Assembly: GCF_016888135.1 (NCBI RefSeq)
Contig: NZ_JACSWB010000129.1
Location: 1-64,000, forward strand
DNA length: 64,000 nt
Direction of reading: 5' to 3'
Origin: Leptolyngbya sp. CCY15150
GTDB lineage: Bacteria; Cyanobacteriota; Cyanobacteriia; RECH01
The notes under the pieces are model-generated. The model had not been told where the DNA came from. It worked only from the letters and a program-made list of their open reading frames with translations, and made no database searches. Positions 1-64,000 of the stretch are shown piece after piece. Position numbers and translations under genes: made by a program. Position 1 is the first letter of the stretch. Every line of letters starts with the position of its first letter.

Positions 1-1
1 C

Positions 2-79
2 ATTGCAACCCGCTACGAGAAGAAGGCTGAGAACTACCTCGCCATGCTGACTCTAGCTTCTATCATGCTGTGGCTATAG
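2..79 (+). pseudogene. 3' end of an IS5-type transposase (partial)
   Basis: The window opens inside an open frame encoding IATRYEKKAENYLAMLTLAS followed by IMLWL and a stop. The ATRYEKxAxNYLAML(T/V)LAS ending is typical of the C-terminus of IS5-family DDE transposases common in cyanobacteria. Only 25 codons are visible, so the upstream part may be intact outside the window. The following TTTTAAAACAGAGCC could be the inner part of the element's terminal repeat, but the other end is not available to test this. Confidence 0.65.
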
Positions 80-289
80 TTTTAAAACAGAGCCTAGGGT
101 GCCTATGCTTCATCTCGGGGAACTATGGGGCTGGTGCTGATGTCGTGAAAGGCAGCGATCGCTCCCAGCCGTTGACCTATATCTGTTCTGGATTCTGTTC
201 TGGATAGGATTGTATGGAGATCGAGGCGGGCCAATGGAGCGGAATCGACTATGGTTATGGATGATGTTGTGTGGATAGTAGAGTGAGCT
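80..289. other. short intergenic region
   Basis: No gene is supported. The only structure seen is a perfect tandem duplication of the 12-mer TCTGTTCTGGAT at 182-193 and 194-205, followed by the leader of the phosphoesterase gene. Confidence 0.5.
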
Positions 290-1507
290 ATGGGTTGGCG
301 GCGCGTTTGGTTGGGCCTAGTCGGATTCTTGCTGACCGTTAGTTTATCCTGTGCGCAAGCCCAGACTCCAGTACAGTCGGCTGCTCCAGGGTCTGAGAGT
401 CCAGCTCCGGAGCTGTCAGTGCCGCAGGAGGAATCTCCCGATTTGGCCATGGCTCTGCCGTCGTCTACGGTGGCGATCGCAGCTACGGCTGGCCCAGCGG
501 GATTGTATGACCCACCTCGGGGAGATGTGCGCTTGGCGGTGATCAGCGATTTGAACAGTGCCTACGGTTCCACAGACTACGACCCAGAGGTTGATAAGGC
601 TATCGAACTACTGCCGTTCTGGCAGCCTGATCTGGTGGTTTGCAGCGGCGATATGATTGCTGGGCAAAGCCTGAGCCTCAGTGCCGACCAAGTTCGGCGT
701 ATGTGGGATGCTTTTGATGCCCATGTGGCGGCCCCTCTGCGCACCATGGGGTTACCGTTTGGCTTCACCGTGGGCAATCATGATGCCTCGGCTTCTCAGT
801 CATCCAGCGGCGGCTTTACCTTCCAGCAGGAGCGGGATCTAGCCCAGGCCTATTGGCAGCAACCTAATCAGGCCTCGGGTTTAAACTTCCAAGCTCAGGA
901 TGACTTTCCGTTCTACTACAGCTTTGTGCAAAACGATATTTTCTTCTTGGCCTGGGATGGATCCTCCAGCCGAATTCCGGCGGACAAGCTGGCCTGGGTG
1001 GAGCGAGAATTAGCCAGTCCAGCAGCTCAGCAAGCCAACCTGCGGATTATGCTGGGGCATCTACCGCTCTATGCCGTGGCGGAGGGCCGGAACCAGCCCG
1101 GTGAGGTGATGGACAATGCCGACGAGCTGCGACAGATGATGGAGCGCCATAACGTGCATACCTACATCAGCGGCCACCATCATGCCTACTACCCGGCCCA
1201 TAAGGGCAATCTGCAGCTCCTGCATACGGGCCTGCTGGGTTCGGGGCCGCGATCGCTCCTCGATCAGCCTCAGCGATCGCCTAAGACTCTGACGGTGGTG
1301 GATATTACCTTCGATGCACCGGAGCCTACGACCTATACCACCTATGATATTCAAACCCTGGCCCAAGTTGAGAATGCCCAACTGCCTCGATTGTTGACGG
1401 GACATAACGGTATGGTGATGCGTCGGGATGTGGCTTGGGATGATTTATCAACGACTGAGTTATCCTTCTGTGAGCAACGTTTAGGGGCAGCGCGTTGCGG
1501 TCGGTAG
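290..1507 (+). CDS. exported calcineurin-like metallophosphoesterase
   Basis: The 405-aa protein has an N-terminal hydrophobic signal segment (residues 7-24, ending CAQAQ), then a low-complexity Pro/Ser linker to about residue 70. The metallophosphoesterase fold follows. Visible metal-ligand motifs are VISDLN (D-x-N in place of the usual D-x-H), CSGDMI (GD), TVGNHDAS (GNHD), MLGHLP (GHxP) and ISGHHHAYY (GHxH). It probably hydrolyses a phosphoester outside the cytoplasm, but the substrate cannot be read from sequence. The first-motif His replaced by Asn is unusual and may alter metal binding. It stands alone, with no operon partner. Confidence 0.85.
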   Translation: MGWRRVWLGLVGFLLTVSLSCAQAQTPVQSAAPGSESPAPELSVPQEESPDLAMALPSSTVAIAATAGPAGLYDPPRGDVRLAVISDLNSAYGSTDYDPEVDKAIELLPFWQPDLVVCSGDMIAGQSLSLSADQVRRMWDAFDAHVAAPLRTMGLPFGFTVGNHDASASQSSSGGFTFQQERDLAQAYWQQPNQASGLNFQAQDDFPFYYSFVQNDIFFLAWDGSSSRIPADKLAWVERELASPAAQQANLRIMLGHLPLYAVAEGRNQPGEVMDNADELRQMMERHNVHTYISGHHHAYYPAHKGNLQLLHTGLLGSGPRSLLDQPQRSPKTLTVVDITFDAPEPTTYTTYDIQTLAQVENAQLPRLLTGHNGMVMRRDVAWDDLSTTELSFCEQRLGAARCGR

Positions 1508-1584
1508 TAGGGGTGACTCACGTAGGTTGTTGACCTAGAATCGATCGGCTCTGGCGCTTATACTATCTGAGATCGTCTAGGATC

Positions 1585-1675
1585 GGTGCTGCTGAACTGG
1601 GAGATGAACCTCTAGCTCCAGGTTCTGAACCTCAACGCAACAGGTTGCGGAATCATGCCGCGATTCAGCAATGCC
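1585..1675. mobile_element. MITE copy 1 (GGCGTTGCTGAATC family, 91 bp)
   Basis: The left end GGTGCTGCTGAACTG and right end CGATTCAGCAATGCC are diverged versions of the family's terminal inverted repeat. The flanks CTAGGATC (1577-1584) and CTAAGATC (1676-1683) match at 7 of 8 bases, as expected for an old 8-bp target duplication. No coding capacity. Confidence 0.75.
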
Positions 1676-1740
1676 CTAAGATCCATCGTTGCGATCTGCG
1701 CTTATTATCTAGTGAACCCGCAGAGATTCAAAGGGATGTG

Positions 1741-1771
1741 CTGATGCTAGGGCGTTCGCGGCTAGCATCAG
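1741..1771. repeat. perfect 10-bp inverted repeat (stem-loop)
   Basis: CTGATGCTAG (1741-1750) and CTAGCATCAG (1762-1771) are exact reverse complements separated by 11 nt. There is no T-tract, so it is not a classical terminator. Its role is unknown. Confidence 0.6.
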
Positions 1772-1908
1772 CGGTGTAAAGCTAGGAGAATTCGTTAAAA
1801 TGGATGGAGCGATCGCCCTCAGAGTTCTAAGTATGGACATTTGTGCTAGGTCGTTTGAGGTCACACCAAAAGGGAGCAGCCCGCATTTACACATTCATAG
1901 CCTTCATA

Positions 1909-1995
1909 CCCCAACCCCTTCTCTCAAAACAAGAGAAGGGAAGCCGGATTCCAAGTCCCTTGCCCGACTTGGCAGAGGAATTTAGGGTGAGGGCT
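1909..1995. repeat. cyanobacterial CCCCAACCCC...GAGGGC intergenic repeat
   Basis: The stretch begins CCCCAACCCCTTCTCT, continues with the arms TTCTCT/AGAGAAGGG around CAAAACA, and ends TTTAGGGTGAGGGC. This layout is typical of a very common cyanobacterial intergenic repeat. The interior of two MITEs in this window (8879-9011, 15945-16089) contains related CTCATCCC(C/T)AACCC...CTCCCC sequence. Confidence 0.5.
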
Positions 1996-2470
1996 ACGAG
2001 GGCTACAAACGTGGGTGCTCCCCATCACAATCATCAGAGTTGGTTTGAAACCGTATAATCCCTATTTACCGGGAAGCACCATGGGATGTAGGGTATGTTA
2101 GCGAAGCATAACGCAAACCTGTAACCATGGGCATCGTCCAACGAATGGGGTATAACGTAACGTCTCATCATGTTCTTTTAATCTAGTATTAATTTATACA
2201 TGGGCATGGGCGAACGAGTAGAAGTTAGTTCTGATATCCTGATACCCTAGGAAGCTATGGCTTGAGGAGGTCTGCCCAAGGATATCTCTACGAAGAGGTT
2301 GGTGTTGCTTAGATGAGAGATGAATTCCCTGAATCAACCCTTGCATCATGGACTGTTCAGAAATGGATTCATCTCAGAAATCAGCAACGTCAAGAGGTTT
2401 AATGGAGAGGTTTGATCCGGCGATGGGTGGGCTTGCGTAATGAAATGTCTCGTGATTAGATAAAACGGTC

Positions 2471-5400
2471 TTGAGTACCTTGCGACGTAATTTGGTTATC
2501 TCTCCCACATCTATCAATATTGTAGTTGCTGATAGTACTCCATCTATCGGACAGGATCTGTTGTCCTGTTTGGTGGAACTGGGCTATGGGCCCCAGCGGA
2601 TACAGCTTATCCAAGATCTGGACAGGGCGTTAGAGGCGGGTACGGTTGACGTATTGTTGCTGTCTGTTCAGTGGTTGGAGCAGGGGCTCGATCTGCAGGC
2701 GATCGCTCCTGTTCCTGTGATTTCGTTTGGTTCTGATCAGGAGCGATCGCGGGCCTATGAAGCTGGCAGTATAGACTATCTAACGCTCCCGTTTAGTTCT
2801 GCAGAGCTTCAGGCTAAGCTACATATCCACATCCAGCACCAAGCTATGGCAGCTCAGTTGCGCCAACAGCAGCAGCGGCACTACCAACAGGAAGAACGCT
2901 GGCGGCTGTTGATGAAAGGCACCGGAGACGGCATTTTTGACTGGGATATCACCACAGGACAGGTGATGATGACAGCCCGCTGGATGTCCATGTTGGGCTA
3001 CATGGAAGGGGAGTTTGTTGGGACGTTTACCACCTGGACAGATTTGCTGCATCCCGACGATCGCGATCGCACCCTAGCTGCCCAGCGGGCCTATATCGAT
3101 CACCAAAGTCCAGACTACCAGCATGAATTTCGGCTACGGTGCGCGGATGGTAGCTATAAGTGGATTTTGGCCCGGGGGCAGGCGGTCTGGGATGAGTCTG
3201 GCTGTCCAGTGCGCATGGTGGGGTGGCATCAAGATATTAGCGATCGCAAGCAGCTTGAGCTAGCTCTACAGGCTTCAAAGGCTCAGCTCAGTGATATCCT
3301 CAATAGTATTGGTGCCTCTATTGGTAGCTTTCGCTACTACGATGACGGTTCATGGGAAACGGTGTATCATTCCCTGGGCTGTGTTGCCGTATTTGGCTAT
3401 CCCCTAGCGATTTTCCCAGCCGAAAAATGGCTGTCCTGCATCGTACCCGAGGATGCGGAAACCTTTATCCCCCAACTACTCACAACGATTCGGCAGGAGC
3501 AAGGCAGTACCTTTGAATACCGCTATCGCCATCCCGATGGTTCCATTCGCTGGATCTCAGACACCATCACCTCTCGGCGCGATGAGATAGAATCCTGCTG
3601 GATTGTGACAATGGTGGGGATTGATATTAGCGATCGCCGTCGAGCGGAGCAGGCGCAGCGCGATAGTGAAGCACGCTTTCGGGCCATTTTTGAAGCGGCC
3701 CAAATTGGTATCGTGGTGGGTACTGCGCCAGACTATTGGCTATCGTTTACCAATCCTTGCTTTTTAAACCTGTTAGGCTACAGTGCTGAGGAGTTAGCCA
3801 CCTATCACTGTTTTAATATTTCTTATCCAGATGATTTGCCGGCTGAGCATCAACTCTTCGATGAATGTCTGGCAGGGCAGCGAGACGGCTATCAACTGGA
3901 AAAACGATTTATCTGTAAAGATGGTCATATTATCTGGACGCATGTGATTGTGTCGATGGTGCGGGATGTCCAGGGGCAGATCCAGGCTGCGATCGCCTTG
4001 GTGGAAGACATCAGCGATCGCAAACGGGCCGATCTGGCGCTGCAGGAAAGTGAAACCCGTTTCCGTGACTTAATTGAGCAAACCTCTGACTGGGTTTGGC
4101 AAACCGATGCGGATGATCGATTTACCTACGTCAGTCCCCAGGTGGAGCAGATTCTCGGCTATGCTCCGGATCAAGTGCTAGGGCTGACGACCTTTGACTT
4201 TATGGAACCCCTAGAGCGCGATCGGGTGCGATCGATTCTGCGCCCCTACATGGAGCAGACCCAGTCTTTTACGGGGGTAGAGAAAACGCTTATTCATCAA
4301 TCGGGTAGGCTGGTGACCTTAGAAACGAGCGGTTCACCCATTCTGGATGCCCAGAATGGCCTGTTGGGCTATCGCGGCATCGCTCGGGATATTACAGAAC
4401 GCAAGCAGGCTGAACTTAAATTACAACTGGCTAAACAAGAGGCAGAAGCAGCCAACGTAGCCAAGAGCCAGTTTTTGGCAAGCATGAGCCATGAACTGCG
4501 GACGCCGCTCAACGCTATTTTAGGATTTGCTCAGGTGATGGGATACGATACGCAACTGTCTGCCGATCATCGTAATTTTGTGCAAACGATTTTACGCAGT
4601 GGGGAGCATTTGCTAGAGTTGATCAATGAGGTGTTAGACTTATCCAAAATTGAAGCAGGGCATATGTCCCTTGAGTACAGTACGCTCAATCTTCCAGATT
4701 TTATCCGAACAAGCTGTGAGATGCTCTACCAACAGGCGGATATGAAAGGTCTGTCGCTCCACTTCGACATTGCAGAGGATACGCCTAGCCATATTATTAC
4801 CGATGCGCACAAGCTGCGTCAGGTGCTCATTAATCTATTGGGCAATGCCATTAAGTTTACAGAACAGGGACAGATTTTTCTACGGGTTGCAGCTACTGTC
4901 CATCCCCATTGCGATCGCCAACAGTTGACCCAGGTTATTCTGACGTTTGAGGTTGAAGACACAGGCATTGGTATTGCACCTGAATATCAAGCCAAGATTT
5001 TTGAAGCTTTTGAGCAAGTGTCGGATGGTTCAAAATGTGCTGGTGGCACGGGGCTAGGGCTGACGATCAGCCGCCGCCTGTTAGACTTATTGGGCGGTCA
5101 GATTACCCTAGATAGCCAACCTCAGCGGGGAAGCCTCTTCCGCTTTTCTATTCCAGTGCGCCTTGCCACCTCGGCAGATCTTGAGCAGATCCTGCCGAGC
5201 AGTGTGGTGATTGGCGTTGCGCCCGATCAGCCAACCTACCGAATTTTGGTGGTGGATGATCAGGACGATAATTGTCAATTTTTGATTCAAACCCTGAGCA
5301 TCATTGGCTTTGAGACCCAGGCTGCAGATCGAGGCGAGGCAGCGATCGCCCTGTGGAAGCAGTGGCAACCCCATTTGATTTTGATGGATATCAACATGCC

Positions 5401-5896
5401 GGGAGTGGATGGCTATGCGGCAACTCGTCATATTCGTAGGGTGGAACAGACTAAAGGCGTTGATCAACATTCCGGTCAAACCATCTGCCCAACGCGCATT
5501 TTGGCCATGTCGGCTAGTGCCTTTGATCGCGATCGCACCTATGCCCTAGCGGTGGGATGTGATGACTTTTTGACGAAGCCGATTCAACTGCAGACGTTGT
5601 TTCATAAAATTGCCGCGCTCATTCCGGTTCGCTATGTTTTCAGCCAAACGATGGATATCGCGCCTGCTCCCCTCGCTGTTTCGTCTGATCAGCTTTGTGC
5701 GATGCCCAGGGAGTGGGTTGAGGAACTATACCGACGGGCGATGCTATGCGACTCGACGCATATCGATCAACTGCTCAAGCAGATTCCAGCGCACCACAGG
5801 CTTTTGCAAGAAGGATTACAGTCCTACAACGATATGAGCCGGCTTGATATTATCTTGGACTTAGCAGATGCCTGTTTACGCATAAATCAAAGCTAG
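2471..5896 (+). CDS. hybrid PAS sensor histidine kinase / response regulator
   Basis: The 1141-aa multi-domain phosphorelay protein starts at a TTG codon. In order: a receiver-like domain (about 12-125) whose phosphoacceptor position reads LLLSVQW with no Asp, so it is probably a pseudo-receiver; four PAS/PAC units (about 146-650), each ending in a D-I-S/T-(D/E)-R-K/R motif; a dimerisation domain with SMSHELRTPLNAILGF (phospho-His about 674); an ATPase domain with DTGIGIAPEY and GGTGLGL; and a canonical receiver with VVDDQDD, LMDINMPGVDGY (Asp about 973) and the conserved FLTKP Lys. No membrane segment is visible, so it should be a cytoplasmic sensor. The signal is unknown. The C-terminal 80 residues are helical. 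No cognate regulator is adjacent. Confidence 0.9.
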   Translation: MSTLRRNLVISPTSINIVVADSTPSIGQDLLSCLVELGYGPQRIQLIQDLDRALEAGTVDVLLLSVQWLEQGLDLQAIAPVPVISFGSDQERSRAYEAGSIDYLTLPFSSAELQAKLHIHIQHQAMAAQLRQQQQRHYQQEERWRLLMKGTGDGIFDWDITTGQVMMTARWMSMLGYMEGEFVGTFTTWTDLLHPDDRDRTLAAQRAYIDHQSPDYQHEFRLRCADGSYKWILARGQAVWDESGCPVRMVGWHQDISDRKQLELALQASKAQLSDILNSIGASIGSFRYYDDGSWETVYHSLGCVAVFGYPLAIFPAEKWLSCIVPEDAETFIPQLLTTIRQEQGSTFEYRYRHPDGSIRWISDTITSRRDEIESCWIVTMVGIDISDRRRAEQAQRDSEARFRAIFEAAQIGIVVGTAPDYWLSFTNPCFLNLLGYSAEELATYHCFNISYPDDLPAEHQLFDECLAGQRDGYQLEKRFICKDGHIIWTHVIVSMVRDVQGQIQAAIALVEDISDRKRADLALQESETRFRDLIEQTSDWVWQTDADDRFTYVSPQVEQILGYAPDQVLGLTTFDFMEPLERDRVRSILRPYMEQTQSFTGVEKTLIHQSGRLVTLETSGSPILDAQNGLLGYRGIARDITERKQAELKLQLAKQEAEAANVAKSQFLASMSHELRTPLNAILGFAQVMGYDTQLSADHRNFVQTILRSGEHLLELINEVLDLSKIEAGHMSLEYSTLNLPDFIRTSCEMLYQQADMKGLSLHFDIAEDTPSHIITDAHKLRQVLINLLGNAIKFTEQGQIFLRVAATVHPHCDRQQLTQVILTFEVEDTGIGIAPEYQAKIFEAFEQVSDGSKCAGGTGLGLTISRRLLDLLGGQITLDSQPQRGSLFRFSIPVRLATSADLEQILPSSVVIGVAPDQPTYRILVVDDQDDNCQFLIQTLSIIGFETQAADRGEAAIALWKQWQPHLILMDINMPGVDGYAATRHIRRVEQTKGVDQHSGQTICPTRILAMSASAFDRDRTYALAVGCDDFLTKPIQLQTLFHKIAALIPVRYVFSQTMDIAPAPLAVSSDQLCAMPREWVEELYRRAMLCDSTHIDQLLKQIPAHHRLLQEGLQSYNDMSRLDIILDLADACLRINQS

Positions 5897-6133
5897 ATTA
5901 CCCCAGAGAGCGATCGCCAATCTTCAATCATCCAACGTATGATAGGTGTATGGGCGTAGCTGACTAGGATGGGACATCTTCATGGTCAAGATGGCTAGTG
6001 TAAACGGGGGGCGATCGCCCCGACTCAAGGTCATTCGTTGGATGGGAGCTTCATGCGAAATCCCCTAACCAGAATGATGGCGGCTACCATACAGTTTTCT
6101 AAGGCTGTGAAATCCTGGGGCTATTAACATTGC

Positions 6134-6886
6134 ATGTTTGTTAAAGTATGTGATGTTGGCGAGTATTCATCAAAATTACTGATTATGACTACATATCATC
6201 GAGAAAACAACCTAGATTTGTCTGATCAAAATAAGAAGGCTTGGGACTCTTTGTATGCATCAACGGAAGACTTAATCTGGGGCAGTCAACCTGTTGGATT
6301 TATTGATATATTTATGCCTTATATTAAGAATAAATTATCTAGGGATCCTCGCATTCTAGATGCCGGCGCGGGAGAAGGGCGCAACCTACCTCAGCTCCTC
6401 ACCTTATCCGATCATATTGTTGCTTGTGATGCCTCAGAACATGCCCTAGATAAAATTCCCGCACCCCTCCGATCCTTGCTAAAAACAGTCATCTGTGACC
6501 TTGAAGCGATTCCCTTGGACGATGGTTTCTTTGATTTTATACTGCTTGCAGATGTGGTCGAAACCTTACCCGATCCGCGCCCCGTCCTGCATGAACTGCA
6601 TCGCCTGTTAAAGCCAGGAGGTTTGCTGTTATGTAATATTCCTGGCTTTGAAGACAGTATTGCCGACATTGATATGGAGGCGATCGGGGAAAATCAGTAT
6701 CTCTATCAGGGGCGATATTTCTACCGCTTTGTCTATCAAGATGAAGCGATCGCCCTCTTAGAATCTTGTGGCTTTCAAATGATTCATCATCAGCTTTGCT
6801 CATGGGTAGAGGCGGCCCATCCATCGTTCCGCAGTGATGCCCATACGCACTCAAGCTATGTATTTCTGGTTGAGAAAGCCGGTTGA
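6134..6886 (+). CDS. class I SAM-dependent methyltransferase
   Basis: The protein is up to 250 aa. Motif I is ILDAGAGEGRNLP (SAM-binding GxGxG variant), followed by an acidic VACDAS post-I motif, DFILLADVVETLPDP and LLKPGGLLLCNIPG, the usual order in Methyltransf_11/UbiE-like enzymes. The substrate is unknown. A start at 6185 (MTTYHRENN) is an alternative; neither start has a strong Shine-Dalgarno sequence. The gene is convergent with the GntR gene, with 12 bp between stops. Confidence 0.8.
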   Translation: MFVKVCDVGEYSSKLLIMTTYHRENNLDLSDQNKKAWDSLYASTEDLIWGSQPVGFIDIFMPYIKNKLSRDPRILDAGAGEGRNLPQLLTLSDHIVACDASEHALDKIPAPLRSLLKTVICDLEAIPLDDGFFDFILLADVVETLPDPRPVLHELHRLLKPGGLLLCNIPGFEDSIADIDMEAIGENQYLYQGRYFYRFVYQDEAIALLESCGFQMIHHQLCSWVEAAHPSFRSDAHTHSSYVFLVEKAG

Positions 6887-6898
6887 CCTCATTCTCCG

Positions 6899-7597
6899 CT
6901 ATGAGGGTGCAAGAATAGCCTTCACCTCTTCCACCACACGACGTTTGCTGGCTAGTAAATGCTCTCGGATGGCTTGGATCGCTTCTTCAGTCTGCTGGTG
7001 GGTGATCGCCTGATAAACCCGTTGATGTTCGGTATTGATATCTAGGACTCGGGGATTGTGGTGGGTAGTGCGAATGCGTAGGAGGGTCATCTTACTAAAG
7101 ACCTGATCGAGTAGCCCCAGGAGACATAAATTACCGGAGCTTTCAGCAATTAGACGATGGAAGCGATAATCTAAGTCCAGCATCTGAGATCCTAGATCAA
7201 CCGATGGCTTTTGCTGAACTAAGGCTCCTGACTCGTTCAAATAGTACTCAAATTGGCGTAATTGCTCCGGCTTAATCCACTGACAGGCTTCAGTGACAGC
7301 CAAGGTTTCCAGGGCAATCCGGCAATCATACAAATGCTCAGCTTCGCGAGCGGAGATAGTTGTAACCCTCAGCCATCCGTTACCATCAGCCGTCACCAGC
7401 TCTTCTTGCTGAAGTTGGCGAATGGCTTCTCGAATAGGAGTGCGGCTCACTTTAAGATGACTGGCAATTTGAGTTTCTATCAAGCGATCGCCAGGCAATA
7501 ACTCGCCGGATAAAATACTGCCTCGCAGAGCATCGTAGGTTTGCTCTGACAACGACTTTTGACGCTGAACGACCTGGTTGATCATTCCCAAGATCAC
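6899..7597 (-). CDS. GntR/FadR-subfamily transcriptional regulator
   Basis: The 232-aa protein has an N-terminal winged helix: LSEQTYDALRGSILSGELLPGDRL, then VSRTPIREAIRQLQQEELV as recognition region. A C-terminal all-helical FCD ligand-binding domain (about 85-225) carries a conserved Asp/His-rich metal/effector core (DLDYRFHRLIAESSGN, HQRVYQAI, EHL). It lies immediately downstream of, and on the same strand as, a polar-amino-acid-type ABC importer, so it probably regulates that operon in response to the substrate or a catabolite. Candidate operators are the TGTATACA palindromes at 11427 and 11954. Confidence 0.85.
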   Translation of the reverse strand: MILGMINQVVQRQKSLSEQTYDALRGSILSGELLPGDRLIETQIASHLKVSRTPIREAIRQLQQEELVTADGNGWLRVTTISAREAEHLYDCRIALETLAVTEACQWIKPEQLRQFEYYLNESGALVQQKPSVDLGSQMLDLDYRFHRLIAESSGNLCLLGLLDQVFSKMTLLRIRTTHHNPRVLDINTEHQRVYQAITHQQTEEAIQAIREHLLASKRRVVEEVKAILAPS

Positions 7598-7884
7598 AAC
7601 TCCTAACTGATCTAATAGAAGAGAGTGGGCAATGGCATGATAAGGTTTTACCCTAATACAGGATTGCTACCTAGTATAACCATCCCATGGTCTAAGACGA
7701 TGACTGGCAGCTTTTCGTCACATACTGCTTTTCGTCACATACCCTAGGACTACAATAGCCTGCACCCGAATAGCCTGTACCCGTCAACCCTTGATAAATG
7801 TAGAACGTCCGATAGAGTGACTAATGCTATGGTAACGGAAAATGTTGCCATAAACTGTCGCTAAGCCTAACTCAAGGCTTGCCC
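7598..7884. repeat. GntR gene leader with two tandem duplications
   Basis: No gene is present. GCTTTTCGTCACATAC occurs at 7710-7725 and 7727-7742. AATAGCCTGCACCCG occurs at 7754-7768 and again at 7769-7783 with one change. The repeats lie 110-190 bp upstream of the regulator's start and could be protein-binding sites or replication slippage. No palindromic GntR site is visible here. Confidence 0.45.
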
Positions 7885-8667
7885 CTAATGGAGGATTTGG
7901 GAGAGAAACTGCTGGGTGCGCTGATGCTTTGGATGGGTGAAGAACTCTTGGGGGGTAGCCTCTTCCACAAGCTGCCCCTCAGCCATCAGCACAATGCGAT
8001 CGGCGACTTCTCGGGCAAAGCCTACCTCATGGGTAACACACACCATGGTCATCCCTGATTGGGCTAAGGAACGCATGGCGTCCAACACCTCTCGCACCAT
8101 CTCCGGATCGAGCGCTGAGGTGGGTTCATCGAATAGCATAATTTTGGGCTGCATGGCCAAGGCACGAGCGATCGCCACCCGCTGCTGCTGCCCCCCGGAT
8201 AGTTGTCCTGGATACTTATGGGCTTGATCTAAAATTCCTACTCGCTCTAGTAATTCTGCTGCAATGTCTTTGGCCTGTTGTTTACTCCAGCGGCGTACCT
8301 CCATGGGGGCAAGAGTAACATTATCCAATACGCTTAAATGGGGAAATAAATTAAACTGTTGAAATACCATACCTACTTCCCTACGAATCGCCTCTACATT
8401 TTTCATCTTGGGCGTGAGGGCAATTCCATCGACCTCAATGCTACCCTTTTGAAAAGGTTCTAGTGCATTAAAGGTTCGGATAAACGTAGATTTGCCGGAG
8501 CCAGATGGCCCCATGATCACCACAACTTCGCCACGCTGAACGGTCAAACTAACCCCCTTCAAAACATGGAAATCATTGCTGTACCATTTCTCGACCTGAT
8601 GGGCAATGATGGCAGGGGTACCATCGGCAATGGAATGAGATGAAATGGATTGGGAAGGCTGTACCAT
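7885..8667 (-). CDS. polar amino acid ABC transporter, ATP-binding protein (GlnQ-like)
   Basis: The 260-aa ATPase has Walker [11 protein letters not shown]-loop [12 protein letters not shown], signature [15 protein letters not shown], Walker [14 protein letters not shown] and the switch His in VCVTHE. The FNLFPHL and [11 protein letters not shown] features are typical of the PAAT (HisP/GlnQ) subfamily. It has a 20-residue N-terminal extension over typical GlnQ. It should power the two permeases at 10022-11401. It is separated from the binding-protein gene by 355 bp that contain an inserted MITE, which may have partly uncoupled it from the operon. Confidence 0.9.
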
Positions 8668-9022
8668 AGTTCTGTCCTAGTGAGACGTAAAATTAAGTTA
8701 CAATACTAAGTCCTTGCTTGACTTGACGCCATAGGTCTTCAATTAAGTCTTCAATCTTGATCAAGTAAGCTGTGATGCTGATAAAAAAGCATTCTATGCG
8801 TTCCACAACCTGTTGGGAAGCTAGGATGTTTAATCAGTATGGCTACGAACTCGCTGAACTGGTTCATGAGCGATCGCTAGCGTTGCTGAATCGATAGATG
8901 ATTTGCCCTCATCCCTAACCCTTATCTCCAAGGGGAAGAGAGCTAGAACTCTTCTCCCCTATCTTTAGAGCTAGGGCAGATTTAGGACGTCATACCTGCT
9001 TCAGCAACGCTCGATCGCTTGC
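8668..9022. other. 355-bp spacer inside the ABC operon, interrupted by a MITE
   Basis: Apart from the MITE at 8879-9011, no gene is present. The right end of the MITE lies only 11 bp from the stop codon of the solute-binding-protein gene, so the element sits in the transcribed spacer. Confidence 0.6.
8879..9011. mobile_element. MITE copy 2 (133 bp) inserted at a HIP1 site
   Basis: The ends are AGCGTTGCTGAATCG and GCTTCAGCAACGCT. The flanks are identical 8-mers CGATCGCT at 8871-8878 and 9012-9019, a perfect target duplication within a GCGATCGC-type palindrome. The interior (ATAGATGATTTGCCCTCATC and onward) is shared with the copy at 15945 and contains CTAACCC / CTCCCC pairs able to fold. Confidence 0.85.
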
Positions 9023-9946
9023 CTAGAAGGCAGGAATTTGAAGGGGTTCACCGAACCACTCTTGGGATAGCGTCTCAAATTCACCGGAGAATCGTTTGTG
9101 ACGGATAAAAACATTGACCCATTGCAGCATATCAAGATCGCCTCGACGCATACCGATGTAGCAGGGAGAGTTTTTCATCACGAACAAATTTTGTAGATCA
9201 GCCGTTGGGTTGTCCTGAATGACCTTGCCAGCAATCGTATTTCCTGTGGCGATTAAATCAACCTGACCTGCTAACAATGCGGAAACTGTAATGCTGTTAT
9301 CCTCAAATCGCTTGATTTCCACTCCTTCAGGAGCCTTATCGGTGACTTCTAGATCTTCTAAAGAACCTTGAGTAACCCCAACACTGTAACCTGATAGATC
9401 GCTGTAGTCAGAAATGTCAGCGCTAGATGGGCCATAGACACCGGAGAAAAATGGTGCATAGGGGATGGACGAAAAGTAGATGGATTTAGCCCGTTCTGGG
9501 GTAGCACCTAGGCTAGAAATGACTAAATCTGCTCGATTAGTTTGCAGGTAGGGAATTCGGTTGGTACTGGTGACGGGCACCAATTCTAAGTTAACCTCTA
9601 GGGCTTCAGCAATAAGTTTTGCAACCTCAATGTCATAGCCTTGAGGCTGTCCATCTGCACCCATTGATCCAAAGGGAGGGGAATCTTGGGGAACTGCTAT
9701 TTTAACTACCCCTGTACTCAGGATTTGATCAAGCGTGTTGCCTACGGCCACCTCCCCAGCAGACGATGAACTATCCGATGGATCTACAGCGACTTGCTGA
9801 GCAGTGATGGATCCGGTAGAACAAGAAACGATGCTAACCGTGAAAAGCAGGCTAATTCCAGTAATAACGGCAGTCTTAAGCCATGTTTGAGGTAGGTTTA
9901 ACTGAGTGGAAAAGCGTTTGACGATAGCGCTAAGGGCTTGAATCAT
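9023..9946 (-). CDS. polar amino acid ABC transporter solute-binding lipoprotein
   Basis: The 307-aa protein has a signal segment ending in VSIVSCSTG (lipobox-like, Cys about 42), so it is probably membrane-anchored in the periplasm. The type II/SBP_bac_3 fold follows: ILSTGVVKIAVPQDSPPFG, the family signature GYDIEVAKLIAEAL, then TNRIPYLQTNRADLVISSLGATPERAKSI and VGVTQGSLEDLEV. The ligand is likely a polar amino acid; specificity cannot be assigned. It is third in the importer operon, after both permeases. Confidence 0.88.
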   Translation of the reverse strand: MIQALSAIVKRFSTQLNLPQTWLKTAVITGISLLFTVSIVSCSTGSITAQQVAVDPSDSSSSAGEVAVGNTLDQILSTGVVKIAVPQDSPPFGSMGADGQPQGYDIEVAKLIAEALEVNLELVPVTSTNRIPYLQTNRADLVISSLGATPERAKSIYFSSIPYAPFFSGVYGPSSADISDYSDLSGYSVGVTQGSLEDLEVTDKAPEGVEIKRFEDNSITVSALLAGQVDLIATGNTIAGKVIQDNPTADLQNLFVMKNSPCYIGMRRGDLDMLQWVNVFIRHKRFSGEFETLSQEWFGEPLQIPAF

Positions 9947-10021
9947 GATGGGTAATCCTAATAATGGAACGTAAGTGATAGTTGACGTACGAAGACCGGG
10001 CTGTACTAACGACGAGATGCA

Positions 10022-10675
10022 TTAGTTGCCATAGGTGAACTGTTTTTCCAGACGTTTACTCCATAAAGAGAGGGGAAAGCATAGGCAGAAATAGATCACA
10101 GCAGCTATGGAATAAACCAAGAAAGGCTGAAAGGTGATATTGCTGATAGATGATGCGGAGCGGGTCAACTCGATGAAGCCAATCACTGAAGCTAGGGAGG
10201 TTCCTTTGATAACCTGTACGGCAAACCCTACGGTTGAGGGAATAGACATACGAATGGCCTGAGGGAGGATAATGCGCCGTAGCTGTTTGGGGTAGCTAAG
10301 TCCTAGGGAACGGGAGGCATCCCATTGACCGTGAGGTACAGCTTCTACAGATCCACGCCAGATATCGGCTAAGAAAGCACTGCTATAAGTTGTCAGGGCG
10401 ATCGCGGCTGATAGCCATGGAGATAGATTAAGATCGAAGACGACGGATAGCCCGAAAAAAACAAGAAATAACTGCATGAGCAGAGGCGTGGCTTCGAAAA
10501 GCTCAATATATAGAATGCTAAGCGATCGCAGCCATGGATTAGGGGAAATACGCAGCAGCATGATCAAGAAACCTGCCAGACCACCGCCCACGAAGGCGAT
10601 CGCTGATAGAGCTATCGTCCATCGGGTTGCTATTAATAGGTTGACTAAAATTTGGGAAAGGGTGAAGTCTTGCAT
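10022..10675 (-). CDS. polar amino acid ABC transporter permease (second)
   Basis: The 217-aa inner-membrane protein has about five membrane helices. The HisM/GlnP-type signature YIELFEATPLLMQLFLVFFGL resembles the family's EFFRGTPLLVQLF motif, and the EAA loop reads QWDASRSLGLSYPKQLRRIILPQAIRMSIPS. It pairs with the adjacent permease (10721-11401) as a heterodimeric channel. Start ATG at 10675. Confidence 0.9.
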   Translation of the reverse strand: MQDFTLSQILVNLLIATRWTIALSAIAFVGGGLAGFLIMLLRISPNPWLRSLSILYIELFEATPLLMQLFLVFFGLSVVFDLNLSPWLSAAIALTTYSSAFLADIWRGSVEAVPHGQWDASRSLGLSYPKQLRRIILPQAIRMSIPSTVGFAVQVIKGTSLASVIGFIELTRSASSISNITFQPFLVYSIAAVIYFCLCFPLSLWSKRLEKQFTYGN

Positions 10676-10720
10676 GATAGATCGCTATTGAGATACCTAA
10701 ACCACTGAATATATTGACTC

Positions 10721-11401
10721 CTAGCGGATATATTGCGTAAATGCAAAAAAACGGCGCTGGACTAAAAAGGCGATCGCTTTCAAACACCACACCAAGGCTA
10801 CATAGATCAACGAAATGGCCAGATAGATTTCAAAACTGCGGAAGGTGCGAGACTGCAAATAATTACCAACAAATGTTAGTTCTTCGGCTGAAATCTGTGA
10901 CACTACACTACTGAATAGCACAGCGATCACAATCTGACTAACTAGGGCAGGATAAATATTGCCCAATGCTGGAATCAAAACAATATGACGAAATATCTGA
11001 AATGGCTTAAACCCTAGGGCTAAACCAGCCTCAACTTGTCCTTTAGCGATTCCTTCTATTCCAGCCCGCACAATCTCTGTAGCATAGGCACCAAAGTTGA
11101 TGGCCAGGGCCAATACTGCGGCTTGCCAGGGCGACATGCGCACACCAATGCTGGGTAAACCAAAGAAAAAGAAGAAGAGCTGAATCAGAAATGGAGTATT
11201 GCGGAAAAACTCCACGTAAGCGATCGCAATTCCATTGGCAATACGATTGTCGGATGTGCGACCAATGGCTCCTAGGATGCCGAGGAGCAACCCAAAGGCG
11301 ATCGCCACACCGGTAATCTGAAACGTCAACCAGACTCCTTGTATAAAGAGTCCCGCATTGTTCCATACCACCGAAAACTGGGGGTTATAGTCCATGCCCA
11401 C
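10721..11401 (-). CDS. polar amino acid ABC transporter permease (first)
   Basis: The 226-aa integral membrane protein has YVEFFRNTPFLIQLFFFFFGLP (family signature) and an EAA loop QVEAGLALGFKPFQIFRHIVLIPALGNIYP. It is the first gene of the importer operon (order permease-permease-binding protein-ATPase-GntR). A TGTATACA palindrome lies 26 bp upstream of its start and is a candidate operator. Confidence 0.9.
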   Translation of the reverse strand: MGMDYNPQFSVVWNNAGLFIQGVWLTFQITGVAIAFGLLLGILGAIGRTSDNRIANGIAIAYVEFFRNTPFLIQLFFFFFGLPSIGVRMSPWQAAVLALAINFGAYATEIVRAGIEGIAKGQVEAGLALGFKPFQIFRHIVLIPALGNIYPALVSQIVIAVLFSSVVSQISAEELTFVGNYLQSRTFRSFEIYLAISLIYVALVWCLKAIAFLVQRRFFAFTQYIR

Positions 11402-11426
11402 CTCTCGATTTCTGTATGCTGTGTAC

Positions 11427-11434
11427 TGTATACA
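11427..11434. promoter_or_regulatory. TGTATACA palindrome, candidate GntR operator (ABC operon)
   Basis: The context is GTACTGTATACAAAAT, 26 bp upstream of the first permease start. FadR/GntR-type regulators commonly bind short palindromes of this kind. A second copy is at 11954-11961. Assignment to the GntR protein at 6899-7597 is inference. Confidence 0.4.
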
Positions 11435-11727
11435 AAATGACTGTGGGTTTTTTGTGGGTTGGGATACCGTTTGGACTTGATTTGTTCAATAAATGATGAC
11501 CTGTGAAGTGATGACCTGTGAAGACGATCCAGATAGCAAGGCTTGCTGCGCCATGGATTGAGTTCTACTAAAGCGATCGCGCCTACAGTGTTGCAAGACA
11601 GAAAAACGAAGATAGAAGAACGAAGAGAAATCTCAGAGTATTAGTGATAGGGTGCAGCAACCCGTAATGCCTGTAGAAATGTTTAGTCTAATTCAGCTCC
11701 TCAAAGGGTGTGTCTGCAACTTGAATG

Positions 11728-11832
11728 ATCGTTGCTGAATGAGGCCATGCCATCGAAATGCGAACCATTAAGATCGTGGGAGCGTTTCGCTCACGGTTCT
11801 TGAGCGCAGCCTGTACGCGATTCAGCAACGCC
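11728..11832. mobile_element. MITE copy 3 (105 bp, subfamily B)
   Basis: The left end is ATCGTTGCTGAATGAGG and the right end GATTCAGCAACGCC. The whole element is the near-exact reverse complement of copy 4 at 13711-13815. No target duplication is recognisable, so the outermost bases may have decayed. Confidence 0.75.
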
Positions 11833-11907
11833 TAGTCCGAATGCCCATATGGCTCCACACCATGATCGAACGCATGGTTCATGGCGGCAGGCCCCCCACG
11901 AACTAAA

Positions 11908-11926
11908 AGTACCCGACTAGGGTACT
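11908..11926. promoter_or_regulatory. inverted repeat AGTACCC-N5-GGGTACT
   Basis: Perfect 7-bp arms surround GACTA, 120 bp upstream of the 187-aa gene. The geometry suits a dimeric regulator site. The half-site AGTACCC recurs upstream of nifB (about 20450). The binding protein is unknown. Confidence 0.4.
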
Positions 11927-11953
11927 GACATCCCTTAGCCTGATCTGCCACCT

Positions 11954-11961
11954 TGTATACA
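11954..11961. promoter_or_regulatory. TGTATACA palindrome, second candidate GntR operator
   Basis: The context is CCTTGTATACAGATT, 85 bp upstream of the 187-aa gene. It has the same core as the site before the ABC operon. Confidence 0.35.
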
Positions 11962-12045
11962 GATTGAATCAAGGCAAGCGACAGATAAATTAGTTCATCG
12001 TCTTTTGTCTGGTTCCTTCAAATTCGTTGTTAACACATAGAGGAT

Positions 12046-12609
12046 ATGACAATGACTGCAACACAAATCGCTCCAACGGCTATTTCGACCAACGGCGCAC
12101 AGCCCCACAAGTCACTGACAGATACGGAAACCTATTCCAAGAATGTTCTAGGCCCAGTGTCCTTTACTCTGAGTAACCTGAATGTTCGTGGTTATGCCGG
12201 AGAACCTGAACCCCCTGTTCATGTGGCTCCTGAACAGTCTCAGTACATCATTGCATCGAATGAACAGTTTGAAGTAAGTGTTGATGTTGAATTCAACAAC
12301 AGCCCTTTGGCGCAATTGATGATGTGTTTGGGCACTAAGGTGTCGGTGTGCTTCTCCTTTGAAGGTATTGGTGCAAAAGCGGTTGAACTGGATCTATCTG
12401 ACGCGATCGTCACTGAAAAAGGTCGTACGCAGTACACCCTCAAGTGGGTGGGTACGCCTGATGCGGCTAAGCTCACTCCTGGATTCTATGCGATCGCTGC
12501 TGTAGCTACCGTTGGCCCTGTCGAACACTCCTGTGCGCCCAAGTGTGCGTTTGGGTTTGGTTATATCGCTAAGGTGCTGCTACAAATCTACAGCGCGTTT
12601 GAATGCTAA
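12046..12609 (+). CDS. hypothetical protein, 187 aa, no recognised family
   Basis: I do not recognise this protein. It has no signal peptide or clear membrane helix. The first 30 residues are Thr/Ala-rich, then the sequence alternates hydrophobic and polar residues in a way suggesting a beta-sandwich (YIIASNEQFEVSVDVEFN, TKVSVCFSFEGIG, RTQYTLKWVG, GFYAIAAVATVG). Cysteines are concentrated near the end (SCAPKCAFGFG and a C-terminal FEC). AGAGG lies 5 nt before the ATG. Transcription probably starts from a promoter with two palindromes, and two hairpins lie downstream. It is probably a real, single-gene unit. Confidence 0.7.
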   Translation: MTMTATQIAPTAISTNGAQPHKSLTDTETYSKNVLGPVSFTLSNLNVRGYAGEPEPPVHVAPEQSQYIIASNEQFEVSVDVEFNNSPLAQLMMCLGTKVSVCFSFEGIGAKAVELDLSDAIVTEKGRTQYTLKWVGTPDAAKLTPGFYAIAAVATVGPVEHSCAPKCAFGFGYIAKVLLQIYSAFEC

Positions 12610-12620
12610 ACCAGCTCAAG

Positions 12621-12655
12621 GACACCAGACGTTATGTAGCCTTCCTGCTGGTGTC
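12621..12655 (+). terminator. hairpin after the 187-aa gene
   Basis: GACACCAG (12621-12628) pairs with CTGGTGTC (12648-12655). There is only a short T-rich tail, so termination efficiency is uncertain. Confidence 0.5.
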
Positions 12656-12739
12656 TTAGCTAGGTAAACGACTTGGGGAGGAGCATGATCGTTCCTCCTC
12701 TTTCTTTCCCACAGAGCCATTGATATCTCCTGACTCTAT

Positions 12740-12780
12740 CCGTTGAGCGATCGCTGAGGTGACTGCTCAACGGACTTTTT
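12740..12780 (+). terminator. rho-independent terminator
   Basis: CCGTTGAGC (12740-12748) pairs with GCTCAACGG (12765-12773), followed by ACTTTTT. This classical intrinsic terminator lies before the next gene. Confidence 0.7.
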
Positions 12781-12790
12781 GGATGAATGC

Positions 12791-12826
12791 TAGTCAACAC
12801 AGTAGTCAACACAGTAGTCAACACCG
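12791..12826. repeat. 12-bp tandem repeat, three copies
   Basis: TAGTCAACACAG is repeated three times (the last copy ends in CG rather than AG), 60-95 bp upstream of the peroxiredoxin-like gene. It could be slippage or an operator array. Confidence 0.55.
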
Positions 12827-12885
12827 TTTGGAGAGGTGGATGGGATACTTATGCTACACTCAACTTTAAGGTTTAACCCACGTGA

Positions 12886-13752
12886 ATGATGTCTGTTTCA
12901 AGCCAATCTCCGAGCCAATCTAGCGATCTATGGACGCTGTTCCACGAAAGACCCCATCTGCGGGTTAGCGATGGAGCGGCTGTTCCGTTATGGGAAGATG
13001 GTGAATCTGCCCCCTATTTTCTCATCCTCCTCTGGCCCCAGTTAGGCGATTTTGATAGTTTAGAATATGCCTGGTGGCTGCAACGGGATGCCCAACGGCT
13101 GCAGGATCTGGGGGTGGCTGTGCGTGCCATTGGCATTGGCGATCGCAACTCTGGGCAGCGATTTTGCACCTACACGGGGTTTCCGGCAGATTGTTTATGG
13201 GTGGATCCCACGGCAAGCCTACACCAGCAGCTCAGCCTGTACCCTGGACTTTCCCTCAAACCGCCCGGATTTTCCGCAGCCCAGCGAGCTTGGCTCAACC
13301 TTTTGCTGATGTGTGCAGGCATCGGTAGCCCTGGTACCTTAGCTGAAGTGTTCCGTGGTTATCGGGGCGATCGCCAAGCTCCACAGCTCATTGGCGATGA
13401 TCAAGTTGTCCATGCGGCTCCGCTACCGCCGTTGAGAGGCTCTTGGTTTCAGTGGGCTGGAGGACAAGGGTTTCAGCGCCCTTTTGAGCTAGCAACTCTA
13501 CGGCTCCGCAATATGGCAGAAGCGCTAGGACATTGGACAACCTACGTACCCAAAGCTGACTATTTAACGCAGCGGGGGGCAACTTTTCTTTTTGATGCCC
13601 AGGGACATCTGCTGTATGAACATCGCGATCGCGCCATCTTGGGTTTTTCTGAAACGATGAGCAATCCGCTTGATTTTCTTTCGGCTGTGTCGATGAATCA
13701 GGCTGATTCTGGTGTTGCTGAATCGCCTACAGGCTGCGCTCAGGAACCGTGA
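12886..13752 (+). CDS. peroxiredoxin-like (AhpC/TSA_2-type) protein with MITE-derived C-terminus
   Basis: The 288-aa protein has a thioredoxin-fold layout of the AhpC-TSA_2/PRXL2 kind: FLILLWPQLGDFDSLEYAWWLQRDAQRLQDLGVAVRAIGIGD, then GFPADCLWVDPTASLHQQL, and a late strand ATFLFDAQGHLLYEHRD. The position that normally holds the CxxC peroxidatic cysteine reads WPQLGDFDS, so catalysis by that route is unlikely. The last 13 residues (GVAESPTGCAQEP) and the stop codon are read from the MITE that begins exactly at codon 276 (13711). The original C-terminus was therefore probably replaced. Confidence 0.7.
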   Translation: MMSVSSQSPSQSSDLWTLFHERPHLRVSDGAAVPLWEDGESAPYFLILLWPQLGDFDSLEYAWWLQRDAQRLQDLGVAVRAIGIGDRNSGQRFCTYTGFPADCLWVDPTASLHQQLSLYPGLSLKPPGFSAAQRAWLNLLLMCAGIGSPGTLAEVFRGYRGDRQAPQLIGDDQVVHAAPLPPLRGSWFQWAGGQGFQRPFELATLRLRNMAEALGHWTTYVPKADYLTQRGATFLFDAQGHLLYEHRDRAILGFSETMSNPLDFLSAVSMNQADSGVAESPTGCAQEP

Positions 13753-13815
13753 GCGAGATGCTCCCACGATCTGGATGGTTCACATTTCGATGGCATCGCC
13801 TCGTTCAGCAACGCC
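13711..13815. mobile_element. MITE copy 4 (105 bp, subfamily B) overlapping a gene end
   Basis: It begins GGTGTTGCTGAATCG and ends CGTTCAGCAACGCC. It is the reverse complement of copy 3 (11728-11832) with few changes. It encodes the last 13 codons and stop of the preceding gene. No clear target duplication is seen. Confidence 0.8.
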
Positions 13816-13987
13816 CGAAATACTACTACTACTCAGCAACACCCGAGATGGATACTAGACTTTATCGGAATTAGGAAAAGCAATCAGTTCTTAGCCTGAA
13901 ACCAATTGATCTGATGGCTACTACATTCACTACATTCATTTGGATGTCGAGCAACTCATTGCTGATAAAGTCTACTATCCCCGCTGT

Positions 13988-15583
13988 TTAGACAAGATTG
14001 AGGGTTTGGCGCAGTCGAGTTTGGTCACTACTGCTGATTTTGAAGCGACCGTTTTCAACATCGCGAATCCAGCTCTGGCTTTTGCCAAGACGCTCGGCCA
14101 GTGCCCGTTGACTGAGATTCAGTTGCTGACGAGCAGCTTTGATGACGTGACTGGATAGGGGATGGGCATGAACTGTGGATGATTTGCTCTGGCGGCGATG
14201 TTTGGTGCGGGGCCGTCGCAGGCTCTGCTGCCACTCTTCTGACAACTCAAATCCTAGAATCCGTGCATTGAGCAATCGTTGCCACTTGTTCCGAGGTGCA
14301 ATATCTGTGAGGCTGAGGGCTTGGTTGGCGTCGTTCGTCCAAAATTCTAGAGCATCATCCGCATCATCCGGAATATCTGCAACCCTTGCCCAAAGGGGTT
14401 GAATATCAGATCCGTAGGTATCTGGATCAAACTGTGGCTTGAGTCCGTAATGGTAGATGGCTTCCAAGTCACTTTCAAAGGTTTTGAGTAAGCGCTTGTG
14501 GGCTCCGCGAATGGTCATCGCATCGGATAGCCGTTGATTTCCGTAGGCAATGCGCAGTAATGTCCGGACTGTGACGCGGTGATCGCCCCCTAGACGCAGC
14601 TTGAAGACAAGCCACAGCAGTAGCCGTACGGCTCCCTCATGCTGCTGCCAGTTTCCCATCACTTCTGTGAGCAGTGACTGAGGTAAGGTACCGTATTGAT
14701 AAAAAGCGGTTTGTTTACGGTAGTCTTGCTTGTTTAGAAAATGCTTGGCCCAGTCGCCAGTTTGAATGCTGAACCCCAGACCAATGAGGTGGCGATAGCC
14801 TTGGTCGTCGATGTCAAAGTAATATTGGGTATCCAGCAACTGCCACACGGGCTGTTCGGGAATTGAGAATCCTGGCACTTTGCCTTGACGTGGCCAGTCT
14901 AGAGTGACCAACAGTTGGCAGGCTTGATACACTAAGTCTTTGATTAAGGTAAGCTTTGCCAGTTTTGTGAGGTCTTTGCGTTTGTGAAGTCCTAGGTATT
15001 GTTCGATATGTTGATCATTGAGGATAAAGGGCGTTTCCCAAGGACAGTTAAGTGTTGTAGCATAGGCGGCAAAGATCAGATGAATACAGACGGCACGAAT
15101 ATCAAAGTTGCCTAGGGCAGCCGTTCCCAAACTATAGGCCATCGGCGGCGAGTCTGGTAATTCTGGATTGGAGGATAGGCGAAACTGAATATTTCCCTGA
15201 CCTCGGTGGATGCTGCGTTGGTAGCACAAGTGATCATGGTCATCAGCATACCAAGACAGCGACTCTCGTTGAGCCAAAATGTTGCTAGCTTCCCAGACCA
15301 CCATGGAGGAGGCAAAGGGCGTCGTTTTACCATTGAGAAAGATTTCGTGGATGGCGGCGGGTAGCAGGGTACTTCTGTTGCGCCCTTTTTTGGCGGGGAG
15401 CGGCGTTACCGAGCTAACCGCACAAACGTCCACGCAGCGAGGAGTATCTACATCTGGGCAGCGATCGCACAAGGTTGGATCGATCCAGTAACCAGCGTCA
15501 GTGGTCTTAACTGCGCCGTTTGGGCAGCTTGAATGACATTGATCGCAGGCAATACAGCTTGCTTTAACGGCATACGTCATCAC
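13988..15583 (-). CDS. cnfR: nif transcriptional activator CnfR/PatB (ferredoxin-HTH protein)
   Basis: The 531-aa protein matches PatB/CnfR in length and layout. The N-terminus carries two cluster-binding motifs, CIACDQCHSSCPNG and CDRCPDVDTPRC-VDVC, able to hold [4Fe-4S] clusters. A long central region follows. The C-terminal XRE-type helix-turn-helix reads LNLSQRALAERLGKSQSWIRDVENGRF. In Leptolyngbya boryana CnfR is the master activator of nif genes under low oxygen and low nitrogen; the clusters are thought to sense oxygen. It lies at the end of the leftward nif arm but has its own promoter with an NtcA box (15723-15736). It is expected to act on the GAGTAC motifs between nifP and nifB. 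Confidence 0.92.
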   Translation of the reverse strand: MMTYAVKASCIACDQCHSSCPNGAVKTTDAGYWIDPTLCDRCPDVDTPRCVDVCAVSSVTPLPAKKGRNRSTLLPAAIHEIFLNGKTTPFASSMVVWEASNILAQRESLSWYADDHDHLCYQRSIHRGQGNIQFRLSSNPELPDSPPMAYSLGTAALGNFDIRAVCIHLIFAAYATTLNCPWETPFILNDQHIEQYLGLHKRKDLTKLAKLTLIKDLVYQACQLLVTLDWPRQGKVPGFSIPEQPVWQLLDTQYYFDIDDQGYRHLIGLGFSIQTGDWAKHFLNKQDYRKQTAFYQYGTLPQSLLTEVMGNWQQHEGAVRLLLWLVFKLRLGGDHRVTVRTLLRIAYGNQRLSDAMTIRGAHKRLLKTFESDLEAIYHYGLKPQFDPDTYGSDIQPLWARVADIPDDADDALEFWTNDANQALSLTDIAPRNKWQRLLNARILGFELSEEWQQSLRRPRTKHRRQSKSSTVHAHPLSSHVIKAARQQLNLSQRALAERLGKSQSWIRDVENGRFKISSSDQTRLRQTLNLV

Positions 15584-15944
15584 TAAGTCCCCCTGTTGAG
15601 CTCATTACTCTACTAGGGATAACAATCTATATGTTTAAGTTTTATGCTTCTGAATACGTTTTAATGATCTCTTCGCTATCGTTTTGAATAAGTTTATGGT
15701 AAACTTCCCTTAAATATTTTGTGTATCTAAAGTTACCTTTTTGCTGCGATTTGTGTGGTGAAACTCTGACTCTATTGCAAATGTGTAGTAATTAGCAATG
15801 GAAGTTGATAAAGGCGTAAGTAACGCGTTACATTGTCTGGATACGACAACAAACGTTAGATCTAGATAAGACTCTATGCAATGCATTGAAGCTATTGGAT
15901 AGAGTTTAGTCAAGGTTGACCCTCTAGAACAGTCATCCTATCAG
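15584..15944 (-). promoter_or_regulatory. cnfR promoter region
   Basis: The 361 bp between cnfR and the MITE are A/T-rich and contain no supported gene. The NtcA box is annotated separately. The leader from the predicted -10 to the cnfR start is about 110 nt. Confidence 0.6.
15696..15736 (-). promoter_or_regulatory. NtcA-activated promoter of cnfR (GTA-N8-TAC plus -10)
   Basis: GTATCTAAAGTTAC (15723-15736) is a perfect GTA-N8-TAC box. Read toward cnfR, it is followed after 21 nt by TACCAT (15696-15701), which fits the TAN3T -10 element. The canonical spacing in NtcA-activated (class II) promoters is about 22 nt. The layout predicts induction of cnfR by 2-oxoglutarate/NtcA on nitrogen deprivation. 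Confidence 0.7.
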
Positions 15945-16089
15945 GGCATTGCTGAATCGATAGATGATTTGCTCTCATCCCCAACCCTTCTCCCCAGGGA
16001 GAACGGAGCTAGAACTCCTGTTTCCTCTCCGTAGGGAGAGGGCTAGGGAGAGGGCGGATTGAGCCATTCATACTTGTTTCAGCAACGCC
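15945..16089. mobile_element. MITE copy 5 (145 bp) upstream of cnfR
   Basis: The ends are GGCATTGCTGAATCG and GTTTCAGCAACGCC. It is flanked by a perfect 8-bp duplication CCTATCAG (15937-15944 and 16090-16097). The interior has CTCATCCCCAACCC and GGGAGAGGG stretches forming a long imperfect hairpin, shared with copy 2. It lies between the [2Fe-2S] protein gene and the cnfR promoter. Confidence 0.9.
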
Positions 16090-16123
16090 CCTATCAGTTC
16101 TGCTAGCCTGTTATCCCCAGAAC

Positions 16124-16738
16124 TCAGCTTCTTTCTTGAACCTTCGATGACGTAGGATTCAGGTGGCGATCGAGCAGGGCAGATAGCCGGGGGATTTTGA
16201 CTCGGTTGTAGCGGTGCCGACCGGGCATCACGGTTAAGGTAGGTGCATCGGAACAACGCTTTTGGCAGCCGGTGTATTGAATCTCGACCTGGTGGTGCAG
16301 ATTGCGATCGCGTAAGGCTTGTTTGAGTGCCGTGACCATCTCCTGCCCGCCGCGTTTTTGGCAGCCAGATTTACGGCATACCTGTAGCTTGATGTGCTGA
16401 ACAGGTAATGGCGGGGTGCAGGGTACAGGGTTGGCTGGAAGAGCGGTTACAGGGATTGTGGGTTGTATCCTAGGCAAGGTCAAAACTTGATAGGCTTTGA
16501 GCTTGATCACGCCAGTTTTTGTATCCCAATGGCTACGACCAATACAGTGAAGGCGATCGCCTGCTTGAAGATGCGATCGCCAAGGGCCGCGCAATTCTTT
16601 CCGCAGTTTGATAGCCAGTATCTCGCCCTCCACCTCCAGCCGCATCATTTTGGCTGTTGCTGGGCTATCCCCCAAGAAATCAATAAAAGTGCCGTCAAGA
16701 TTAAACATCCAGGGGGGAAGCAGATTTGGGTCAGCCAT
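16124..16738 (-). CDS. (2Fe-2S) thioredoxin-like ferredoxin domain protein of the nif cluster
   Basis: The protein is 204 aa with the start at 16738, chosen because AGGAGA lies 7 nt upstream; an upstream ATG at 16768 lacks this. The N-terminal half (MADPNLLPPWMFNLDGTFIDFLGD, GPWRSHLQAGDRLHCIGR) is an uncharacterised cyanobacterial domain. The C-terminal half has the C-x4-C...C-x3-C arrangement of thioredoxin-like [2Fe-2S] ferredoxins (VCRKSGCQKRGG, YTGCQKRCSDAPTLTVMPG). It is likely an electron carrier or Fe-S protein serving nitrogenase assembly; the partner is unknown. It is in the leftward nif arm after nifT. Confidence 0.78.
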   Translation of the reverse strand: MADPNLLPPWMFNLDGTFIDFLGDSPATAKMMRLEVEGEILAIKLRKELRGPWRSHLQAGDRLHCIGRSHWDTKTGVIKLKAYQVLTLPRIQPTIPVTALPANPVPCTPPLPVQHIKLQVCRKSGCQKRGGQEMVTALKQALRDRNLHHQVEIQYTGCQKRCSDAPTLTVMPGRHRYNRVKIPRLSALLDRHLNPTSSKVQERS

Positions 16739-16864
16739 AACGAATCTCCTGTGATAGTGGGTCTTCAATCTTGTAAAATCTCAGAATGCTCGGAATGCTC
16801 AGAGCGTGGCGTCTTTGGGCGGTTCTGAATAGCGGTATGATTTTGCAACCTATTGTGTGGCGTT

Positions 16865-16934
16865 TCAGATCCTGTTGCTAGGGCTCATGTTCTAGTGCAG
16901 CTCAGATCCTGTTGCTACGGCTCATGTTCTAGTG
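16865..16934. repeat. tandem 33-bp duplication
   Basis: TCAGATCCTGTTGCTAGGGC and the following 13 nt (16865-16897) recur at 16902-16934 with one mismatch (37-bp period). The repeat lies in the spacer between nifT and the [2Fe-2S] gene. Confidence 0.7.
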
Positions 16935-16952
16935 TGGCAATCCCCGTTTGAA

Positions 16953-17156
16953 CTAATTTAACTTTCTAGCCTCTACGGTTTGAGGCGTAGTAATGGGTTC
17001 ACTCAATCCTGAAATCGATAGCTCCCAGCCATTCGACAAGGTCAATCGTTGGGTATTTTCCTCTTGACGTTGGGCAATGACTTCTTCCTCTAGGTCTTTT
17101 TTGGCTACATAAACCAAGAGCTTGCCGGCGGCGTTAGTACGGAGCATTACTTTCAT
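16953..17156 (-). CDS. nifT: nitrogen fixation protein NifT
   Basis: The 67-aa protein begins MKVMLRTNAAGKLLVYVAKK, then DLEEEVI, matching the NifT/FixU family start (MKVMIR-G-LxVYVPKKDLEE). LSNGWELSI near the end is the other conserved patch. NifT is a small, non-essential protein of most nif clusters, with a proposed role in nitrogenase maturation. In other cyanobacteria it follows nifZ; here nifZ lies in the other arm. Confidence 0.85.
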   Translation of the reverse strand: MKVMLRTNAAGKLLVYVAKKDLEEEVIAQRQEENTQRLTLSNGWELSISGLSEPITTPQTVEARKLN

Positions 17157-17402
17157 GGTGCAGGTATGGTAATGGGGTATGGAGGTTAGAGTGATGATGG
17201 TAGATGGTAGATCGATGATGGTAGATGCTAGATGTAGCCATGGTCATGCTGTTTAGAGCCTGTGGCATTGAATCCCCGGCGATCGCTGCTCCCCTACCTA
17301 GAGAAGCAGCATGATCGTGATAGATCGGGATCAGCCGGTGGATCGACAGCCTTGCATGGGTAGCGATCGCTCGGTTGCTGAACGCTATAGGGCAGAGTCG
17401 CT
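17157..17402. other. spacer downstream of the small-ORF region
   Basis: No gene is seen. Short repeats of GATGATGGTAGAT occur around 17192-17235, and a weak GGTTGCTGAACGC resembling a MITE end lies at about 17371. Confidence 0.4.
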
Positions 17403-17546
17403 TCAGTAAGGTTTACGGGTCTCTGTTGGAGAACGGTTGGGATGGGTTAGATCTAGGTGAGGAATACGCACTAAGCTTTGGATAAAATAGCGAAAGATAC
17501 AAGCGATCGCCATGAAGAAAATAGTTGTGGAGAGAAAAGATATCAT
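17403..17546 (-). CDS. possible 47-aa single-span membrane protein in the nif arm
   Basis: ATG at 17546 opens a 47-codon frame starting MISFLSTTIFFMAIACIFRY. Residues 3-26 form one hydrophobic helix, followed by a polar, positively charged tail (RIPHLDLTHPNRSPTETRKPY). AGGA lies about 12 nt before the ATG. It lies on the same strand between dps and nifT, in a gap otherwise empty. I do not recognise a family. The coding claim rests on length, helix and context only. Confidence 0.4.
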   Translation of the reverse strand: MISFLSTTIFFMAIACIFRYFIQSLVRIPHLDLTHPNRSPTETRKPY

Positions 17547-17598
17547 GGTAGGTCAATCCTGGGTGTGAGGAATAATAAAGCTTATGGACTTGGAGTGG

Positions 17599-18153
17599 CT
17601 AACTTGGGAGGCTGAGGGTAAGGCTATCCCCAGCAAGGAAGTGATCAACATGGAAGGCACGATCTTCCGTTTTTAGCAAAATGCTGTCGTAGAGGTAGCG
17701 GGTGGCGCGATCGCCCACACTTTCTGCCTGGGTTGATAAGCGACGCAAAAGAGCAATCATCGCCTGTTCGGCAGTGAGATCATTCTCTAGCATTTGGCGG
17801 CAGGTAAACGCCCCATCAGGCTCAGGTGTAAAACAACAGAGGTCAGCTAAGGTCGCAAAACTGCCCGCTGGAATGCCGCCAAGACCGTTGAGCCGTTCGG
17901 CTAAGTCGTGGGCATGGCTTTGAACATCGCCGTAGCTGTCTTGAAAGAATTCGTGGATCGAGTAGAACTCGGCTCCGTCTACAACAAAATGATGCTTTTG
18001 GTACTGCAAGTAGAGAGCCTGAAAGCTAGCGAAGGCTAGGTTAAGTCCTTCGCAAACAGCGATGGTGATGTCAAGTTCAAAACCAACGGGGTTGTTGCCA
18101 ACGTCGCCAAAGGCGCGAACTAGGTTGTTGAGGGTCGTTTCAGTTGTCGTCAT
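17599..18153 (-). CDS. Dps-family ferritin-like protein
   Basis: The 184-aa four-helix-bundle protein has the Dps core [20 protein letters not shown], then [20 protein letters not shown], with the ferroxidase-type His and acidic residues in the expected spacing, and a C-terminal [26 protein letters not shown] helix. Dps proteins store iron and consume H2O2. Inside a nif arm the likely job is iron supply or oxidative protection for nitrogenase. It is followed by the possible 47-aa membrane protein. Confidence 0.85.
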
Positions 18154-18330
18154 AGGGTGACTCCAGTAGGTGGTTATGAGATATGAAACAGGTCAGTCAA
18201 TCGTCACGCATCAAACTTGGATTGGATGCATACTATCGGAAACGATAGGCTCCCAAGGGCGATCGCTAGCCTATCCAACCAAGTATGAAAGGTGGCTACA
18301 GATAGACCATGGTGAGAGAGGAGAGCTTAA

Positions 18331-18391
18331 GAACAGATAGGTTAAGAGTAGATAGGTTGATGGCAGATAGGTTGAGGACAGACAGGCTTAG
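18331..18391. repeat. tandem 15-16-bp repeats (AGATAGGTT core)
   Basis: Four imperfect units share (A/T)AGATAGGTT(A/G)A and run into the 3' end of the Asr1405-like gene, so the last unit overlaps its final codons and stop. This looks like slippage. Confidence 0.55.
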
Positions 18392-18657
18392 GAGTTGGCC
18401 AAGCAGGTGACGCGGGTATGCCAACATCGCTCCAACCAGGTCACGCCTTCCTGGCGAGATAGGGAAAACTGGTGTAGGGTGCTGCGAACAAGTAGTAGGG
18501 CTAGGGCATGGTTGACCTCAACTCGTAGGCTGCCATCGGCGGGACAGGCACAGGGAATATTCAGCTCCTGAAGACGATGGTGGATAGACCAGCGATCGCA
18601 CCGCTGAACTGAGACGGCTTGCCCCCAGTCGGAGGGAGCGGCAAAGGATGGATTCAT
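18388..18657 (-). CDS. small nif-cluster protein, Asr1405/Asl0597-like
   Basis: The 89-aa protein is translationally coupled to nifP (start and stop share ATGA at 18654-18657). The core [20 protein letters not shown] and [14 protein letters not shown] resemble the cyanobacterial Asr1405/Asl0597 family, whose gene also sits beside the serine acetyltransferase gene in the Anabaena nif region (from memory, not searched). Its function is unknown. Its cysteines (residues about 19, 36, 38, 78, 85) could bind a metal. The C-terminus is read through a slippage repeat. Confidence 0.65.
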
Positions 18658-19406
18658 GAGCTAACCTCCAAGGGGGTTTGAGATGGATGGGTGAGAGTTG
18701 ATGATTGAAGATGGGACTGAAGATGAGTAAGTTGTGCTTCCAAGGTTTCGATTCGATCCAAAAGCGATCGCAACGATGCGGCATCGGTATCGGGAAGCTG
18801 AGCATGGTCTAAGGGCGCGGTTCTAGCATTACCACGGGATACGTGACGGCTGGGAATGCCAACAGCGGTGTAGTGGGCTGGTACAGCCCGTAGGACAACG
18901 GCCCCAGCCCCAATCCGGGCATAGTCACCAATGGCGATCGGCCCCAAAATCTTGGCCCCAGCTCCGATCACCACATGGCTACCTACGGTGGGATGGCGTT
19001 TACCTATGTCCCGGCCAGTGCCCCCTAGGGTGACACCTTGGTAAATCAAACTATAGTCTCCGACCCTAGCCGTTTCGCCAATTACCACCCCGAGACCGTG
19101 GTCGATGAAAACACCCCGGCCTATCTGGGCTCCGGGGTGAATTTCGATCCCTGTTAAGAAACGACTCAGGTGGGCCATGAAGCGAGGCAGGAGACGTAGA
19201 TTCCGTTGATAAAGCCAGTGGGCTAGGCGATGGGCAGCGATCGCGTGCAAGCCTGGATAGCAACAGAGCACCTCTAGCCAATGGTGTGCTGCTGGGTCAC
19301 GCTCAAAAATAATGGCAATATCATCGAACAGCGGCAGCGATCGATGGAGTCGAGGTAGGGTGCTCTGGACGTGATGGAGGAAGTGGCGGGGTGAGGAGAA
19401 AACCAT
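18654..19406 (-). CDS. nifP: NifP, serine O-acetyltransferase
   Basis: The 250-aa CysE-type enzyme makes O-acetylserine from serine and acetyl-CoA, boosting cysteine for Fe-S cluster assembly by NifS/NifU. An N-terminal helical domain ([29 protein letters not shown]) is followed by left-handed beta-helix hexapeptides ([46 protein letters not shown]) and the catalytic His in FIDHG. It is the first gene of the leftward nif arm. A GAGTAC-core motif lies 88 bp upstream. Confidence 0.92.
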
Positions 19407-19493
19407 GGTGCGCTGGGGGCTGTGTTTTCCTGCTTATAGCAACCAGCCTTTTGAAGCTGAGGGCAGGGGTGAAGCATCCAGATTTTAAAGCTA

Positions 19494-19509
19494 TTAGCAC
19501 TGTACTCAG
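19494..19509 (-). promoter_or_regulatory. GAGTAC-core motif facing nifP (putative CnfR site)
   Basis: TTAGCACTGTACTCAG is the reverse complement of CTGAGTACAGTGCTAA. The site before nifB (20495-20510) reads TTGAGTACAGTGCTAA, so 15 of 16 bases agree in mirror orientation. It lies 88 bp from the nifP start. Confidence 0.6.
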
Positions 19510-19613
19510 CCGCTATACCGTAGGCGGGCAAACCGTTTTAGATTTCTTTAAGGACAGGGGACAGGTATTTTCGGGTTGGCGCTTAGGTATTTCCTAGGGG
19601 AGGGACGAGCATT

Positions 19614-19695
19614 GTGTACTCACGGGCAATGCCTAGGCCATTCATGGGTGAGCACGATTTTTAGGCATAGATAAGACGTTGAAATGGTGTACTCA
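19614..19695 (-). promoter_or_regulatory. two further GTGTACTCA motifs facing nifP
   Basis: GTGTACTCA occurs at 19614-19622 and 19687-19695, the reverse complement of the TGAGTACAC seen before nifB at 20381. The two sites are 73 bp apart. Confidence 0.5.
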
Positions 19696-19911
19696 TTCGC
19701 GGTCTTTTCGTAGCCTACTTAACGTTTTTACTAAAAGAACTGTAGCAGACTATGCAGAAGGTCGTCTAATCTCCTCAGTAATCCGTAATCACGCTTGTCG
19801 AATGGCTGAGGAAGGGATGTCTGGGCAAGAAACTCAATGGAGTTCAAGCTGGAATCTCTGAAAAGGGCAGCGATCGCTTGATGGCCCAGCGTTGTTGAAG
19901 AGAGAAGCAGT

Positions 19912-20040
19912 GGCGTTGCTGAATCGCAAGATGATGTGCGCCAACGAACTCTGAGCGAGATGCTCACACGCACTATTCCCAATCAAGGTCGTGCGGGTAT
20001 CTTGCTCCTCCCCGATTTCATCACTTCATTCAGCAACGCC
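19912..20040. mobile_element. MITE copy 6 (129 bp) between nifP and nifB
   Basis: The ends are GGCGTTGCTGAATCG and CATTCAGCAACGCC. The flanks GAAGCAGT (19904-19911) and GAGGCAGT (20041-20048) match at 7 of 8. It separates the nifP-facing motif set from the nifB-facing set. Confidence 0.88.
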
Positions 20041-20307
20041 GAGGCAGTCACAATGCTTGATATGGGGTTTCAGGACGTCTTGTTTAAGGTTCATGTCCTG
20101 ATGCGGTCATGCCGATGGAGCGATCTCTCGTAAGCGATTTCTAGCCATAGACCTACTCGCAATCATGGTGGTTTACATTGCTTAATGCAGAATAGTTAAC
20201 TCTGCTACTGTTTGATCTTGTAAATAGAAATGATGGATACAAACGCTAGTTCTTATTTTCTTAACAAGTTCTTGATTCTGTATCAATCGCTGCAAAAAGC
20301 GTTCATT

Positions 20308-20390
20308 TGAGTACTCAGAAAACAGTGGATAGAAAAAGGAGCATTTTTACATCAAGTCTTTGCTGGGTAAGAGTTTGACGTGAGTACACA
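20308..20390 (+). promoter_or_regulatory. two GAGTAC-core motifs facing nifB
   Basis: TGAGTACTCA (20308-20317, a perfect palindrome) and TGAGTACACA (20381-20390) are 73 bp apart, the same spacing as the distal pair on the nifP side. Confidence 0.5.
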
Positions 20391-20494
20391 AATACAGATC
20401 TGAACGAAAAAAATACCAGAGCCGGCACGTGAAAATACTAGTACCCCTACTATCAAAAAAATATACTTTCCATAGCTAACAAGAGTTTCAGGAC

Positions 20495-20510
20495 TTGAGT
20501 ACAGTGCTAA
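20495..20510 (+). promoter_or_regulatory. GAGTAC-core motif facing nifB (putative CnfR site)
   Basis: TTGAGTACAGTGCTAA is the partner of the 19494-19509 site. It lies 205 bp from the nifB start. Assignment to CnfR is inferred from position and symmetry. Confidence 0.6.
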
Positions 20511-20715
20511 TCATGTAATAAATCCTATCGGCTCATGAGGCATAGTCCGGGATAGGGCGGTTGCTATAACTCTTTCAACGCCAAGCACCGCAGCATGAAG
20601 CGAGAAACGATTCAACTTCAACAGATGACAAGGTGACTCCTGGCTTAGTTCAAGCCTTCTTACCTAGACCTAGATCCATCTTGTTGAGCTCTAACCCCAC
20701 TACATCCTCAAACCC

Positions 20716-22206
20716 ATGACGCCACCGCCCTCTACTGCCCTGACCTCTGCGCCCCTCGCGACGCCCGATCTGGACATTACCCTAACTAAGACAAAGACTC
20801 TAGTTAACTCTGCCGGTGGCTGTGGTTGTAGCAGCAACACCGATATCGATGAACTCAGCGAAAGCATGAGAGCCCGTATCGAAAAGCATCCTTGTTATAG
20901 CGAAGACGCCCATCATCATTACGCACGTATGCATGTAGCTGTTGCTCCAGCTTGCAACATTCAGTGTAACTACTGCAACCGTAAATATGACTGTGCTAAC
21001 GAAAGCCGTCCTGGGGTGGTGAGTGAATTACTGACTCCTGAAGAAGCCGCTCATAAGGTTCTAGTGGTAGCAGGTAAGATTCCCCAAATGACGGTGTTGG
21101 GCATCGCTGGTCCAGGTGATCCGTTGGCAAACCCTGAGCAAACCTTCCGCACCTTTGAACTGATTGCTGACCAAGCACCTGATATCAAGCTTTGTCTCTC
21201 TACCAATGGCCTGATGCTACCGGACTACGTGGATCGGATCAAAGCTTTGAATGTTGATCATGTTACCATCACGATTAATATGATCGATCCTGAAATTGGC
21301 GCTATGATTTATCCCTGGGTACATTATCGCCGGAAGCGCTACCGTGGTATTGAAGGAGTTAAAATTCTCCATGAACGCCAGATGGAAGGACTGCAGGCTC
21401 TTAAAGAAGCTGACATCCTTTGCAAGGTTAATTCCGTTATGATTCCTGGCATCAATGACCATCATCTACCAGAGGTCAACCAAGCTATTCGGGAACGGGG
21501 CGCGTTTCTGCATAATATTATGCCTCTTATCTCTGCTCCAGAACATGGTACTTATTTTGGACTCAATGGTCAGCGTGGTCCTAGCCCTCAAGAGCTGAAG
21601 CAGGTACAAGATAACTGTGCAGGTAACCTAAAGCTGATGCGCCACTGTCGCCAGTGTCGAGCTGATGCTGTTGGCCTCCTAGGCGAAGATCGCAGCCAGG
21701 AATTTACGAAGCAAAAGTTCATGGAAATGCCTGTGGATTATAGTGTTGCCCAGCGTCAGGCTGTTCACATTGGCATCGAGCAGGCGAAGGCGGCGGTGGC
21801 GGCAAAACGTCAGGCAGCCGTTAGACCTCCCATCGCAACAGCGCAGCCTTCTCCCAAGGTGCTAGTAGCGATCGCCACTAAGGGAGGCGGCCTGGTGAAC
21901 CAACATTTTGGTCACGCTAAGGAGTTCATGATTTACGAAGTTGACGCAACTGCCGCCAAATTTGTCAGCCACCGTAAGGTAGCCGATTACTGCCAGGGTG
22001 GTTATGGCGAAGAGGCGATGCTCAACGGCATTATTACGACCATTTCGGATTGTCAAGCTGTGTTTGCATCCAAAGTAGGGCCTTGCCCCCAGCGTGAACT
22101 GGAAAAAGCCGGTTTAGTCGTCGTTGAAGCCTATGACGTGATTGAGAGCGTTGCTCGACAGTTTTATGACGAACATGTATTAACTCGGCAGTCAGCAACG
22201 TTCTAG
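20716..22206 (+). CDS. nifB: NifB, FeMo-cofactor core (NifB-co) synthase
   Basis: The 496-aa radical SAM enzyme fuses two 4Fe clusters with a carbide to make the 8Fe cofactor core. It has an N-terminal [13 protein letters not shown] motif, the radical SAM triad [15 protein letters not shown], the SAM-binding GPGDPL and a [10 protein letters not shown] accessory cluster motif. The C-terminal NifX/NafY-like domain has [16 protein letters not shown]. It is the first gene of the rightward nif arm. There is no strong Shine-Dalgarno before ATG 20716. Confidence 0.97.
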
Positions 22207-22256
22207 TCAAACGTTTATTGATGCATTGTTTAACAACCTTACCTTTGCTTCCTCCT

Positions 22257-22643
22257 ATGTCCTACACTATCACCCATAACTGCATTGGTTGCCAGCGCTG
22301 TCTATCCGTTTGTCCCACCGGAGCGATTCAGTTTAATGGTCTGGCTTTCTGGATAGAAACGAGTCTGTGTAACCAGTGTCAAGGTTCTCATCGTGTTCCG
22401 CAGTGCTGGGCAACCTGCCCAACCAATGAAGGCTGTGTAGCCTTGATTCCAGAACTATCTACAGTGCTAACCTCTAAGTCAGAACAGTCAGATGATTACT
22501 GGGAATCTTGGTTTGCTACCTATACGCGTAAGGTTGCCCGCCTGCAGGGAGAACAAACCTCAAGTTATTGGTATAGCTGGTTTTCTAACTATGCTAAAGC
22601 TCTTTATCAATTACAAAGCGATCGCCTGTCTCTAACGCCCTAA
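22257..22643 (+). CDS. fdxN: FdxN, bacterial-type 2[4Fe-4S] ferredoxin
   Basis: The 128-aa protein starts at 22257 (MSYTITHNCIGCQRC); an in-frame ATG at 22218 adds 13 residues with no family similarity. The cluster motifs are CIGCQRCLSVCPTG and CNQCQGSHRVPQC-WATC. A C-terminal Trp/Tyr-rich tail (YWESWFATYTRKV, YWYSWFSNYAKAL) forms a duplicated unit. FdxN is thought to supply electrons or clusters for NifB. It lies directly downstream of nifB. Confidence 0.9.
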   Translation: MSYTITHNCIGCQRCLSVCPTGAIQFNGLAFWIETSLCNQCQGSHRVPQCWATCPTNEGCVALIPELSTVLTSKSEQSDDYWESWFATYTRKVARLQGEQTSSYWYSWFSNYAKALYQLQSDRLSLTP

Positions 22644-22721
22644 CGCTCATCTGCACAGATAATCAGGACAAAAATAGAGTCTTGATGTGTTCCTAGCTGC
22701 TCACCTACTTGATTTACACCC

Positions 22722-23915
22722 ATGGTTATCTATCTTGACAACAACGCCACGACTTGCATCGATCCTGATGTTTTAGCTGCAATGATGCCTTACCTAAGCG
22801 ACTTTTATGGCAACCCGTCATCCATGCATAGCTTTGGTGGTCAGGTAGGAGTGGCGGTACAGGATGCCCGCCGTCAAGTAGCTCAACTGCTCGGTGCTGA
22901 AGATACAGAAATTATCTTCAATAGCTGTGGGAGTGAGGGCAACAATACTGCCATCCATGCGGCCCTAGCTGCTCAACCAGATAAGCGTCATATTGTAACG
23001 ACAGCAGTAGAACATCCGGCCATCCTCAATGTATGCAAACATCTGGAGAAAAAAGGCTATACTGTTACTTATCTTTCCGTCAATGAGCAGGGTGAGCTAG
23101 ACCTGATGGAGCTGGAAGCAGCTATGACGGGCGGGACGGCGCTAGTCAGTACGATGTATGCTAACAACGAAACGGGCGTCATATTCCCAGTGGAACAGGT
23201 GGGGGCGATCGCTAAATATTATGGAGCCACCTTCCATGTTGATGCCGTGCAGGCTGTCGGTAAGGTTCCTATAGATCTTAAATCTAGCACCATTGACCTG
23301 CTCACCCTCTCTGGCCATAAACTCCATGCTCCCAAGGGTATTGGTGCTCTCTACGTCCGCCGAGGCTTCCGGTTCCGCCCATTTCTTCTAGGTGGTCATC
23401 AAGAACGGGGGCGTCGAGCTGGCACCCAAAATGTTCCTGGTATTGTTGCATTAGGTAAAGCTGCTGAACTAGCACAACAGTATTTACAATCGGTTGATAC
23501 AGAAGAAGATCACCGAAATACTCTGGAAAATCAGTTGCTGGCTACGATTCCTGACTGTGCTGTTAACGGTGGTGGTGCTCCTCGCCTGCCCAACACTACC
23601 AATATTGGCTTCAAATATATTGAAGGAGAAGCTATTCTCTATATGCTGAACCGTGAAGGCATCTGTGCTTCTTCAGGTTCTGCCTGTACCTCTGGTTCTC
23701 TTGATCCTTCCCATGTCCTGATGTCTATGGGGCTACCCTATACCATCCTCCATGGCTCTATCCGCTTTAGCCTATCTCGTTTCACCACTGCTGCAGATAT
23801 TCAGCAGGTGCTGGCGGTCATGCCTGATATTGTTAATCGCCTGCGGGATATGTCGCCCTTCAGCAATGATCAGGCTGGCTGGCTTCAGGAGCGAGATTTA
23901 GTAAGAGCAGGTTAG
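22722..23915 (+). CDS. nifS: NifS, cysteine desulfurase
   Basis: The 397-aa PLP enzyme supplies sulfur for nitrogenase Fe-S clusters. It begins MVIYLDNNATTCIDPDVL (family start), has the PLP lysine in TLSGHKLHAPKGIG and the catalytic cysteine in ASSGSACTSGSLDPSHVL. It stands between fdxN and its scaffold partner nifU. Confidence 0.96.
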   Translation: MVIYLDNNATTCIDPDVLAAMMPYLSDFYGNPSSMHSFGGQVGVAVQDARRQVAQLLGAEDTEIIFNSCGSEGNNTAIHAALAAQPDKRHIVTTAVEHPAILNVCKHLEKKGYTVTYLSVNEQGELDLMELEAAMTGGTALVSTMYANNETGVIFPVEQVGAIAKYYGATFHVDAVQAVGKVPIDLKSSTIDLLTLSGHKLHAPKGIGALYVRRGFRFRPFLLGGHQERGRRAGTQNVPGIVALGKAAELAQQYLQSVDTEEDHRNTLENQLLATIPDCAVNGGGAPRLPNTTNIGFKYIEGEAILYMLNREGICASSGSACTSGSLDPSHVLMSMGLPYTILHGSIRFSLSRFTTAADIQQVLAVMPDIVNRLRDMSPFSNDQAGWLQERDLVRAG

Positions 23916-23985
23916 AAAGGTTAGACATTAACTATTCGTGAACGAAGTATAAACTTTATCCACCTCTCACCCCCTTTAAACTGCC

Positions 23986-24927
23986 ATGTGGGACTACTCT
24001 GAAAAGGTACTGGAACTCTTTTACAATCCTCTCAACCAAGGGGCGATCGCAGACTTGAATGAGCCTGATGTGTCTGTTGTTTATGGTGAAGTGGGTAGTA
24101 TTGCCTGTGGCGATGCTCTGAGATTACACCTTAAGATTCAGGTTTCTGCTGATACAGTTCTTGACGCTCGATTTCAAACCTTTGGCTGTACCAGTGCGAT
24201 CGCTTCATCCTCTGCTTTAACGGAAATTGTTAAGGGTAAAACCCTGGATGAAGCACTCAATCTATCCAATCAAGATATTGCAGAGTATTTAGGAGGTCTG
24301 CCCGAAGCTAAGATGCACTGTTCGGTTATGGGGCAGGAGGCTCTAGAAGCAGCTATTTATAAGTATCGTGGCATTGCGATCGCCGATCACGCAGATGATG
24401 ACGGGACACTCCTCTGTACCTGCTATGGTATCAGTGAGCCTAAAGTTCGTCGCATCATTACTGAGAATCAACTCACCACCGTTGAACAAGTTACTAACTA
24501 TATTAAGGCTGGAGGCGGTTGCGGTTCTTGTTTAGCTGGAATTGAAGACCTATTGCTAGAGGCACAATCTCCAGAAACTGTAGCTGTTGCAGTTGCTCAG
24601 CAAAATAACCTATCTCAAAGCTCTAATCATTCAGCCCCATTCGCTACTGCTAACCCATCGACTTCAACCCTTGCCTCCCCGCCTCTGACCACCATCGAGA
24701 AAATTATGCAGATTCAGCAGGTCATTGATGACGAGGTACGCCCCGTGCTGATGGCTGATGGCGGCGATGTGACCCTCTATGATGTCCAGGGCGATCGCGT
24801 TCTAGTTAAACTTCAAGGAGCCTGTGGTTCCTGTTCCAGCAGTACAGATACGCTTAAGTATGCCATTGAAGCCCAACTACAGCGCCGTGTGCTTTCAACA
24901 TTGGTTGTTGAAGCGATCGCTCATTAA
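23986..24927 (+). CDS. nifU: NifU, Fe-S cluster scaffold
   Basis: The 313-aa protein has the usual three parts. An IscU-like N-terminus carries cysteines in SIACGDALRLHLKI, FQTFGCTSAIASSSALTE and KMHCSVMGQEAL. A central permanent [2Fe-2S] domain has CTCYGISEPKVRRII and GGGCGSCLAGIED. A C-terminal Nfu domain has VRPVLMADGGDVTLYDV and GACGSCSSSTDTLKYAIE. It receives sulfur from NifS and passes clusters to NifH and NifB. Confidence 0.96.
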   Translation: MWDYSEKVLELFYNPLNQGAIADLNEPDVSVVYGEVGSIACGDALRLHLKIQVSADTVLDARFQTFGCTSAIASSSALTEIVKGKTLDEALNLSNQDIAEYLGGLPEAKMHCSVMGQEALEAAIYKYRGIAIADHADDDGTLLCTCYGISEPKVRRIITENQLTTVEQVTNYIKAGGGCGSCLAGIEDLLLEAQSPETVAVAVAQQNNLSQSSNHSAPFATANPSTSTLASPPLTTIEKIMQIQQVIDDEVRPVLMADGGDVTLYDVQGDRVLVKLQGACGSCSSSTDTLKYAIEAQLQRRVLSTLVVEAIAH

Positions 24928-24974
24928 TTGTTAGCTCAATTACCTTATTTTAGTCATGCCCTATCTTGTTCATG

Positions 24975-25000
24975 CCGGACGCTCTCCACCCCTCGTCCGT
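24975..25000 (+). other. small hairpin upstream of nifH
   Basis: CGGACG (24976-24981) and CGTCCG (24994-24999) can pair within the 162-bp nifU-nifH spacer. It is a possible transcript processing or stabilising structure; AAGGAGA precedes the nifH ATG. Confidence 0.35.
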
Positions 25001-25065
25001 TGCAACTCTCCGCTACAGGTTCTTGCCTACTCTCGAACGAACTGATTTCTTCAATTCAGACTTGA

Positions 25066-25965
<900 letters not shown>

Positions 25966-25983
25966 CTTCTAGTGTAATCAACT

Positions 25984-26009
25984 GGGGAGATTGAGGTCTC
26001 GATCTCCCC
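25984..26009 (+). other. nifH-nifD intergenic hairpin
   Basis: GGGGAGAT (25984-25991) pairs with ATCTCCCC (26002-26009) around a 10-nt loop. There is no T-tract. It is a candidate 3'-end stabiliser for a nifH-only transcript. Confidence 0.65.
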
Positions 26010-26059
26010 GACACGTTCCATCTTGCCTCCTAATCCCCTACCTTATCTAAGAGGGCGCT

Positions 26060-27499
26060 ATGACCACTGTAGATGACAGAAAAGAAATTGTTCAAGAGGT
26101 GCTCGCAGCCTATCCCGATAAAGCTAAGAAGCTGCGAGCTAAGCATATCAGCGTTCAAGACGCAGAAAAATCTGATTGTGGTGTTAAATCCAACAAAAAA
26201 TCTGTTCCTGGAGTTATGACTACCCGTGGCTGCGCCTATGCAGGAGCCAAAGGGGTGGTTTGGGGCCCCGTCAAAGACATGATTCACCTCAGCCATGGAC
26301 CTGTAGGCTGTGGCTATTACTCCTGGTCTGGTCGCCGCAACTACTATATCGGTACTACTGGTGTGGATACGTTCGGTACCATGCAGTTTACCTCCGATTT
26401 TCAGGAGCGTGATATCGTTTTTGGTGGAGACAAAAAACTCGATAAAGTCATTGATGAAGTCGAAGAACTGTTTCCTCTCAGTCAAGGCACCACCATTGAG
26501 TCGGAATGTCCTGTAGGCTTAATTGGTGATGACATTGAAGCTGTGGCTAAGAAGAAAGCTAAGGAGTATAGTAAGCCAGTTATTCCTGTTCGTTGTGAAG
26601 GTTTTCGGGGCGTTTCTCAATCTCTTGGACACCATATTGCCAACGACACGGTACGAGATTGGGTACTGCCAAAGGCTGACGAGTACCGCAAGCTGCCGGA
26701 AGGCTATGAACCCGGCCCTTACGATGTCAATATTATCGGCGACTACAACATTGGAGGAGATGCTTGGCCTAGCCGTCTGCTTCTAGAAGCCATTGGTCTA
26801 CGGGTAATCTGCCAGTTCTCTGGAGATGGTACCTTCAACGAAGTGGTGATGACTCCTCTGGCTAAGTTTAATCTTATCCACTGCTATCGGTCGATGAACT
26901 ACATCTGCCGGTTTATGGAGGAAAAATACGGTATTGGTTGGATGGAGTATAACTTCTTTGGCCCTACCCAAATCGCTAAGTCTCTGAGAGCGATCGCTGC
27001 TCAGTTTGACGAAACCATTCAGGAAAAAGCTGAACAGGTCATTGCTAGCTATCAAGCCCGCATGGATGCGATCATAGCCAAATACCGTCCTCGCTTAGAA
27101 GGTAAAACAGTGATGCTGATGGTAGGCGGTCTACGCCCCCGTCACGTGGTTCCTGCTTTTGTCGATCTGGGCATGAAGATTATCGGCACCGGATATGAAT
27201 TCGGACATGGCGATGACTACAAACGCACTGCAGACTATGTCGATGATGGCACCGTTATCTATGACGATATCAGTGGCTATGAATTCGAAGAATTTGCTAA
27301 ACAGCTCAAGCCCGACCTGATCGCTGCTGGCATTAAAGAAAAGTATGTTTTCCAGAAGATGGCTCTACCCTTCCGCCAGATGCACTCTTGGGATTATTCT
27401 GGGCCTTACCACGGCTATGACGGTTTTGAAGTCTTTGCCCGTGATATGGATTTAGCCATTAATAATCCGACTTGGAGCCTTATCAAGACTCCATGGTAA
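26060..27499 (+). CDS. nifD: NifD, nitrogenase MoFe protein alpha subunit
   Basis: The 479-aa protein has P-cluster cysteines in [23 protein letters not shown] and [12 protein letters not shown]. The FeMo-co Cys is near [19 protein letters not shown] and the FeMo-co His in [15 protein letters not shown]. Valine precedes the second P-cluster Cys (GPVGC), as in Mo nitrogenase. The gene is uninterrupted, so no nifD excision element is present. Confidence 0.98.
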
Positions 27500-27509
27500 T
27501 AAGGACAAT

Positions 27510-27595
27510 GGGGAGATGAAACGACGTAAGATAAGAATAGACGATCTTGAGGTCTGATTGTTCTTGTAACACAAAAGCTGTTTCTACATCTCCCC
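27510..27595 (+). other. nifD-nifK long-range stem
   Basis: GGGGAGATGAAAC (27510-27522) can pair with GTTTCTACATCTCCCC (27580-27595), enclosing about 57 nt. It uses the same GGGGAGAT/ATCTCCCC sequence as the nifH-nifD hairpin, suggesting a duplicated element. Confidence 0.55.
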
Positions 27596-27663
27596 ACCCT
27601 ATGAATTACCTCTCTTGATGAATACATTGTCTATCTGCCTTTCCCCCTCCTAAGGAGATCCCC

Positions 27664-29238
27664 ATGACTCTCAACGACGAAAATACTATTCCGGCCCCTT
27701 GTGGAGCCGACGATCCGGGTCAAATTAAAGACCACTTTGACCTATTTCAGACTCAACCTTACCAAGATCTGTTTGACTATAAGCGGCAATTCGAAGGTGC
27801 CCATAGCCCAGAAAAAATTGCTGAAATAGCTGAATGGACAAAAGGCTGGGATTATCGGGAAAAGAACTTTGCCCGAGAAGCTCTAACTATTAATCCTGCT
27901 AAAGCTTGTCAGCCTTTAGGTGCCTTGTTTGTAGCCTCTGGTTTTGAAGGTACGCTGCCCTATAGCCATGGCTCCCAAGGCTGTGTTGCCTATTTCCGTA
28001 GCCACCTTACTCGTAACTATAAGGAGCCTTTCCAAGCTGTATCTTCATCCATGACAGAAGATGCCGCTGTATTTGGTGGACTAAGCAACCTGAAACAGGG
28101 CTTAGAAAATTCCTATACCCTCTATAAGCCAAAGATGATTGCTCTTTGCACCACCTGTATGGCTGAGGTTATTGGTGATGATATCGGGGCCTATATCACC
28201 ACAGCTAAAAAAGAAGGACATATTCCCGAAGATCTACCCGTGCCGGCTGCCCACACCCCTAGTTTTGTGGGTTCCCACATTACCGGCTATGACAACATGC
28301 TGAAGTCTATTCTCAACACCTTAGTCACGGATAAAAAAGCTGACACGTCAAATGGTAAGGTTAACTTTAACCTAGGCTTTGACCCCTACATCGGCAATAT
28401 CCGTGAGCTGAAGAGAATTTTAGGTCTGTTTGGCATTGACTACACTATTCTGTCGGATAACTCTGATACCTTTGACTCTCCCAATACCGGCGAGTTCAAA
28501 ATGTATAACGGTCTCACAACCTTGGCTGAGACAGCCGACGCAATTAACGCTGAAGGAACCGTCTTTTTCCAGACCTACACGACTCCAAAAACCCAAGAGT
28601 ATATCGCTAAGGAATGGGATCAAAAGACCTATAACTTCCGTCCCTTTGGCATCAAGGGTACGGACGAGTTCCTCATGTCATTATCGGCTATCACCGGCAA
28701 GCCCATTCCCCTGGAGCTTCAGCAGGAGCGAGGTCGAGCTGTGGATGCTCTAACTGACTCCCAAGCCTGGATTCACGGCAAGCGAGTGGCTCTCTACGGT
28801 GATCCTGACCATACGTTGAATCTGATCCAGTTCTTGCTAGAAATGGGAGCGGAGCCAGTTCATATCGTCGTTACGAACTCCAACGATGAATTTGAAGCAG
28901 AAGCCCGTGAGATGCTGACGAACAGCCCTTATGGACAAAATGCTACGGTATGGGGTAAGAAAGACCTCTGGCACTTGCGATCGCTCATGTTTACTGAGCC
29001 GGTAGATTTGCTAATTGGCAATTCCTACGGCAAGTATCTGTGGCGTGACACTGGCACACCCCTTGTGCGTATTGGTTATCCGATCTTTGATCGCCATCAT
29101 ATGCATCGCTATGCAACGCTTGGCTATCAGGGTGCTATCAACCAGTTCAACTGGATTATTAATACCATCCTGGATGAACTGGATCGCAAAACCAGCACAA
29201 TTGCCAAGACTGATATTTCCTTTGATTTGATTCGCTAG
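27664..29238 (+). CDS. nifK: NifK, nitrogenase MoFe protein beta subunit
   Basis: The 524-aa protein has P-cluster ligands in NPAKACQPLGALFVASGFEG, HGSQGCVAYFRSHL and CTTCMAEVIGDD. The beta-Ser region SSSMTEDAAVFGG and the C-terminal fold RIGYPIFDRHHMHR are also present. AAGGAGA precedes the ATG. The 164-bp gap from nifD holds the long-range stem. Confidence 0.98.
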   Translation: MTLNDENTIPAPCGADDPGQIKDHFDLFQTQPYQDLFDYKRQFEGAHSPEKIAEIAEWTKGWDYREKNFAREALTINPAKACQPLGALFVASGFEGTLPYSHGSQGCVAYFRSHLTRNYKEPFQAVSSSMTEDAAVFGGLSNLKQGLENSYTLYKPKMIALCTTCMAEVIGDDIGAYITTAKKEGHIPEDLPVPAAHTPSFVGSHITGYDNMLKSILNTLVTDKKADTSNGKVNFNLGFDPYIGNIRELKRILGLFGIDYTILSDNSDTFDSPNTGEFKMYNGLTTLAETADAINAEGTVFFQTYTTPKTQEYIAKEWDQKTYNFRPFGIKGTDEFLMSLSAITGKPIPLELQQERGRAVDALTDSQAWIHGKRVALYGDPDHTLNLIQFLLEMGAEPVHIVVTNSNDEFEAEAREMLTNSPYGQNATVWGKKDLWHLRSLMFTEPVDLLIGNSYGKYLWRDTGTPLVRIGYPIFDRHHMHRYATLGYQGAINQFNWIINTILDELDRKTSTIAKTDISFDLIR

Positions 29239-29244
29239 TCCAAT

Positions 29245-29275
29245 CTGGCCAGATACATTCGGTGTATCTGGCCAG
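29245..29275 (+). terminator. strong hairpin after nifK
   Basis: CTGGCCAGATACA (29245-29257) and TGTATCTGGCCAG (29263-29275) form a perfect 13-bp stem with a 5-nt loop. A TATTCC tail rather than a long T-tract follows. It is placed to separate abundant nifHDK mRNA from the downstream assembly genes, as an attenuator or RNase barrier. Confidence 0.65.
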
Positions 29276-29290
29276 TATTCCCAGGAATAA

Positions 29291-29590
29291 ATGATGACTC
29301 TTTCAGAAAACATTGAACTTGATGCTCCACCCGTTTTTGAGCTAGGCAACCGAGTACGAGTTCGCAGGCTAATCCGCAATGATGGTACATTTCCCGGTAA
29401 AGATATTGGCTTTCACCTAGCCCAAAAGGGAGATATCGGTTACGTGATTGGTATTGGAACCTATTTGCAACGAGTGTATATCTACTCTGTGCATTTTCTG
29501 GAAAGCAACTATGTTGTTGGTTGCCTTAGCAAAGAATTAGAGCTTGCTGAAGACCTTGCTCATGTATCTGTCGCCGACTCGCTCACCTAA
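29291..29590 (+). CDS. nifZ: NifZ
   Basis: The 99-aa protein (start 29291 or the adjacent ATG 29294) has the family core PPVFELGNRVRVRRLIRNDG, then GKDIG-(8)-KGDIGYVIGIGTYLQRVYIYSVHFLESNYVVGC. NifZ acts in P-cluster maturation of NifDK, consistent with its position right after nifK. Confidence 0.9.
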   Translation: MMTLSENIELDAPPVFELGNRVRVRRLIRNDGTFPGKDIGFHLAQKGDIGYVIGIGTYLQRVYIYSVHFLESNYVVGCLSKELELAEDLAHVSVADSLT

Positions 29591-29626
29591 TGTTTGCTTT
29601 AGTTCACTTCTTTATTCCTACCTACC

Positions 29627-32509
29627 ATGACTCTCACCCAAGGCAAACTCAACCAACTCCTAACCCAGCCCGGCTGTGAGCACAACCACAAGAAAGGTGG
29701 TCAAGGTAAACATAAAGCGTGCCAACAACAGGCTCAACCTGGTGCAGCTCAGGGTGGTTGTGCTTTTGATGGAGCCAGCATTGCGCTTGTTCCGATCACT
29801 GATGTGGCTCATGTCGTCCATGGCCCAATTGCTTGTGCCGGGAACTCATGGGGTAGCCGGGGTAGCTTGTCCTCAGGGCCGATGATCTATAAATTAGGCT
29901 TCACCACCGACTTAAGTGAAAATGACATTATCTTTGGCGGTGAAAAGAAGCTCTATCAAGCCATTTATGAAGTCAAGACACGCTACAGTCCTGCTGCCGT
30001 TTTTGTATATCTAACCTGTGTTACAGCGCTAATCGGAGATGATTTAGAAGCCGTATGCCGGGTAGCTAGCCAGAAATTTGAGATTCCTGTGATTCCTGTG
30101 ACCTCTCCTGGATTTGTTGGCAGTAAAAATCTGGGCAACCGTATCGGCGGCGAAGCACTGCTCACCTATGTGGTAGGAACGGCTGAGCCTGAGATCACAA
30201 CGCCCTATGACATTAATTTAATCGGTGAATATAATATTGCAGGAGAAATGTGGGGAGTGCTTCCCCTTTTGGAACAGCTAGGTATTCGTGTTTTAGCTAA
30301 GATAACTGGAGATGCTCGCTACCATGATGTGGCCTGTGCCCATCGGGCTAAGCTCAACGTGATGATCTGCTCCAAGGCACTGATCAATATGGCTCAAGCA
30401 ATGGAGGAACGCTACGGCATTCCCTACATCGAAGCCTCAATCTACGGCATTGAAGATATGAATCACTTACTGCGTAGTATCGCAGCTAAGCTAGGAGATG
30501 CTAATTTGCAGGCTCGGGTTGAGACCCTCATCGCCCGTGAAACAGCCCACCTAGATGACGTTCTTGCTCCGTACCGCGATCGCCTCCGTGGTAAACGAGT
30601 CGTGCTTTATACTGGAGGCGTTAAAAGCTGGTCTATTATTTCTGCTGCTAAAGACCTAGGAATTGATGTGGTGGCCACCAGCACTAAAAAGAGTACAGAG
30701 GAAGATAAGGCTCGTATCAAGACTCTGCTGGGTCAAGATGGCATCATGATGCAGAAGGGCAACGCTCAAGAATTGCTGACCGTGATTGCTAAAACCAAGG
30801 CGGACATGTTGATTGCTGGTGGACGCAATCAGTACACTGCTCTCAAGGCCCGCATCCCTTTTCTTGATATTAACCAGGAGCGCCATCACCCCTATGCTGG
30901 TTATGTTGGCATGGTGGAAATGGCTAAGGAACTGGATGAAGCGCTGCATAGCCCGGTGTGGCGGCAAGCACGGTTAGCACCGCCCTGGGATAAGCGTGAG
31001 CCGATCGATGATGTCTCACCCGCGTCTGATGATTTGACCTCTATCACCCAGGTGCTCTCTCGTCAAAAGTCTCTCACGGTCAATCCTCTCAAGCAAAGTC
31101 AACCTCTGGGGGCAGCTCTAGCCTTTCTGGGGATTCAGGGGATGATGCCCCTATTCCACGGCTCCCAGGGCTGTACAGCCTTTGCCAAGGTTATGCTAGT
31201 GCGTCACTTTCGCGAAGCTATTCCCCTTTCCACCACAGCCATGACGGAAGTCAGCACGATCTTGGGCGGTGAGAGTAATGTGGAAACTGCAATTTTAACC
31301 TTGCTAGAAAAATCCCAGCCCCAGATCATCGGTCTTTGCACCACAGGATTGACAGAAACCCGAGGCGATGACATGCCGGATATTCTCCGCACTATCCGCG
31401 ATCGCCACCCGGAGCTAGTCAATTTCCCCATCCCCTTGGCGGCAACACCTGATTTTAAGGGAGCGTTGCAGGATGGCTATGCGGCAGCCGTTGAGGCGTT
31501 GGTGCGGGATGTACCGTTTGACCTGGAGATTGCTCAGGCGGCTTGTCAGGACAGCGATCAGGACAGCTTCAAAAATCAGGATAGCGATCAGGGAAAGCGA
31601 TCGCCCTCTGACAACCACCTGACTTCCCTTGCTTCTCGCTTGTCCAGAAAACAGCTTCAGATCACAGTTTTAGCAGGGCCATCCCTGTCTCCTGGAGATG
31701 TGCAGGCTGTGAAAGATATGATCGAGCTGTTTCATATGACGGCTGTGGTAGTGCCCGATCTTTCCGCCTCCCTCGATGGTCATTTAGCCAACGATTATCA
31801 AGCCGTTACTACTGGCGGTACCCCACTATCCCATCTGCGTTGCCTGGGTGACTCTGTCTTTACCCTTGCCCTAGGTCAGTCTATGGCTGCTGCTGCTGCC
31901 CAAGTACACCAACGCTTCGGCACAGAGTTTGAGGTTTTTCATAGCCTCACCGGGCTAGAAGCGGTTGATCGCTTTCTACATCGGCTATCGCTTGTCAGCC
32001 AACAGCCTATGCCTGAAAAAGTTTGGCAGCAGCGCCAGCAGTTACAGGATGCGCTGCTCGATACCCACTTTTTCTTTGGTCGCAAACGAGTGGCTCTAGC
32101 CCTAGAACCCGATCTACTCTACCGTATGGCATGGTGGTTGACGACAACTGGTTCCACTGTCCATGCCGCCGTTACGACTACCAAATCTCCCTTGCTTAAA
32201 CATCTACCCATTGATACCGTCACGATTGGTGACCTAGAAGATCTGGAAGATCTGGCTGTTGGCGCAGATCTCATTATTGCTAACTCCAATGCTAAGGGAC
32301 TAGCCCAGCGCTTGGGTATCCCTCTCTACCGTCTTGGCTTTCCCATTTTTGATCGCCTCGGCAACGGGCGTCATTGCACCGTTGGCTACAGCGGCACAAC
32401 TCAACTCCTGTTTGACATCGGCAATATCTTTCTTGATGCTGATGAGGCCGCAGCCCACGCCTTGGTGTATGGGTGGCAAGAGGGCGATCGCTCTGCTAAG
32501 ACTGGATAA
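29627..32509 (+). CDS. nifEN: fused NifE-NifN, FeMo-cofactor assembly scaffold
   Basis: The 960-aa protein joins NifE (about 1-455) and NifN (about 475-960) in one frame. NifE carries cluster cysteines in GGCAFDGASIAL, HGPIACAGNSWGS and YLTCVTALIGDD. NifN begins around SITQVLSRQKSLTVNPLKQS with QPLG, then HGSQGCTAFAKVML and CTTGLTETRGDDM. The linker (PPWDKREPIDDVSPASDDL) contains no Met, so a hidden separate nifN start is unlikely. NifEN normally is an alpha2beta2 scaffold where NifB-co is matured with Mo and homocitrate. The NifN part has a Gln/Asp/Ser-rich insertion near 641-665 made of DNA repeats. Confidence 0.95.
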   Translation: MTLTQGKLNQLLTQPGCEHNHKKGGQGKHKACQQQAQPGAAQGGCAFDGASIALVPITDVAHVVHGPIACAGNSWGSRGSLSSGPMIYKLGFTTDLSENDIIFGGEKKLYQAIYEVKTRYSPAAVFVYLTCVTALIGDDLEAVCRVASQKFEIPVIPVTSPGFVGSKNLGNRIGGEALLTYVVGTAEPEITTPYDINLIGEYNIAGEMWGVLPLLEQLGIRVLAKITGDARYHDVACAHRAKLNVMICSKALINMAQAMEERYGIPYIEASIYGIEDMNHLLRSIAAKLGDANLQARVETLIARETAHLDDVLAPYRDRLRGKRVVLYTGGVKSWSIISAAKDLGIDVVATSTKKSTEEDKARIKTLLGQDGIMMQKGNAQELLTVIAKTKADMLIAGGRNQYTALKARIPFLDINQERHHPYAGYVGMVEMAKELDEALHSPVWRQARLAPPWDKREPIDDVSPASDDLTSITQVLSRQKSLTVNPLKQSQPLGAALAFLGIQGMMPLFHGSQGCTAFAKVMLVRHFREAIPLSTTAMTEVSTILGGESNVETAILTLLEKSQPQIIGLCTTGLTETRGDDMPDILRTIRDRHPELVNFPIPLAATPDFKGALQDGYAAAVEALVRDVPFDLEIAQAACQDSDQDSFKNQDSDQGKRSPSDNHLTSLASRLSRKQLQITVLAGPSLSPGDVQAVKDMIELFHMTAVVVPDLSASLDGHLANDYQAVTTGGTPLSHLRCLGDSVFTLALGQSMAAAAAQVHQRFGTEFEVFHSLTGLEAVDRFLHRLSLVSQQPMPEKVWQQRQQLQDALLDTHFFFGRKRVALALEPDLLYRMAWWLTTTGSTVHAAVTTTKSPLLKHLPIDTVTIGDLEDLEDLAVGADLIIANSNAKGLAQRLGIPLYRLGFPIFDRLGNGRHCTVGYSGTTQLLFDIGNIFLDADEAAAHALVYGWQEGDRSAKTG

Positions 32510-32566
32510 TGATGGTCCTTGACCCAACTGTTTCCCGATTTCCATTTATGATGAGGAGACCTCACG

Positions 32567-33004
32567 ATGAAAATTGCCTTCACCACCAACGACTCAGTTC
32601 ACATTAATGCGCACTTCGGCTGGGCCAAGCAAGTCGATGTCTATGATGTCAATACTGAAGGTTATACCCAATTAGAAACCTTAGAATTCCAAGGGGATCT
32701 AAAAGAAGATGGTAATGAAGATAAGTTAGAGCCCAAACTTAAGGCGCTGCATGACTGCACGATTATCTATGTTGCTGCCATTGGCGGCAGTGCAGCAGCG
32801 CGGCTCATCCATCGAAATATTACCCCCATTCAGGCAAAATCAGAGCAGGACGAGATCCAGGATGTACTCGATCGCCTGGTAGAGACGTTGAAAGGCAGTC
32901 CACCGCCCTGGCTGCGTAAAGCCCTCCTGAAGGGACAACCTCGTAATTTTGATGATGTCTTGACAGATACTGTAAACCCTAGCCAGCAGGAGGTTGTCCT
33001 ATGA
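32567..33004 (+). CDS. nifX: NifX, FeMo-cofactor precursor carrier
   Basis: The 145-aa protein starts KIAFTTNDSVHINAHFGWAK, the NifX/NafY cofactor-binding fold (compare NQHFGHAKE in NifB). It is thought to carry NifB-co or VK-cluster between NifB and NifEN. It has an ATGA overlap with the next gene (33001-33004). GAGGAG precedes the ATG. Confidence 0.93.
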   Translation: MKIAFTTNDSVHINAHFGWAKQVDVYDVNTEGYTQLETLEFQGDLKEDGNEDKLEPKLKALHDCTIIYVAAIGGSAAARLIHRNITPIQAKSEQDEIQDVLDRLVETLKGSPPPWLRKALLKGQPRNFDDVLTDTVNPSQQEVVL

Positions 33005-33480
33005 GCCCTGTCGAAACGACCACTACCCTGGATGCCGCCCTCTTGATCGATGCTTCTCCCTTTCTTAAAGCCATCGTGCAGCAAATTCGCGCTAATGATG
33101 CCTATGGTACCTTACGCAATTGGTCAGATGAACTCTTACTCAAGCCCTATGTAATCAGCAAAGCCCAAAAGCGTGAGATTTCTGTAGAAGGTGAGGTTAA
33201 CGCTATCACCCAAGGTCGGATTATGGCCTTCCATAGAGCGATCGCTTATCGTATTGAAGAAGAAACAGGCCAGCTTTCCCAGGTGGTGATTGACCTGAGC
33301 CACGAAGGATTTGGCTGGGCATTAATTTTTTCCGGTCGGCTGATTCTAGTTAGTAAAACCCTGCGTGATGCCCAGCGCTTTGGTTTTGACTCCCTTGAAA
33401 AACTTAGCACGGAAGGAGAAAAACTAGTGGACAAAGGGATTGCGCTAGCCCGGCAATATCCTGAAGTCTGTGATATCTAA
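33001..33480 (+). CDS. NifX-associated nitrogen fixation protein (DUF269)
   Basis: The 159-aa protein has the DUF269 pattern: FLKAIVQQIRANDAYGTLRN, W-S-DELLLKPYVI and RIMAFHRAIAYRIEEETG, then DLSHEGFGWALIFSGRLILVSKTLRDAQRFGF. This family always travels with nifX. Its molecular role is not settled. Coupled to nifX by a 4-bp overlap. Confidence 0.92.
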   Translation: MSPVETTTTLDAALLIDASPFLKAIVQQIRANDAYGTLRNWSDELLLKPYVISKAQKREISVEGEVNAITQGRIMAFHRAIAYRIEEETGQLSQVVIDLSHEGFGWALIFSGRLILVSKTLRDAQRFGFDSLEKLSTEGEKLVDKGIALARQYPEVCDI

Positions 33481-33493
33481 CCTGCTCTAATCT

Positions 33494-33727
33494 ATGGTTG
33501 TGGCTATGACTCAAGTAACCCAATCTGCTACCGTCGATGAGTTACGACAACAGATCAAAAAGTTGAACAGTAAAGCCGGTCAGCTCAAGATGGATCTTCA
33601 TGATATTGCTGAAGGTTTACCCGCCGACCTAGATCAACTCCTCGATACTGCTGCCCGCACTCATGCCATCTATTGCCAGCTTCGTGACCTTAAGCAACAG
33701 CTCAAAACGTTAGAGGATAAGCTATGA
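33494..33727 (+). CDS. CCE_0567-type small helical protein
   Basis: The 77-aa helical protein reads VDELRQQIKKLNSKAGQLKM, then DLHDIAEGLPADLDQLLDTAARTHAIYCQLRDLKQQL, matching the DUF683/CCE_0567 family, a small metal-binding two-helix protein of cyanobacterial nif clusters. The start may be 33494 or 33506. It overlaps nifW by 4 bp. Confidence 0.9.
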   Translation: MVVAMTQVTQSATVDELRQQIKKLNSKAGQLKMDLHDIAEGLPADLDQLLDTAARTHAIYCQLRDLKQQLKTLEDKL

Positions 33728-34041
33728 TGACGCTACGCCCCACCCTTGCCCAGTTTAACCAGATTAAAGATGCGGAGGCCTACTTTGAGTTTTTTGGATT
33801 GACCTATGATCCGCATATTGTCAATGTCAATCGCTTACATATTCTGAGAAAGTTTTCCCAACTGGTGAGTGCTGAAGATTCATCCCAGGATGATGATCAA
33901 CTGCTCAAGGCTTACAGGCAAGCTCTACAAACGGCTTATAACCTGTTTGTGACTTCCAACTCTGTTGAACAAAAGCTGTTCAAGGTTTTTCAAGACAGAC
34001 CTAAGAATATCGTAATGTTGTCTGACATTGGTATGGAGTAA
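33724..34041 (+). CDS. nifW: NifW, nitrogenase-stabilizing protein
   Basis: The 105-aa protein has the core AEAYFEFFGLTYDPHIVNVN-type sequence (here DAEAYFEFFGLTYDP) and NSVEQKLFKVFQDRPKNIV, as in NifW, which protects or helps maturation of the MoFe protein. Its 4-bp overlap with the preceding gene indicates coupled translation. Confidence 0.93.
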   Translation: MMTLRPTLAQFNQIKDAEAYFEFFGLTYDPHIVNVNRLHILRKFSQLVSAEDSSQDDDQLLKAYRQALQTAYNLFVTSNSVEQKLFKVFQDRPKNIVMLSDIGME

Positions 34042-34091
34042 GATCTAATAACCTCTAACATAATGGAGCGATCGCCCCCCAATCCAGGCTA

Positions 34092-34155
34092 GGCGTTGCT
34101 GAATCGATATATGATTTGCTCGCGTTCCGATGTCATAGCCTCATTCAGCAACGCC
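34092..34155. mobile_element. MITE copy 7 (64 bp, chimeric) inside the nif operon
   Basis: The ends are GGCGTTGCTGAATCG and CATTCAGCAACGCC. The flanks CCAGGCTA (34084-34091) and CCATGCTA (34156-34163) match at 7 of 8. The left half matches subfamily A (ATATGATTTGCTC) and the right half subfamily B (TTCCGATGTCATAGCCTCATTC), so it is a recombinant or internally deleted element. It lies between nifW and hesA. Confidence 0.88.
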
Positions 34156-34224
34156 CCATGCTAATCTATCTCAGTCTTACGGATCATATTGCTGTTGTTC
34201 GTTGCATTCCTACGTTTTAACCCT

Positions 34225-35016
34225 ATGCTTCCCCTTCTTACGCCCATTGAACTTGAACGTTACCACCGCCAGATCATGCTACCTGGTCTAGGAGAGATGG
34301 GCCAACGTCGCCTTAAGAATACAACTGCTCTGGTTACTGGCGTTGGTGGCTTAGGGGGAACAGCGGCACTCTATCTAGCAGTGGCTGGCGTAGGGCGACT
34401 GATTCTAGTGCGAGGCGGCAACCTCCAGCGCGACGATCTCAATCGCCAAATTCTGATGACGGATGACTGGGTCGGTAAGCCTAGGGTGTTTAAGGCTCAG
34501 GAAACCTTAGCCCATCTCAATCCCGATATTCAGATTGAAGCGGTCTGTGAATATGTCAATGCGGATAATATTGACTCCCTCGTGCAGCGTGCAGACATCG
34601 CCCTCGACTGTGCTTTTGATTTCAAAGAGCGTGACTTACTGAATGCTACCTGTGTGCGCTGGGGTAAGCCGATGGTCGAAGCAGCTATGAATGATATGGA
34701 TGCTTACCTAACCACGATTGTGCCAGGACAAACTCCCTGCCTTGCCTGCATTTTTCCTGAAAAGCCAGACTGGGATCGTTGGGGCTTTGGAGTTTTGGGC
34801 GCAGTATCCGGTACTCTGGCTTGTCTAGCGGCTTTAGAAGCTATCAAACTGGTGACGGGACTGGGTGAGCCTCTGCTAGGAAAGCTGTTGACGATGGATT
34901 TAGCAAGAGCAGAGTTTGCCAAGCGCCGCGCCTATCATGATCCGAATTGTCCGGTTTGTGGAACATTCAAACAGGAGTCTTCCAGACCATATTGTTTAAG
35001 TCAAAGGATAAGATAA
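34225..35016 (+). CDS. hesA: HesA, ThiF/MoeB-like adenylyltransferase
   Basis: The 263-aa protein starts at ATG 34225 (MLPLLTPIELERYHRQIMLP); a TTG at 34189 would add 12 unrelated residues. The nucleotide-binding loop is VTGVGGLGGTAALYLA, then LVRGGNLQRDDLNRQILMTD and a C-terminal DPNCPVCG zinc knuckle. HesA is a nif-associated E1-like enzyme, possibly for molybdopterin- or sulfur-type chemistry; its role in N2 fixation is auxiliary. A MITE lies in its leader. Confidence 0.9.
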   Translation: MLPLLTPIELERYHRQIMLPGLGEMGQRRLKNTTALVTGVGGLGGTAALYLAVAGVGRLILVRGGNLQRDDLNRQILMTDDWVGKPRVFKAQETLAHLNPDIQIEAVCEYVNADNIDSLVQRADIALDCAFDFKERDLLNATCVRWGKPMVEAAMNDMDAYLTTIVPGQTPCLACIFPEKPDWDRWGFGVLGAVSGTLACLAALEAIKLVTGLGEPLLGKLLTMDLARAEFAKRRAYHDPNCPVCGTFKQESSRPYCLSQRIR

Positions 35017-35130
35017 TATGAACTACGAGCGAGATCCACCCTGCTTGAGGAATCTTCTGACCGCCATGACTAGATGGGACAAACGAATCAACGTGGTGTC
35101 CCAGATATTCTCTAGCAAGTGAGAACTCCC

Positions 35131-35496
35131 ATGACCATTACCCTGACTGAACTAGCAGAGCTCCGCCTTCGTGCGGTGGTTCGCAGCACTCCCAACAACA
35201 GCCCAACCCGAGGTATTCGCTTAGCGGTTAAGGATGGAGGCTGTAACGGTTACGAGTATGACATTAAAATTTCCGACGCTCCCAAATCTGATGACCAAGT
35301 CGTAGAGTCTGGTAGTCTCAAGGTATTCATCGATCCCAAAAGTGCTCCTTTACTTGAGGGTATTGTGGTAGACTATATCGATAGCTTACTGGAGAGTGGC
35401 TTTAAGTTTACTAACCCCAATGCTACCGATACCTGTAGCTGTGGCAAATCGTTCCAAGCTGGAGAATGTAGTCCGGCAGGGGTGCCTTGTTCATAA
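35131..35496 (+). CDS. hesB: HesB, IscA-type Fe-S assembly protein
   Basis: The 121-aa protein starts at ATG 35131 (MTITLTELAELRLRAVV); a GTG at 35119 would add four residues. The conserved GGCNGYEYDI-type cysteine motif and the C-terminal TDTCSCGKSFQAGEC hold the A-type carrier cysteines. It probably delivers [4Fe-4S] clusters to nitrogenase proteins. It lies between hesA and fdxH, as in other cyanobacteria. Confidence 0.92.
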   Translation: MTITLTELAELRLRAVVRSTPNNSPTRGIRLAVKDGGCNGYEYDIKISDAPKSDDQVVESGSLKVFIDPKSAPLLEGIVVDYIDSLLESGFKFTNPNATDTCSCGKSFQAGECSPAGVPCS

Positions 35497-35558
35497 TCCT
35501 CAACCACACTCAACGTTGACTGCGTTCATTTTTATCTCTGTCCTCTACAAGGAGATCG

Positions 35559-35861
35559 ATGATGACAACCTATCAGGTTCGATTGATTAACAAAAAGCGT
35601 AATATTGACGTCACAATTCCTGTTCCCGACGATATGTATATCACGGATGCAGCGGAAGAACATGATATTGAACTCCCCTCCTCCTGCAAATCTGGGGCTT
35701 GTTCTACCTGTGTTGGTAAGCTCGTAGAAGGAGACATTGATCAGGAAGATCAATCATTTTTAGATGATGAGCAAATAGCCAAGGGTTTTGTGTTGTTGTG
35801 TTCAACCTATCCTCGATCAGACTGCACGATTAAGACCCACATGGAAGCTTATTTGGTTTAA
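35559..35861 (+). CDS. fdxH: FdxH, heterocyst-type [2Fe-2S] ferredoxin
   Basis: The 100-aa plant-type ferredoxin has C-x4-C-x2-C...C ligands in [19 protein letters not shown] and [27 protein letters not shown] matches FdxH rather than PetF. FdxH is the direct electron donor to NifH in several cyanobacteria, including non-heterocystous strains. ACAAGGAG precedes the ATG. Confidence 0.93.
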
Positions 35862-35907
35862 CCCTAATTGCTCAAACCACCTTAAATTCACACGAGAGGA
35901 ACCTATC

Positions 35908-36204
35908 ATGGCTACATTAACTGGACTTACCTTTGGAGGTCAACCCTGGATTCCCGAGTTTTTGCAGCGCATTAACTGGGAAACCTGTCTAGGCTGTGGT
36001 CGCTGCTTCAAAGTTTGTGGCCGAGGCGTTATGTCCCTGATTGCCCTGAATGACGAGGGAGAGATCGTGGATGAAGACGATGATGATGATGAAGTTGAAC
36101 GGAAAGTGATGCATGTTATCAACGCAGCTAACTGCATTGGCTGTCAAGCATGCGATCGCGTTTGTCCAAAAGGCTGCCATGCCTATGCTCCCATGCCTGC
36201 CTAG
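35908..36204 (+). CDS. fdxB: FdxB, nif-specific ferredoxin III
   Basis: The 98-aa protein starts at ATG 35908 ([18 protein letters not shown]), with GAGAGG before it. It has two [4Fe-4S] motifs, [14 protein letters not shown] and [14 protein letters not shown], linked by the acidic [10 protein letters not shown]. The ferredoxin III family is nif-specific and probably donates electrons during cofactor assembly. Confidence 0.92.
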
Positions 36205-36230
36205 AGCGATCGCTTCTCATCTGATAATTC

Positions 36231-36261
36231 TGGGTAGAGAGAGAAGCACCAACTCTACCCA
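36231..36261 (+). other. hairpin between fdxB and the cupin gene
   Basis: TGGGTAGAG (36231-36239) and CTCTACCCA (36253-36261) form a perfect 9-bp stem with a 13-nt loop. It has no T-tract. It is a possible attenuator before the last gene of the arm. Confidence 0.5.
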
Positions 36262-36281
36262 ATCCTTATCCTAGAAGAACC

Positions 36282-36902
36282 ATGACTGAGATGCTCCATC
36301 AAGATTGGTTTGTGGATGCTAACGGCCAGTGTCAACCCTGCCTTACCCCGCGTCCGTGGGGGCTCTTGCAGGATCATTATTATCTGCATCAATTCCTCAG
36401 CGATGTCTTGCATAGTCTGACCCATTCTCCCCATGAACTCGATCAGCAAGACTATTTACCCCTCATTCGCTGTAAGGTTCGACAACTGATTCTCAACTCC
36501 TACTGGCTGAGAACTCAACGTAAGCATCCTGATCCTAAAACAGGGACTGCCGTGATCACCCTCTACGATGAAATCGGCTATCCCCTGACCGTCCAAACCG
36601 TTACGACTAATCCTGGTACCATTACTCCCATTCATAACCACGGTACATGGGGCGTGGTCGCTATTCTCAAAGGACAGGAACACCATACCTTTTGGCGTAA
36701 GTTGGCTAATCCTGACCGGCTAGCGATCGCTGGACAACAAACTCTTCAGGTTGGGGAAATCATCAGCTTTGTGCCTGATGCTATCCATCAAGTGGAAACA
36801 ATTGGCCCAACCCCGGCTCTAACGTTTCAACTTTACGGAGATACTCAACCCAAGACTCGCTTCCAGTTTGAGCCTGATCCATTGGTTGTTAAGCCTTTCT
36901 AG
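36282..36902 (+). CDS. cupin protein, cysteine dioxygenase-like
   Basis: The 206-aa protein has cupin motif 1 TPIHNHGTWGVVAILKGQEHH (two metal His) and motif 2 GEIISFVPDAIHQVETIG, resembling the cysteine dioxygenase family. The substrate is not known. Oxidising cysteine beside NifP and NifS would be paradoxical, so another small thiol or acid is possible. It is the last gene on the nif strand before a gap. Confidence 0.75.
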   Translation: MTEMLHQDWFVDANGQCQPCLTPRPWGLLQDHYYLHQFLSDVLHSLTHSPHELDQQDYLPLIRCKVRQLILNSYWLRTQRKHPDPKTGTAVITLYDEIGYPLTVQTVTTNPGTITPIHNHGTWGVVAILKGQEHHTFWRKLANPDRLAIAGQQTLQVGEIISFVPDAIHQVETIGPTPALTFQLYGDTQPKTRFQFEPDPLVVKPF

Positions 36903-37115
36903 ATACGTTCTATCTAGAGTGCAATGTGTCTCTTCACTCACATGATTACCCACACTATTACTCACATTATCATTCACCTTATGTTTTGATGAACCTCAAA
37001 CCTATTCCTACCTAGTTGAATAGAATCCTAGAGGGGCTAACCTAGCCTAATCTTCATGTGCGATTTTTTTAACCGTTGGCCCATACCTGATACAGTGAAA
37101 GCAACGGAGGGAACG

Positions 37116-37718
37116 ATGAAATTTGAACCGAAGTGGCTTCAGTACTATCAAGCTGTTCAAGGGCGTCCACCCCGAACGACGCTGGTAAAAGCCTTAGACT
37201 ACTGCGCTCAAGATGTCCAGCCTCTGAGACGTTTTGCCGTAGATTTGGGCTGTGGTGATGGACGGGATACGGTCGAACTGCTCCGTCAAGGCTGGCGAGT
37301 GTTAGCGATTGAGGGGGAGCCAGAAGCGATCGCCCGCCTGCGACGACGACCCGATATTGATCGCACCTACTTAGAGACCAGGGTGCAGCGGTTTGAAGAC
37401 CTCACCTTACCGCCGGACGTCAGCTTGCTGAATGCTAGCTTTTGTCTACCCTTTTGCCCTCCAGACTATTTCCCTGATCTGTGGGAGGATATTGTGGCTG
37501 CCCTAGCACCAGGAGGACGCTTCTGCGGGCAGTTATTTGGCGATCAAGACTCTTGGTCTGTTTATACAGATATGAACCATCATAGTCGTGAGCAAGTGGA
37601 GCAACTCTTATCTCCTTTTGTTTTAGAAGTCTTTGAGGAGGAAAATCATCCTGGTAAAACGGCTTTAGGAGAGGATAAGCACTGGCATATCTTTAATATT
37701 GTGGCTCGTAAGCGCTAG
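37116..37718 (+). CDS. class I SAM-dependent methyltransferase (TehB-like)
   Basis: The 200-aa protein starts at ATG 37116 (MKFEPKWLQYYQAVQG), chosen because GGAGG lies 6 nt upstream; an in-frame ATG at 37056 lacks one. Motif I is AVDLGCGDGRDTVELL, then VLAIEGEPEAI and LAPGGRFCGQLFG. The substrate is unknown. It is beside the nif region, but no sequence feature ties it to nitrogen fixation. Confidence 0.8.
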   Translation: MKFEPKWLQYYQAVQGRPPRTTLVKALDYCAQDVQPLRRFAVDLGCGDGRDTVELLRQGWRVLAIEGEPEAIARLRRRPDIDRTYLETRVQRFEDLTLPPDVSLLNASFCLPFCPPDYFPDLWEDIVAALAPGGRFCGQLFGDQDSWSVYTDMNHHSREQVEQLLSPFVLEVFEEENHPGKTALGEDKHWHIFNIVARKR

Positions 37719-37721
37719 AGT

Positions 37722-37775
37722 GGCGTTGCTGAGTCGCAATAGGATTGGCTGAGGAACTGTGAGATATCCACACTA
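37722..37775. mobile_element. MITE copy 8, left half only
   Basis: GGCGTTGCTGAGTCGCAAT starts right after the methyltransferase stop. It is followed by GAACTGTGAGATATCCACAC, recognisably subfamily B (compare GAACTCTGAGCGAGATGCTC in copy 6). No right end or duplication is seen, so it is truncated. Confidence 0.6.
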
Positions 37776-37805
37776 CTTTAGATACAAACAATACGAAAAT
37801 TAAGG

Positions 37806-38516
37806 TCAGTTACTAAAGAGTCTCTGAGGTAGATGTCGATGTTTCATTTGAGCTAGGTCAATGGCAGGGGTGTAAGACCAAAGGTCGTCTAGGGAGCGAT
37901 CGCTTGTCTGCTGTATCACCTGATGGATATCGGGTGCAAGGGCTGTGATTATCCGCTGGGCGTGAATATGTCCTACGGCACCTAGGCGAATGGCGACGCC
38001 GGCTAATCCGGTTAACCAGCTATGTAAATAAGCGAAGACCGTATCATCAGCGTCTAATCCTGCAGCTCTGCCAACGACGGCAAATACAATGGGATGTAGC
38101 CCATGAATCTGCTGCTTCAACACATCAGCTTGGAGGCTCTCCAGTTGCTCATCGGGCCAGGTCGATCGGGCTACCATCAGCAAGGCTTGCCCACTTTTTT
38201 GCTGGGCCTCTCTCGCCGACTGCACTAGGGTATAGGCAAAGAGCATCTGATCGGCTCGCCGCACCTGCTTGAGGTCTCCTACTACACTCCCGTGATGGGC
38301 TGCTAAGAGGGCGACAACATCCGACGATCCGACTTTGTTGTGCAACAGAATTTGTAGATAGGTTGTCACATCATCAGGCGATCGCACCTGTCCCGACTGC
38401 ACCAGAGACTCTAGACCATGAGATAAGGTAAATGATCCAGAAGGAAAAAACGAATCTGAAAGCTGCATCAGCGCCAAACGGCGATCGCAGTCTGTGGTGG
38501 TGATAGAAGGAGTCAT
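37806..38516 (-). CDS. ureF: UreF, urease accessory protein
   Basis: The 236-aa helical protein has the family start LALMQLSDSFFPSGSFTLSH and GLESLVQSGQV. UreF with UreD and UreG forms the complex that loads nickel into apo-urease. It is the last gene of the ure operon and overlaps ureE by 4 bp. Confidence 0.93.
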   Translation of the reverse strand: MTPSITTTDCDRRLALMQLSDSFFPSGSFTLSHGLESLVQSGQVRSPDDVTTYLQILLHNKVGSSDVVALLAAHHGSVVGDLKQVRRADQMLFAYTLVQSAREAQQKSGQALLMVARSTWPDEQLESLQADVLKQQIHGLHPIVFAVVGRAAGLDADDTVFAYLHSWLTGLAGVAIRLGAVGHIHAQRIITALAPDIHQVIQQTSDRSLDDLWSYTPAIDLAQMKHRHLPQRLFSN

Positions 38517-39022
38517 GGGTGGCTGTGGGGAGAGGACGGTAGGGGATGATCCAGCGATCGCACGCCGTAGTCGATCACTAAGCCGGGAATATGTAGATGT
38601 TGGAGGGTGGTTTCAATCACGGAGCGATCGACAACGAGCTGAACATAGATCGTCTGATCCACGATGGACATGGGCCAATGGTGATTGCCGAGGGTATAGC
38701 CCAGCAACACGAGCTGTTGAGCATAATCTGTGGTGTCTTGGGTGAATCGCAGGATCATCACGTCGGGGATTTGCACATGGATCAACAGCAGGCGACCCTT
38801 CTCGGTTTTAAATAGATCCCCTTCCCTCAGCGACCAGCCCCGATCTTTGATAATCCCAACCTGCCTACCAGCAGACTCTACGGTAATTCGACTTTTGCGA
38901 CAATCATCTTCAGTGAGCTCCACCTCAATACAGCATCCTTCTGCATGGGCAAGGGCCACCTGCTGCTGAAGGACGGGATCGTGCAACATGTTGCCTAGAT
39001 AGTGCTGAGCGATGATCGTCAT
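38513..39022 (-). CDS. ureE: UreE, urease nickel metallochaperone
   Basis: The 169-aa protein has ELTEDDCRKSRITVESAGRQ, then LREGDLFKTEKGRLLLIHVQ and the core LGNHHWPMSI (GNxHxP, metal-binding). The C-terminus carries only two His (SPHSHP), not the long His tail of some homologues. It overlaps both neighbours. Confidence 0.92.
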   Translation of the reverse strand: MTIIAQHYLGNMLHDPVLQQQVALAHAEGCCIEVELTEDDCRKSRITVESAGRQVGIIKDRGWSLREGDLFKTEKGRLLLIHVQIPDVMILRFTQDTTDYAQQLVLLGYTLGNHHWPMSIVDQTIYVQLVVDRSVIETTLQHLHIPGLVIDYGVRSLDHPLPSSPHSHP

Positions 39023-39978
39023 TTGGGCACCTCGGGTAAGGGCGACTGTCCTTCTAGGAGCCTCACCGCGTTTAGGGCTTGGTCAAAGCAGCGTTTGATT
39101 CGGCTGATGCAGTCGGCGGTGGCCCGAATCACGAACCCGTTGCAGTTTGGTAAGGACGAATAGCTAGCCTCTATTGTAGCAGCCGGCTGGTTAGCGCATA
39201 CTTGCCCAAGGACTGCTTCAAGCTGAGCCTGCTCAATATTGGGATAGATGAGCAGGAGAGTCGCTAAAATTGGCTGACGGGCAAAGAGAGGGCTGTGGCA
39301 AAAGGGATGGGATTGCCCCTCTAAGCGCAGCGCATCACCAAGGATTAATCGTCCGTCGGGGGAGGACACCGTGAGCCGACTGGAATAGTGGTGAAATTGA
39401 TAATATTCTTGCCGTGCTAAGCGTCCCGGTACGATGATCTCGCTGAGGCATAGCTGCGCGCTGGGATGCAGGATCACCTGGGTATGCTGGTTTAACGTAG
39501 ATTCGTTATAGAGAATCAGCGGTTCTGGCAAGAACTCTAGGCTACCCCCCGCTGCAACTTGCAGGATATAGTCCACCGTTGCCGGTCTGTCAGGTGTGGG
39601 CATTCGATGGACTTTGGTGGCTGCTTGATCGGTGAGATAAAGATGGGCTTGGGCATCCACTTGGACACCAATACGAAAGCGATCGCCCTCCATCAAACCT
39701 GGTGAGGTATTCATGAGATAGACATAGGCGCGATCGCTCTGTGCCTGATCTATCTGGGCCTGCTTGACCTGCTCTTGATCTAAGCGAAAGACATTGGAGA
39801 CCCGAAAGGGATGGGTGGCATATTGCCGAGATACGAAGCTTTGCCGATGGCGATCGCTCTGCACCCGCAGATAGACATCAAAATCAGTGACGGCTCCTAG
39901 TCCATGGTCAGGGTGAGAGATCTGAGACTCCTGTGGGGACGGAGATCGATGGATCGATGGATCGAGTTGAGAAACCAT
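39019..39978 (-). CDS. ureD: UreD/UreH, urease accessory protein
   Basis: The 319-aa protein has LMNTSPGLMEGDRFRIGVQV, DQAATKVHRM, the signature EFLPEPLILYNESTLNQ and IVPGRLARQE. It docks on apo-urease and recruits UreF/UreG. It sits between ureG and ureE, overlapping ureE by 4 bp. Confidence 0.92.
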   Translation of the reverse strand: MVSQLDPSIHRSPSPQESQISHPDHGLGAVTDFDVYLRVQSDRHRQSFVSRQYATHPFRVSNVFRLDQEQVKQAQIDQAQSDRAYVYLMNTSPGLMEGDRFRIGVQVDAQAHLYLTDQAATKVHRMPTPDRPATVDYILQVAAGGSLEFLPEPLILYNESTLNQHTQVILHPSAQLCLSEIIVPGRLARQEYYQFHHYSSRLTVSSPDGRLILGDALRLEGQSHPFCHSPLFARQPILATLLLIYPNIEQAQLEAVLGQVCANQPAATIEASYSSLPNCNGFVIRATADCISRIKRCFDQALNAVRLLEGQSPLPEVPK

Positions 39979-39980
39979 GG

Positions 39981-40622
39981 CTAGGCAACATCTGTTCTAG
40001 GGTTGTTTGAGCGGTGAAACAGGAGTTTTTCGTCAATGAAGTCTAGCACCTGCTCCAGACCCTCGCCGGTTTTACAGTTGGTGTAGGCGGTGGGCTTATG
40101 GCGACGACGTTCGGCAGCGTCGCGGCGGATCACCTCTAGATCGGCACCCACGTAGGGGGCAATATCAATTTTGTTGATCACCACCAGATCTGCCTGCAAA
40201 AATCCCGGCCCATTTTTGCGGGGAATATCATCCCCTGCGCCGACGTCTAAGACAAAGATATAGGCATCAATCAGGTCATAGCTAAAGGTCGAGGCTAAAT
40301 TATCGCCGCCACTTTCAACAAAAATTAGATCAAGCTGGGGATACTGTTGCTCCAGTGCAGCGATCGCCAATAGATTCATCGTGGGATCTTCACGAATGGC
40401 TGTATGGGGACAGCTTCCGGTTTCGACGCCAACAATACGTTCCTGAGGCAAAAATCCCTTTCGCTTGAGGCGATCGGCATCTTCCTGGGTGAGCAGGTCA
40501 TTGGTGACCACCGCCACCTCAATGCCTCGCTGGGTCAGCAACGGCACCAAGCATTCCAGCAGGGCGGTCTTGCCGCTGCCCACCGGGCCACCCACCCCTA
40601 ATCGCGCTACAGATGGTTTCAT
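39981..40622 (-). CDS. ureG: UreG, urease accessory GTPase
   Basis: The 213-aa SIMIBI GTPase has P-loop GVGGPVGSGKTALLECL, the nickel-binding Cys-Pro-His in VETGSCPHTAIRED, FVESGGDNLASTFS and NKIDIAPYVGADL. It hydrolyses GTP to drive nickel insertion. It lies directly downstream of ureC (21-bp gap). Confidence 0.96.
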   Translation of the reverse strand: MKPSVARLGVGGPVGSGKTALLECLVPLLTQRGIEVAVVTNDLLTQEDADRLKRKGFLPQERIVGVETGSCPHTAIREDPTMNLLAIAALEQQYPQLDLIFVESGGDNLASTFSYDLIDAYIFVLDVGAGDDIPRKNGPGFLQADLVVINKIDIAPYVGADLEVIRRDAAERRRHKPTAYTNCKTGEGLEQVLDFIDEKLLFHRSNNPRTDVA

Positions 40623-40643
40623 GATCGTTTCTATCCGTCATTT

Positions 40644-42356
40644 CTATCGAAACATATACAGCCGTCCCAGGGGAACGGATTGGGCTGGTTCACAGGTGGC
40701 CAATTGTCCATCAACGCGCACCTGAAAGGTATCCGGATCCACTTCAATGGCCGGACAGGCGTCGTTACGTACCATATCTGCCTTAGACAGCGATCGCGTT
40801 CCCTTCACGGGCAGGAGCTGTTTCTGTAAACTCAGGCGATCGGCTAGACCATTGGCGATCGCTGCCTCGGTGACAAAGCAGGTGGAGGTGGCCGCACTGG
40901 CCGCCCCGTAGCTGCCCCACTGGGGACGATAGAGAATCGGTTCACAGGTCATCAGAGAGGCATTGGATTCACCCATGGGCGACCAGGCAATAAATCCACC
41001 TTTGATCACCAATTCTGGGCGCACGCCAAAAAAGCCGGGCTGCCACAGCACAATATCGGCTAATTTACCGGGTTCAATGGAACCGACGTAATCGCTGATG
41101 CCACAGGTGCGGGCCGGATTAATCGTATATTTCGCTAAATAACGCAGCACTCGATGATTATCGTGGCGATCGCTATCTTCCGGTAGAGAGCCGCGCTGAT
41201 CTTTCATCTTCGAAGCCAATTGCCACGTGCGACGAATCACCTCACCGATCCGCCCCATGCCTTGACTGTCCGACCCCAGCATACTGATGGCCCCCATATC
41301 ATGGAGAATATCTTCAGCTGCGATCGTTTCTGCCCGAATTCGAGACTCGGCAAAGGCTACATCTTCTGGAACCCGTGGATTGAGATGGTGACAGACCATC
41401 ACCATATCCAGATGTTCATCAAAGGTGTTGACCGTGTAGGGATTGGTGGGATTGGTGGATGACGGGAGACAGTGGGAATAGGATGCCACCTTGATAATAT
41501 CGGGAGCGTGACCGCCGCCAGCTCCCTCGGTGTGATACATGTGGATCGTGCGACCGCGAATCGCCGCTAGGGTATCTTCCACATAGCCCGACTCGTTGAG
41601 GGTATCGGTGTGAATTTGCACCTGGCAATCGTAGTTGTCGGCGACCGATAGACAGGTATCAATCAGGGCGGGCATGGCTCCCCAATCTTCATGGATCTTG
41701 AGACCAAAAGCACCGTTTTCCAGTTGTTCATTCAAGCTAGCCGGTAGGCTAGAACTACCTTTGCCTAGAAAGCCAAAGTTAATGGGAAATGCTTCCGCTG
41801 CTTTCAGCATCAGACCTACGTTGTAAGCGCCGCTGGAACAGATACCGACGGTAACTGGCCCAAGTCCACCCCCCAGCATGGTAGTGAGTCCACTGGACAA
41901 GGCCTCAGCACAGAGACCGGCACTATCAAAGTGGACATGGCAATCCAGTCCCCCAGCGGTGGCAATCAGTCCCTCACCGGCCCGCACGTCGGTGCCAGCA
42001 CCCACGATCAAATTAGGCGTCACACCGTCCATAATGCCAGGATTTCCAGCTTTACCGATGCCGACAATCCGACCATCTTTGATGCCAATGTCGGTTTTGA
42101 TAATCCCCTGCATGGGATCAATCAGCACCACATTGGTGATCACCAAATCCAGCGCGCCCTGGGCCGACGTAACTCCAGGAGCCATACCCAGACCGTCTCG
42201 CAGGGTTTTGCCGCCGCCAAAGACACATTCATCACCGTAGACCGTGGTATCTCTTTCCACTTCTACGATCAGAGAGGTATCGCCCAAGCGAATGCGATCG
42301 CCCGTGGTGGGGCCAAAGAGTTCGGCATACCGTTCGCGACTAATCTCCATCAGCAT
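40644..42356 (-). CDS. ureC: UreC, urease alpha subunit
   Basis: The 570-aa catalytic subunit hydrolyses urea to ammonia and CO2. Active-site features are [12 protein letters not shown] (Ni His pair), carbamylated Lys in [50 protein letters not shown] (flap Cys) and [12 protein letters not shown] (Asp). It overlaps ureB by 17 bp; the start is 42356 or the Met two codons later. Confidence 0.98.
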
Positions 42357-42744
42357 CCTCCATCGTCATAAAGCCAGATGTTTGGGCCTGAGCTAGGGCC
42401 GCTTCTCGAACGCCCTGATCGTCTAAACATCCGTTGACCAATCCGTTCAGCCCGTAGATCGTGCGACTACCAGCGATCGCCACCAAGGTGACCGATTTAG
42501 TATCCCCCGGCTCAAACCGCACTGCCGTTCCTGCCGGAATATCTAAGCGAAATCCCAACGCCTGAGCGCGATCAAACTGTAGAGCACGATTCACTTCAAA
42601 AAAGTGATAGTGAGATCCCACCTGAATAGGGCGATCGCCCCCATTGGCTACCTCAAGCTGGCGCTGTTCCCGACCCGCATTGAGATGGAGCGTACCGGGG
42701 TCACAGAGAATCTCTCCGGGGCCTGATCCATGCGAACTTGCCAT
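42340..42744 (-). CDS. ureB: UreB, urease beta subunit
   Basis: The 134-aa protein has [20 protein letters not shown], then [30 protein letters not shown], and GLNGLVNG at the end of the fold. The C-terminus extends beyond typical UreB by about 25 residues ([16 protein letters not shown]) and overlaps ureC. Confidence 0.96.
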
Positions 42745-43064
42745 TACACAGACTCCTGGGGCATCCGAATAGGATTGTGAATACTGACTAGCTTGGTGCC
42801 GTCGAGAAAATGGGCCTCAACCTGAATCAGGGGAATGAGTTCCGGGACACCGGGTAGCACATCATCGACGGTGAGCCACGTTGCCCCTTCTGACATCAGC
42901 TCTGCCACGCTTTTGTCCATGCGCGCACCTTCCAAAACTTGGTCGGTGATGAAGGCGATCGCTTCGGGAACATTGAGTTTCACGCCGTTCTCTTTGCGCC
43001 GCCGGGCAATCTCTGCGGCGGTAAAAATCAAGAGTCGATCGAGTTCATGGGGAGTGAGGTACAT
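42744..43064 (-). CDS. ureA: UreA, urease gamma subunit
   Basis: The 106-aa protein has its start at 43064 ([20 protein letters not shown]), the family start; an upstream ATG at 43103 adds 13 residues. [20 protein letters not shown], then [20 protein letters not shown] and HNPI are conserved. It is the first gene of the operon, with a 1-bp overlap with ureB. Confidence 0.96.
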
Positions 43065-43484
43065 AACCCGACACTGCCTCAACTTAGTAAAACATAGGGA
43101 CAAGCAGCTAAGCGCTTAACGTAGGTCAAATTTAATTTTGAGGTTAACTATTAAGCGCAGCTTATGAGGAATATAGGCGGTTTTAGGGAAGGTAATAGTT
43201 AAAAATTTATAAAGGAGTGAGGAAACCATGACCTACTAGGCTCGGCATGGGGGATTGACCGGTCATGTCAAATCTGGAAAATTACTTCACACTTACCTTT
43301 GTAGGGTATCGCCCACTCTAATGGCACTTTATCTATTTGTCTGACTAAATGATCGACCATTAGGTAGGTGGACTTAATGAAATGGAGCTAAGTTTCCGGG
43401 GTTCGACTACGCTCAGCCCTCTTCTCCTAAGGATTGGAGCATTGAGCGACGTCGAAAGGCCTGCCAATAGCTACATCCTCCCAC
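43065..43484. other. 420-bp ure promoter region and repeat
   Basis: No gene is present. The ure-proximal part is A/T-rich. There is no perfect GTA-N8-TAC box; the nearest is GTAGGTCAAATTTA at 43121. Its left-strand end holds an interspersed repeat (43370-43456). Confidence 0.5.
43370..43456. repeat. interspersed repeat with TTCGACTACGCTCA hairpin
   Basis: GGACTTAATGAAATGGAGCT and the following 35 nt resemble 63346-63399 (GGACTTGATGAAATGAAGCT). The arms TTCGACTACGCTCA (43402-43415) and TGAGCGACGTCGAA (43443-43456) pair at 12 of 14. It is a typical cyanobacterial REP-like element. Confidence 0.6.
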
Positions 43485-44234
43485 TTACCAGGGTAACGGA
43501 CTACCGTCCCAGGAGAAGAATCCACCACTATTGACGGTATCGAGATTGTCGATCACGTCCATCAGTTGCTGAACTGTGCGATCGCAGGAAAATAATTTTT
43601 CGGGAGGGACACTGCGCTGAAAGGGTTTGGACAGACGGGTGTCGGTGGTTCCAGGATGGAGGGTGACGAGGATGGTCTTGGCCCGCTTGCGCTGATACTC
43701 GATCGCTGCGGTATGCATGAACATATTCAGGGCGGCTTTGGAGGCGCGGTAGCCATACCAGCCGCCGCTATAGTTATCGCCAATGCTGCCAACCTTGGCG
43801 GAAATGGTGGCAAAAACACTGCGATCGCCATGGGAGAGCAGGGGCAAGAGGTGTTTCGCCAACAGAATCGCACCAATGCTGTTCACCTCAAAGTAGCGCA
43901 GCAGGTGTTCGCAGTTAATCTGCCGTAGGCTTTTCTCGGGCTGCAGATCGCCATCGTGCAGTAAGCCCACGCAGTTCACCACCAAATGTAAAGAAGGCGT
44001 GGTGCGGCTGATATGAGCGATCGCTTCCTCAATCTGGATTTCATCCGTCAGGTCTACGGGCAAGCAGGTTAACCGATCATCAGCGATCGCCAGCAGATGC
44101 TCTGCTGAACTAGGCGATCGATAGGTGGCATAAACCTGAGCGGTCGTCTGCTGCTGCAAAAGATACTGCACAAAGCCTAAACCAATTCCCTGACTTGCTC
44201 CCACAATCAGTGCATGAATCACCGCTAACGCCAT
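43485..44234 (-). CDS. short-chain dehydrogenase/reductase
   Basis: The 249-aa Rossmann enzyme has the NAD(P)-binding GASQGIGLGFVQYLL and VNCVGLL, with catalytic Tyr/Lys in GWYGYRASKAALNMF. Arg in ATYRSPSSAEHL after strand 2 suggests NADPH preference. It belongs to the CsgA/YbbO-like single-domain SDRs; the substrate is unknown. Confidence 0.85.
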   Translation of the reverse strand: MALAVIHALIVGASQGIGLGFVQYLLQQQTTAQVYATYRSPSSAEHLLAIADDRLTCLPVDLTDEIQIEEAIAHISRTTPSLHLVVNCVGLLHDGDLQPEKSLRQINCEHLLRYFEVNSIGAILLAKHLLPLLSHGDRSVFATISAKVGSIGDNYSGGWYGYRASKAALNMFMHTAAIEYQRKRAKTILVTLHPGTTDTRLSKPFQRSVPPEKLFSCDRTVQQLMDVIDNLDTVNSGGFFSWDGSPLPW

Positions 44235-44357
44235 CCTTAAAACACAACTTGTTCTATTGTGACGTAGCCAAGCGATCGCTGCAGGTGTAGTGACGCTGAC
44301 GATGAGACCATGACCTGAGACAATAGAAACACTTCACCTGTCGCCAACTATCTACCT

Positions 44358-44948
44358 ATGACCGTGCCGCCCTCCGATTCCATCACTGTTGTCATCTCAG
44401 AACTTGTTGAACCGACACGCATTCACGAGTATGAAGCCTGGACACAGGGATTTAACCAAGCTGCCCAGCAGTTTGACGGATTTTTGGGTGTAGAGATCAT
44501 TCGTCCCCGTGATCACGATTTTCCAGAATATGTGATTATCATCCGATTTGATAGCTACATCCATTTGCGTGAGTGGCTCACCTCACCCACCTATTATCAA
44601 TGGCGATCGCGATCGCCTGAGTTTGTAGCAGCCCGCTCTCAGCAAGAGCTATCCAGCAGTCTAGAGCTATGGTTTACCCTGCCCTCAAACTCAGCATCCA
44701 AGTATTCCCAGCCCGCCTACTATAAGCAGGTGATCCTCGGTGTCATCGCGGTTTATCCCTTAATTTTGCTGTCTAACCTGGTGTTTTCTCCCTTGGTTAA
44801 AGATTGGCCGCTGTGGGTAGGTCTATTGCTGACTGTCCCTGTCGTTTCTGCCTTACTCACCTATCCCGTCATGCCTTGGCTCACCAAGCTATTTAGCCCT
44901 TGGCTCTACCCATCTTTATCTGAGCGCGATCGCTCTTCCATACGGTAA
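44358..44948 (+). CDS. ABM-domain protein with two membrane helices
   Basis: The 196-aa protein has an N-terminal antibiotic-biosynthesis-monooxygenase-type dimeric alpha/beta barrel (about 8-105: [27 protein letters not shown]-type core, then [18 protein letters not shown]). Two hydrophobic helices follow ([20 protein letters not shown] and [20 protein letters not shown]). This fusion is widespread in bacteria and of unknown function; the first domain is similar to heme-degrading or quinol monooxygenases. Confidence 0.75.
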
Positions 44949-45010
44949 TCAAATATTGCCCCAAGCGATGGCTGCTGATCTCAGCTCTACCAAGCCACTC
45001 AAGATGGGGC

Positions 45011-46096
45011 ATGATGGAAGATCAATCTGGACAACCAACCCCAACGATGACTCAAATGATGATTGATCTCCGCAGCGATACGATTACCCAGCCTACCCCA
45101 GAGATGCGTCAAGCGATCGCCCAAGCGCCGGTGGGCGATGATGTTCTAGGTGATGATCCCACGGTGCAAGCGCTAGAAACCTATGTGGCTCAGCTTCTGG
45201 GTAAAGAGGCAGCGGTCTATATGCCCTCGGGCACGATGACCAATCAAGTGGCTCTGCGGGTGCATACGGAGCCGGGAGATGAGGTGATTCTGGAAGCGGA
45301 AGCCCATATCTACTACTATGAAGGCGGTGGGCCGGCGGCTCTTTCTGGGGTCATGTGCCGCTTAGTGGCTGGACAACAGGGCATTTTCACGGCCCAGGAT
45401 TTACTATCGGTGCTGCGGCCGTCCGATCCACATTTTCCTCGCACCCGCTTGGTTTGTTTAGAAAATACCCATAATCGCGGCGGCGGTCGTATCTTTCCTT
45501 TGGCAGACATCCAGGCTATTGCGGAGATCTGTCGCGATCGCCATCTAAACCTGCATCTAGACGGAGCCCGCTTTTGGAATGCTTGTGTCGCGACAGGTCT
45601 ATCGCCCGCAGACTATGCTGCCCCCTTTGACACCATCAGCGTCTGTTTCTCGAAGGGTTTAGGTGCGCCGGTGGGGTCTGCGTTGGTCGGATCAGCGGCA
45701 GATATGCAGCGCGCTCGACGGTTTCGTAAGCTATTCGGCGGTGGAATGCGTCAGGCCGGCCTCTTGGCTGCCGGTGCCCTCTATGCCCTGCAGCATCACT
45801 ACGATCGCCTGGCTGATGATCACGCCCACGCGCAGATTCTGGCTCAATCCCTAGCTGAAATTCCCGGTATTCAGGTGCATCCTGCGGATGTGCAGACCAA
45901 TATCGTCGTGTTCCAAACGCCCGATCGAGATGCTGTGGCGGTAGCCAAACAGCTTGACCAGCAAGGGGTTAGGGTCTTGCCCGTTGGCCCCCACGCCCTG
46001 CGGGCCGTGACGAACTTGATGGTGTCTAGGGCACAGATTCAACAGGTGCCGGAACGGGTGCAGGCTGTGCTGGGATCAGGCATCGCCCTATCCTAG
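45011..46096 (+). CDS. low-specificity L-threonine aldolase
   Basis: The 361-aa PLP enzyme of fold type I cleaves L-threonine/allo-threonine to glycine and acetaldehyde. Recognised by [60 protein letters not shown] and the PLP Lys in [18 protein letters not shown]. The start may be 45011 or one of the Met codons up to 45059. Confidence 0.9.
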
Positions 46097-46260
46097 GTTC
46101 TGAAATCTTTTCTGTGTCGTCTCTGTAATACTACTGGGGCAGTGCGGAGAGACTAGGATATAGTTGAAAAGCCTTGATGTTCACGGATAATTAACCGACG
46201 TTACTGCGCCCTTAACTTTTCCTGTATTGTATAGCTGCAATAGAGACTGGTGTCGGGAAT

Positions 46261-46352
46261 GGCGTTGCTGAATTGTGTAGTATGACTCTGCAAAGGTTTG
46301 CAGGCGGTTTCAGTGTTTCTCATTCAGGTTCATACCCTGATTCAGCAACACT
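46261..46352. mobile_element. MITE copy 9 (92 bp) upstream of the exoprotein gene
   Basis: The ends are GGCGTTGCTGAATT and GATTCAGCAACACT. The flanks TCGGGAAT (46253-46260) and CTGGGAAT (46353-46360) match at 6 of 8. It sits 38 bp before the exoprotein start and so probably in its promoter or leader. Confidence 0.75.
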
Positions 46353-46390
46353 CTGGGAATTAAACTATTATGTCCTGAACTGAGATCACT

Positions 46391-49300
46391 ATGAACTATC
46401 GTCTATGTGGGTATGGCGGATCGCTGCTGCTGGCTGTGTGGAGTGGGATGGCGATCGCTCCCAGAAGCGTAGCCCAATCCATCATGCCAGCCAATGACGG
46501 CACAGGTACAGAAGTACGCCAAGTTGACGGTCAATTTGATATCGACGGTGGGCAGCTATCCCAGGATGGTCGTAACCTATTCCATAGTTTTGAGCAATTT
46601 GGCTTAGATGAGGCGCAGATTGCAAATTTCTTATCTCAACCTGAGATTGACAATATCCTAGGTCGGGTTGTCGGTGGTAGTCCCTCGATCATCCAAGGCA
46701 TTCTTCAGGTGAGTGGTGGTGCATCGAATCTGTATTTGATGAACCCGGCGGGGATTGTGTTTGGAGAAACGGCTAGCTTGAATGTGCCGGCCAGCTTTAC
46801 GGCTACCACGGCCGACCGTGTTGACTTTGCCGAAGGCTGGTGGATGATCGGGGAAACGCCAGTTGATCAAGACTTAGTCGGTGATCCAACGGCATTTAGG
46901 TTTGGGCCAGAGTCGTCGGGCGCGATCGTCAATGCCGGTACCCTGCAGGTGTTGCCGGGAGAACATCTGACCCTGTTGGGTGGCACAGTAGTCAGCACAG
47001 GGCAACTGATTGCACCGGGAGGCACCATCACCCTAGCCACGGTGCCGGGAGGCCATGGTGTCCGCATGAGCCAGCCAGGGCAGGTGTTGAGTCTGGAGAT
47101 TCAGCCTATGGGGGAGGGGGAGATCACGGAAGCGCCGGAAATAGCGATCGCCTCTTTGCCCCAGCTCTTGACCCGTGCTGACATCGGCCATGCTCAAGGG
47201 GTGACGGTGATGGAGGATGGTACCGTCTACCTGAACGGATCAGGGATAGCGATCGCCGAGGGTGATCTAGCCGTTCAGCAGTTGGCTGCACAGGACGCGA
47301 TTCTATCGTCTAGCAGAATTATCTCCTTGGTGGAAAGTGAGTTGATCACCGACGGTGATTTATCTCTACGGGCAACGGATACGCTCACCCTCCGGGACAG
47401 TGTGACCACGCCTTTGGTGATTCAAGCAGGCGGAGATCTGATACTCCAGGGCGATCGCTCGGTGGATATTCTAGCGCTCAACCATCCAGCCTTTCCCCTG
47501 CAAAGCGGCGGTTTATTCCAACTGATCAGCGATGGGGTGATTTCCACCGATGCGCATTTTGTATCGGGTGGGGCATTTTCTATTGTGAACTTGTCAGGGC
47601 AACCGGCCTCCTTCGTCAGTCTTTATGATCCAATTATCAGCGCTGATGGAGATGTGCAATTTGGAGACTATACCGGCGCTGCACTCTTAGTAGAAGCCAC
47701 GGGAAGTATTGAGGGTGGTACAATCACTATCACTCAACCGGATTTAACCTACAGCGTTATTCCAGATTGGGAAATCGTTGGTGTGGGGCGGGTAGAATTT
47801 TCCAATTATGATGCCGCTAATGCCGATGTGGTGCCTGCTCAAGTTGTGATTACGACCAGAGATCTGAATGGGGCAAATGGACTAAATAATGCAAGCGTGC
47901 CAGCGGCGGAGCTAGAAGCGTTCTTAGAGTTAGGTGCAGGTGACTTATCTAGTCTGGGAAATGGTGCAGCAGTTGATGGATCAGGCATGCGCACGACGGT
48001 AACGGTTGCGGCAGGTGATGTTATTCGTCTTAACTGGCAGTTCTTCAGCAATGGATTAAATGACTTGTTGCCAGGTACGAATAACTTTGCCGTTGTTTCT
48101 CTGTCTGGGCCAGACGTTGTCGTAACGGAGTTGGTGAATACAGACTTCCCAGGAGGATTTCCTCTCATTTCAGCAGAGGTTAATCAAGCTCTAGATAACT
48201 TTCTATCCTCCGTGACCGAGGTTTCTGGTGCCTTGCCGCAAACCATTGAAATTCCCGTTGCGGTAGCAGGTACCTACACTTTAGGTATTGCTGTGATCAA
48301 TGCTGATGCGGTGGAGTCTGCGACACTGCTGGTAGACTCAATCACGCCCAACCCGATTACAATTGACGATCGCTCCTTGCTAGCTTCCAGCCCGGCACTC
48401 ATCCTTCGGGCAGGTGTCGAGACATTACAGTATGCCCCCAATGTTCCACAAGTTGACGTGCCCACGGTACCCACTGATTTTACTTCATCGGATACAACTA
48501 CATCCCCCGCTAGCATTCGCGTGGGCGATATTAATACAGAATTTTTTAATTCAGATGGCATGCGCCGTGGAGGTGGCCCAGTTGTCCTTGCTGCGCCGGG
48601 CGATATTCAAGTTGGATCGATTACGACGGGAGGAGAGTTTGAAGATACGGAAGTGGGCGGCTTTGTTAGCCTGACAGCAGGACAAGATATTGAGGTCGTG
48701 ACGATTGATACCTCAGGTTTTGATGGTGGGGATGTAACCATTCGCGCTGGCGGCACGTTTCGTGCAACGGGAACATTCTTGAGTGATGATTTTGATTTTG
48801 ATCCTAGCAATGATGCCATTAATAGCGGGCCCGGAGACGGCAGCACCATTCCTGCTCGTCAAATTCCTACCAGCATCAATGCGACTGCTTTTGCTGGCGG
48901 TGCAACGATTACGATTGAACATGGTGGACGGGAGTTCTTGGTGGGCCCTATTTTTGAGCGAGACTTCGAGGGCCGTGTTGTTTATGTGAATGATGCCGGT
49001 AATGTTGTTACCTACCTGAATGCAGAGGGTGCGATCAACCGAGATCCAGAGGGAAGGGTTGTTTTTACAGATGCTGATGGTAACGAAACCCTGGATGCGA
49101 CTCCGCTTTATGCTTTCCTAGATGTTGATGAGTTATCCGATGATGTCAGCTATACTGCTGGTGCGATTACCTCCAATCAAGCCAATGCTGGAGCCGTTAC
49201 CTCGTTTAGGGATCGCCCGTTTCTGACGGATGAGTCTGTATCTCTTGGAGATGGGCGAATTCAAGTTTTATCCAACTATACACCGCCGGACATTCCCGGT

Positions 49301-49942
49301 GGCGAGACTCCGGGCGGTGAGACTCCGGGCGGTGAGACTCCGGGCGGTGAGACTCCGGGCGGTGAGACTCCGGGCGGCGAGATTCCAGGCGGTGAGACCC
49401 CGGGTGGCGAGACCCCGGGTGGCGAGACTCCGGGTGGCGAGACTCCGGGCGGTGAGACCCCGGGCGGCGAGACCCCGGGCGGTGAGACTCCGGGCGGCGA
49501 GACCCCGGGCGGTGAGACTCCGGGTGGTGAGACTCCGGGTGGCGAGGCTCCGGGTGGCGAGACTCCGGGGGGCGAGACTCCGGGCGGCGAGACTCCGGGC
49601 GGCGAGACTCCGGGGGGAGATTCTGGCGTCGATCGCCCCCGCCCTAATGAAACCCTCGCCAATGATCCCTGTAGCGCGAATTCCTTGTTAGCGTTTCAGG
49701 TTAGCAATGATGCCATCTTAGAACTGGATGATTCCATTGTTGCAGAGTTACAAACGAGTCGTGCGGGTCAAAATGCGTTGTGCAATCAGCCGGAACCGTC
49801 CCGCCCTGATCGCGTACGATCGCCCTCCCAGGATGAACTCCAGTCTCAGGATGAACCTCAGTCCCAAGCTGTCCCCAATCGAGTCGGAAGCGATCGCCCG
49901 ATGGAGCTACCGCAGGTTGACCAACCGGAGGTACAGATTTGA
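46391..49942 (+). CDS. filamentous haemagglutinin-type exoprotein (two-partner secretion) with PGGET repeats
   Basis: The 1183-aa protein has a signal peptide (residues 1-29, ...PRSVAQS). The TPS secretion domain follows: DGRNLFHSFEQFGLDEAQIA, FLSQPEIDNILGRVVGG, LYLMNPAGIVFGETASLNVP-type motifs (about 35-165). A beta-helix passenger and a pre-peptidase-like segment (about 480-640) come next. Then there are 21 tandem PGGE(T/I/A) pentapeptides (DNA 49295-49609) and a Ser/Pro-rich, acidic end with SQDELQSQDEPQSQ. It is probably a surface adhesin or exported scaffold. It is followed with 4-bp overlap by a CHAT protein. No outer-membrane TpsB partner is in the window. Confidence 0.88.
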   Translation: MNYRLCGYGGSLLLAVWSGMAIAPRSVAQSIMPANDGTGTEVRQVDGQFDIDGGQLSQDGRNLFHSFEQFGLDEAQIANFLSQPEIDNILGRVVGGSPSIIQGILQVSGGASNLYLMNPAGIVFGETASLNVPASFTATTADRVDFAEGWWMIGETPVDQDLVGDPTAFRFGPESSGAIVNAGTLQVLPGEHLTLLGGTVVSTGQLIAPGGTITLATVPGGHGVRMSQPGQVLSLEIQPMGEGEITEAPEIAIASLPQLLTRADIGHAQGVTVMEDGTVYLNGSGIAIAEGDLAVQQLAAQDAILSSSRIISLVESELITDGDLSLRATDTLTLRDSVTTPLVIQAGGDLILQGDRSVDILALNHPAFPLQSGGLFQLISDGVISTDAHFVSGGAFSIVNLSGQPASFVSLYDPIISADGDVQFGDYTGAALLVEATGSIEGGTITITQPDLTYSVIPDWEIVGVGRVEFSNYDAANADVVPAQVVITTRDLNGANGLNNASVPAAELEAFLELGAGDLSSLGNGAAVDGSGMRTTVTVAAGDVIRLNWQFFSNGLNDLLPGTNNFAVVSLSGPDVVVTELVNTDFPGGFPLISAEVNQALDNFLSSVTEVSGALPQTIEIPVAVAGTYTLGIAVINADAVESATLLVDSITPNPITIDDRSLLASSPALILRAGVETLQYAPNVPQVDVPTVPTDFTSSDTTTSPASIRVGDINTEFFNSDGMRRGGGPVVLAAPGDIQVGSITTGGEFEDTEVGGFVSLTAGQDIEVVTIDTSGFDGGDVTIRAGGTFRATGTFLSDDFDFDPSNDAINSGPGDGSTIPARQIPTSINATAFAGGATITIEHGGREFLVGPIFERDFEGRVVYVNDAGNVVTYLNAEGAINRDPEGRVVFTDADGNETLDATPLYAFLDVDELSDDVSYTAGAITSNQANAGAVTSFRDRPFLTDESVSLGDGRIQVLSNYTPPDIPGGETPGGETPGGETPGGETPGGETPGGEIPGGETPGGETPGGETPGGETPGGETPGGETPGGETPGGETPGGETPGGETPGGEAPGGETPGGETPGGETPGGETPGGDSGVDRPRPNETLANDPCSANSLLAFQVSNDAILELDDSIVAELQTSRAGQNALCNQPEPSRPDRVRSPSQDELQSQDEPQSQAVPNRVGSDRPMELPQVDQPEVQI
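49295..49624 (+). repeat. 15-bp coding tandem repeat (PGGET)n
   Basis: There are 21 units of a CCGGGCGG(T/C)GAGAC(T/C)-type 15-mer plus a diverged final PGGDS unit. Silent variation is restricted to third positions (GGC/GGT/GGG, ACT/ACC). One unit reads PGGEI and one PGGEA. Confidence 0.9.
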
Positions 49943-52458
49943 TGCGGCGTTTGATGTTGGCGTTACTGGGATTGGCGATCGCCCTTTTGCTTGCCCTACC
50001 GATGTCCCAGCCTACCCTAGGGGCTGAATCTCAATCCTTACCTGTTCCAGATAGGGTGGATGGTACTGAGGGCGATCGCTTGTTTCAGATGGGTATCGAC
50101 CAGTATCAAGCCAATAATTTCGAGCAGGCGATCGCCTCTTGGCAGCAAGCGCTGGAGATTTATCAACAGATATCCCACACGGCCCAAATTCAGGCAACAG
50201 TCAGTAATCTTGGAGCTGTGTCCCTTGCCCTTGGGCGCTACACTGAGGCTGTTACCTGGTTAGAAATTGCCCTAGACTACGCACGACAGGAGGAACATTC
50301 CCTAGCTCAGGCGCGCACGTTAGGTAACCTAGTTATTGCTCATCGTTCCTTAGGGCACTATGACCGCGCCATTGCCGTCAGTCAGGAAGCTCTGCAGATC
50401 ATGCGAGATCTAGGTAACCTTGCCGGGGAGGAGCAGGTGCTCAGTAATCTTGGTAATGTTTATGAACGTATCGGTGACTATGACAGGGCGATCGCTACCT
50501 ATCAACAGGGGCTGACTCTAGCGCGGGCCTTAGGCGATCGCCAAGCAGAGGGAATTATCTTATCCAATGTAGGAGGAGTCTATGCGGCTCAAGGGGATCA
50601 TGACCGAGCGATCGCTACCTATCTATCAAGTCTAGCGATCGCCCAATCGATCCATGATGTAGCAGGGGAAGCCCATACGCGCCTCAATTTAGGATCTGCA
50701 TACTTCATCACCCATCAAGATGCCCTAGCTCTTGATTATTATCAACAGAGCCTATCTCTAGCCCAAGCGCTAGGCGATCGCCCGTTGGAAAGTCGTGTGT
50801 TGAATGCTCTGGGCATGGCGATGGCGGCAGGAGCAGACTATGAACATGCCATTGCCTATCAAGAACGCAGCGTCGCGATCGCTCGCTTGGTGAGCGATGT
50901 GAAGGAGTTAGCTGCGGGCTTGAATAACCTAGGACATAGTCTATTTGATGCAGGACGATTACCCGAGGCAGAGGTGCATCTCAGGGAGGCGATCGACCTT
51001 TGGGATCAGCTTCGAGACAATAACCGCGAGAATGATCTCTATGCCATCTCGGTGTTTGATACCCAGGTCTTTAGCTATAACCTCTTGCAGCAGGTGCTGG
51101 TAGAACAAGGAAAGATAGAGGCGGCGTTGGAGATCTCTGAGCAGGGGCGATCGCGGGCTATGTCTGCTATCCTAGCCGATCGACAAACCCAGGACGGCGA
51201 TCCCCCTTTGGAGGGTGGAGTGGCAGAATCTACATCATTTACCCTGGACGACATTCGTCAAACGGCTGAAACTCATCAGGCAACGATCGTTGAATATTCT
51301 ATTATTCCAGATGATAGCTTTCGCTTCCAAGGTAAACAACGGGGGCGAGAACAGGAGTTATTTATCTGGGTGATACAGCCGACGGGCGAGTTGAGCTTTC
51401 ACCGAGTGGATCTCAGCAGTCTTTGGTCGGAGCGATATCCAAGCTTGGCTAACTTAGTGGAGTTTGCCCGCCAGCGCCTAGGTGCCCGCAGTGAGGCTGC
51501 TCCCAGTCCCGTGCAAGCGCCAGATACTCGGTTTATTGCTGCCCAACTGCGGCAGCTCCATGCCTTACTCATCGAGCCAATTGCCGATGATCTACCGACG
51601 GATCCTAGCGATCGCGTTGTGATCATTCCCCATGAGTCTCTCTTCTTGGTTCCATTTGCAGCCCTGCAGGACTCAGATGGACGCTATGTGCTAGAACAAC
51701 ATACCTTATTGACGGCTCCATCCATCCAGGTGCTAGCTCTCGCTTCTGATCCGTCTCGCTTATCTCATCAATCCACACCTTGGAGCTTCGATCGCCCTGC
51801 TGATAGCCTCGTAGTGGGTAATCCAACCATGCCTATGGTGCGATCGCCTAATTCAGAGCCCTACCAGCTTGCACCCCTCCCTGGTTCTGAACAAGAAGCC
51901 ATCGCGATCGCCGCTTTTTTGAATACGCAACCCCTGATTGGCGAAGCTGCTACTGTATCAGCGGTGCTAGAACGCTTACCTCAAGCGCGGCTAATTCACT
52001 TGGCTACCCACGGTCTGTTGAGCTATGTGGAGTATGACGCCCCATCGTCGCGTGATTCTTTAGCATCGGTCAGTACCTCGCTGCTTTCCCCAGGCGCGAT
52101 CGCCTTGACTCCCTCGGATGATCATAATGGATTGCTGACGGCGGAGGATATTCGTCAACACCATCTGAATGCCGATCTTGTGGTGTTGAGTGCCTGTGAT
52201 ACTGGTCGAGGGCAGATTACTGGAGATGGGGTGGTTGGCTTATCGCGATCGTTCCTAGTGGCTGGAGCTGAGACGCTGGTTGTGACTCTGTGGGCGGTGC
52301 CGGATGCCTCTACGGCCTTTTTGATGACTGAATTTTATCAACATCTTCAACATGGTTTAGATAAACCTACTGCTTTACGCTTGGCGATGTTAGCAAGTTT
52401 AAATAATGATCAGCAGCCCCTAGACTGGGGCGCTTTTACGTTGATTGGGGCTCCCTAG
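49939..52458 (+). CDS. exported TPR-CHAT protein (caspase-like protease)
   Basis: The 839-aa protein has a hydrophobic export signal (MMRRLMLALLGLAIALLLAL). About eight TPR units (about 48-380) follow, such as ALGDRQAEGIILSNVGGVYA and ERIGDYDRAIATYQQGLTLA. The C-terminal CHAT peptidase domain (about 540-839) has the candidate catalytic His in RLIHLATHGLLSY and Cys in LVVLSACDTGRGQI; both are present. CHAT proteases are separase/caspase relatives. The 4-bp overlap with the exoprotein gene suggests it acts on or with that exoprotein. The stop overlaps the convergent gene at 52436 by 23 bp. Confidence 0.9.
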   Translation: MMRRLMLALLGLAIALLLALPMSQPTLGAESQSLPVPDRVDGTEGDRLFQMGIDQYQANNFEQAIASWQQALEIYQQISHTAQIQATVSNLGAVSLALGRYTEAVTWLEIALDYARQEEHSLAQARTLGNLVIAHRSLGHYDRAIAVSQEALQIMRDLGNLAGEEQVLSNLGNVYERIGDYDRAIATYQQGLTLARALGDRQAEGIILSNVGGVYAAQGDHDRAIATYLSSLAIAQSIHDVAGEAHTRLNLGSAYFITHQDALALDYYQQSLSLAQALGDRPLESRVLNALGMAMAAGADYEHAIAYQERSVAIARLVSDVKELAAGLNNLGHSLFDAGRLPEAEVHLREAIDLWDQLRDNNRENDLYAISVFDTQVFSYNLLQQVLVEQGKIEAALEISEQGRSRAMSAILADRQTQDGDPPLEGGVAESTSFTLDDIRQTAETHQATIVEYSIIPDDSFRFQGKQRGREQELFIWVIQPTGELSFHRVDLSSLWSERYPSLANLVEFARQRLGARSEAAPSPVQAPDTRFIAAQLRQLHALLIEPIADDLPTDPSDRVVIIPHESLFLVPFAALQDSDGRYVLEQHTLLTAPSIQVLALASDPSRLSHQSTPWSFDRPADSLVVGNPTMPMVRSPNSEPYQLAPLPGSEQEAIAIAAFLNTQPLIGEAATVSAVLERLPQARLIHLATHGLLSYVEYDAPSSRDSLASVSTSLLSPGAIALTPSDDHNGLLTAEDIRQHHLNADLVVLSACDTGRGQITGDGVVGLSRSFLVAGAETLVVTLWAVPDASTAFLMTEFYQHLQHGLDKPTALRLAMLASLNNDQQPLDWGAFTLIGAP

Positions 52459-53842
52459 GACTTGGCTTGATGATCACCATGATGCCGCTGGTGTTGCAAT
52501 CACGGCAAATAATCTGGAGATCATCCATGAGATCGACCGCCGATAGATGGCTAAAACGCTGGATGAAGTCCTCAACTCGGTGATCTATGCAGGGGTCTCT
52601 GGCTACGGTTAAGACCCAAGGACGTTCATGGTCTAGGGTGTGGTGCTGATGTTTGAGATGGGCTGTTTCATAACTCCAATGGTCAAGCGTGAAGGTCTGA
52701 TCGTTGGAGGATACGAATAGACAATGCAGGTTTTGGATAGCGAAAAGTGGGGTTGCTTGAGCGATCGCTTCTGGACAGGGACGAACCTTGAGGAGCTGTT
52801 GGAGCAGGCTAACGGTGGCGGATGTATCGATCAGGCTATCCAATTGAGCAGCCTGATCAGGTATAAGATTGCCAAGAATAATATAAGTACCTTGTTCTGT
52901 ATGACATGTGTCCAAAAAGTCTGTAGAACGGCGATCGCCCTCGAAGATATCCCCAGCTATCTCAATATCAGTTGTTTGCAAACGAATACTATGATTCACC
53001 GTACTTTGATAGGTTTTTGCCAGGGTGGAGATGGTTCTAAACCGTTCATTTTCCACAAGGCTGCGCTTGGCCCGCATCAAGGTTTCACCCATGACGCTAC
53101 TCATGGTGCTCAAGGTATTGCTGAGATCTCGAACCTCTTGAATCATATCGATGTCAAACTGTTGATCATAGTTACCAGCGGCTACAACCTCGGCAGCATC
53201 TGCTAGCTGACGAAGTTTTCGAGTCATCAGGGTGGCAATAGAGAGGGTCAATATCAATCCAGTCGCAACAATCACTGTGGTTGAAGCGAGCACTTTCTGC
53301 CGACTCAGGGTCATTTGCTGGAGAAAGGGATTAGCGCTAATGCCAGTACATAGGATGCTTGTGGAGGTGCCACGATCGCTGATGGGGGTACAGCTTTCGA
53401 GGATAGAAATATCGGCATTCAAAAATCGAAGGGGGCTAATCCAAATGCCATCACTTTCTAGAGACTGCAGGGCTTCTTGGGGTAATGCCTGATGTTCATC
53501 TTGGGGATGGCCTGTGGAAACGTGGTGGAGTAATTCTTGCCCATCCAGCGATCGCGTTAGAATATACTTAGCTTGCCCTCGGAGTAAAATGCGCTCTAGA
53601 CTCCCCTGCAGGTCTTCGAAGTCTGTGGTGTTTTCAGTATCTTCAGGGCTGGAGGACAGAACACGATTATAGCGATCGCTCTTCATAAATTCGGCAATGG
53701 CTATGGTGAGGGCGATACTCTCTTCTTCTAGGGCCCAGCGATTTTCCTGCTGCTCAGAGGTATAGGTTAAAAATCCATTGATGGCAGCTACGCTAATAAA
53801 AATAGGAAGAATGGCTAAAACGCTCTGAGTACGAATTTTCAT
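52436..53842 (-). CDS. HAMP membrane receptor with degenerate SpoIIE-like C-terminus
   Basis: The 468-aa protein has an N-terminal membrane helix (VLAILPIFISVAAINGFLTY), an extracytoplasmic sensor region (about 30-180) and a second helix (VLASTTVIVATGLILTLSIA). HAMP follows (TRKLRQLADAAEVVAAGNYD). The cytoplasmic tail (DIEIAGDIFEGDRRSTDFLD, then TYIILGNLIPDQ and a late DDLQIICRD) has the layout of a SpoIIE/PP2C phosphatase. It lacks clear metal-binding Asp/Gly motifs, so it is probably a pseudo-phosphatase or very divergent. It is the last gene of a four-gene locus with the two upstream sensors and the carrier. Confidence 0.65.
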   Translation of the reverse strand: MKIRTQSVLAILPIFISVAAINGFLTYTSEQQENRWALEEESIALTIAIAEFMKSDRYNRVLSSSPEDTENTTDFEDLQGSLERILLRGQAKYILTRSLDGQELLHHVSTGHPQDEHQALPQEALQSLESDGIWISPLRFLNADISILESCTPISDRGTSTSILCTGISANPFLQQMTLSRQKVLASTTVIVATGLILTLSIATLMTRKLRQLADAAEVVAAGNYDQQFDIDMIQEVRDLSNTLSTMSSVMGETLMRAKRSLVENERFRTISTLAKTYQSTVNHSIRLQTTDIEIAGDIFEGDRRSTDFLDTCHTEQGTYIILGNLIPDQAAQLDSLIDTSATVSLLQQLLKVRPCPEAIAQATPLFAIQNLHCLFVSSNDQTFTLDHWSYETAHLKHQHHTLDHERPWVLTVARDPCIDHRVEDFIQRFSHLSAVDLMDDLQIICRDCNTSGIMVIIKPSPREPQST

Positions 53843-53869
53843 AGGATTATCAAACGTATAAAGAACAGT

Positions 53870-54283
53870 TCAGGTTGTGTATGAGGGGATAAACAGCGAC
53901 GGGGTATCAACGGTTGTATGGCAGAAGCCGAGCAGGAGCGATGGGCATTCGTAGACCATGGTGAAAAAGTTTTCTTTTCTAAATAAGAGGCAGGTGGCTC
54001 CTTCTCTATCTGCATGAAGATCATGGGCGATCGCTCGATTGAACAGCAAGGATTCTTCTCCAAACACCCTTGGTAGTCGGATGGGGGGAGATGTTTGAAC
54101 ACAGAGACTACCCTGGATAGTGATATAGAGGTAACTTAAGGGTCTGCCTCCTCGGTAGACTAGGCTACCGGGTTCATAGTGGCGCTCTTGGGCTAGGTTG
54201 GCCAGCAAAATTAGCTCTGGATCGTTGAGGCGATCAAAGGGCGGAGAAAGCTTGAGGGAAAAGAAGTGATGCTTAGGACTCAT
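53870..54283 (-). CDS. small cyclic-nucleotide-binding-domain protein
   Basis: The 137-aa single-domain protein has FDRLNDPELILLANLAQERH, YEPGSLVYRGGRPLSYLYIT and IQGSLCVQTS (CAP_ED beta-barrel start), then RVFGEESLLFNRAIAHDLHA, which corresponds to the phosphate-binding cassette but lacks the usual Arg. No HTH follows. It lies between two receptor genes and echoes the cyclic-nucleotide domain at the end of the carrier protein. Confidence 0.7.
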   Translation of the reverse strand: MSPKHHFFSLKLSPPFDRLNDPELILLANLAQERHYEPGSLVYRGGRPLSYLYITIQGSLCVQTSPPIRLPRVFGEESLLFNRAIAHDLHADREGATCLLFRKENFFTMVYECPSLLLGFCHTTVDTPSLFIPSYTT

Positions 54284-54347
54284 GGATGGTGTCGATCTCT
54301 GAGGGATCAGGGGTCTGCTCTAGCGTTAGAACCCAGGCTTCTGGGCG

Positions 54348-56513
54348 TTAAGGCACTGTGGCAACGAAAATGGGAGTGCTGCGCGTTGGATGATGACTTG
54401 CTGCGGTGAGCACCTCGTCTAACATCTGTAACAGGTCATTTAGTTCAGGGATATTCAAGAGATCATTGAGAGCATTGGAAGTATTCTGGTCTATCTGGGT
54501 GGCTCCGGAAAGCACCACGATCACTTGATGGGGTTCTAACTGAAGTTCGGGCGTGTCCAAGAAGTTGCCGATTTGGTAAGGTTGGTGGAGGCTCAGGAGG
54601 ATGAAGGGGCTAGAATGACGGGCGATCGCCCGCAGGCTGTGGGTAGTTGCGTCGTAAAAGATAAAGCTCGTGACATCAAGCGGGAACAGGGGGTCTAGGG
54701 TTGTTCGAATCGAATGCCAGTCCACATAATGTTGGAGTAGGCGAGATGTCATACGCTCCAGTTCTTTGTATTGACGGGCTGCTAATAAGCGCGACTGCTG
54801 ACGTTGAATGTAGGTAACCATCTCGGTATCATCGTGGGGCATGAGGGGCGAGGGGCTATCTAGTTTGGGGTCTATTAAGTTAGTTTGGGGATGGGGCAAC
54901 CATACCAAGATGCGATCGCCCTCAGACACCCAGCCGGCTGCATAATGAAGCGGATCGGGTGTATAGAGCTGGATGACCGGCGGATGGTGACGCTCTGGCG
55001 GTGCTGGCTGCATTTGCCCCAGCATTTCAATCAATTCCTGCTGGCGTCTAACGGTTTCTAGGCTTTCATTGGTATCCTGTAGGGTAGCTAAGTTATCCTG
55101 TAGCGCTACGCTCATATGATTGAAGGACTGGACGAGGTCGGCAATTTCTTGGGGTTGGGAAATAATCATCTGCTGTCCATAGTGACCGGCGGCAATTTTT
55201 AAGGCCATAGCTTTCACCGATTCGATGGGCTGGGTCAACCGTCGTGAAATATAAACAGAGGCGACGATGCCAACCAGTAACGATACAATCCCGACGCTCA
55301 TGACTCGCAGGAGGGCAGCGCGGGTTTTCTGAGTGATGATGGAAATATTGACATCTGCTCCGGCCATGGCTACAACCTGCCCAGTCTCGTTCAAAATTGG
55401 AGCATAGGCGACTTTGAGCAATCCCCATTCTTCCCAGGGTTTAATATCAGATAAGTAAACGCGTCCTGTCGAGGCTACTCTTTCGACACCGCTAAATTCT
55501 TCCTCGGTCAGGTTTTCAACCCAACCAATAGGCGTATGTTCTTCGCCTTCGGTGGCATCTAGAACGTAGGTAATGGTGCGATCGCCACTGACAATTTGGG
55601 TATAAACATAGGTAAGATTTAGGCGATTATTAATCCGCCGCATGGGCTGTACGTAGCCTTGGTAGTCAGGCGTTGCTTCGCTGCGATAGCCGCTGGCAAA
55701 GTCTGTCTGAATAACCTGAGTGTTTACGTTAACTTTAAAGAGTTGCTGGCTGCCAGCGATGAGCAACTGACGATCCGGTGTGAGGTCAATCCCCAAGATC
55801 GGCTGCTGGGTCTTGGCCATCAGCTCGTCCATGAAGGGCAGGGGTAGGGGGGTGACGGTGGCTGGATCGATGGCGATCAGGGGCTGATCTTGGATGGTGG
55901 TGCCGTAGAGAATACCGCTGTTGATGCTCAGGGATCGCACAAAGGTCGGCAGGGTGCCGGTTGGGGTGACGGTGCCCGTGGTGGGATCAATCGTCGATAG
56001 GGATCGATGACTGCCGTATAGAATATCAGCGTCTTCATCGTAGGCAATGCCGGATACGGCGGTACTGAGCGGCAGCGATCGCGTATCGCCATGGTGAGGA
56101 TCAATCGTGATTAATTGTTGACCAGCTCCATTCACGCCGTAGAGCAGATCCTCGTCGCTATGGTAGGTGATGTCGGTGAGGTTGTAGAGGCTGCTGGATT
56201 GCACGGGCAGGGCTTCCCCCGTGGTCAGATTAATCTCATACAGGTGGCCGCTGGCATCAAGACCATAGAGGCGGCGATCGCGACTATCGTAGGCGAGGTT
56301 GCGAATATCTATGGGACGGTAGATCGAGGCATGGACGTCGGGATCGACGAAGGAGGCTGTCACCGTACTCACGGCAAATAGCTTTTGGTCGAAGCCGCGC
56401 ATAATTAACTGGCGAATATCGAAGTAGTGGCTGACGGCGATCACGGTGGAAATCATCGCCAGCAGCGGCGTAACGCCGAGCAGAATTAGGGTCTGAAGCT
56501 TAACGTTTGGCAT
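54348..56513 (-). CDS. receptor with beta-propeller/cache sensor, HAMP and SpoIIE-like tail
   Basis: The 721-aa protein has an N-terminal membrane helix (LILLGVTPLLAMISTVIAVS). The extracytoplasmic region starts with at least four propeller-like repeats (RRLYGLDASGHLYEINLTTG, DLLYGVNGAGQQLITIDPHH, DILYGSHRSLSTIDPTTG). A PDC/cache-like end follows (WGLLKVAYAPILNETGQVVA, MAGADV). After a second helix come HAMP (RRLTQPIESVKAMALKIAAG) and a cytoplasmic tail. The tail's end (HSLRAIARHSSPFILLSLHQ, LEPHQVIVVLSGATQID) aligns in layout with SpoIIE phosphatases, with the catalytic DG replaced. Its start overlaps the carrier gene by 14 bp. Confidence 0.7.
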   Translation of the reverse strand: MPNVKLQTLILLGVTPLLAMISTVIAVSHYFDIRQLIMRGFDQKLFAVSTVTASFVDPDVHASIYRPIDIRNLAYDSRDRRLYGLDASGHLYEINLTTGEALPVQSSSLYNLTDITYHSDEDLLYGVNGAGQQLITIDPHHGDTRSLPLSTAVSGIAYDEDADILYGSHRSLSTIDPTTGTVTPTGTLPTFVRSLSINSGILYGTTIQDQPLIAIDPATVTPLPLPFMDELMAKTQQPILGIDLTPDRQLLIAGSQQLFKVNVNTQVIQTDFASGYRSEATPDYQGYVQPMRRINNRLNLTYVYTQIVSGDRTITYVLDATEGEEHTPIGWVENLTEEEFSGVERVASTGRVYLSDIKPWEEWGLLKVAYAPILNETGQVVAMAGADVNISIITQKTRAALLRVMSVGIVSLLVGIVASVYISRRLTQPIESVKAMALKIAAGHYGQQMIISQPQEIADLVQSFNHMSVALQDNLATLQDTNESLETVRRQQELIEMLGQMQPAPPERHHPPVIQLYTPDPLHYAAGWVSEGDRILVWLPHPQTNLIDPKLDSPSPLMPHDDTEMVTYIQRQQSRLLAARQYKELERMTSRLLQHYVDWHSIRTTLDPLFPLDVTSFIFYDATTHSLRAIARHSSPFILLSLHQPYQIGNFLDTPELQLEPHQVIVVLSGATQIDQNTSNALNDLLNIPELNDLLQMLDEVLTAASHHPTRSTPIFVATVP

Positions 56514-59500
56514 GGGATGGGACGGTGAGCTTGGTTTCTAGCAGCTTGATGGCAATGTTCGGGTAGGTCTCGGCGGCCCGCAGCAGGGAGCTGGCCGATA
56601 TCACTAGGGCATGGAGATGCTGGGTCTTGGCGGTATGGGTGCGATCGCGTTGGCCATATAAACAGTCTTCGCCAAACCAGTCCCCTTCTGTGCGATCGCC
56701 GGTGTCGAGATAGACGATGCCGGACAAGATGTAATAGACCTGCTCGGCAGGATCCCCAGGCTGGTAGAGCAAGGCGTCGATATACCGAACCTCGGTGGCA
56801 TCCTGCGCAATGGCTTCTAGCTCCCGGATACTGAGGGCGGCGAAAAATCGTCCTCGCGATAGCTGGGCAATGCGTTCAACCAGGTTCAGGCGGTCTGGGA
56901 TCTGAGTTTCGGAGGGCGATGCTCGAAAGAGGAGCGACATCACCGTCTCGCGAACCATGCCACTCTGGGCAGACTGGTGCAGCATGGGGCGCAGGCGATC
57001 GCTAGCATTGTCTTGCTGATCCCAGATCGCCTGCACCGCCGCTGCCCGCTCCAGCTCATGGGTACTGGTCAGCGACTGGTGGAGCACCTCCTCGGCGGAG
57101 TCATAGGACTGGTCGCGTCCCACAGGAAGGCGATCGCGGAAGTTGCGGGAGTCCAGCAGGGGCAGCAGCGCTTGGAAAATGGCGCGACTAACGCCCTGCT
57201 CAATGGTTTCAATGGCATTACCGCGCTCTTTGAGGTTGTCGGATCGCAGAGAGGCTCGCAGCAGTTCAAAGTCGGGGAGCCGTCCGCCTAGGGTGAGCAT
57301 TTCCAAGATAAAGCTAACCGCCGTTTCGCGACCATCTTGATACATCAGCGTCAACACGGTTGCGCCGGGGCGCTGGTCTTGGGTGGCCTGAAGGATCGCT
57401 TGATGGTGCAGGAAGCGGTAGGCTTGCTCAATCTCCGTGGTAATCAGCCGAGGAAAAATGGCTTCAAACTGGGCAAAGGCTAGACGGCTAATGGCCCGTG
57501 CGGCCATCGATCGCGCATCGTAGGATTGCCCTGTATCCTGAAAGATGGCGATCGCCGCCGGGATAGCTTTCAAGCCAATCTGCAGCACCACATCTTCTGC
57601 CTGGCGTTTTTCCACCGGTGTGAGATGTTGGCTGAGGGTGAGCAGCGGCGAGACGCAACTGGAGTCATTGATCTTGATCAACGACTCTAGGGCGAGGCAG
57701 CGTTCATCGGCTGTCCCTAGGCGAATGGCCTGGAGCAGCGGCTGGAGCAGTCGGCTAGACTCTTGGTCAGCTAGGTAGCGAATCGCATCGAGGGCTTCCC
57801 GGCGCAGGGAGGTTGAGGGATGGGAAAGATAGGGTAGCAGCAGATTGGTATAGCGAGTCTGACGCGATCGCCCGAGGGCGCGAATGGCGGCCTGTTGCTC
57901 GGCCTCGGTGCCTTGGAGCATCCTATCGAGATGCTGCAAGGCATGACTGCGGGCCTTGAGGCTCCAATCATTGAGCGACACGACGATCGCTGCCCCCCGC
58001 ACATTAGCGTCGTCTGATTCTAGAAGCGGATGAGCGGTCGTTGCGCTAATTAAGTTGTTATAGCCCAGCTCTTCTAGCAGGCTGAAATGGAGCGACACCT
58101 CTTGACGATCCAGCCATGTATAAAACATACGCACCACCTCATAGTCTTGACTGCTGAGCATCAGGGAGAAAATAGATTTCATCTGTCCCCATTGCTTTTG
58201 GGGCAAGGTCTGTAGATAATCGAGCAGGGCCTGCACCGCAAGTAAGCGATCGTTGTACCACAGAATCCGTAGGGCAGAGAGCAAGGTATGGGTCGGTAAA
58301 CTGGGCAGGTCTAGCACCAACTGTCGCGACTCTTGGGGGCTTAAGGTCAGCTTTGCCTGGCGGGCCAGGGAAAAGTCTAGCCATCCTTCCCGCAGCAGGG
58401 TCACCATGGCCCGCAGATAGTCTTCTCGCACAATCAGCACCAGGAGCCAAAAGATAGCCACGATCCCCAACCCTACGGTGGAAAGGGCAGCAGGACTGAG
58501 CGATCGCGAAAAGATCAGCAAAAATCCGCCAATGACGATCGTCGCCATGGGTTCACATAAACCCTCAATGAAGGTGCGCACCTGCTGTTTCACCTGGGCG
58601 GGAATGGCGTTAAACAAAAAGTTTTGGTTATTGTACTCAATCGACGTCAAAATTCCTTGGTAGGCGAAAAATCCAAACAGGGCTGCAGGATATCCGCCTT
58701 GCAGGGAAAAAAGTAGGAAGGCGATTAGGTAAACAGCGGGCTGGATCAGCGCTACGTTGCGGACGCCAATGGAAAGCACCAGGCGATTGAACAAAAATAG
58801 ATTCACCCCAATATTGAACAGATTGGTGAGCAAAAACAGTAGCCCTAGGAGAGAGGCGATCTGCTCAACGCTGCCTTGGGATTCAAAAATATTTAGATAG
58901 AGGTATTCATTTAAGGTCGTAAGGATCAGCGTGGTGAAGAAGATGCTGGTCAGCACCATGATGTAGCGCGATTGGGTGATGATTCCCACCACTTTTTTAT
59001 TTTGCTGCCAGAAATTTTCGGTGGCGATCGCTTCCTCGGGCTCTTCATCCAATCGATGTAGGTTCTGCTTAATGTTGTACAGCACTGGCAAGGTGAGCAG
59101 GGCGATCGCCGCCCAGATTAGGAATAGGTATCGGGTGGCGATGACTTGGGCGAATACCGTGACGATGCCACCGCCGATGGAGGTGCCGAGGGCGGTACCG
59201 CTGCTGAAGATGGGGAATAACCGTTTTCCGTCTTGGATATCAAAGTAGCCATCGGTAAAATTCCAAAATAGGGAATAGAGCGCGATGTACCACAGCCAGG
59301 TATAGAGCTTGGCCACGTAAAAAATCCAGGCGGGAGCGTTTAAGCCAGTGCTGCCTGAAAATAAGGTGAGGAGAAGAAAAAAACTGCTGCCACCCGTGAT
59401 TAACGCCAGCAGGGTGAGATTAAAGACTCGATCAATGCCATAGCGCCCAATCAAATAGGAGTAGATGGGCGTATAGACCATCATGACGACGGGCAGTAGT

Positions 59501-59679
59501 AGGTAAACGATGGGTAGCTTGACCGAGCCTACTTCTACGATAAAAAGGGCATCAGCACTGCTGATGCCAATGGCTAAACCGGCTTGCAGCATGGCTCCAA
59601 GCAAGGTAAAGCGGATGACTTTCCCGAGTTCGCGATCGCGAATTTTAAGGGCACGCTGGAGAAAGGATTGGATAGCCAT
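56500..59679 (-). CDS. Npt1-like MFS carrier fused to HEAT repeats and a cyclic-nucleotide domain
   Basis: The 1059-aa protein has about 12 membrane helices (1-430) with an ATP/ADP-translocase (Npt1)-like start (RDRELGKVIRFTLLGAMLQA, SADALFIVEVG). HEAT repeats follow (about 470-880: LLPYLSHPSTSLRREALDAI, NVRGAAIVVSLND). A C-terminal cyclic-nucleotide-binding fold (about 930-1040) has LYQPGDPAEQVYYILSGIVY and WFGEDCLYGQRDRTH. Transport of a nucleotide is suggested by the family but not shown. It is the first gene of a four-gene operon with sensors. Confidence 0.82.
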   Translation of the reverse strand: MAIQSFLQRALKIRDRELGKVIRFTLLGAMLQAGLAIGISSADALFIVEVGSVKLPIVYLLLPVVMMVYTPIYSYLIGRYGIDRVFNLTLLALITGGSSFFLLLTLFSGSTGLNAPAWIFYVAKLYTWLWYIALYSLFWNFTDGYFDIQDGKRLFPIFSSGTALGTSIGGGIVTVFAQVIATRYLFLIWAAIALLTLPVLYNIKQNLHRLDEEPEEAIATENFWQQNKKVVGIITQSRYIMVLTSIFFTTLILTTLNEYLYLNIFESQGSVEQIASLLGLLFLLTNLFNIGVNLFLFNRLVLSIGVRNVALIQPAVYLIAFLLFSLQGGYPAALFGFFAYQGILTSIEYNNQNFLFNAIPAQVKQQVRTFIEGLCEPMATIVIGGFLLIFSRSLSPAALSTVGLGIVAIFWLLVLIVREDYLRAMVTLLREGWLDFSLARQAKLTLSPQESRQLVLDLPSLPTHTLLSALRILWYNDRLLAVQALLDYLQTLPQKQWGQMKSIFSLMLSSQDYEVVRMFYTWLDRQEVSLHFSLLEELGYNNLISATTAHPLLESDDANVRGAAIVVSLNDWSLKARSHALQHLDRMLQGTEAEQQAAIRALGRSRQTRYTNLLLPYLSHPSTSLRREALDAIRYLADQESSRLLQPLLQAIRLGTADERCLALESLIKINDSSCVSPLLTLSQHLTPVEKRQAEDVVLQIGLKAIPAAIAIFQDTGQSYDARSMAARAISRLAFAQFEAIFPRLITTEIEQAYRFLHHQAILQATQDQRPGATVLTLMYQDGRETAVSFILEMLTLGGRLPDFELLRASLRSDNLKERGNAIETIEQGVSRAIFQALLPLLDSRNFRDRLPVGRDQSYDSAEEVLHQSLTSTHELERAAAVQAIWDQQDNASDRLRPMLHQSAQSGMVRETVMSLLFRASPSETQIPDRLNLVERIAQLSRGRFFAALSIRELEAIAQDATEVRYIDALLYQPGDPAEQVYYILSGIVYLDTGDRTEGDWFGEDCLYGQRDRTHTAKTQHLHALVISASSLLRAAETYPNIAIKLLETKLTVPSHAKR

Positions 59680-59891
59680 GCAGTTGCAGCCAGAAACCAG
59701 ACAAGGTACGAGAAGAGCGATCGCTAGATGCTAGATCTGGGATTCCATAAAATCCTCGACTCAGTTCTAGACAATCTAGAGTAATATACTTAACCGTAGT
59801 TATACAGGTATAGCCTAAATTTGTGTGGTTAGGACGGAACATGAGGCGTCCTAAACCCCCCATCGTCATAGATAAAAACAGCCTATCATGA
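59680..59891. other. short intergenic region
   Basis: It contains the leader of the carrier operon (A/T-rich, with TAATATACTTAACCG at about 59782) and nothing else recognisable. Confidence 0.4.
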
Positions 59892-62042
59892 TCATCGACG
59901 TCGGCTGCTGCCTCCGGAGCTGGATCGCCGGGAGGAACCCCCCGAGCTAGAGCGTCGGCTGCTGCTTCCAGAACTGGATCGCCGGGAGGAACTGCTTGAG
60001 CTAGATCGGCGGGAGGAACTGGAGGAGGATCGGCGGGAGGAATAGCTGGAGGAGGAACGAGACGATGAACGAGACGATGACGTTCTGGAGAGGGGCTGAC
60101 TAGACTCCTGTGCTTGCTGCTGGCGAAGGCTAGACTCCATCTGGCTAATCTCCTGCAGACCCTGATCGACTTGCTGGAGAATGCCCTCTAAGCGCTCCAC
60201 GGCTTGGATAGCTTGGTCAAGATGTTCGGGAGCCATGCTGATCTGGGTTATCTCGGCATGGAGGTTGTGGGCTTCGTCTAACAGGTTGGTGATGGCCTGG
60301 AATTTTAAGTCTGCGGTGGTCGGTTGATACCACTCAGAACGAGGCACCATCCGCCGCAGGTAGGGTAAGCTTCTGATCTGACACCGTCGCCGTTGCTCCT
60401 GCTGGGATTCCAGGCGGCTAGCATAGGCGCTGATCTGGTGTTTTAACTGCTTGTGTTGCTCAACCCGCTGTTCTATGCCCTTGAGCAGGGTCTCGGAGTA
60501 GAGCTGGATGGTGTCAATACTGGCAGCGATCGCTGCCCATTCACCCTTGGCTACCCTGGTTTCTAAGGTGGCGATCGCCCCATCTAAGGTGGCCCGATAG
60601 GTCGTATAGTCGGGATACTGGTAGCCCTGGGCTATCCATTGCTGCACGGTGGCCTCTCGCTGGCGCTGCAGGGCGATGGTTTCCACAATCTGCTGCACGG
60701 TGTCTAGGTTTGCCTGAAGGCGATCGCAGCTATCTAGGGCGTCGAGGGCGCGATCGCTGTGCAATTCCCGTTCAGCGTCCTGAAGTTGCTCATCAATGAG
60801 CGTGACCATCGGCGTTAAGTCGATCGGCTGCGCTTGAGCCAGGAGATCAGGGATCAGGGAGCGCTGGTCTTGGAGTCTTTGTAACACCTTGGGCGCTTCC
60901 TGGGGCGCTGTTTGCAGCCGTAGAATCAACCGTTTGATGTCTTCTAGATAGCCTAGAATGCCGTCGGTGCTCTCCATCGCAGGATCTACAAACATCAGCT
61001 TCATCTGCAGCGGCCTGCCGTCGAGCTGCTGACGAAGGTCATAAAACTGCTGGGCTAAGGCCCCTTGGGGTTGTTCCAGCATCTGCATGGGGTTGAGCAG
61101 GGTACGCAACTGCTCGTCACTCAAGGCCATAACGCTGGGGCGACTGCCAACCCATTGCACATAAAGCTGCTCCCAAGCCGTGATCTGCTCCACGATGGGC
61201 GTCGATGTTGCCTGGGTCAACTGATGATGAATTAGAAACGCTTCGTCGAGGCTGGCCCGACATTGGCTGAGGAGCTGCTCCAACTGCTGGGCATGGTTGG
61301 GGTAGCGATCGCCCCCAAATGCCATAAACAGTTGGTATGACGGCATGTCTTGGGGCTGAGTACCGCTGAACAGATACTCCCCCGCCATCAACAACGTGGC
61401 GACCCGGCTTTGCAGATCGGCCAACTGCTGCTGCAAATCCTTCAAGTTACGTCGCCGCCGGGCCAAAACAACTACGGTGGCACCTACTCCCCCCAGACCA
61501 AACAGCCCCGCTGCAATTTTCCCGATAGGCGAGACGGCGTAATTGACCTCGTAGGTAGCGCTGAGGAATTCCGCCATGGCTAGGGTTGGATCAACGCCCA
61601 TCTGCTGCTCCACTTGGCGCTTGATCTCGTCGATTTTGGGGCTGCGATCAATGGGGCGATCGTAGAGATCTTCCCCATAGGTCACAGTCACGGCCCACAA
61701 GCGAGGATTACCGGTGCTAGCTGCAAAGGATATACCGTCTCGGGCAAAGATATCGCTCTGGCTGGGATCCCGCAGGCCCGCGCTGGCTTCTATCTGATCT
61801 AAGTGGTCGAACCAAGCATCTTCGCTGGCGGATCTCTGATCGGTTACGTAAACTAAAACTTGAAACCCTCGGTCTGACCAGGGTTGAGCTGCTTGACAAA
61901 GAAGATTAGCGTCTACCGATCGCTCCGTTGCAAGGTTCACTGTTGCGTAGGGACAAGCTTGAGCCATGGCCGGAGCCATCCAGCCCATGCTAGCGATCGC
62001 AACCAGCAGTGCAGCTAATCCTAGGCGTTTGAAGAGAGACAT
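59892..62042 (-). CDS. TPM-like exported-domain protein with coiled coil and Ser/Arg tail
   Basis: The 716-aa protein has a signal segment (residues 1-27, ending PAMAQA). A TPM-type domain follows (about 30-170: WSDRGFQVLVYVTDQRSASE, YGEDLYDRPID). Next come one membrane helix (GKIAAGLFGLGGVGATVVVL) and a long helical coiled-coil region (about 195-655, Gln/Leu-rich). The tail (about 660-716) is almost entirely Ser/Arg/Gly in repeats such as SSSRRSSSGSS. TPM proteins elsewhere act in photosystem II repair or as phosphatases. The tail is an RNA-, membrane- or polymer-binding candidate by composition only. It is a stand-alone gene. Confidence 0.75.
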   Translation of the reverse strand: MSLFKRLGLAALLVAIASMGWMAPAMAQACPYATVNLATERSVDANLLCQAAQPWSDRGFQVLVYVTDQRSASEDAWFDHLDQIEASAGLRDPSQSDIFARDGISFAASTGNPRLWAVTVTYGEDLYDRPIDRSPKIDEIKRQVEQQMGVDPTLAMAEFLSATYEVNYAVSPIGKIAAGLFGLGGVGATVVVLARRRRNLKDLQQQLADLQSRVATLLMAGEYLFSGTQPQDMPSYQLFMAFGGDRYPNHAQQLEQLLSQCRASLDEAFLIHHQLTQATSTPIVEQITAWEQLYVQWVGSRPSVMALSDEQLRTLLNPMQMLEQPQGALAQQFYDLRQQLDGRPLQMKLMFVDPAMESTDGILGYLEDIKRLILRLQTAPQEAPKVLQRLQDQRSLIPDLLAQAQPIDLTPMVTLIDEQLQDAERELHSDRALDALDSCDRLQANLDTVQQIVETIALQRQREATVQQWIAQGYQYPDYTTYRATLDGAIATLETRVAKGEWAAIAASIDTIQLYSETLLKGIEQRVEQHKQLKHQISAYASRLESQQEQRRRCQIRSLPYLRRMVPRSEWYQPTTADLKFQAITNLLDEAHNLHAEITQISMAPEHLDQAIQAVERLEGILQQVDQGLQEISQMESSLRQQQAQESSQPLSRTSSSRSSSRSSSSYSSRRSSSSSSRRSSSSSSSRRSSSGSSSRRSSSGGSSRRSSSGGSSRRR

Positions 62043-62153
62043 GGCATTTGCTATGGGAGGCTGTCTTCATTTATAGCCTATTCCGCTGGCTGACCAAAAT
62101 TGTGCTTCTACTGACCTTCTACCCTGCTTTGAGACCGGCAAAGGCAGGCGTGA

Positions 62154-62351
62154 TTACCCACCCAATCCTTGTCCCAGGCTTTGGCTCATGTGGATCAAGC
62201 GTTCGGTTGTCCAGGCGTCGTGATCGCTCGTGTCCTTGGTGGTATGCGGATCAAGGGCTAAACCATCGGACAGGGCTTGGCTGATCTGAATCAAGGTTTT
62301 GGCGGTTGGATTGGAGGAGGTTGATGAAGACTGTGTCATAGGATCGTCCAT
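62154..62351 (-). CDS. possible 65-aa hypothetical protein
   Basis: The start is MDDPMTQSSSTSSNPTAKTL. It contains an internal repeat, LIQISQALSDGLALDP versus LIHMSQSLGQGLGG, which favours a real coding sequence. The Shine-Dalgarno is weak. I do not recognise a family. Confidence 0.35.
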   Translation of the reverse strand: MDDPMTQSSSTSSNPTAKTLIQISQALSDGLALDPHTTKDTSDHDAWTTERLIHMSQSLGQGLGG

Positions 62352-62481
62352 GGAATGAAGGATGAATAAAAGCGATCGCTCTACTCTATGTTAAGTCTAC
62401 AAAACTGTATTCAATCATACAAAAGTTTCCATGAATGATATCCATGAACAAAATAGATAGATCGGCGATCGCTCAACTCAC

Positions 62482-63339
62482 TTAGGGATGAGAGGGTGTA
62501 GCGGCGGGTTCTAGGAACTGGGGTGTGGGCAGGTCATCCAAGTGGGAGCCGCAAACGGTACAGGCCGGTAGGTTATGGTCGACGGCATAGGGTTCATGCA
62601 CCTGCTCTAGCCACGTAAAGAAGGCACGGAAGTTCTGGGCGATCGCCTCTGGATCGCTGGACAGATCGCCGAGCTGAAAATGCGGAGCCGGATTCTCCAC
62701 CGCAAAGGGGCAGGCATGGACGGTGCCGTCGGTTTTTAACACCGGGTAGCAATGGGGGCATGTGTGACTAGCTTTGGGGCGCGATTCTTGCCCAGTAAAG
62801 GGATCAATGCCTCGCCCTGAATCGACGATATCGGGATGACCAATAGCGATCGCTCCCGGATGCTCTGTCTCATAGGCTTCTAGCTTATGGAGAGACGTCA
62901 AGGGCATTTGGGGCGCTCCATCACCGGTGGCGATGGAGTAGTTGAGGGAGGCGGTGGTTTTACCGAGGGGATCGGATGTGAGGATGGCCAAGAGGCGATC
63001 GGCCTGGATGCCGTTGGAATAGATGACGATCGCGCCGGTGAATCCATGGTCTCGCAGATAAGCGATCGCCCAGATGACGTTATCAGCATTCAGCGTAGGT
63101 TCACCGCCGTAGAATTTCACCGCTCCCAAATCATGCAAGATCACGGTGCGCAGGACGGCATCAAGGTGGTCGCTGGTGTAGTCGTGGTACCAGCCTTTGG
63201 GGGAGCCAAAGACGGTACAAAAGTCGCAGTCGCGGTTGCAGCGATTGCCGGGATAGAGATGCAGCTCCATCAGGCGGTTATCTTGAATCACGCCGCGATC
63301 GCGGGAGGCTCGTTCTTGAAAGACCATGGTGTTCTCCAT
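62482..63339 (-). CDS. radical SAM protein of unknown function
   Basis: The 285-aa protein has the radical SAM cluster motif in LYPGNRCNRDCDFCTVFGSP (CxxxCxxC), FYGGEPTL as the glycine-rich SAM-contacting motif, and an extra cysteine set near the end (HTCPHCYPVLKTDGTVHACP and LPACTVCGS) that could ligate auxiliary clusters in SPASM fashion. The substrate is unknown; no RiPP precursor is seen next to it. The start may be 63339 or the Met at 63327. Confidence 0.8.
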   Translation of the reverse strand: MENTMVFQERASRDRGVIQDNRLMELHLYPGNRCNRDCDFCTVFGSPKGWYHDYTSDHLDAVLRTVILHDLGAVKFYGGEPTLNADNVIWAIAYLRDHGFTGAIVIYSNGIQADRLLAILTSDPLGKTTASLNYSIATGDGAPQMPLTSLHKLEAYETEHPGAIAIGHPDIVDSGRGIDPFTGQESRPKASHTCPHCYPVLKTDGTVHACPFAVENPAPHFQLGDLSSDPEAIAQNFRAFFTWLEQVHEPYAVDHNLPACTVCGSHLDDLPTPQFLEPAATPSHP

Positions 63340-63345
63340 ATGGGC

Positions 63346-63399
63346 GGACTTGATGAAATGAAGCTAGGATATCGGGTTTCGACGTTGCTCAACCCTCTT
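63346..63399. repeat. second copy of the interspersed repeat seen at 43370
   Basis: GGACTTGATGAAATGAAGCT and the following sequence match 43370-43423 at roughly three quarters of positions, including the TCGAC...GCTCA(A/G)CCCTCTT part. Confidence 0.55.
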
Positions 63400-63590
63400 T
63401 TTCTGAGGCTTTATGGTGCCAGCGCTCCTGCGTTGCCACCTGTCTTCGTCGCTCCTGCAACTCTTCGACTCTGGAGGTCTGGGCGCAGGAGCAACCCTGG
63501 GAGCATTCCCACCCTGAGCGTAGGAACGATGCTGACCTGCGGAATGTCGGGTTCAGGATTGGGCGGATTGGACAGGCTGATCACCATGAG

Positions 63591-63616
63591 ACTGGCTGGA
63601 GGGTTACCCAGCCAGT
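63591..63616 (-). terminator. hairpin at the end of the ABC solute-binding gene
   Basis: ACTGGCTGG (63591-63599) and CCAGCCAGT (63608-63616) pair perfectly around an 8-nt loop that includes the stop codon. It has no clear T-tract. Confidence 0.5.
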
Positions 63617-63999
63617 TCTGTTTCCCAGAGATTTTCTAGGCGGGTGGTGTATTCGGCATTAACCAAGGGCACGGTGTTCTCCGTCAGCTCTTGCAGAGGT
63701 AGGCCATAGTCGGCTGTTACTTGGGCAAATTGGGCCTGCAGCTCTGGGGGAAGCTTTTCCACAGCCAGCAGCGGTGGATCGCCCCAAACCTCGGGCTTAA
63801 ATTTCTCCAGTTGCCCCTCAGGGCTGGATAGGAGATTGGCCAACACCATGCCCCCGGCGGGATTGCCTGCATTGATGGGAATGGCGGTGAAGGATGGGTC
63901 ATTCAGGGAAGCTCCTGGCAAACTGAAGGCGGTGGTGCTGTCGGGAAACTGTCCGGTGGTTAACCCTTCGACCACCCGCGAAATAAAGATCGGCAGCAT
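63604..63999 (-). CDS. ABC transporter solute-binding protein, partial (C-terminal part)
   Basis: 131 residues are visible and the 5' end lies beyond the window, so the Met at 63999 need not be the true start. The sequence FTAIPINAGNPAGGMVLANL, then LLSSPEGQLEKFKPEVWGD and PPELQAQFAQ resembles the C-terminal lobe of periplasmic binding proteins of the YnjB/spermidine-thiamine type. No ligand can be assigned. Confidence 0.65.
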   Translation of the reverse strand: MLPIFISRVVEGLTTGQFPDSTTAFSLPGASLNDPSFTAIPINAGNPAGGMVLANLLSSPEGQLEKFKPEVWGDPPLLAVEKLPPELQAQFAQVTADYGLPLQELTENTVPLVNAEYTTRLENLWETELAG

Positions 64000-64000
64000 C

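Follow-up and report, generated by a model that had tools for sequence, protein, structure and literature searches.

Two probable CnfR-type promoters lie back to back between nifP and nifB in the cyanobacterium Leptolyngbya sp. CCY15150

Introduction

The divergent genes nifP and nifB of Leptolyngbya sp. CCY15150 are separated by an intergenic region in which copies of the motif TGAGTAC form an almost mirror-symmetric array. What kind of element is this array, which protein acts on it, and does its symmetry matter? The original prediction, made from the window alone (the whole stretch of 64,000 nucleotides analysed), proposed one activator, CnfR, driving two divergent arms. Our analysis indicates that the region very probably holds two complete activator-dependent promoters of the CnfR type, one for nifP and one for nifB, placed back to back, which CnfR would contact. 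This kind of element has already been described in other species; what is new here is its complete architecture in this genome, a spacing rule extending across the phylum, the resolution of the mirror into two independent modules, and a candidate additional target.

Results

Genes and sites of the nifP-nifB region

Both flanking genes were confirmed by family matches (Table 1), nifP as a member of the serine acetyltransferase family, and nifB is followed by genes for a ferredoxin-type protein and an aminotransferase class V protein (at the nifS position), and by nifH. CnfR was also expected in the cluster, and a CnfR-like protein is indeed encoded there. It matches Pfam HTH_3 (8e-9, residues 481-517) and an NCBIfam di-4Fe-4S model (4e-14, residues 2-65, below the cut-off of that model), and judging from these domains its architecture is that of CnfR/PatB. 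Farther along, nifE and nifN are fused in one reading frame of 960 residues (29627-32509), whose product passes the cut-off of the model for bifunctional NifEN.

The six predicted TGAGTAC/GTACTCA motifs are all present, although their reverse-strand coordinates had been placed 1-2 bases too low. All of them point outward, the three minus-strand sites towards nifP and the three plus-strand sites towards nifB; a seventh TGAGTAC match, at 20311-20317 (-), arises because the site at 20308 is a palindrome. When recomputed, the 16-mers around the two S3 sites were identical at 15 of 16 positions, and the distal spacing agreed between the arms as had been stated, while the proximal spacings differ by a single base pair. 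Across the centre, the two S1 sites are about 610 bp apart.

Table 1. Features of the nifP-nifB region and its regulator gene, with positions in the window
Feature	Position	Strand	Basis or remark
cnfR (patB-type activator)	13988..15583	-	N-terminal 4Fe-4S dicluster ferredoxin region and C-terminal XRE-type helix-turn-helix
nifP (CysE-like serine O-acetyltransferase), left divergent gene	18654..19406	-	TIGR01172 cysE, 1.6e-72
Extended -10 TGCTATAA, nifP promoter	19434..19441	-	66 bases from S3
S3, nifP side, TGAGTACAGTGCTAAT	19502..19508	-	exact motif match; S3 profile score 11.2, second in the window
Repeats CAATGC, AAATAC, AAATAC, nifP side	19565..19614	-	22 bp apart; sequence reading and arm alignment
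S2, nifP side	19616..19622	-	exact TGAGTAC; 114 bp to S3
S1, nifP side	19689..19695	-	exact TGAGTAC; 73 bp to S2
MITE-like element, between the arms, outside the promoters	19912..20040	.	terminal repeat GGCGTTGCTGAAT; flanks gaagcagt/gaggcagt
S1, nifB side, palindromic TGAGTACTCA	20308..20314	+	exact TGAGTAC
S2, nifB side	20381..20387	+	exact TGAGTAC; 73 bp to S1
AAATAC repeats, nifB side, starts 20390, 20411, 20433, the last being AAATACTAGTACC	20390..20445	+	21 and 22 bp apart; sequence and arm alignment
A-tract between nifB-side repeats and S3	20455..20461	+	sequence and arm alignment
S3, nifB side, TTGAGTACAGTGCTAATCATGTAATAA	20496..20502	+	115 bp to S2; S3 profile score 26.1, best in the window
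Extended -10 TGCTATAA, nifB promoter	20562..20569	+	65 bases from S3
nifB, right divergent gene	20716..22206	+	TIGR01290, 1e-195

The complete module

The TGAGTAC motifs are genuine parts of the element, but the complete element is longer. Derived from the arrays of other genomes and from an alignment of 24 arms at 12 loci, it is a module of about 265 bp, composed of S1, a 73-bp interval, S2, AAATAC repeats every 21-22 bp, an A-tract, S3 (TGAGTACAnnnnnTAAT) and, 65-66 bp further on, an extended -10 (TGCTATAA). The consensus across genomes reads TGAGTACA for S1, TGAGTACAnAAATAC for S2, AAATACTnGTnCC for the repeats, which follow about every 22 bp, then an A-tract, TTGAGTACAnnnnTAATnAnTnnAATAA for S3 and TGnTATAA. 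As arrays were called from exact GAGTAC triples only, the S1, S2 and S3 logos are biased at the GAGTAC letters. An S3 profile trained without this genus nevertheless ranked the two sites of the array first and second in the window, the next score being -0.3. The periodicity of the A-tracts is suggestive only.

Distribution across cyanobacteria

We searched a phylum sample of 386 cyanobacterial genomes, and in about 50 of these nifB and/or nifP is preceded by the module. Of the 386 genomes, 50 contain true triple arrays, each together with both nifB and CnfR (Fisher 5e-48), and 58 contain the composite site GAGTACN5TAATN48-54TGNTANAA, all but one (57/58) being nifB-positive (1e-55). CnfR homologs were found in 73 of the 386 genomes, including every nifB-positive one (68/68). 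A perfect triple is missing from 18 nifB-positive genomes; of these, 16 still have an S3-like site at 65-67 bases from TGnTATAA. The comparison of cyanobacterial nifB and nifP upstream regions bears out the link to these genes, as 131 of the 147 distinct arrays lie upstream of nifB (79) or nifP (52), with 16 elsewhere. In the proteobacterial nifB loci (L065-L071, L073-L080) the array was absent, and a single stray GAGTAC was seen in total.

Some loci depart from this picture. Triple matches at L088, L089, L090 and L094, with neither nifB nor nifP downstream, were excluded from the spacing statistics. The full array at L113 (G177:C1:3886925-3887126) is not directly followed by a match to nifB or nifP, nifB being located about 6 kb downstream; an insertion or rearrangement possibly split the array from its gene. 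In addition, the nifB matches of six genomes (G017, G057, G090, G234, G025 and G371) contain an in-frame stop (TAG, TAA or TGA) inside the aligned stretch, which may reflect the match edge, decay or excisable elements.

Spacing within the module

In each of the 70 representative arrays, 65-68 bases separate S3 from the extended -10. For the other intervals, we counted all GAGTAC pairs less than 260 bp apart upstream of nifB and nifP, a count free of the bias of array calling: there are 238 such pairs, as compared to five for three permuted control hexamers combined. S1-S2 distances are 70-75 or 83-84, and S2-S3 distances 113-120 or 124-129, with none at 121-123; exceptions are few (single pairs at 80, 96 and 131). 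The classes of each spacer (about 73 and 84; about 116 and 127) are thus about 11 bp apart, i.e. approximately one helical turn. Switches between classes are seen in both nifB and nifP promoters and in several families, their number of independent events being lowered by shared ancestry; for example, nifP S2-S3 is 127-128 at the Nostocaceae loci L024 and L159 and 116-118 at most others. A period of 10.5 bp was sought by a Rayleigh scan over all spacings, which did not single it out (R = 0.51 at 10.5 bp, 0.53 at 9.0 and 0.49 at 11.5), and the argument for phasing is therefore built on the discrete spacer classes and not on a periodogram.

Read most simply, these distances suggest that the element tolerates changes by whole helical turns but not by half turns, as would suit an ordered complex on a single DNA face. 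Three loci (L022, L038 and L170) have an S1-S2 distance of 80 bp, which is not a whole number of turns; L022 and L038 carry an extra GAGTAC 84 bp upstream of S1, and at L170 a second GAGTAC is also present at the normal 72 bp.

Discussion

One symmetric device or two promoters

The mirror layout could in principle be functional in itself: a single bidirectional enhancer, in which one CnfR complex loops the roughly 610 bp between the S1 sites, would make the symmetry matter. Such an enhancer would account for the common 73-bp distal spacing and nearly equal proximal spacings of the two arms, and for the divergent layout kept at many non-Nostocaceae loci; moreover, one apparent CnfR site serves the divergent nifZT2 and nifB2 operons of A. 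variabilis (PMC8510180). We nonetheless regard it as unlikely. In Nostocaceae, nifB and nifP each keep their own array although the genes are separated by distances that range from about 6 kb (G385) up to 3.8 Mb (G106), so that the mirror is better seen as two independent back-to-back promoters. Conservation also follows the arms: between this genome and a congener (G002), the nifB module is 88% identical and the nifP module 78%, as against 57% for the centre. The centre in addition holds a MITE-like element of 129 bp, with an imperfect 8-bp flank duplication and 32 related copies in the genome. A congeneric locus (L082) has diverged sequence at the corresponding position, with similar repeat ends.

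The idea of one activator with two divergent arms therefore survives in part. A shared activator fits the confinement of the arrays to genomes with both CnfR and nifB, but the mirror is not the functional unit, as the modules work apart, and the symmetry arises because two promoters of the same type sit in one divergent gene pair.

Which activator

We infer that CnfR contacts the TGAGTAC sites directly. The L. boryana promoters PnifB and PnifP are both activated by CnfR, in Synechocystis 6803 as well (PMC5943405). According to the literature, CnfR needs both its Fe-S region and its helix-turn-helix. In A. variabilis, three conserved elements upstream of nifB are regarded as CnfR sites; nifB1 transcription falls by half when site 1 or site 2 is lost, and by 75% when both are lost (PMC8510180).

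A different nitrogen regulator, such as NtcA or another XRE- or sigma-linked factor, might instead occupy the sites, the effect of CnfR then being indirect. CnfR and nif co-occur almost perfectly, so that phylogenetic profiles cannot separate the two readings: the co-occurrence is confounded with nitrogen fixation, because any nif-specific regulator would show it likewise. Expression of cnfR2 also needs NtcA (PMC8510180). Against this, the intergenic region (19407-20715) was found to contain no NtcA consensus (GTAN8TAC), which speaks against a direct role of NtcA; in Synechocystis 6803, a species lacking nif genes, CnfR by itself suffices to activate PnifB and PnifP (PMC5943405); and supplying CnfR activates nifB2 even in an ntcA mutant of A. 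variabilis (PMC8510180). Another regulator at these sites is thus very unlikely.

With CnfR as the activator, each promoter would work as follows. In each, three direct TGAGTAC sites are aimed at the gene it serves; AAATAC repeats at intervals of 21-22 bp and then the A-tract separate site 2 from site 3, and some 66 bp beyond site 3 comes an extended -10 that, by analogy with A. variabilis, would require no -35. At low oxygen, the Fe-S clusters of CnfR would stay intact and the protein would bind the three co-oriented sites, which near-integral helical spacing would bring onto one face of the DNA. The resulting complex would recruit RNA polymerase to the extended -10, turning on both divergent operons, with transcription in this strain presumably starting just beyond that element.

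Duplication and chance

A recent inverted duplication, in which the likeness of the arms would reflect descent and not function, might seem to be indicated by the S3 16-mers. We rejected it as highly improbable, since arm identity is no higher than between arms of different genomes: the arms here are 49% identical, the within-genome mean is 0.50, and comparisons across genomes give 0.51 (nifB-nifB), 0.50 (nifP-nifP) and 0.475 (nifB-nifP), while conservation across the phylum is limited to motifs and spacings.

Chance clustering of a common hexamer, for which it may be said that TGAGTAC is not rare in the window (15 occurrences against 5 expected), is refuted, as the cluster has P ~4e-8 genome-wide and the same promoters carry the array again across the phylum. 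The 8-mer TGAGTACA occurs only 87 times in the 5.75 Mb genome, which places the cluster beyond chance (five copies in 1017 bp, P ~7e-12 per window before genome-wide correction), and shuffling the intergenic DNA gives on average 0.17 motifs and never more than 3, as compared to the 7 observed. The ordered triple pattern has two matches in the genome, both in the nifP-nifB region and one per strand (reversed control, one match). Nor are such sites equally frequent at non-nif promoters, as the composite site matches exactly twice, both times at the nifP-nifB array. The simpler pattern TGAGTACN6TA was discarded as uninformative: it matches elsewhere and not at the array, the TAAT offset being wrong.

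Relation to known promoters

The region combines several features of CnfR-dependent nif promoters: it precedes both nifB and nifP in a cyanobacterial nitrogen fixer that encodes CnfR, and has three sites per arm, in the order and spacing of Nostocales nifB. In its two arms, the sequence TGCTATAA stands at 65 and 66 bases from S3. The L. boryana element reportedly lies some 76 bp ahead of the start sites, a position that fits S3 here. The nifB/nifP element of that species (Tsujimoto et al. 2016, doi 10.1111/mmi.13402) concerns the same two divergent promoters and the same activator. For the L. boryana nifB promoter, nine conserved motifs (I-IX) are cited in PMC5943405.

The closest described counterparts are CS1-CS3 of A. 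variabilis nifB1 and nifB2, likewise three elements upstream of nifB; those two promoters have an extended -10 and no -35 (PMC8510180). The kind of element is known, as the modules match CS1-CS3, which have been proposed as CnfR sites in both A. variabilis and L. boryana, in number, position and extended -10; it is described in PMC8510180, which cites Tsujimoto 2016 and another study on nifB1/nifB2. At Nostocales loci, the three GAGTAC sites, about 350-600 bp upstream of the nifB coding match, correspond to the 300-600 bp given for the CS elements (PMC8510180), though the latter range is relative to the transcription start and S3 here is only about 66 bases from the -10. The present region differs from A. 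variabilis in having arrays on both sides of divergent nifP and nifB, and S2-S3 spacings of 114-115 instead of about 126-127.

Two other promoter types are less close. DIF+ heterocyst promoters (PMC6133370) share an extended -10-like element, but carry DIF1 (TCCGGA) at -35 and lack a conserved upstream array, and identity with this different class was rejected. Proteobacterial NifA/sigma-54 nif promoters are also activator-dependent with upstream sites, but proteobacterial nifB loci lack the array, unlike the cyanobacterial module.

A third target and the wider regulon

A third full S1-S2-S3 array is found in Nostocaceae. Ten arrays of this family (L121, L123, L135, L142, L144, L149, L155, L157, L158 and L096) precede an operon of four genes, t1 (142 aa), t2 (87 aa), t3 (103 aa) and t4 (121 aa), the products of which match no Pfam or NCBIfam family above cut-off. 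At locus L180 (L180:7200-10582), t1-t4 are followed by a luciferase-like monooxygenase gene, and a gene for a PLP-dependent cysteine-synthase-like enzyme lies upstream. In several more Nostocaceae, the composite site is found again at roughly 10-16 kb from cnfR. The operon t1-t4 is a possible, so far unrecognised, CnfR target. By size, order and patB proximity, it may correspond to alr2522-asr2523-alr2524 of Anabaena 7120, of which asr2523 and alr2524 appear in a list of nitrogen-fixer genes (PMC2821919) and show lower expression in a sigC mutant (PMC4390870). An extended hyp operon was also considered as the third target, and rejected on gene content.

More broadly, the nif promoters might represent a phase-locked three-site enhancer, with S1-S2 at about 7 or 8 turns, S2-S3 at about 11 or 12, evolutionary shifts by single turns and a CnfR complex on one face of the DNA, in control of a regulon that includes the operon of heterocyst formers. 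We advance this model tentatively, giving it slightly less than an even chance. Among the papers listed by a full-text literature search on GAGTAC and nif, none deals with this motif, and a search on CnfR and helical phasing found no paper. The 65-68 rule between S3 and the -10, the spacer classes one turn apart and the third full-array promoter in Nostocaceae appear to be new.

As nif clusters are being transferred to non-fixing hosts, the nifB and nifP promoters are switches that need to work there, and the parts list established here (three sites, phased repeats and a fixed 66 bp from S3 to the -10) shows engineers which distances to leave alone. The composite site, with 2 sites in 5.75 Mb and 0 for its reversed control, provides a pattern for genome-wide searches of the CnfR regulon, and the third array offers, in heterocyst formers, a single new candidate target operon that can be put to the test.
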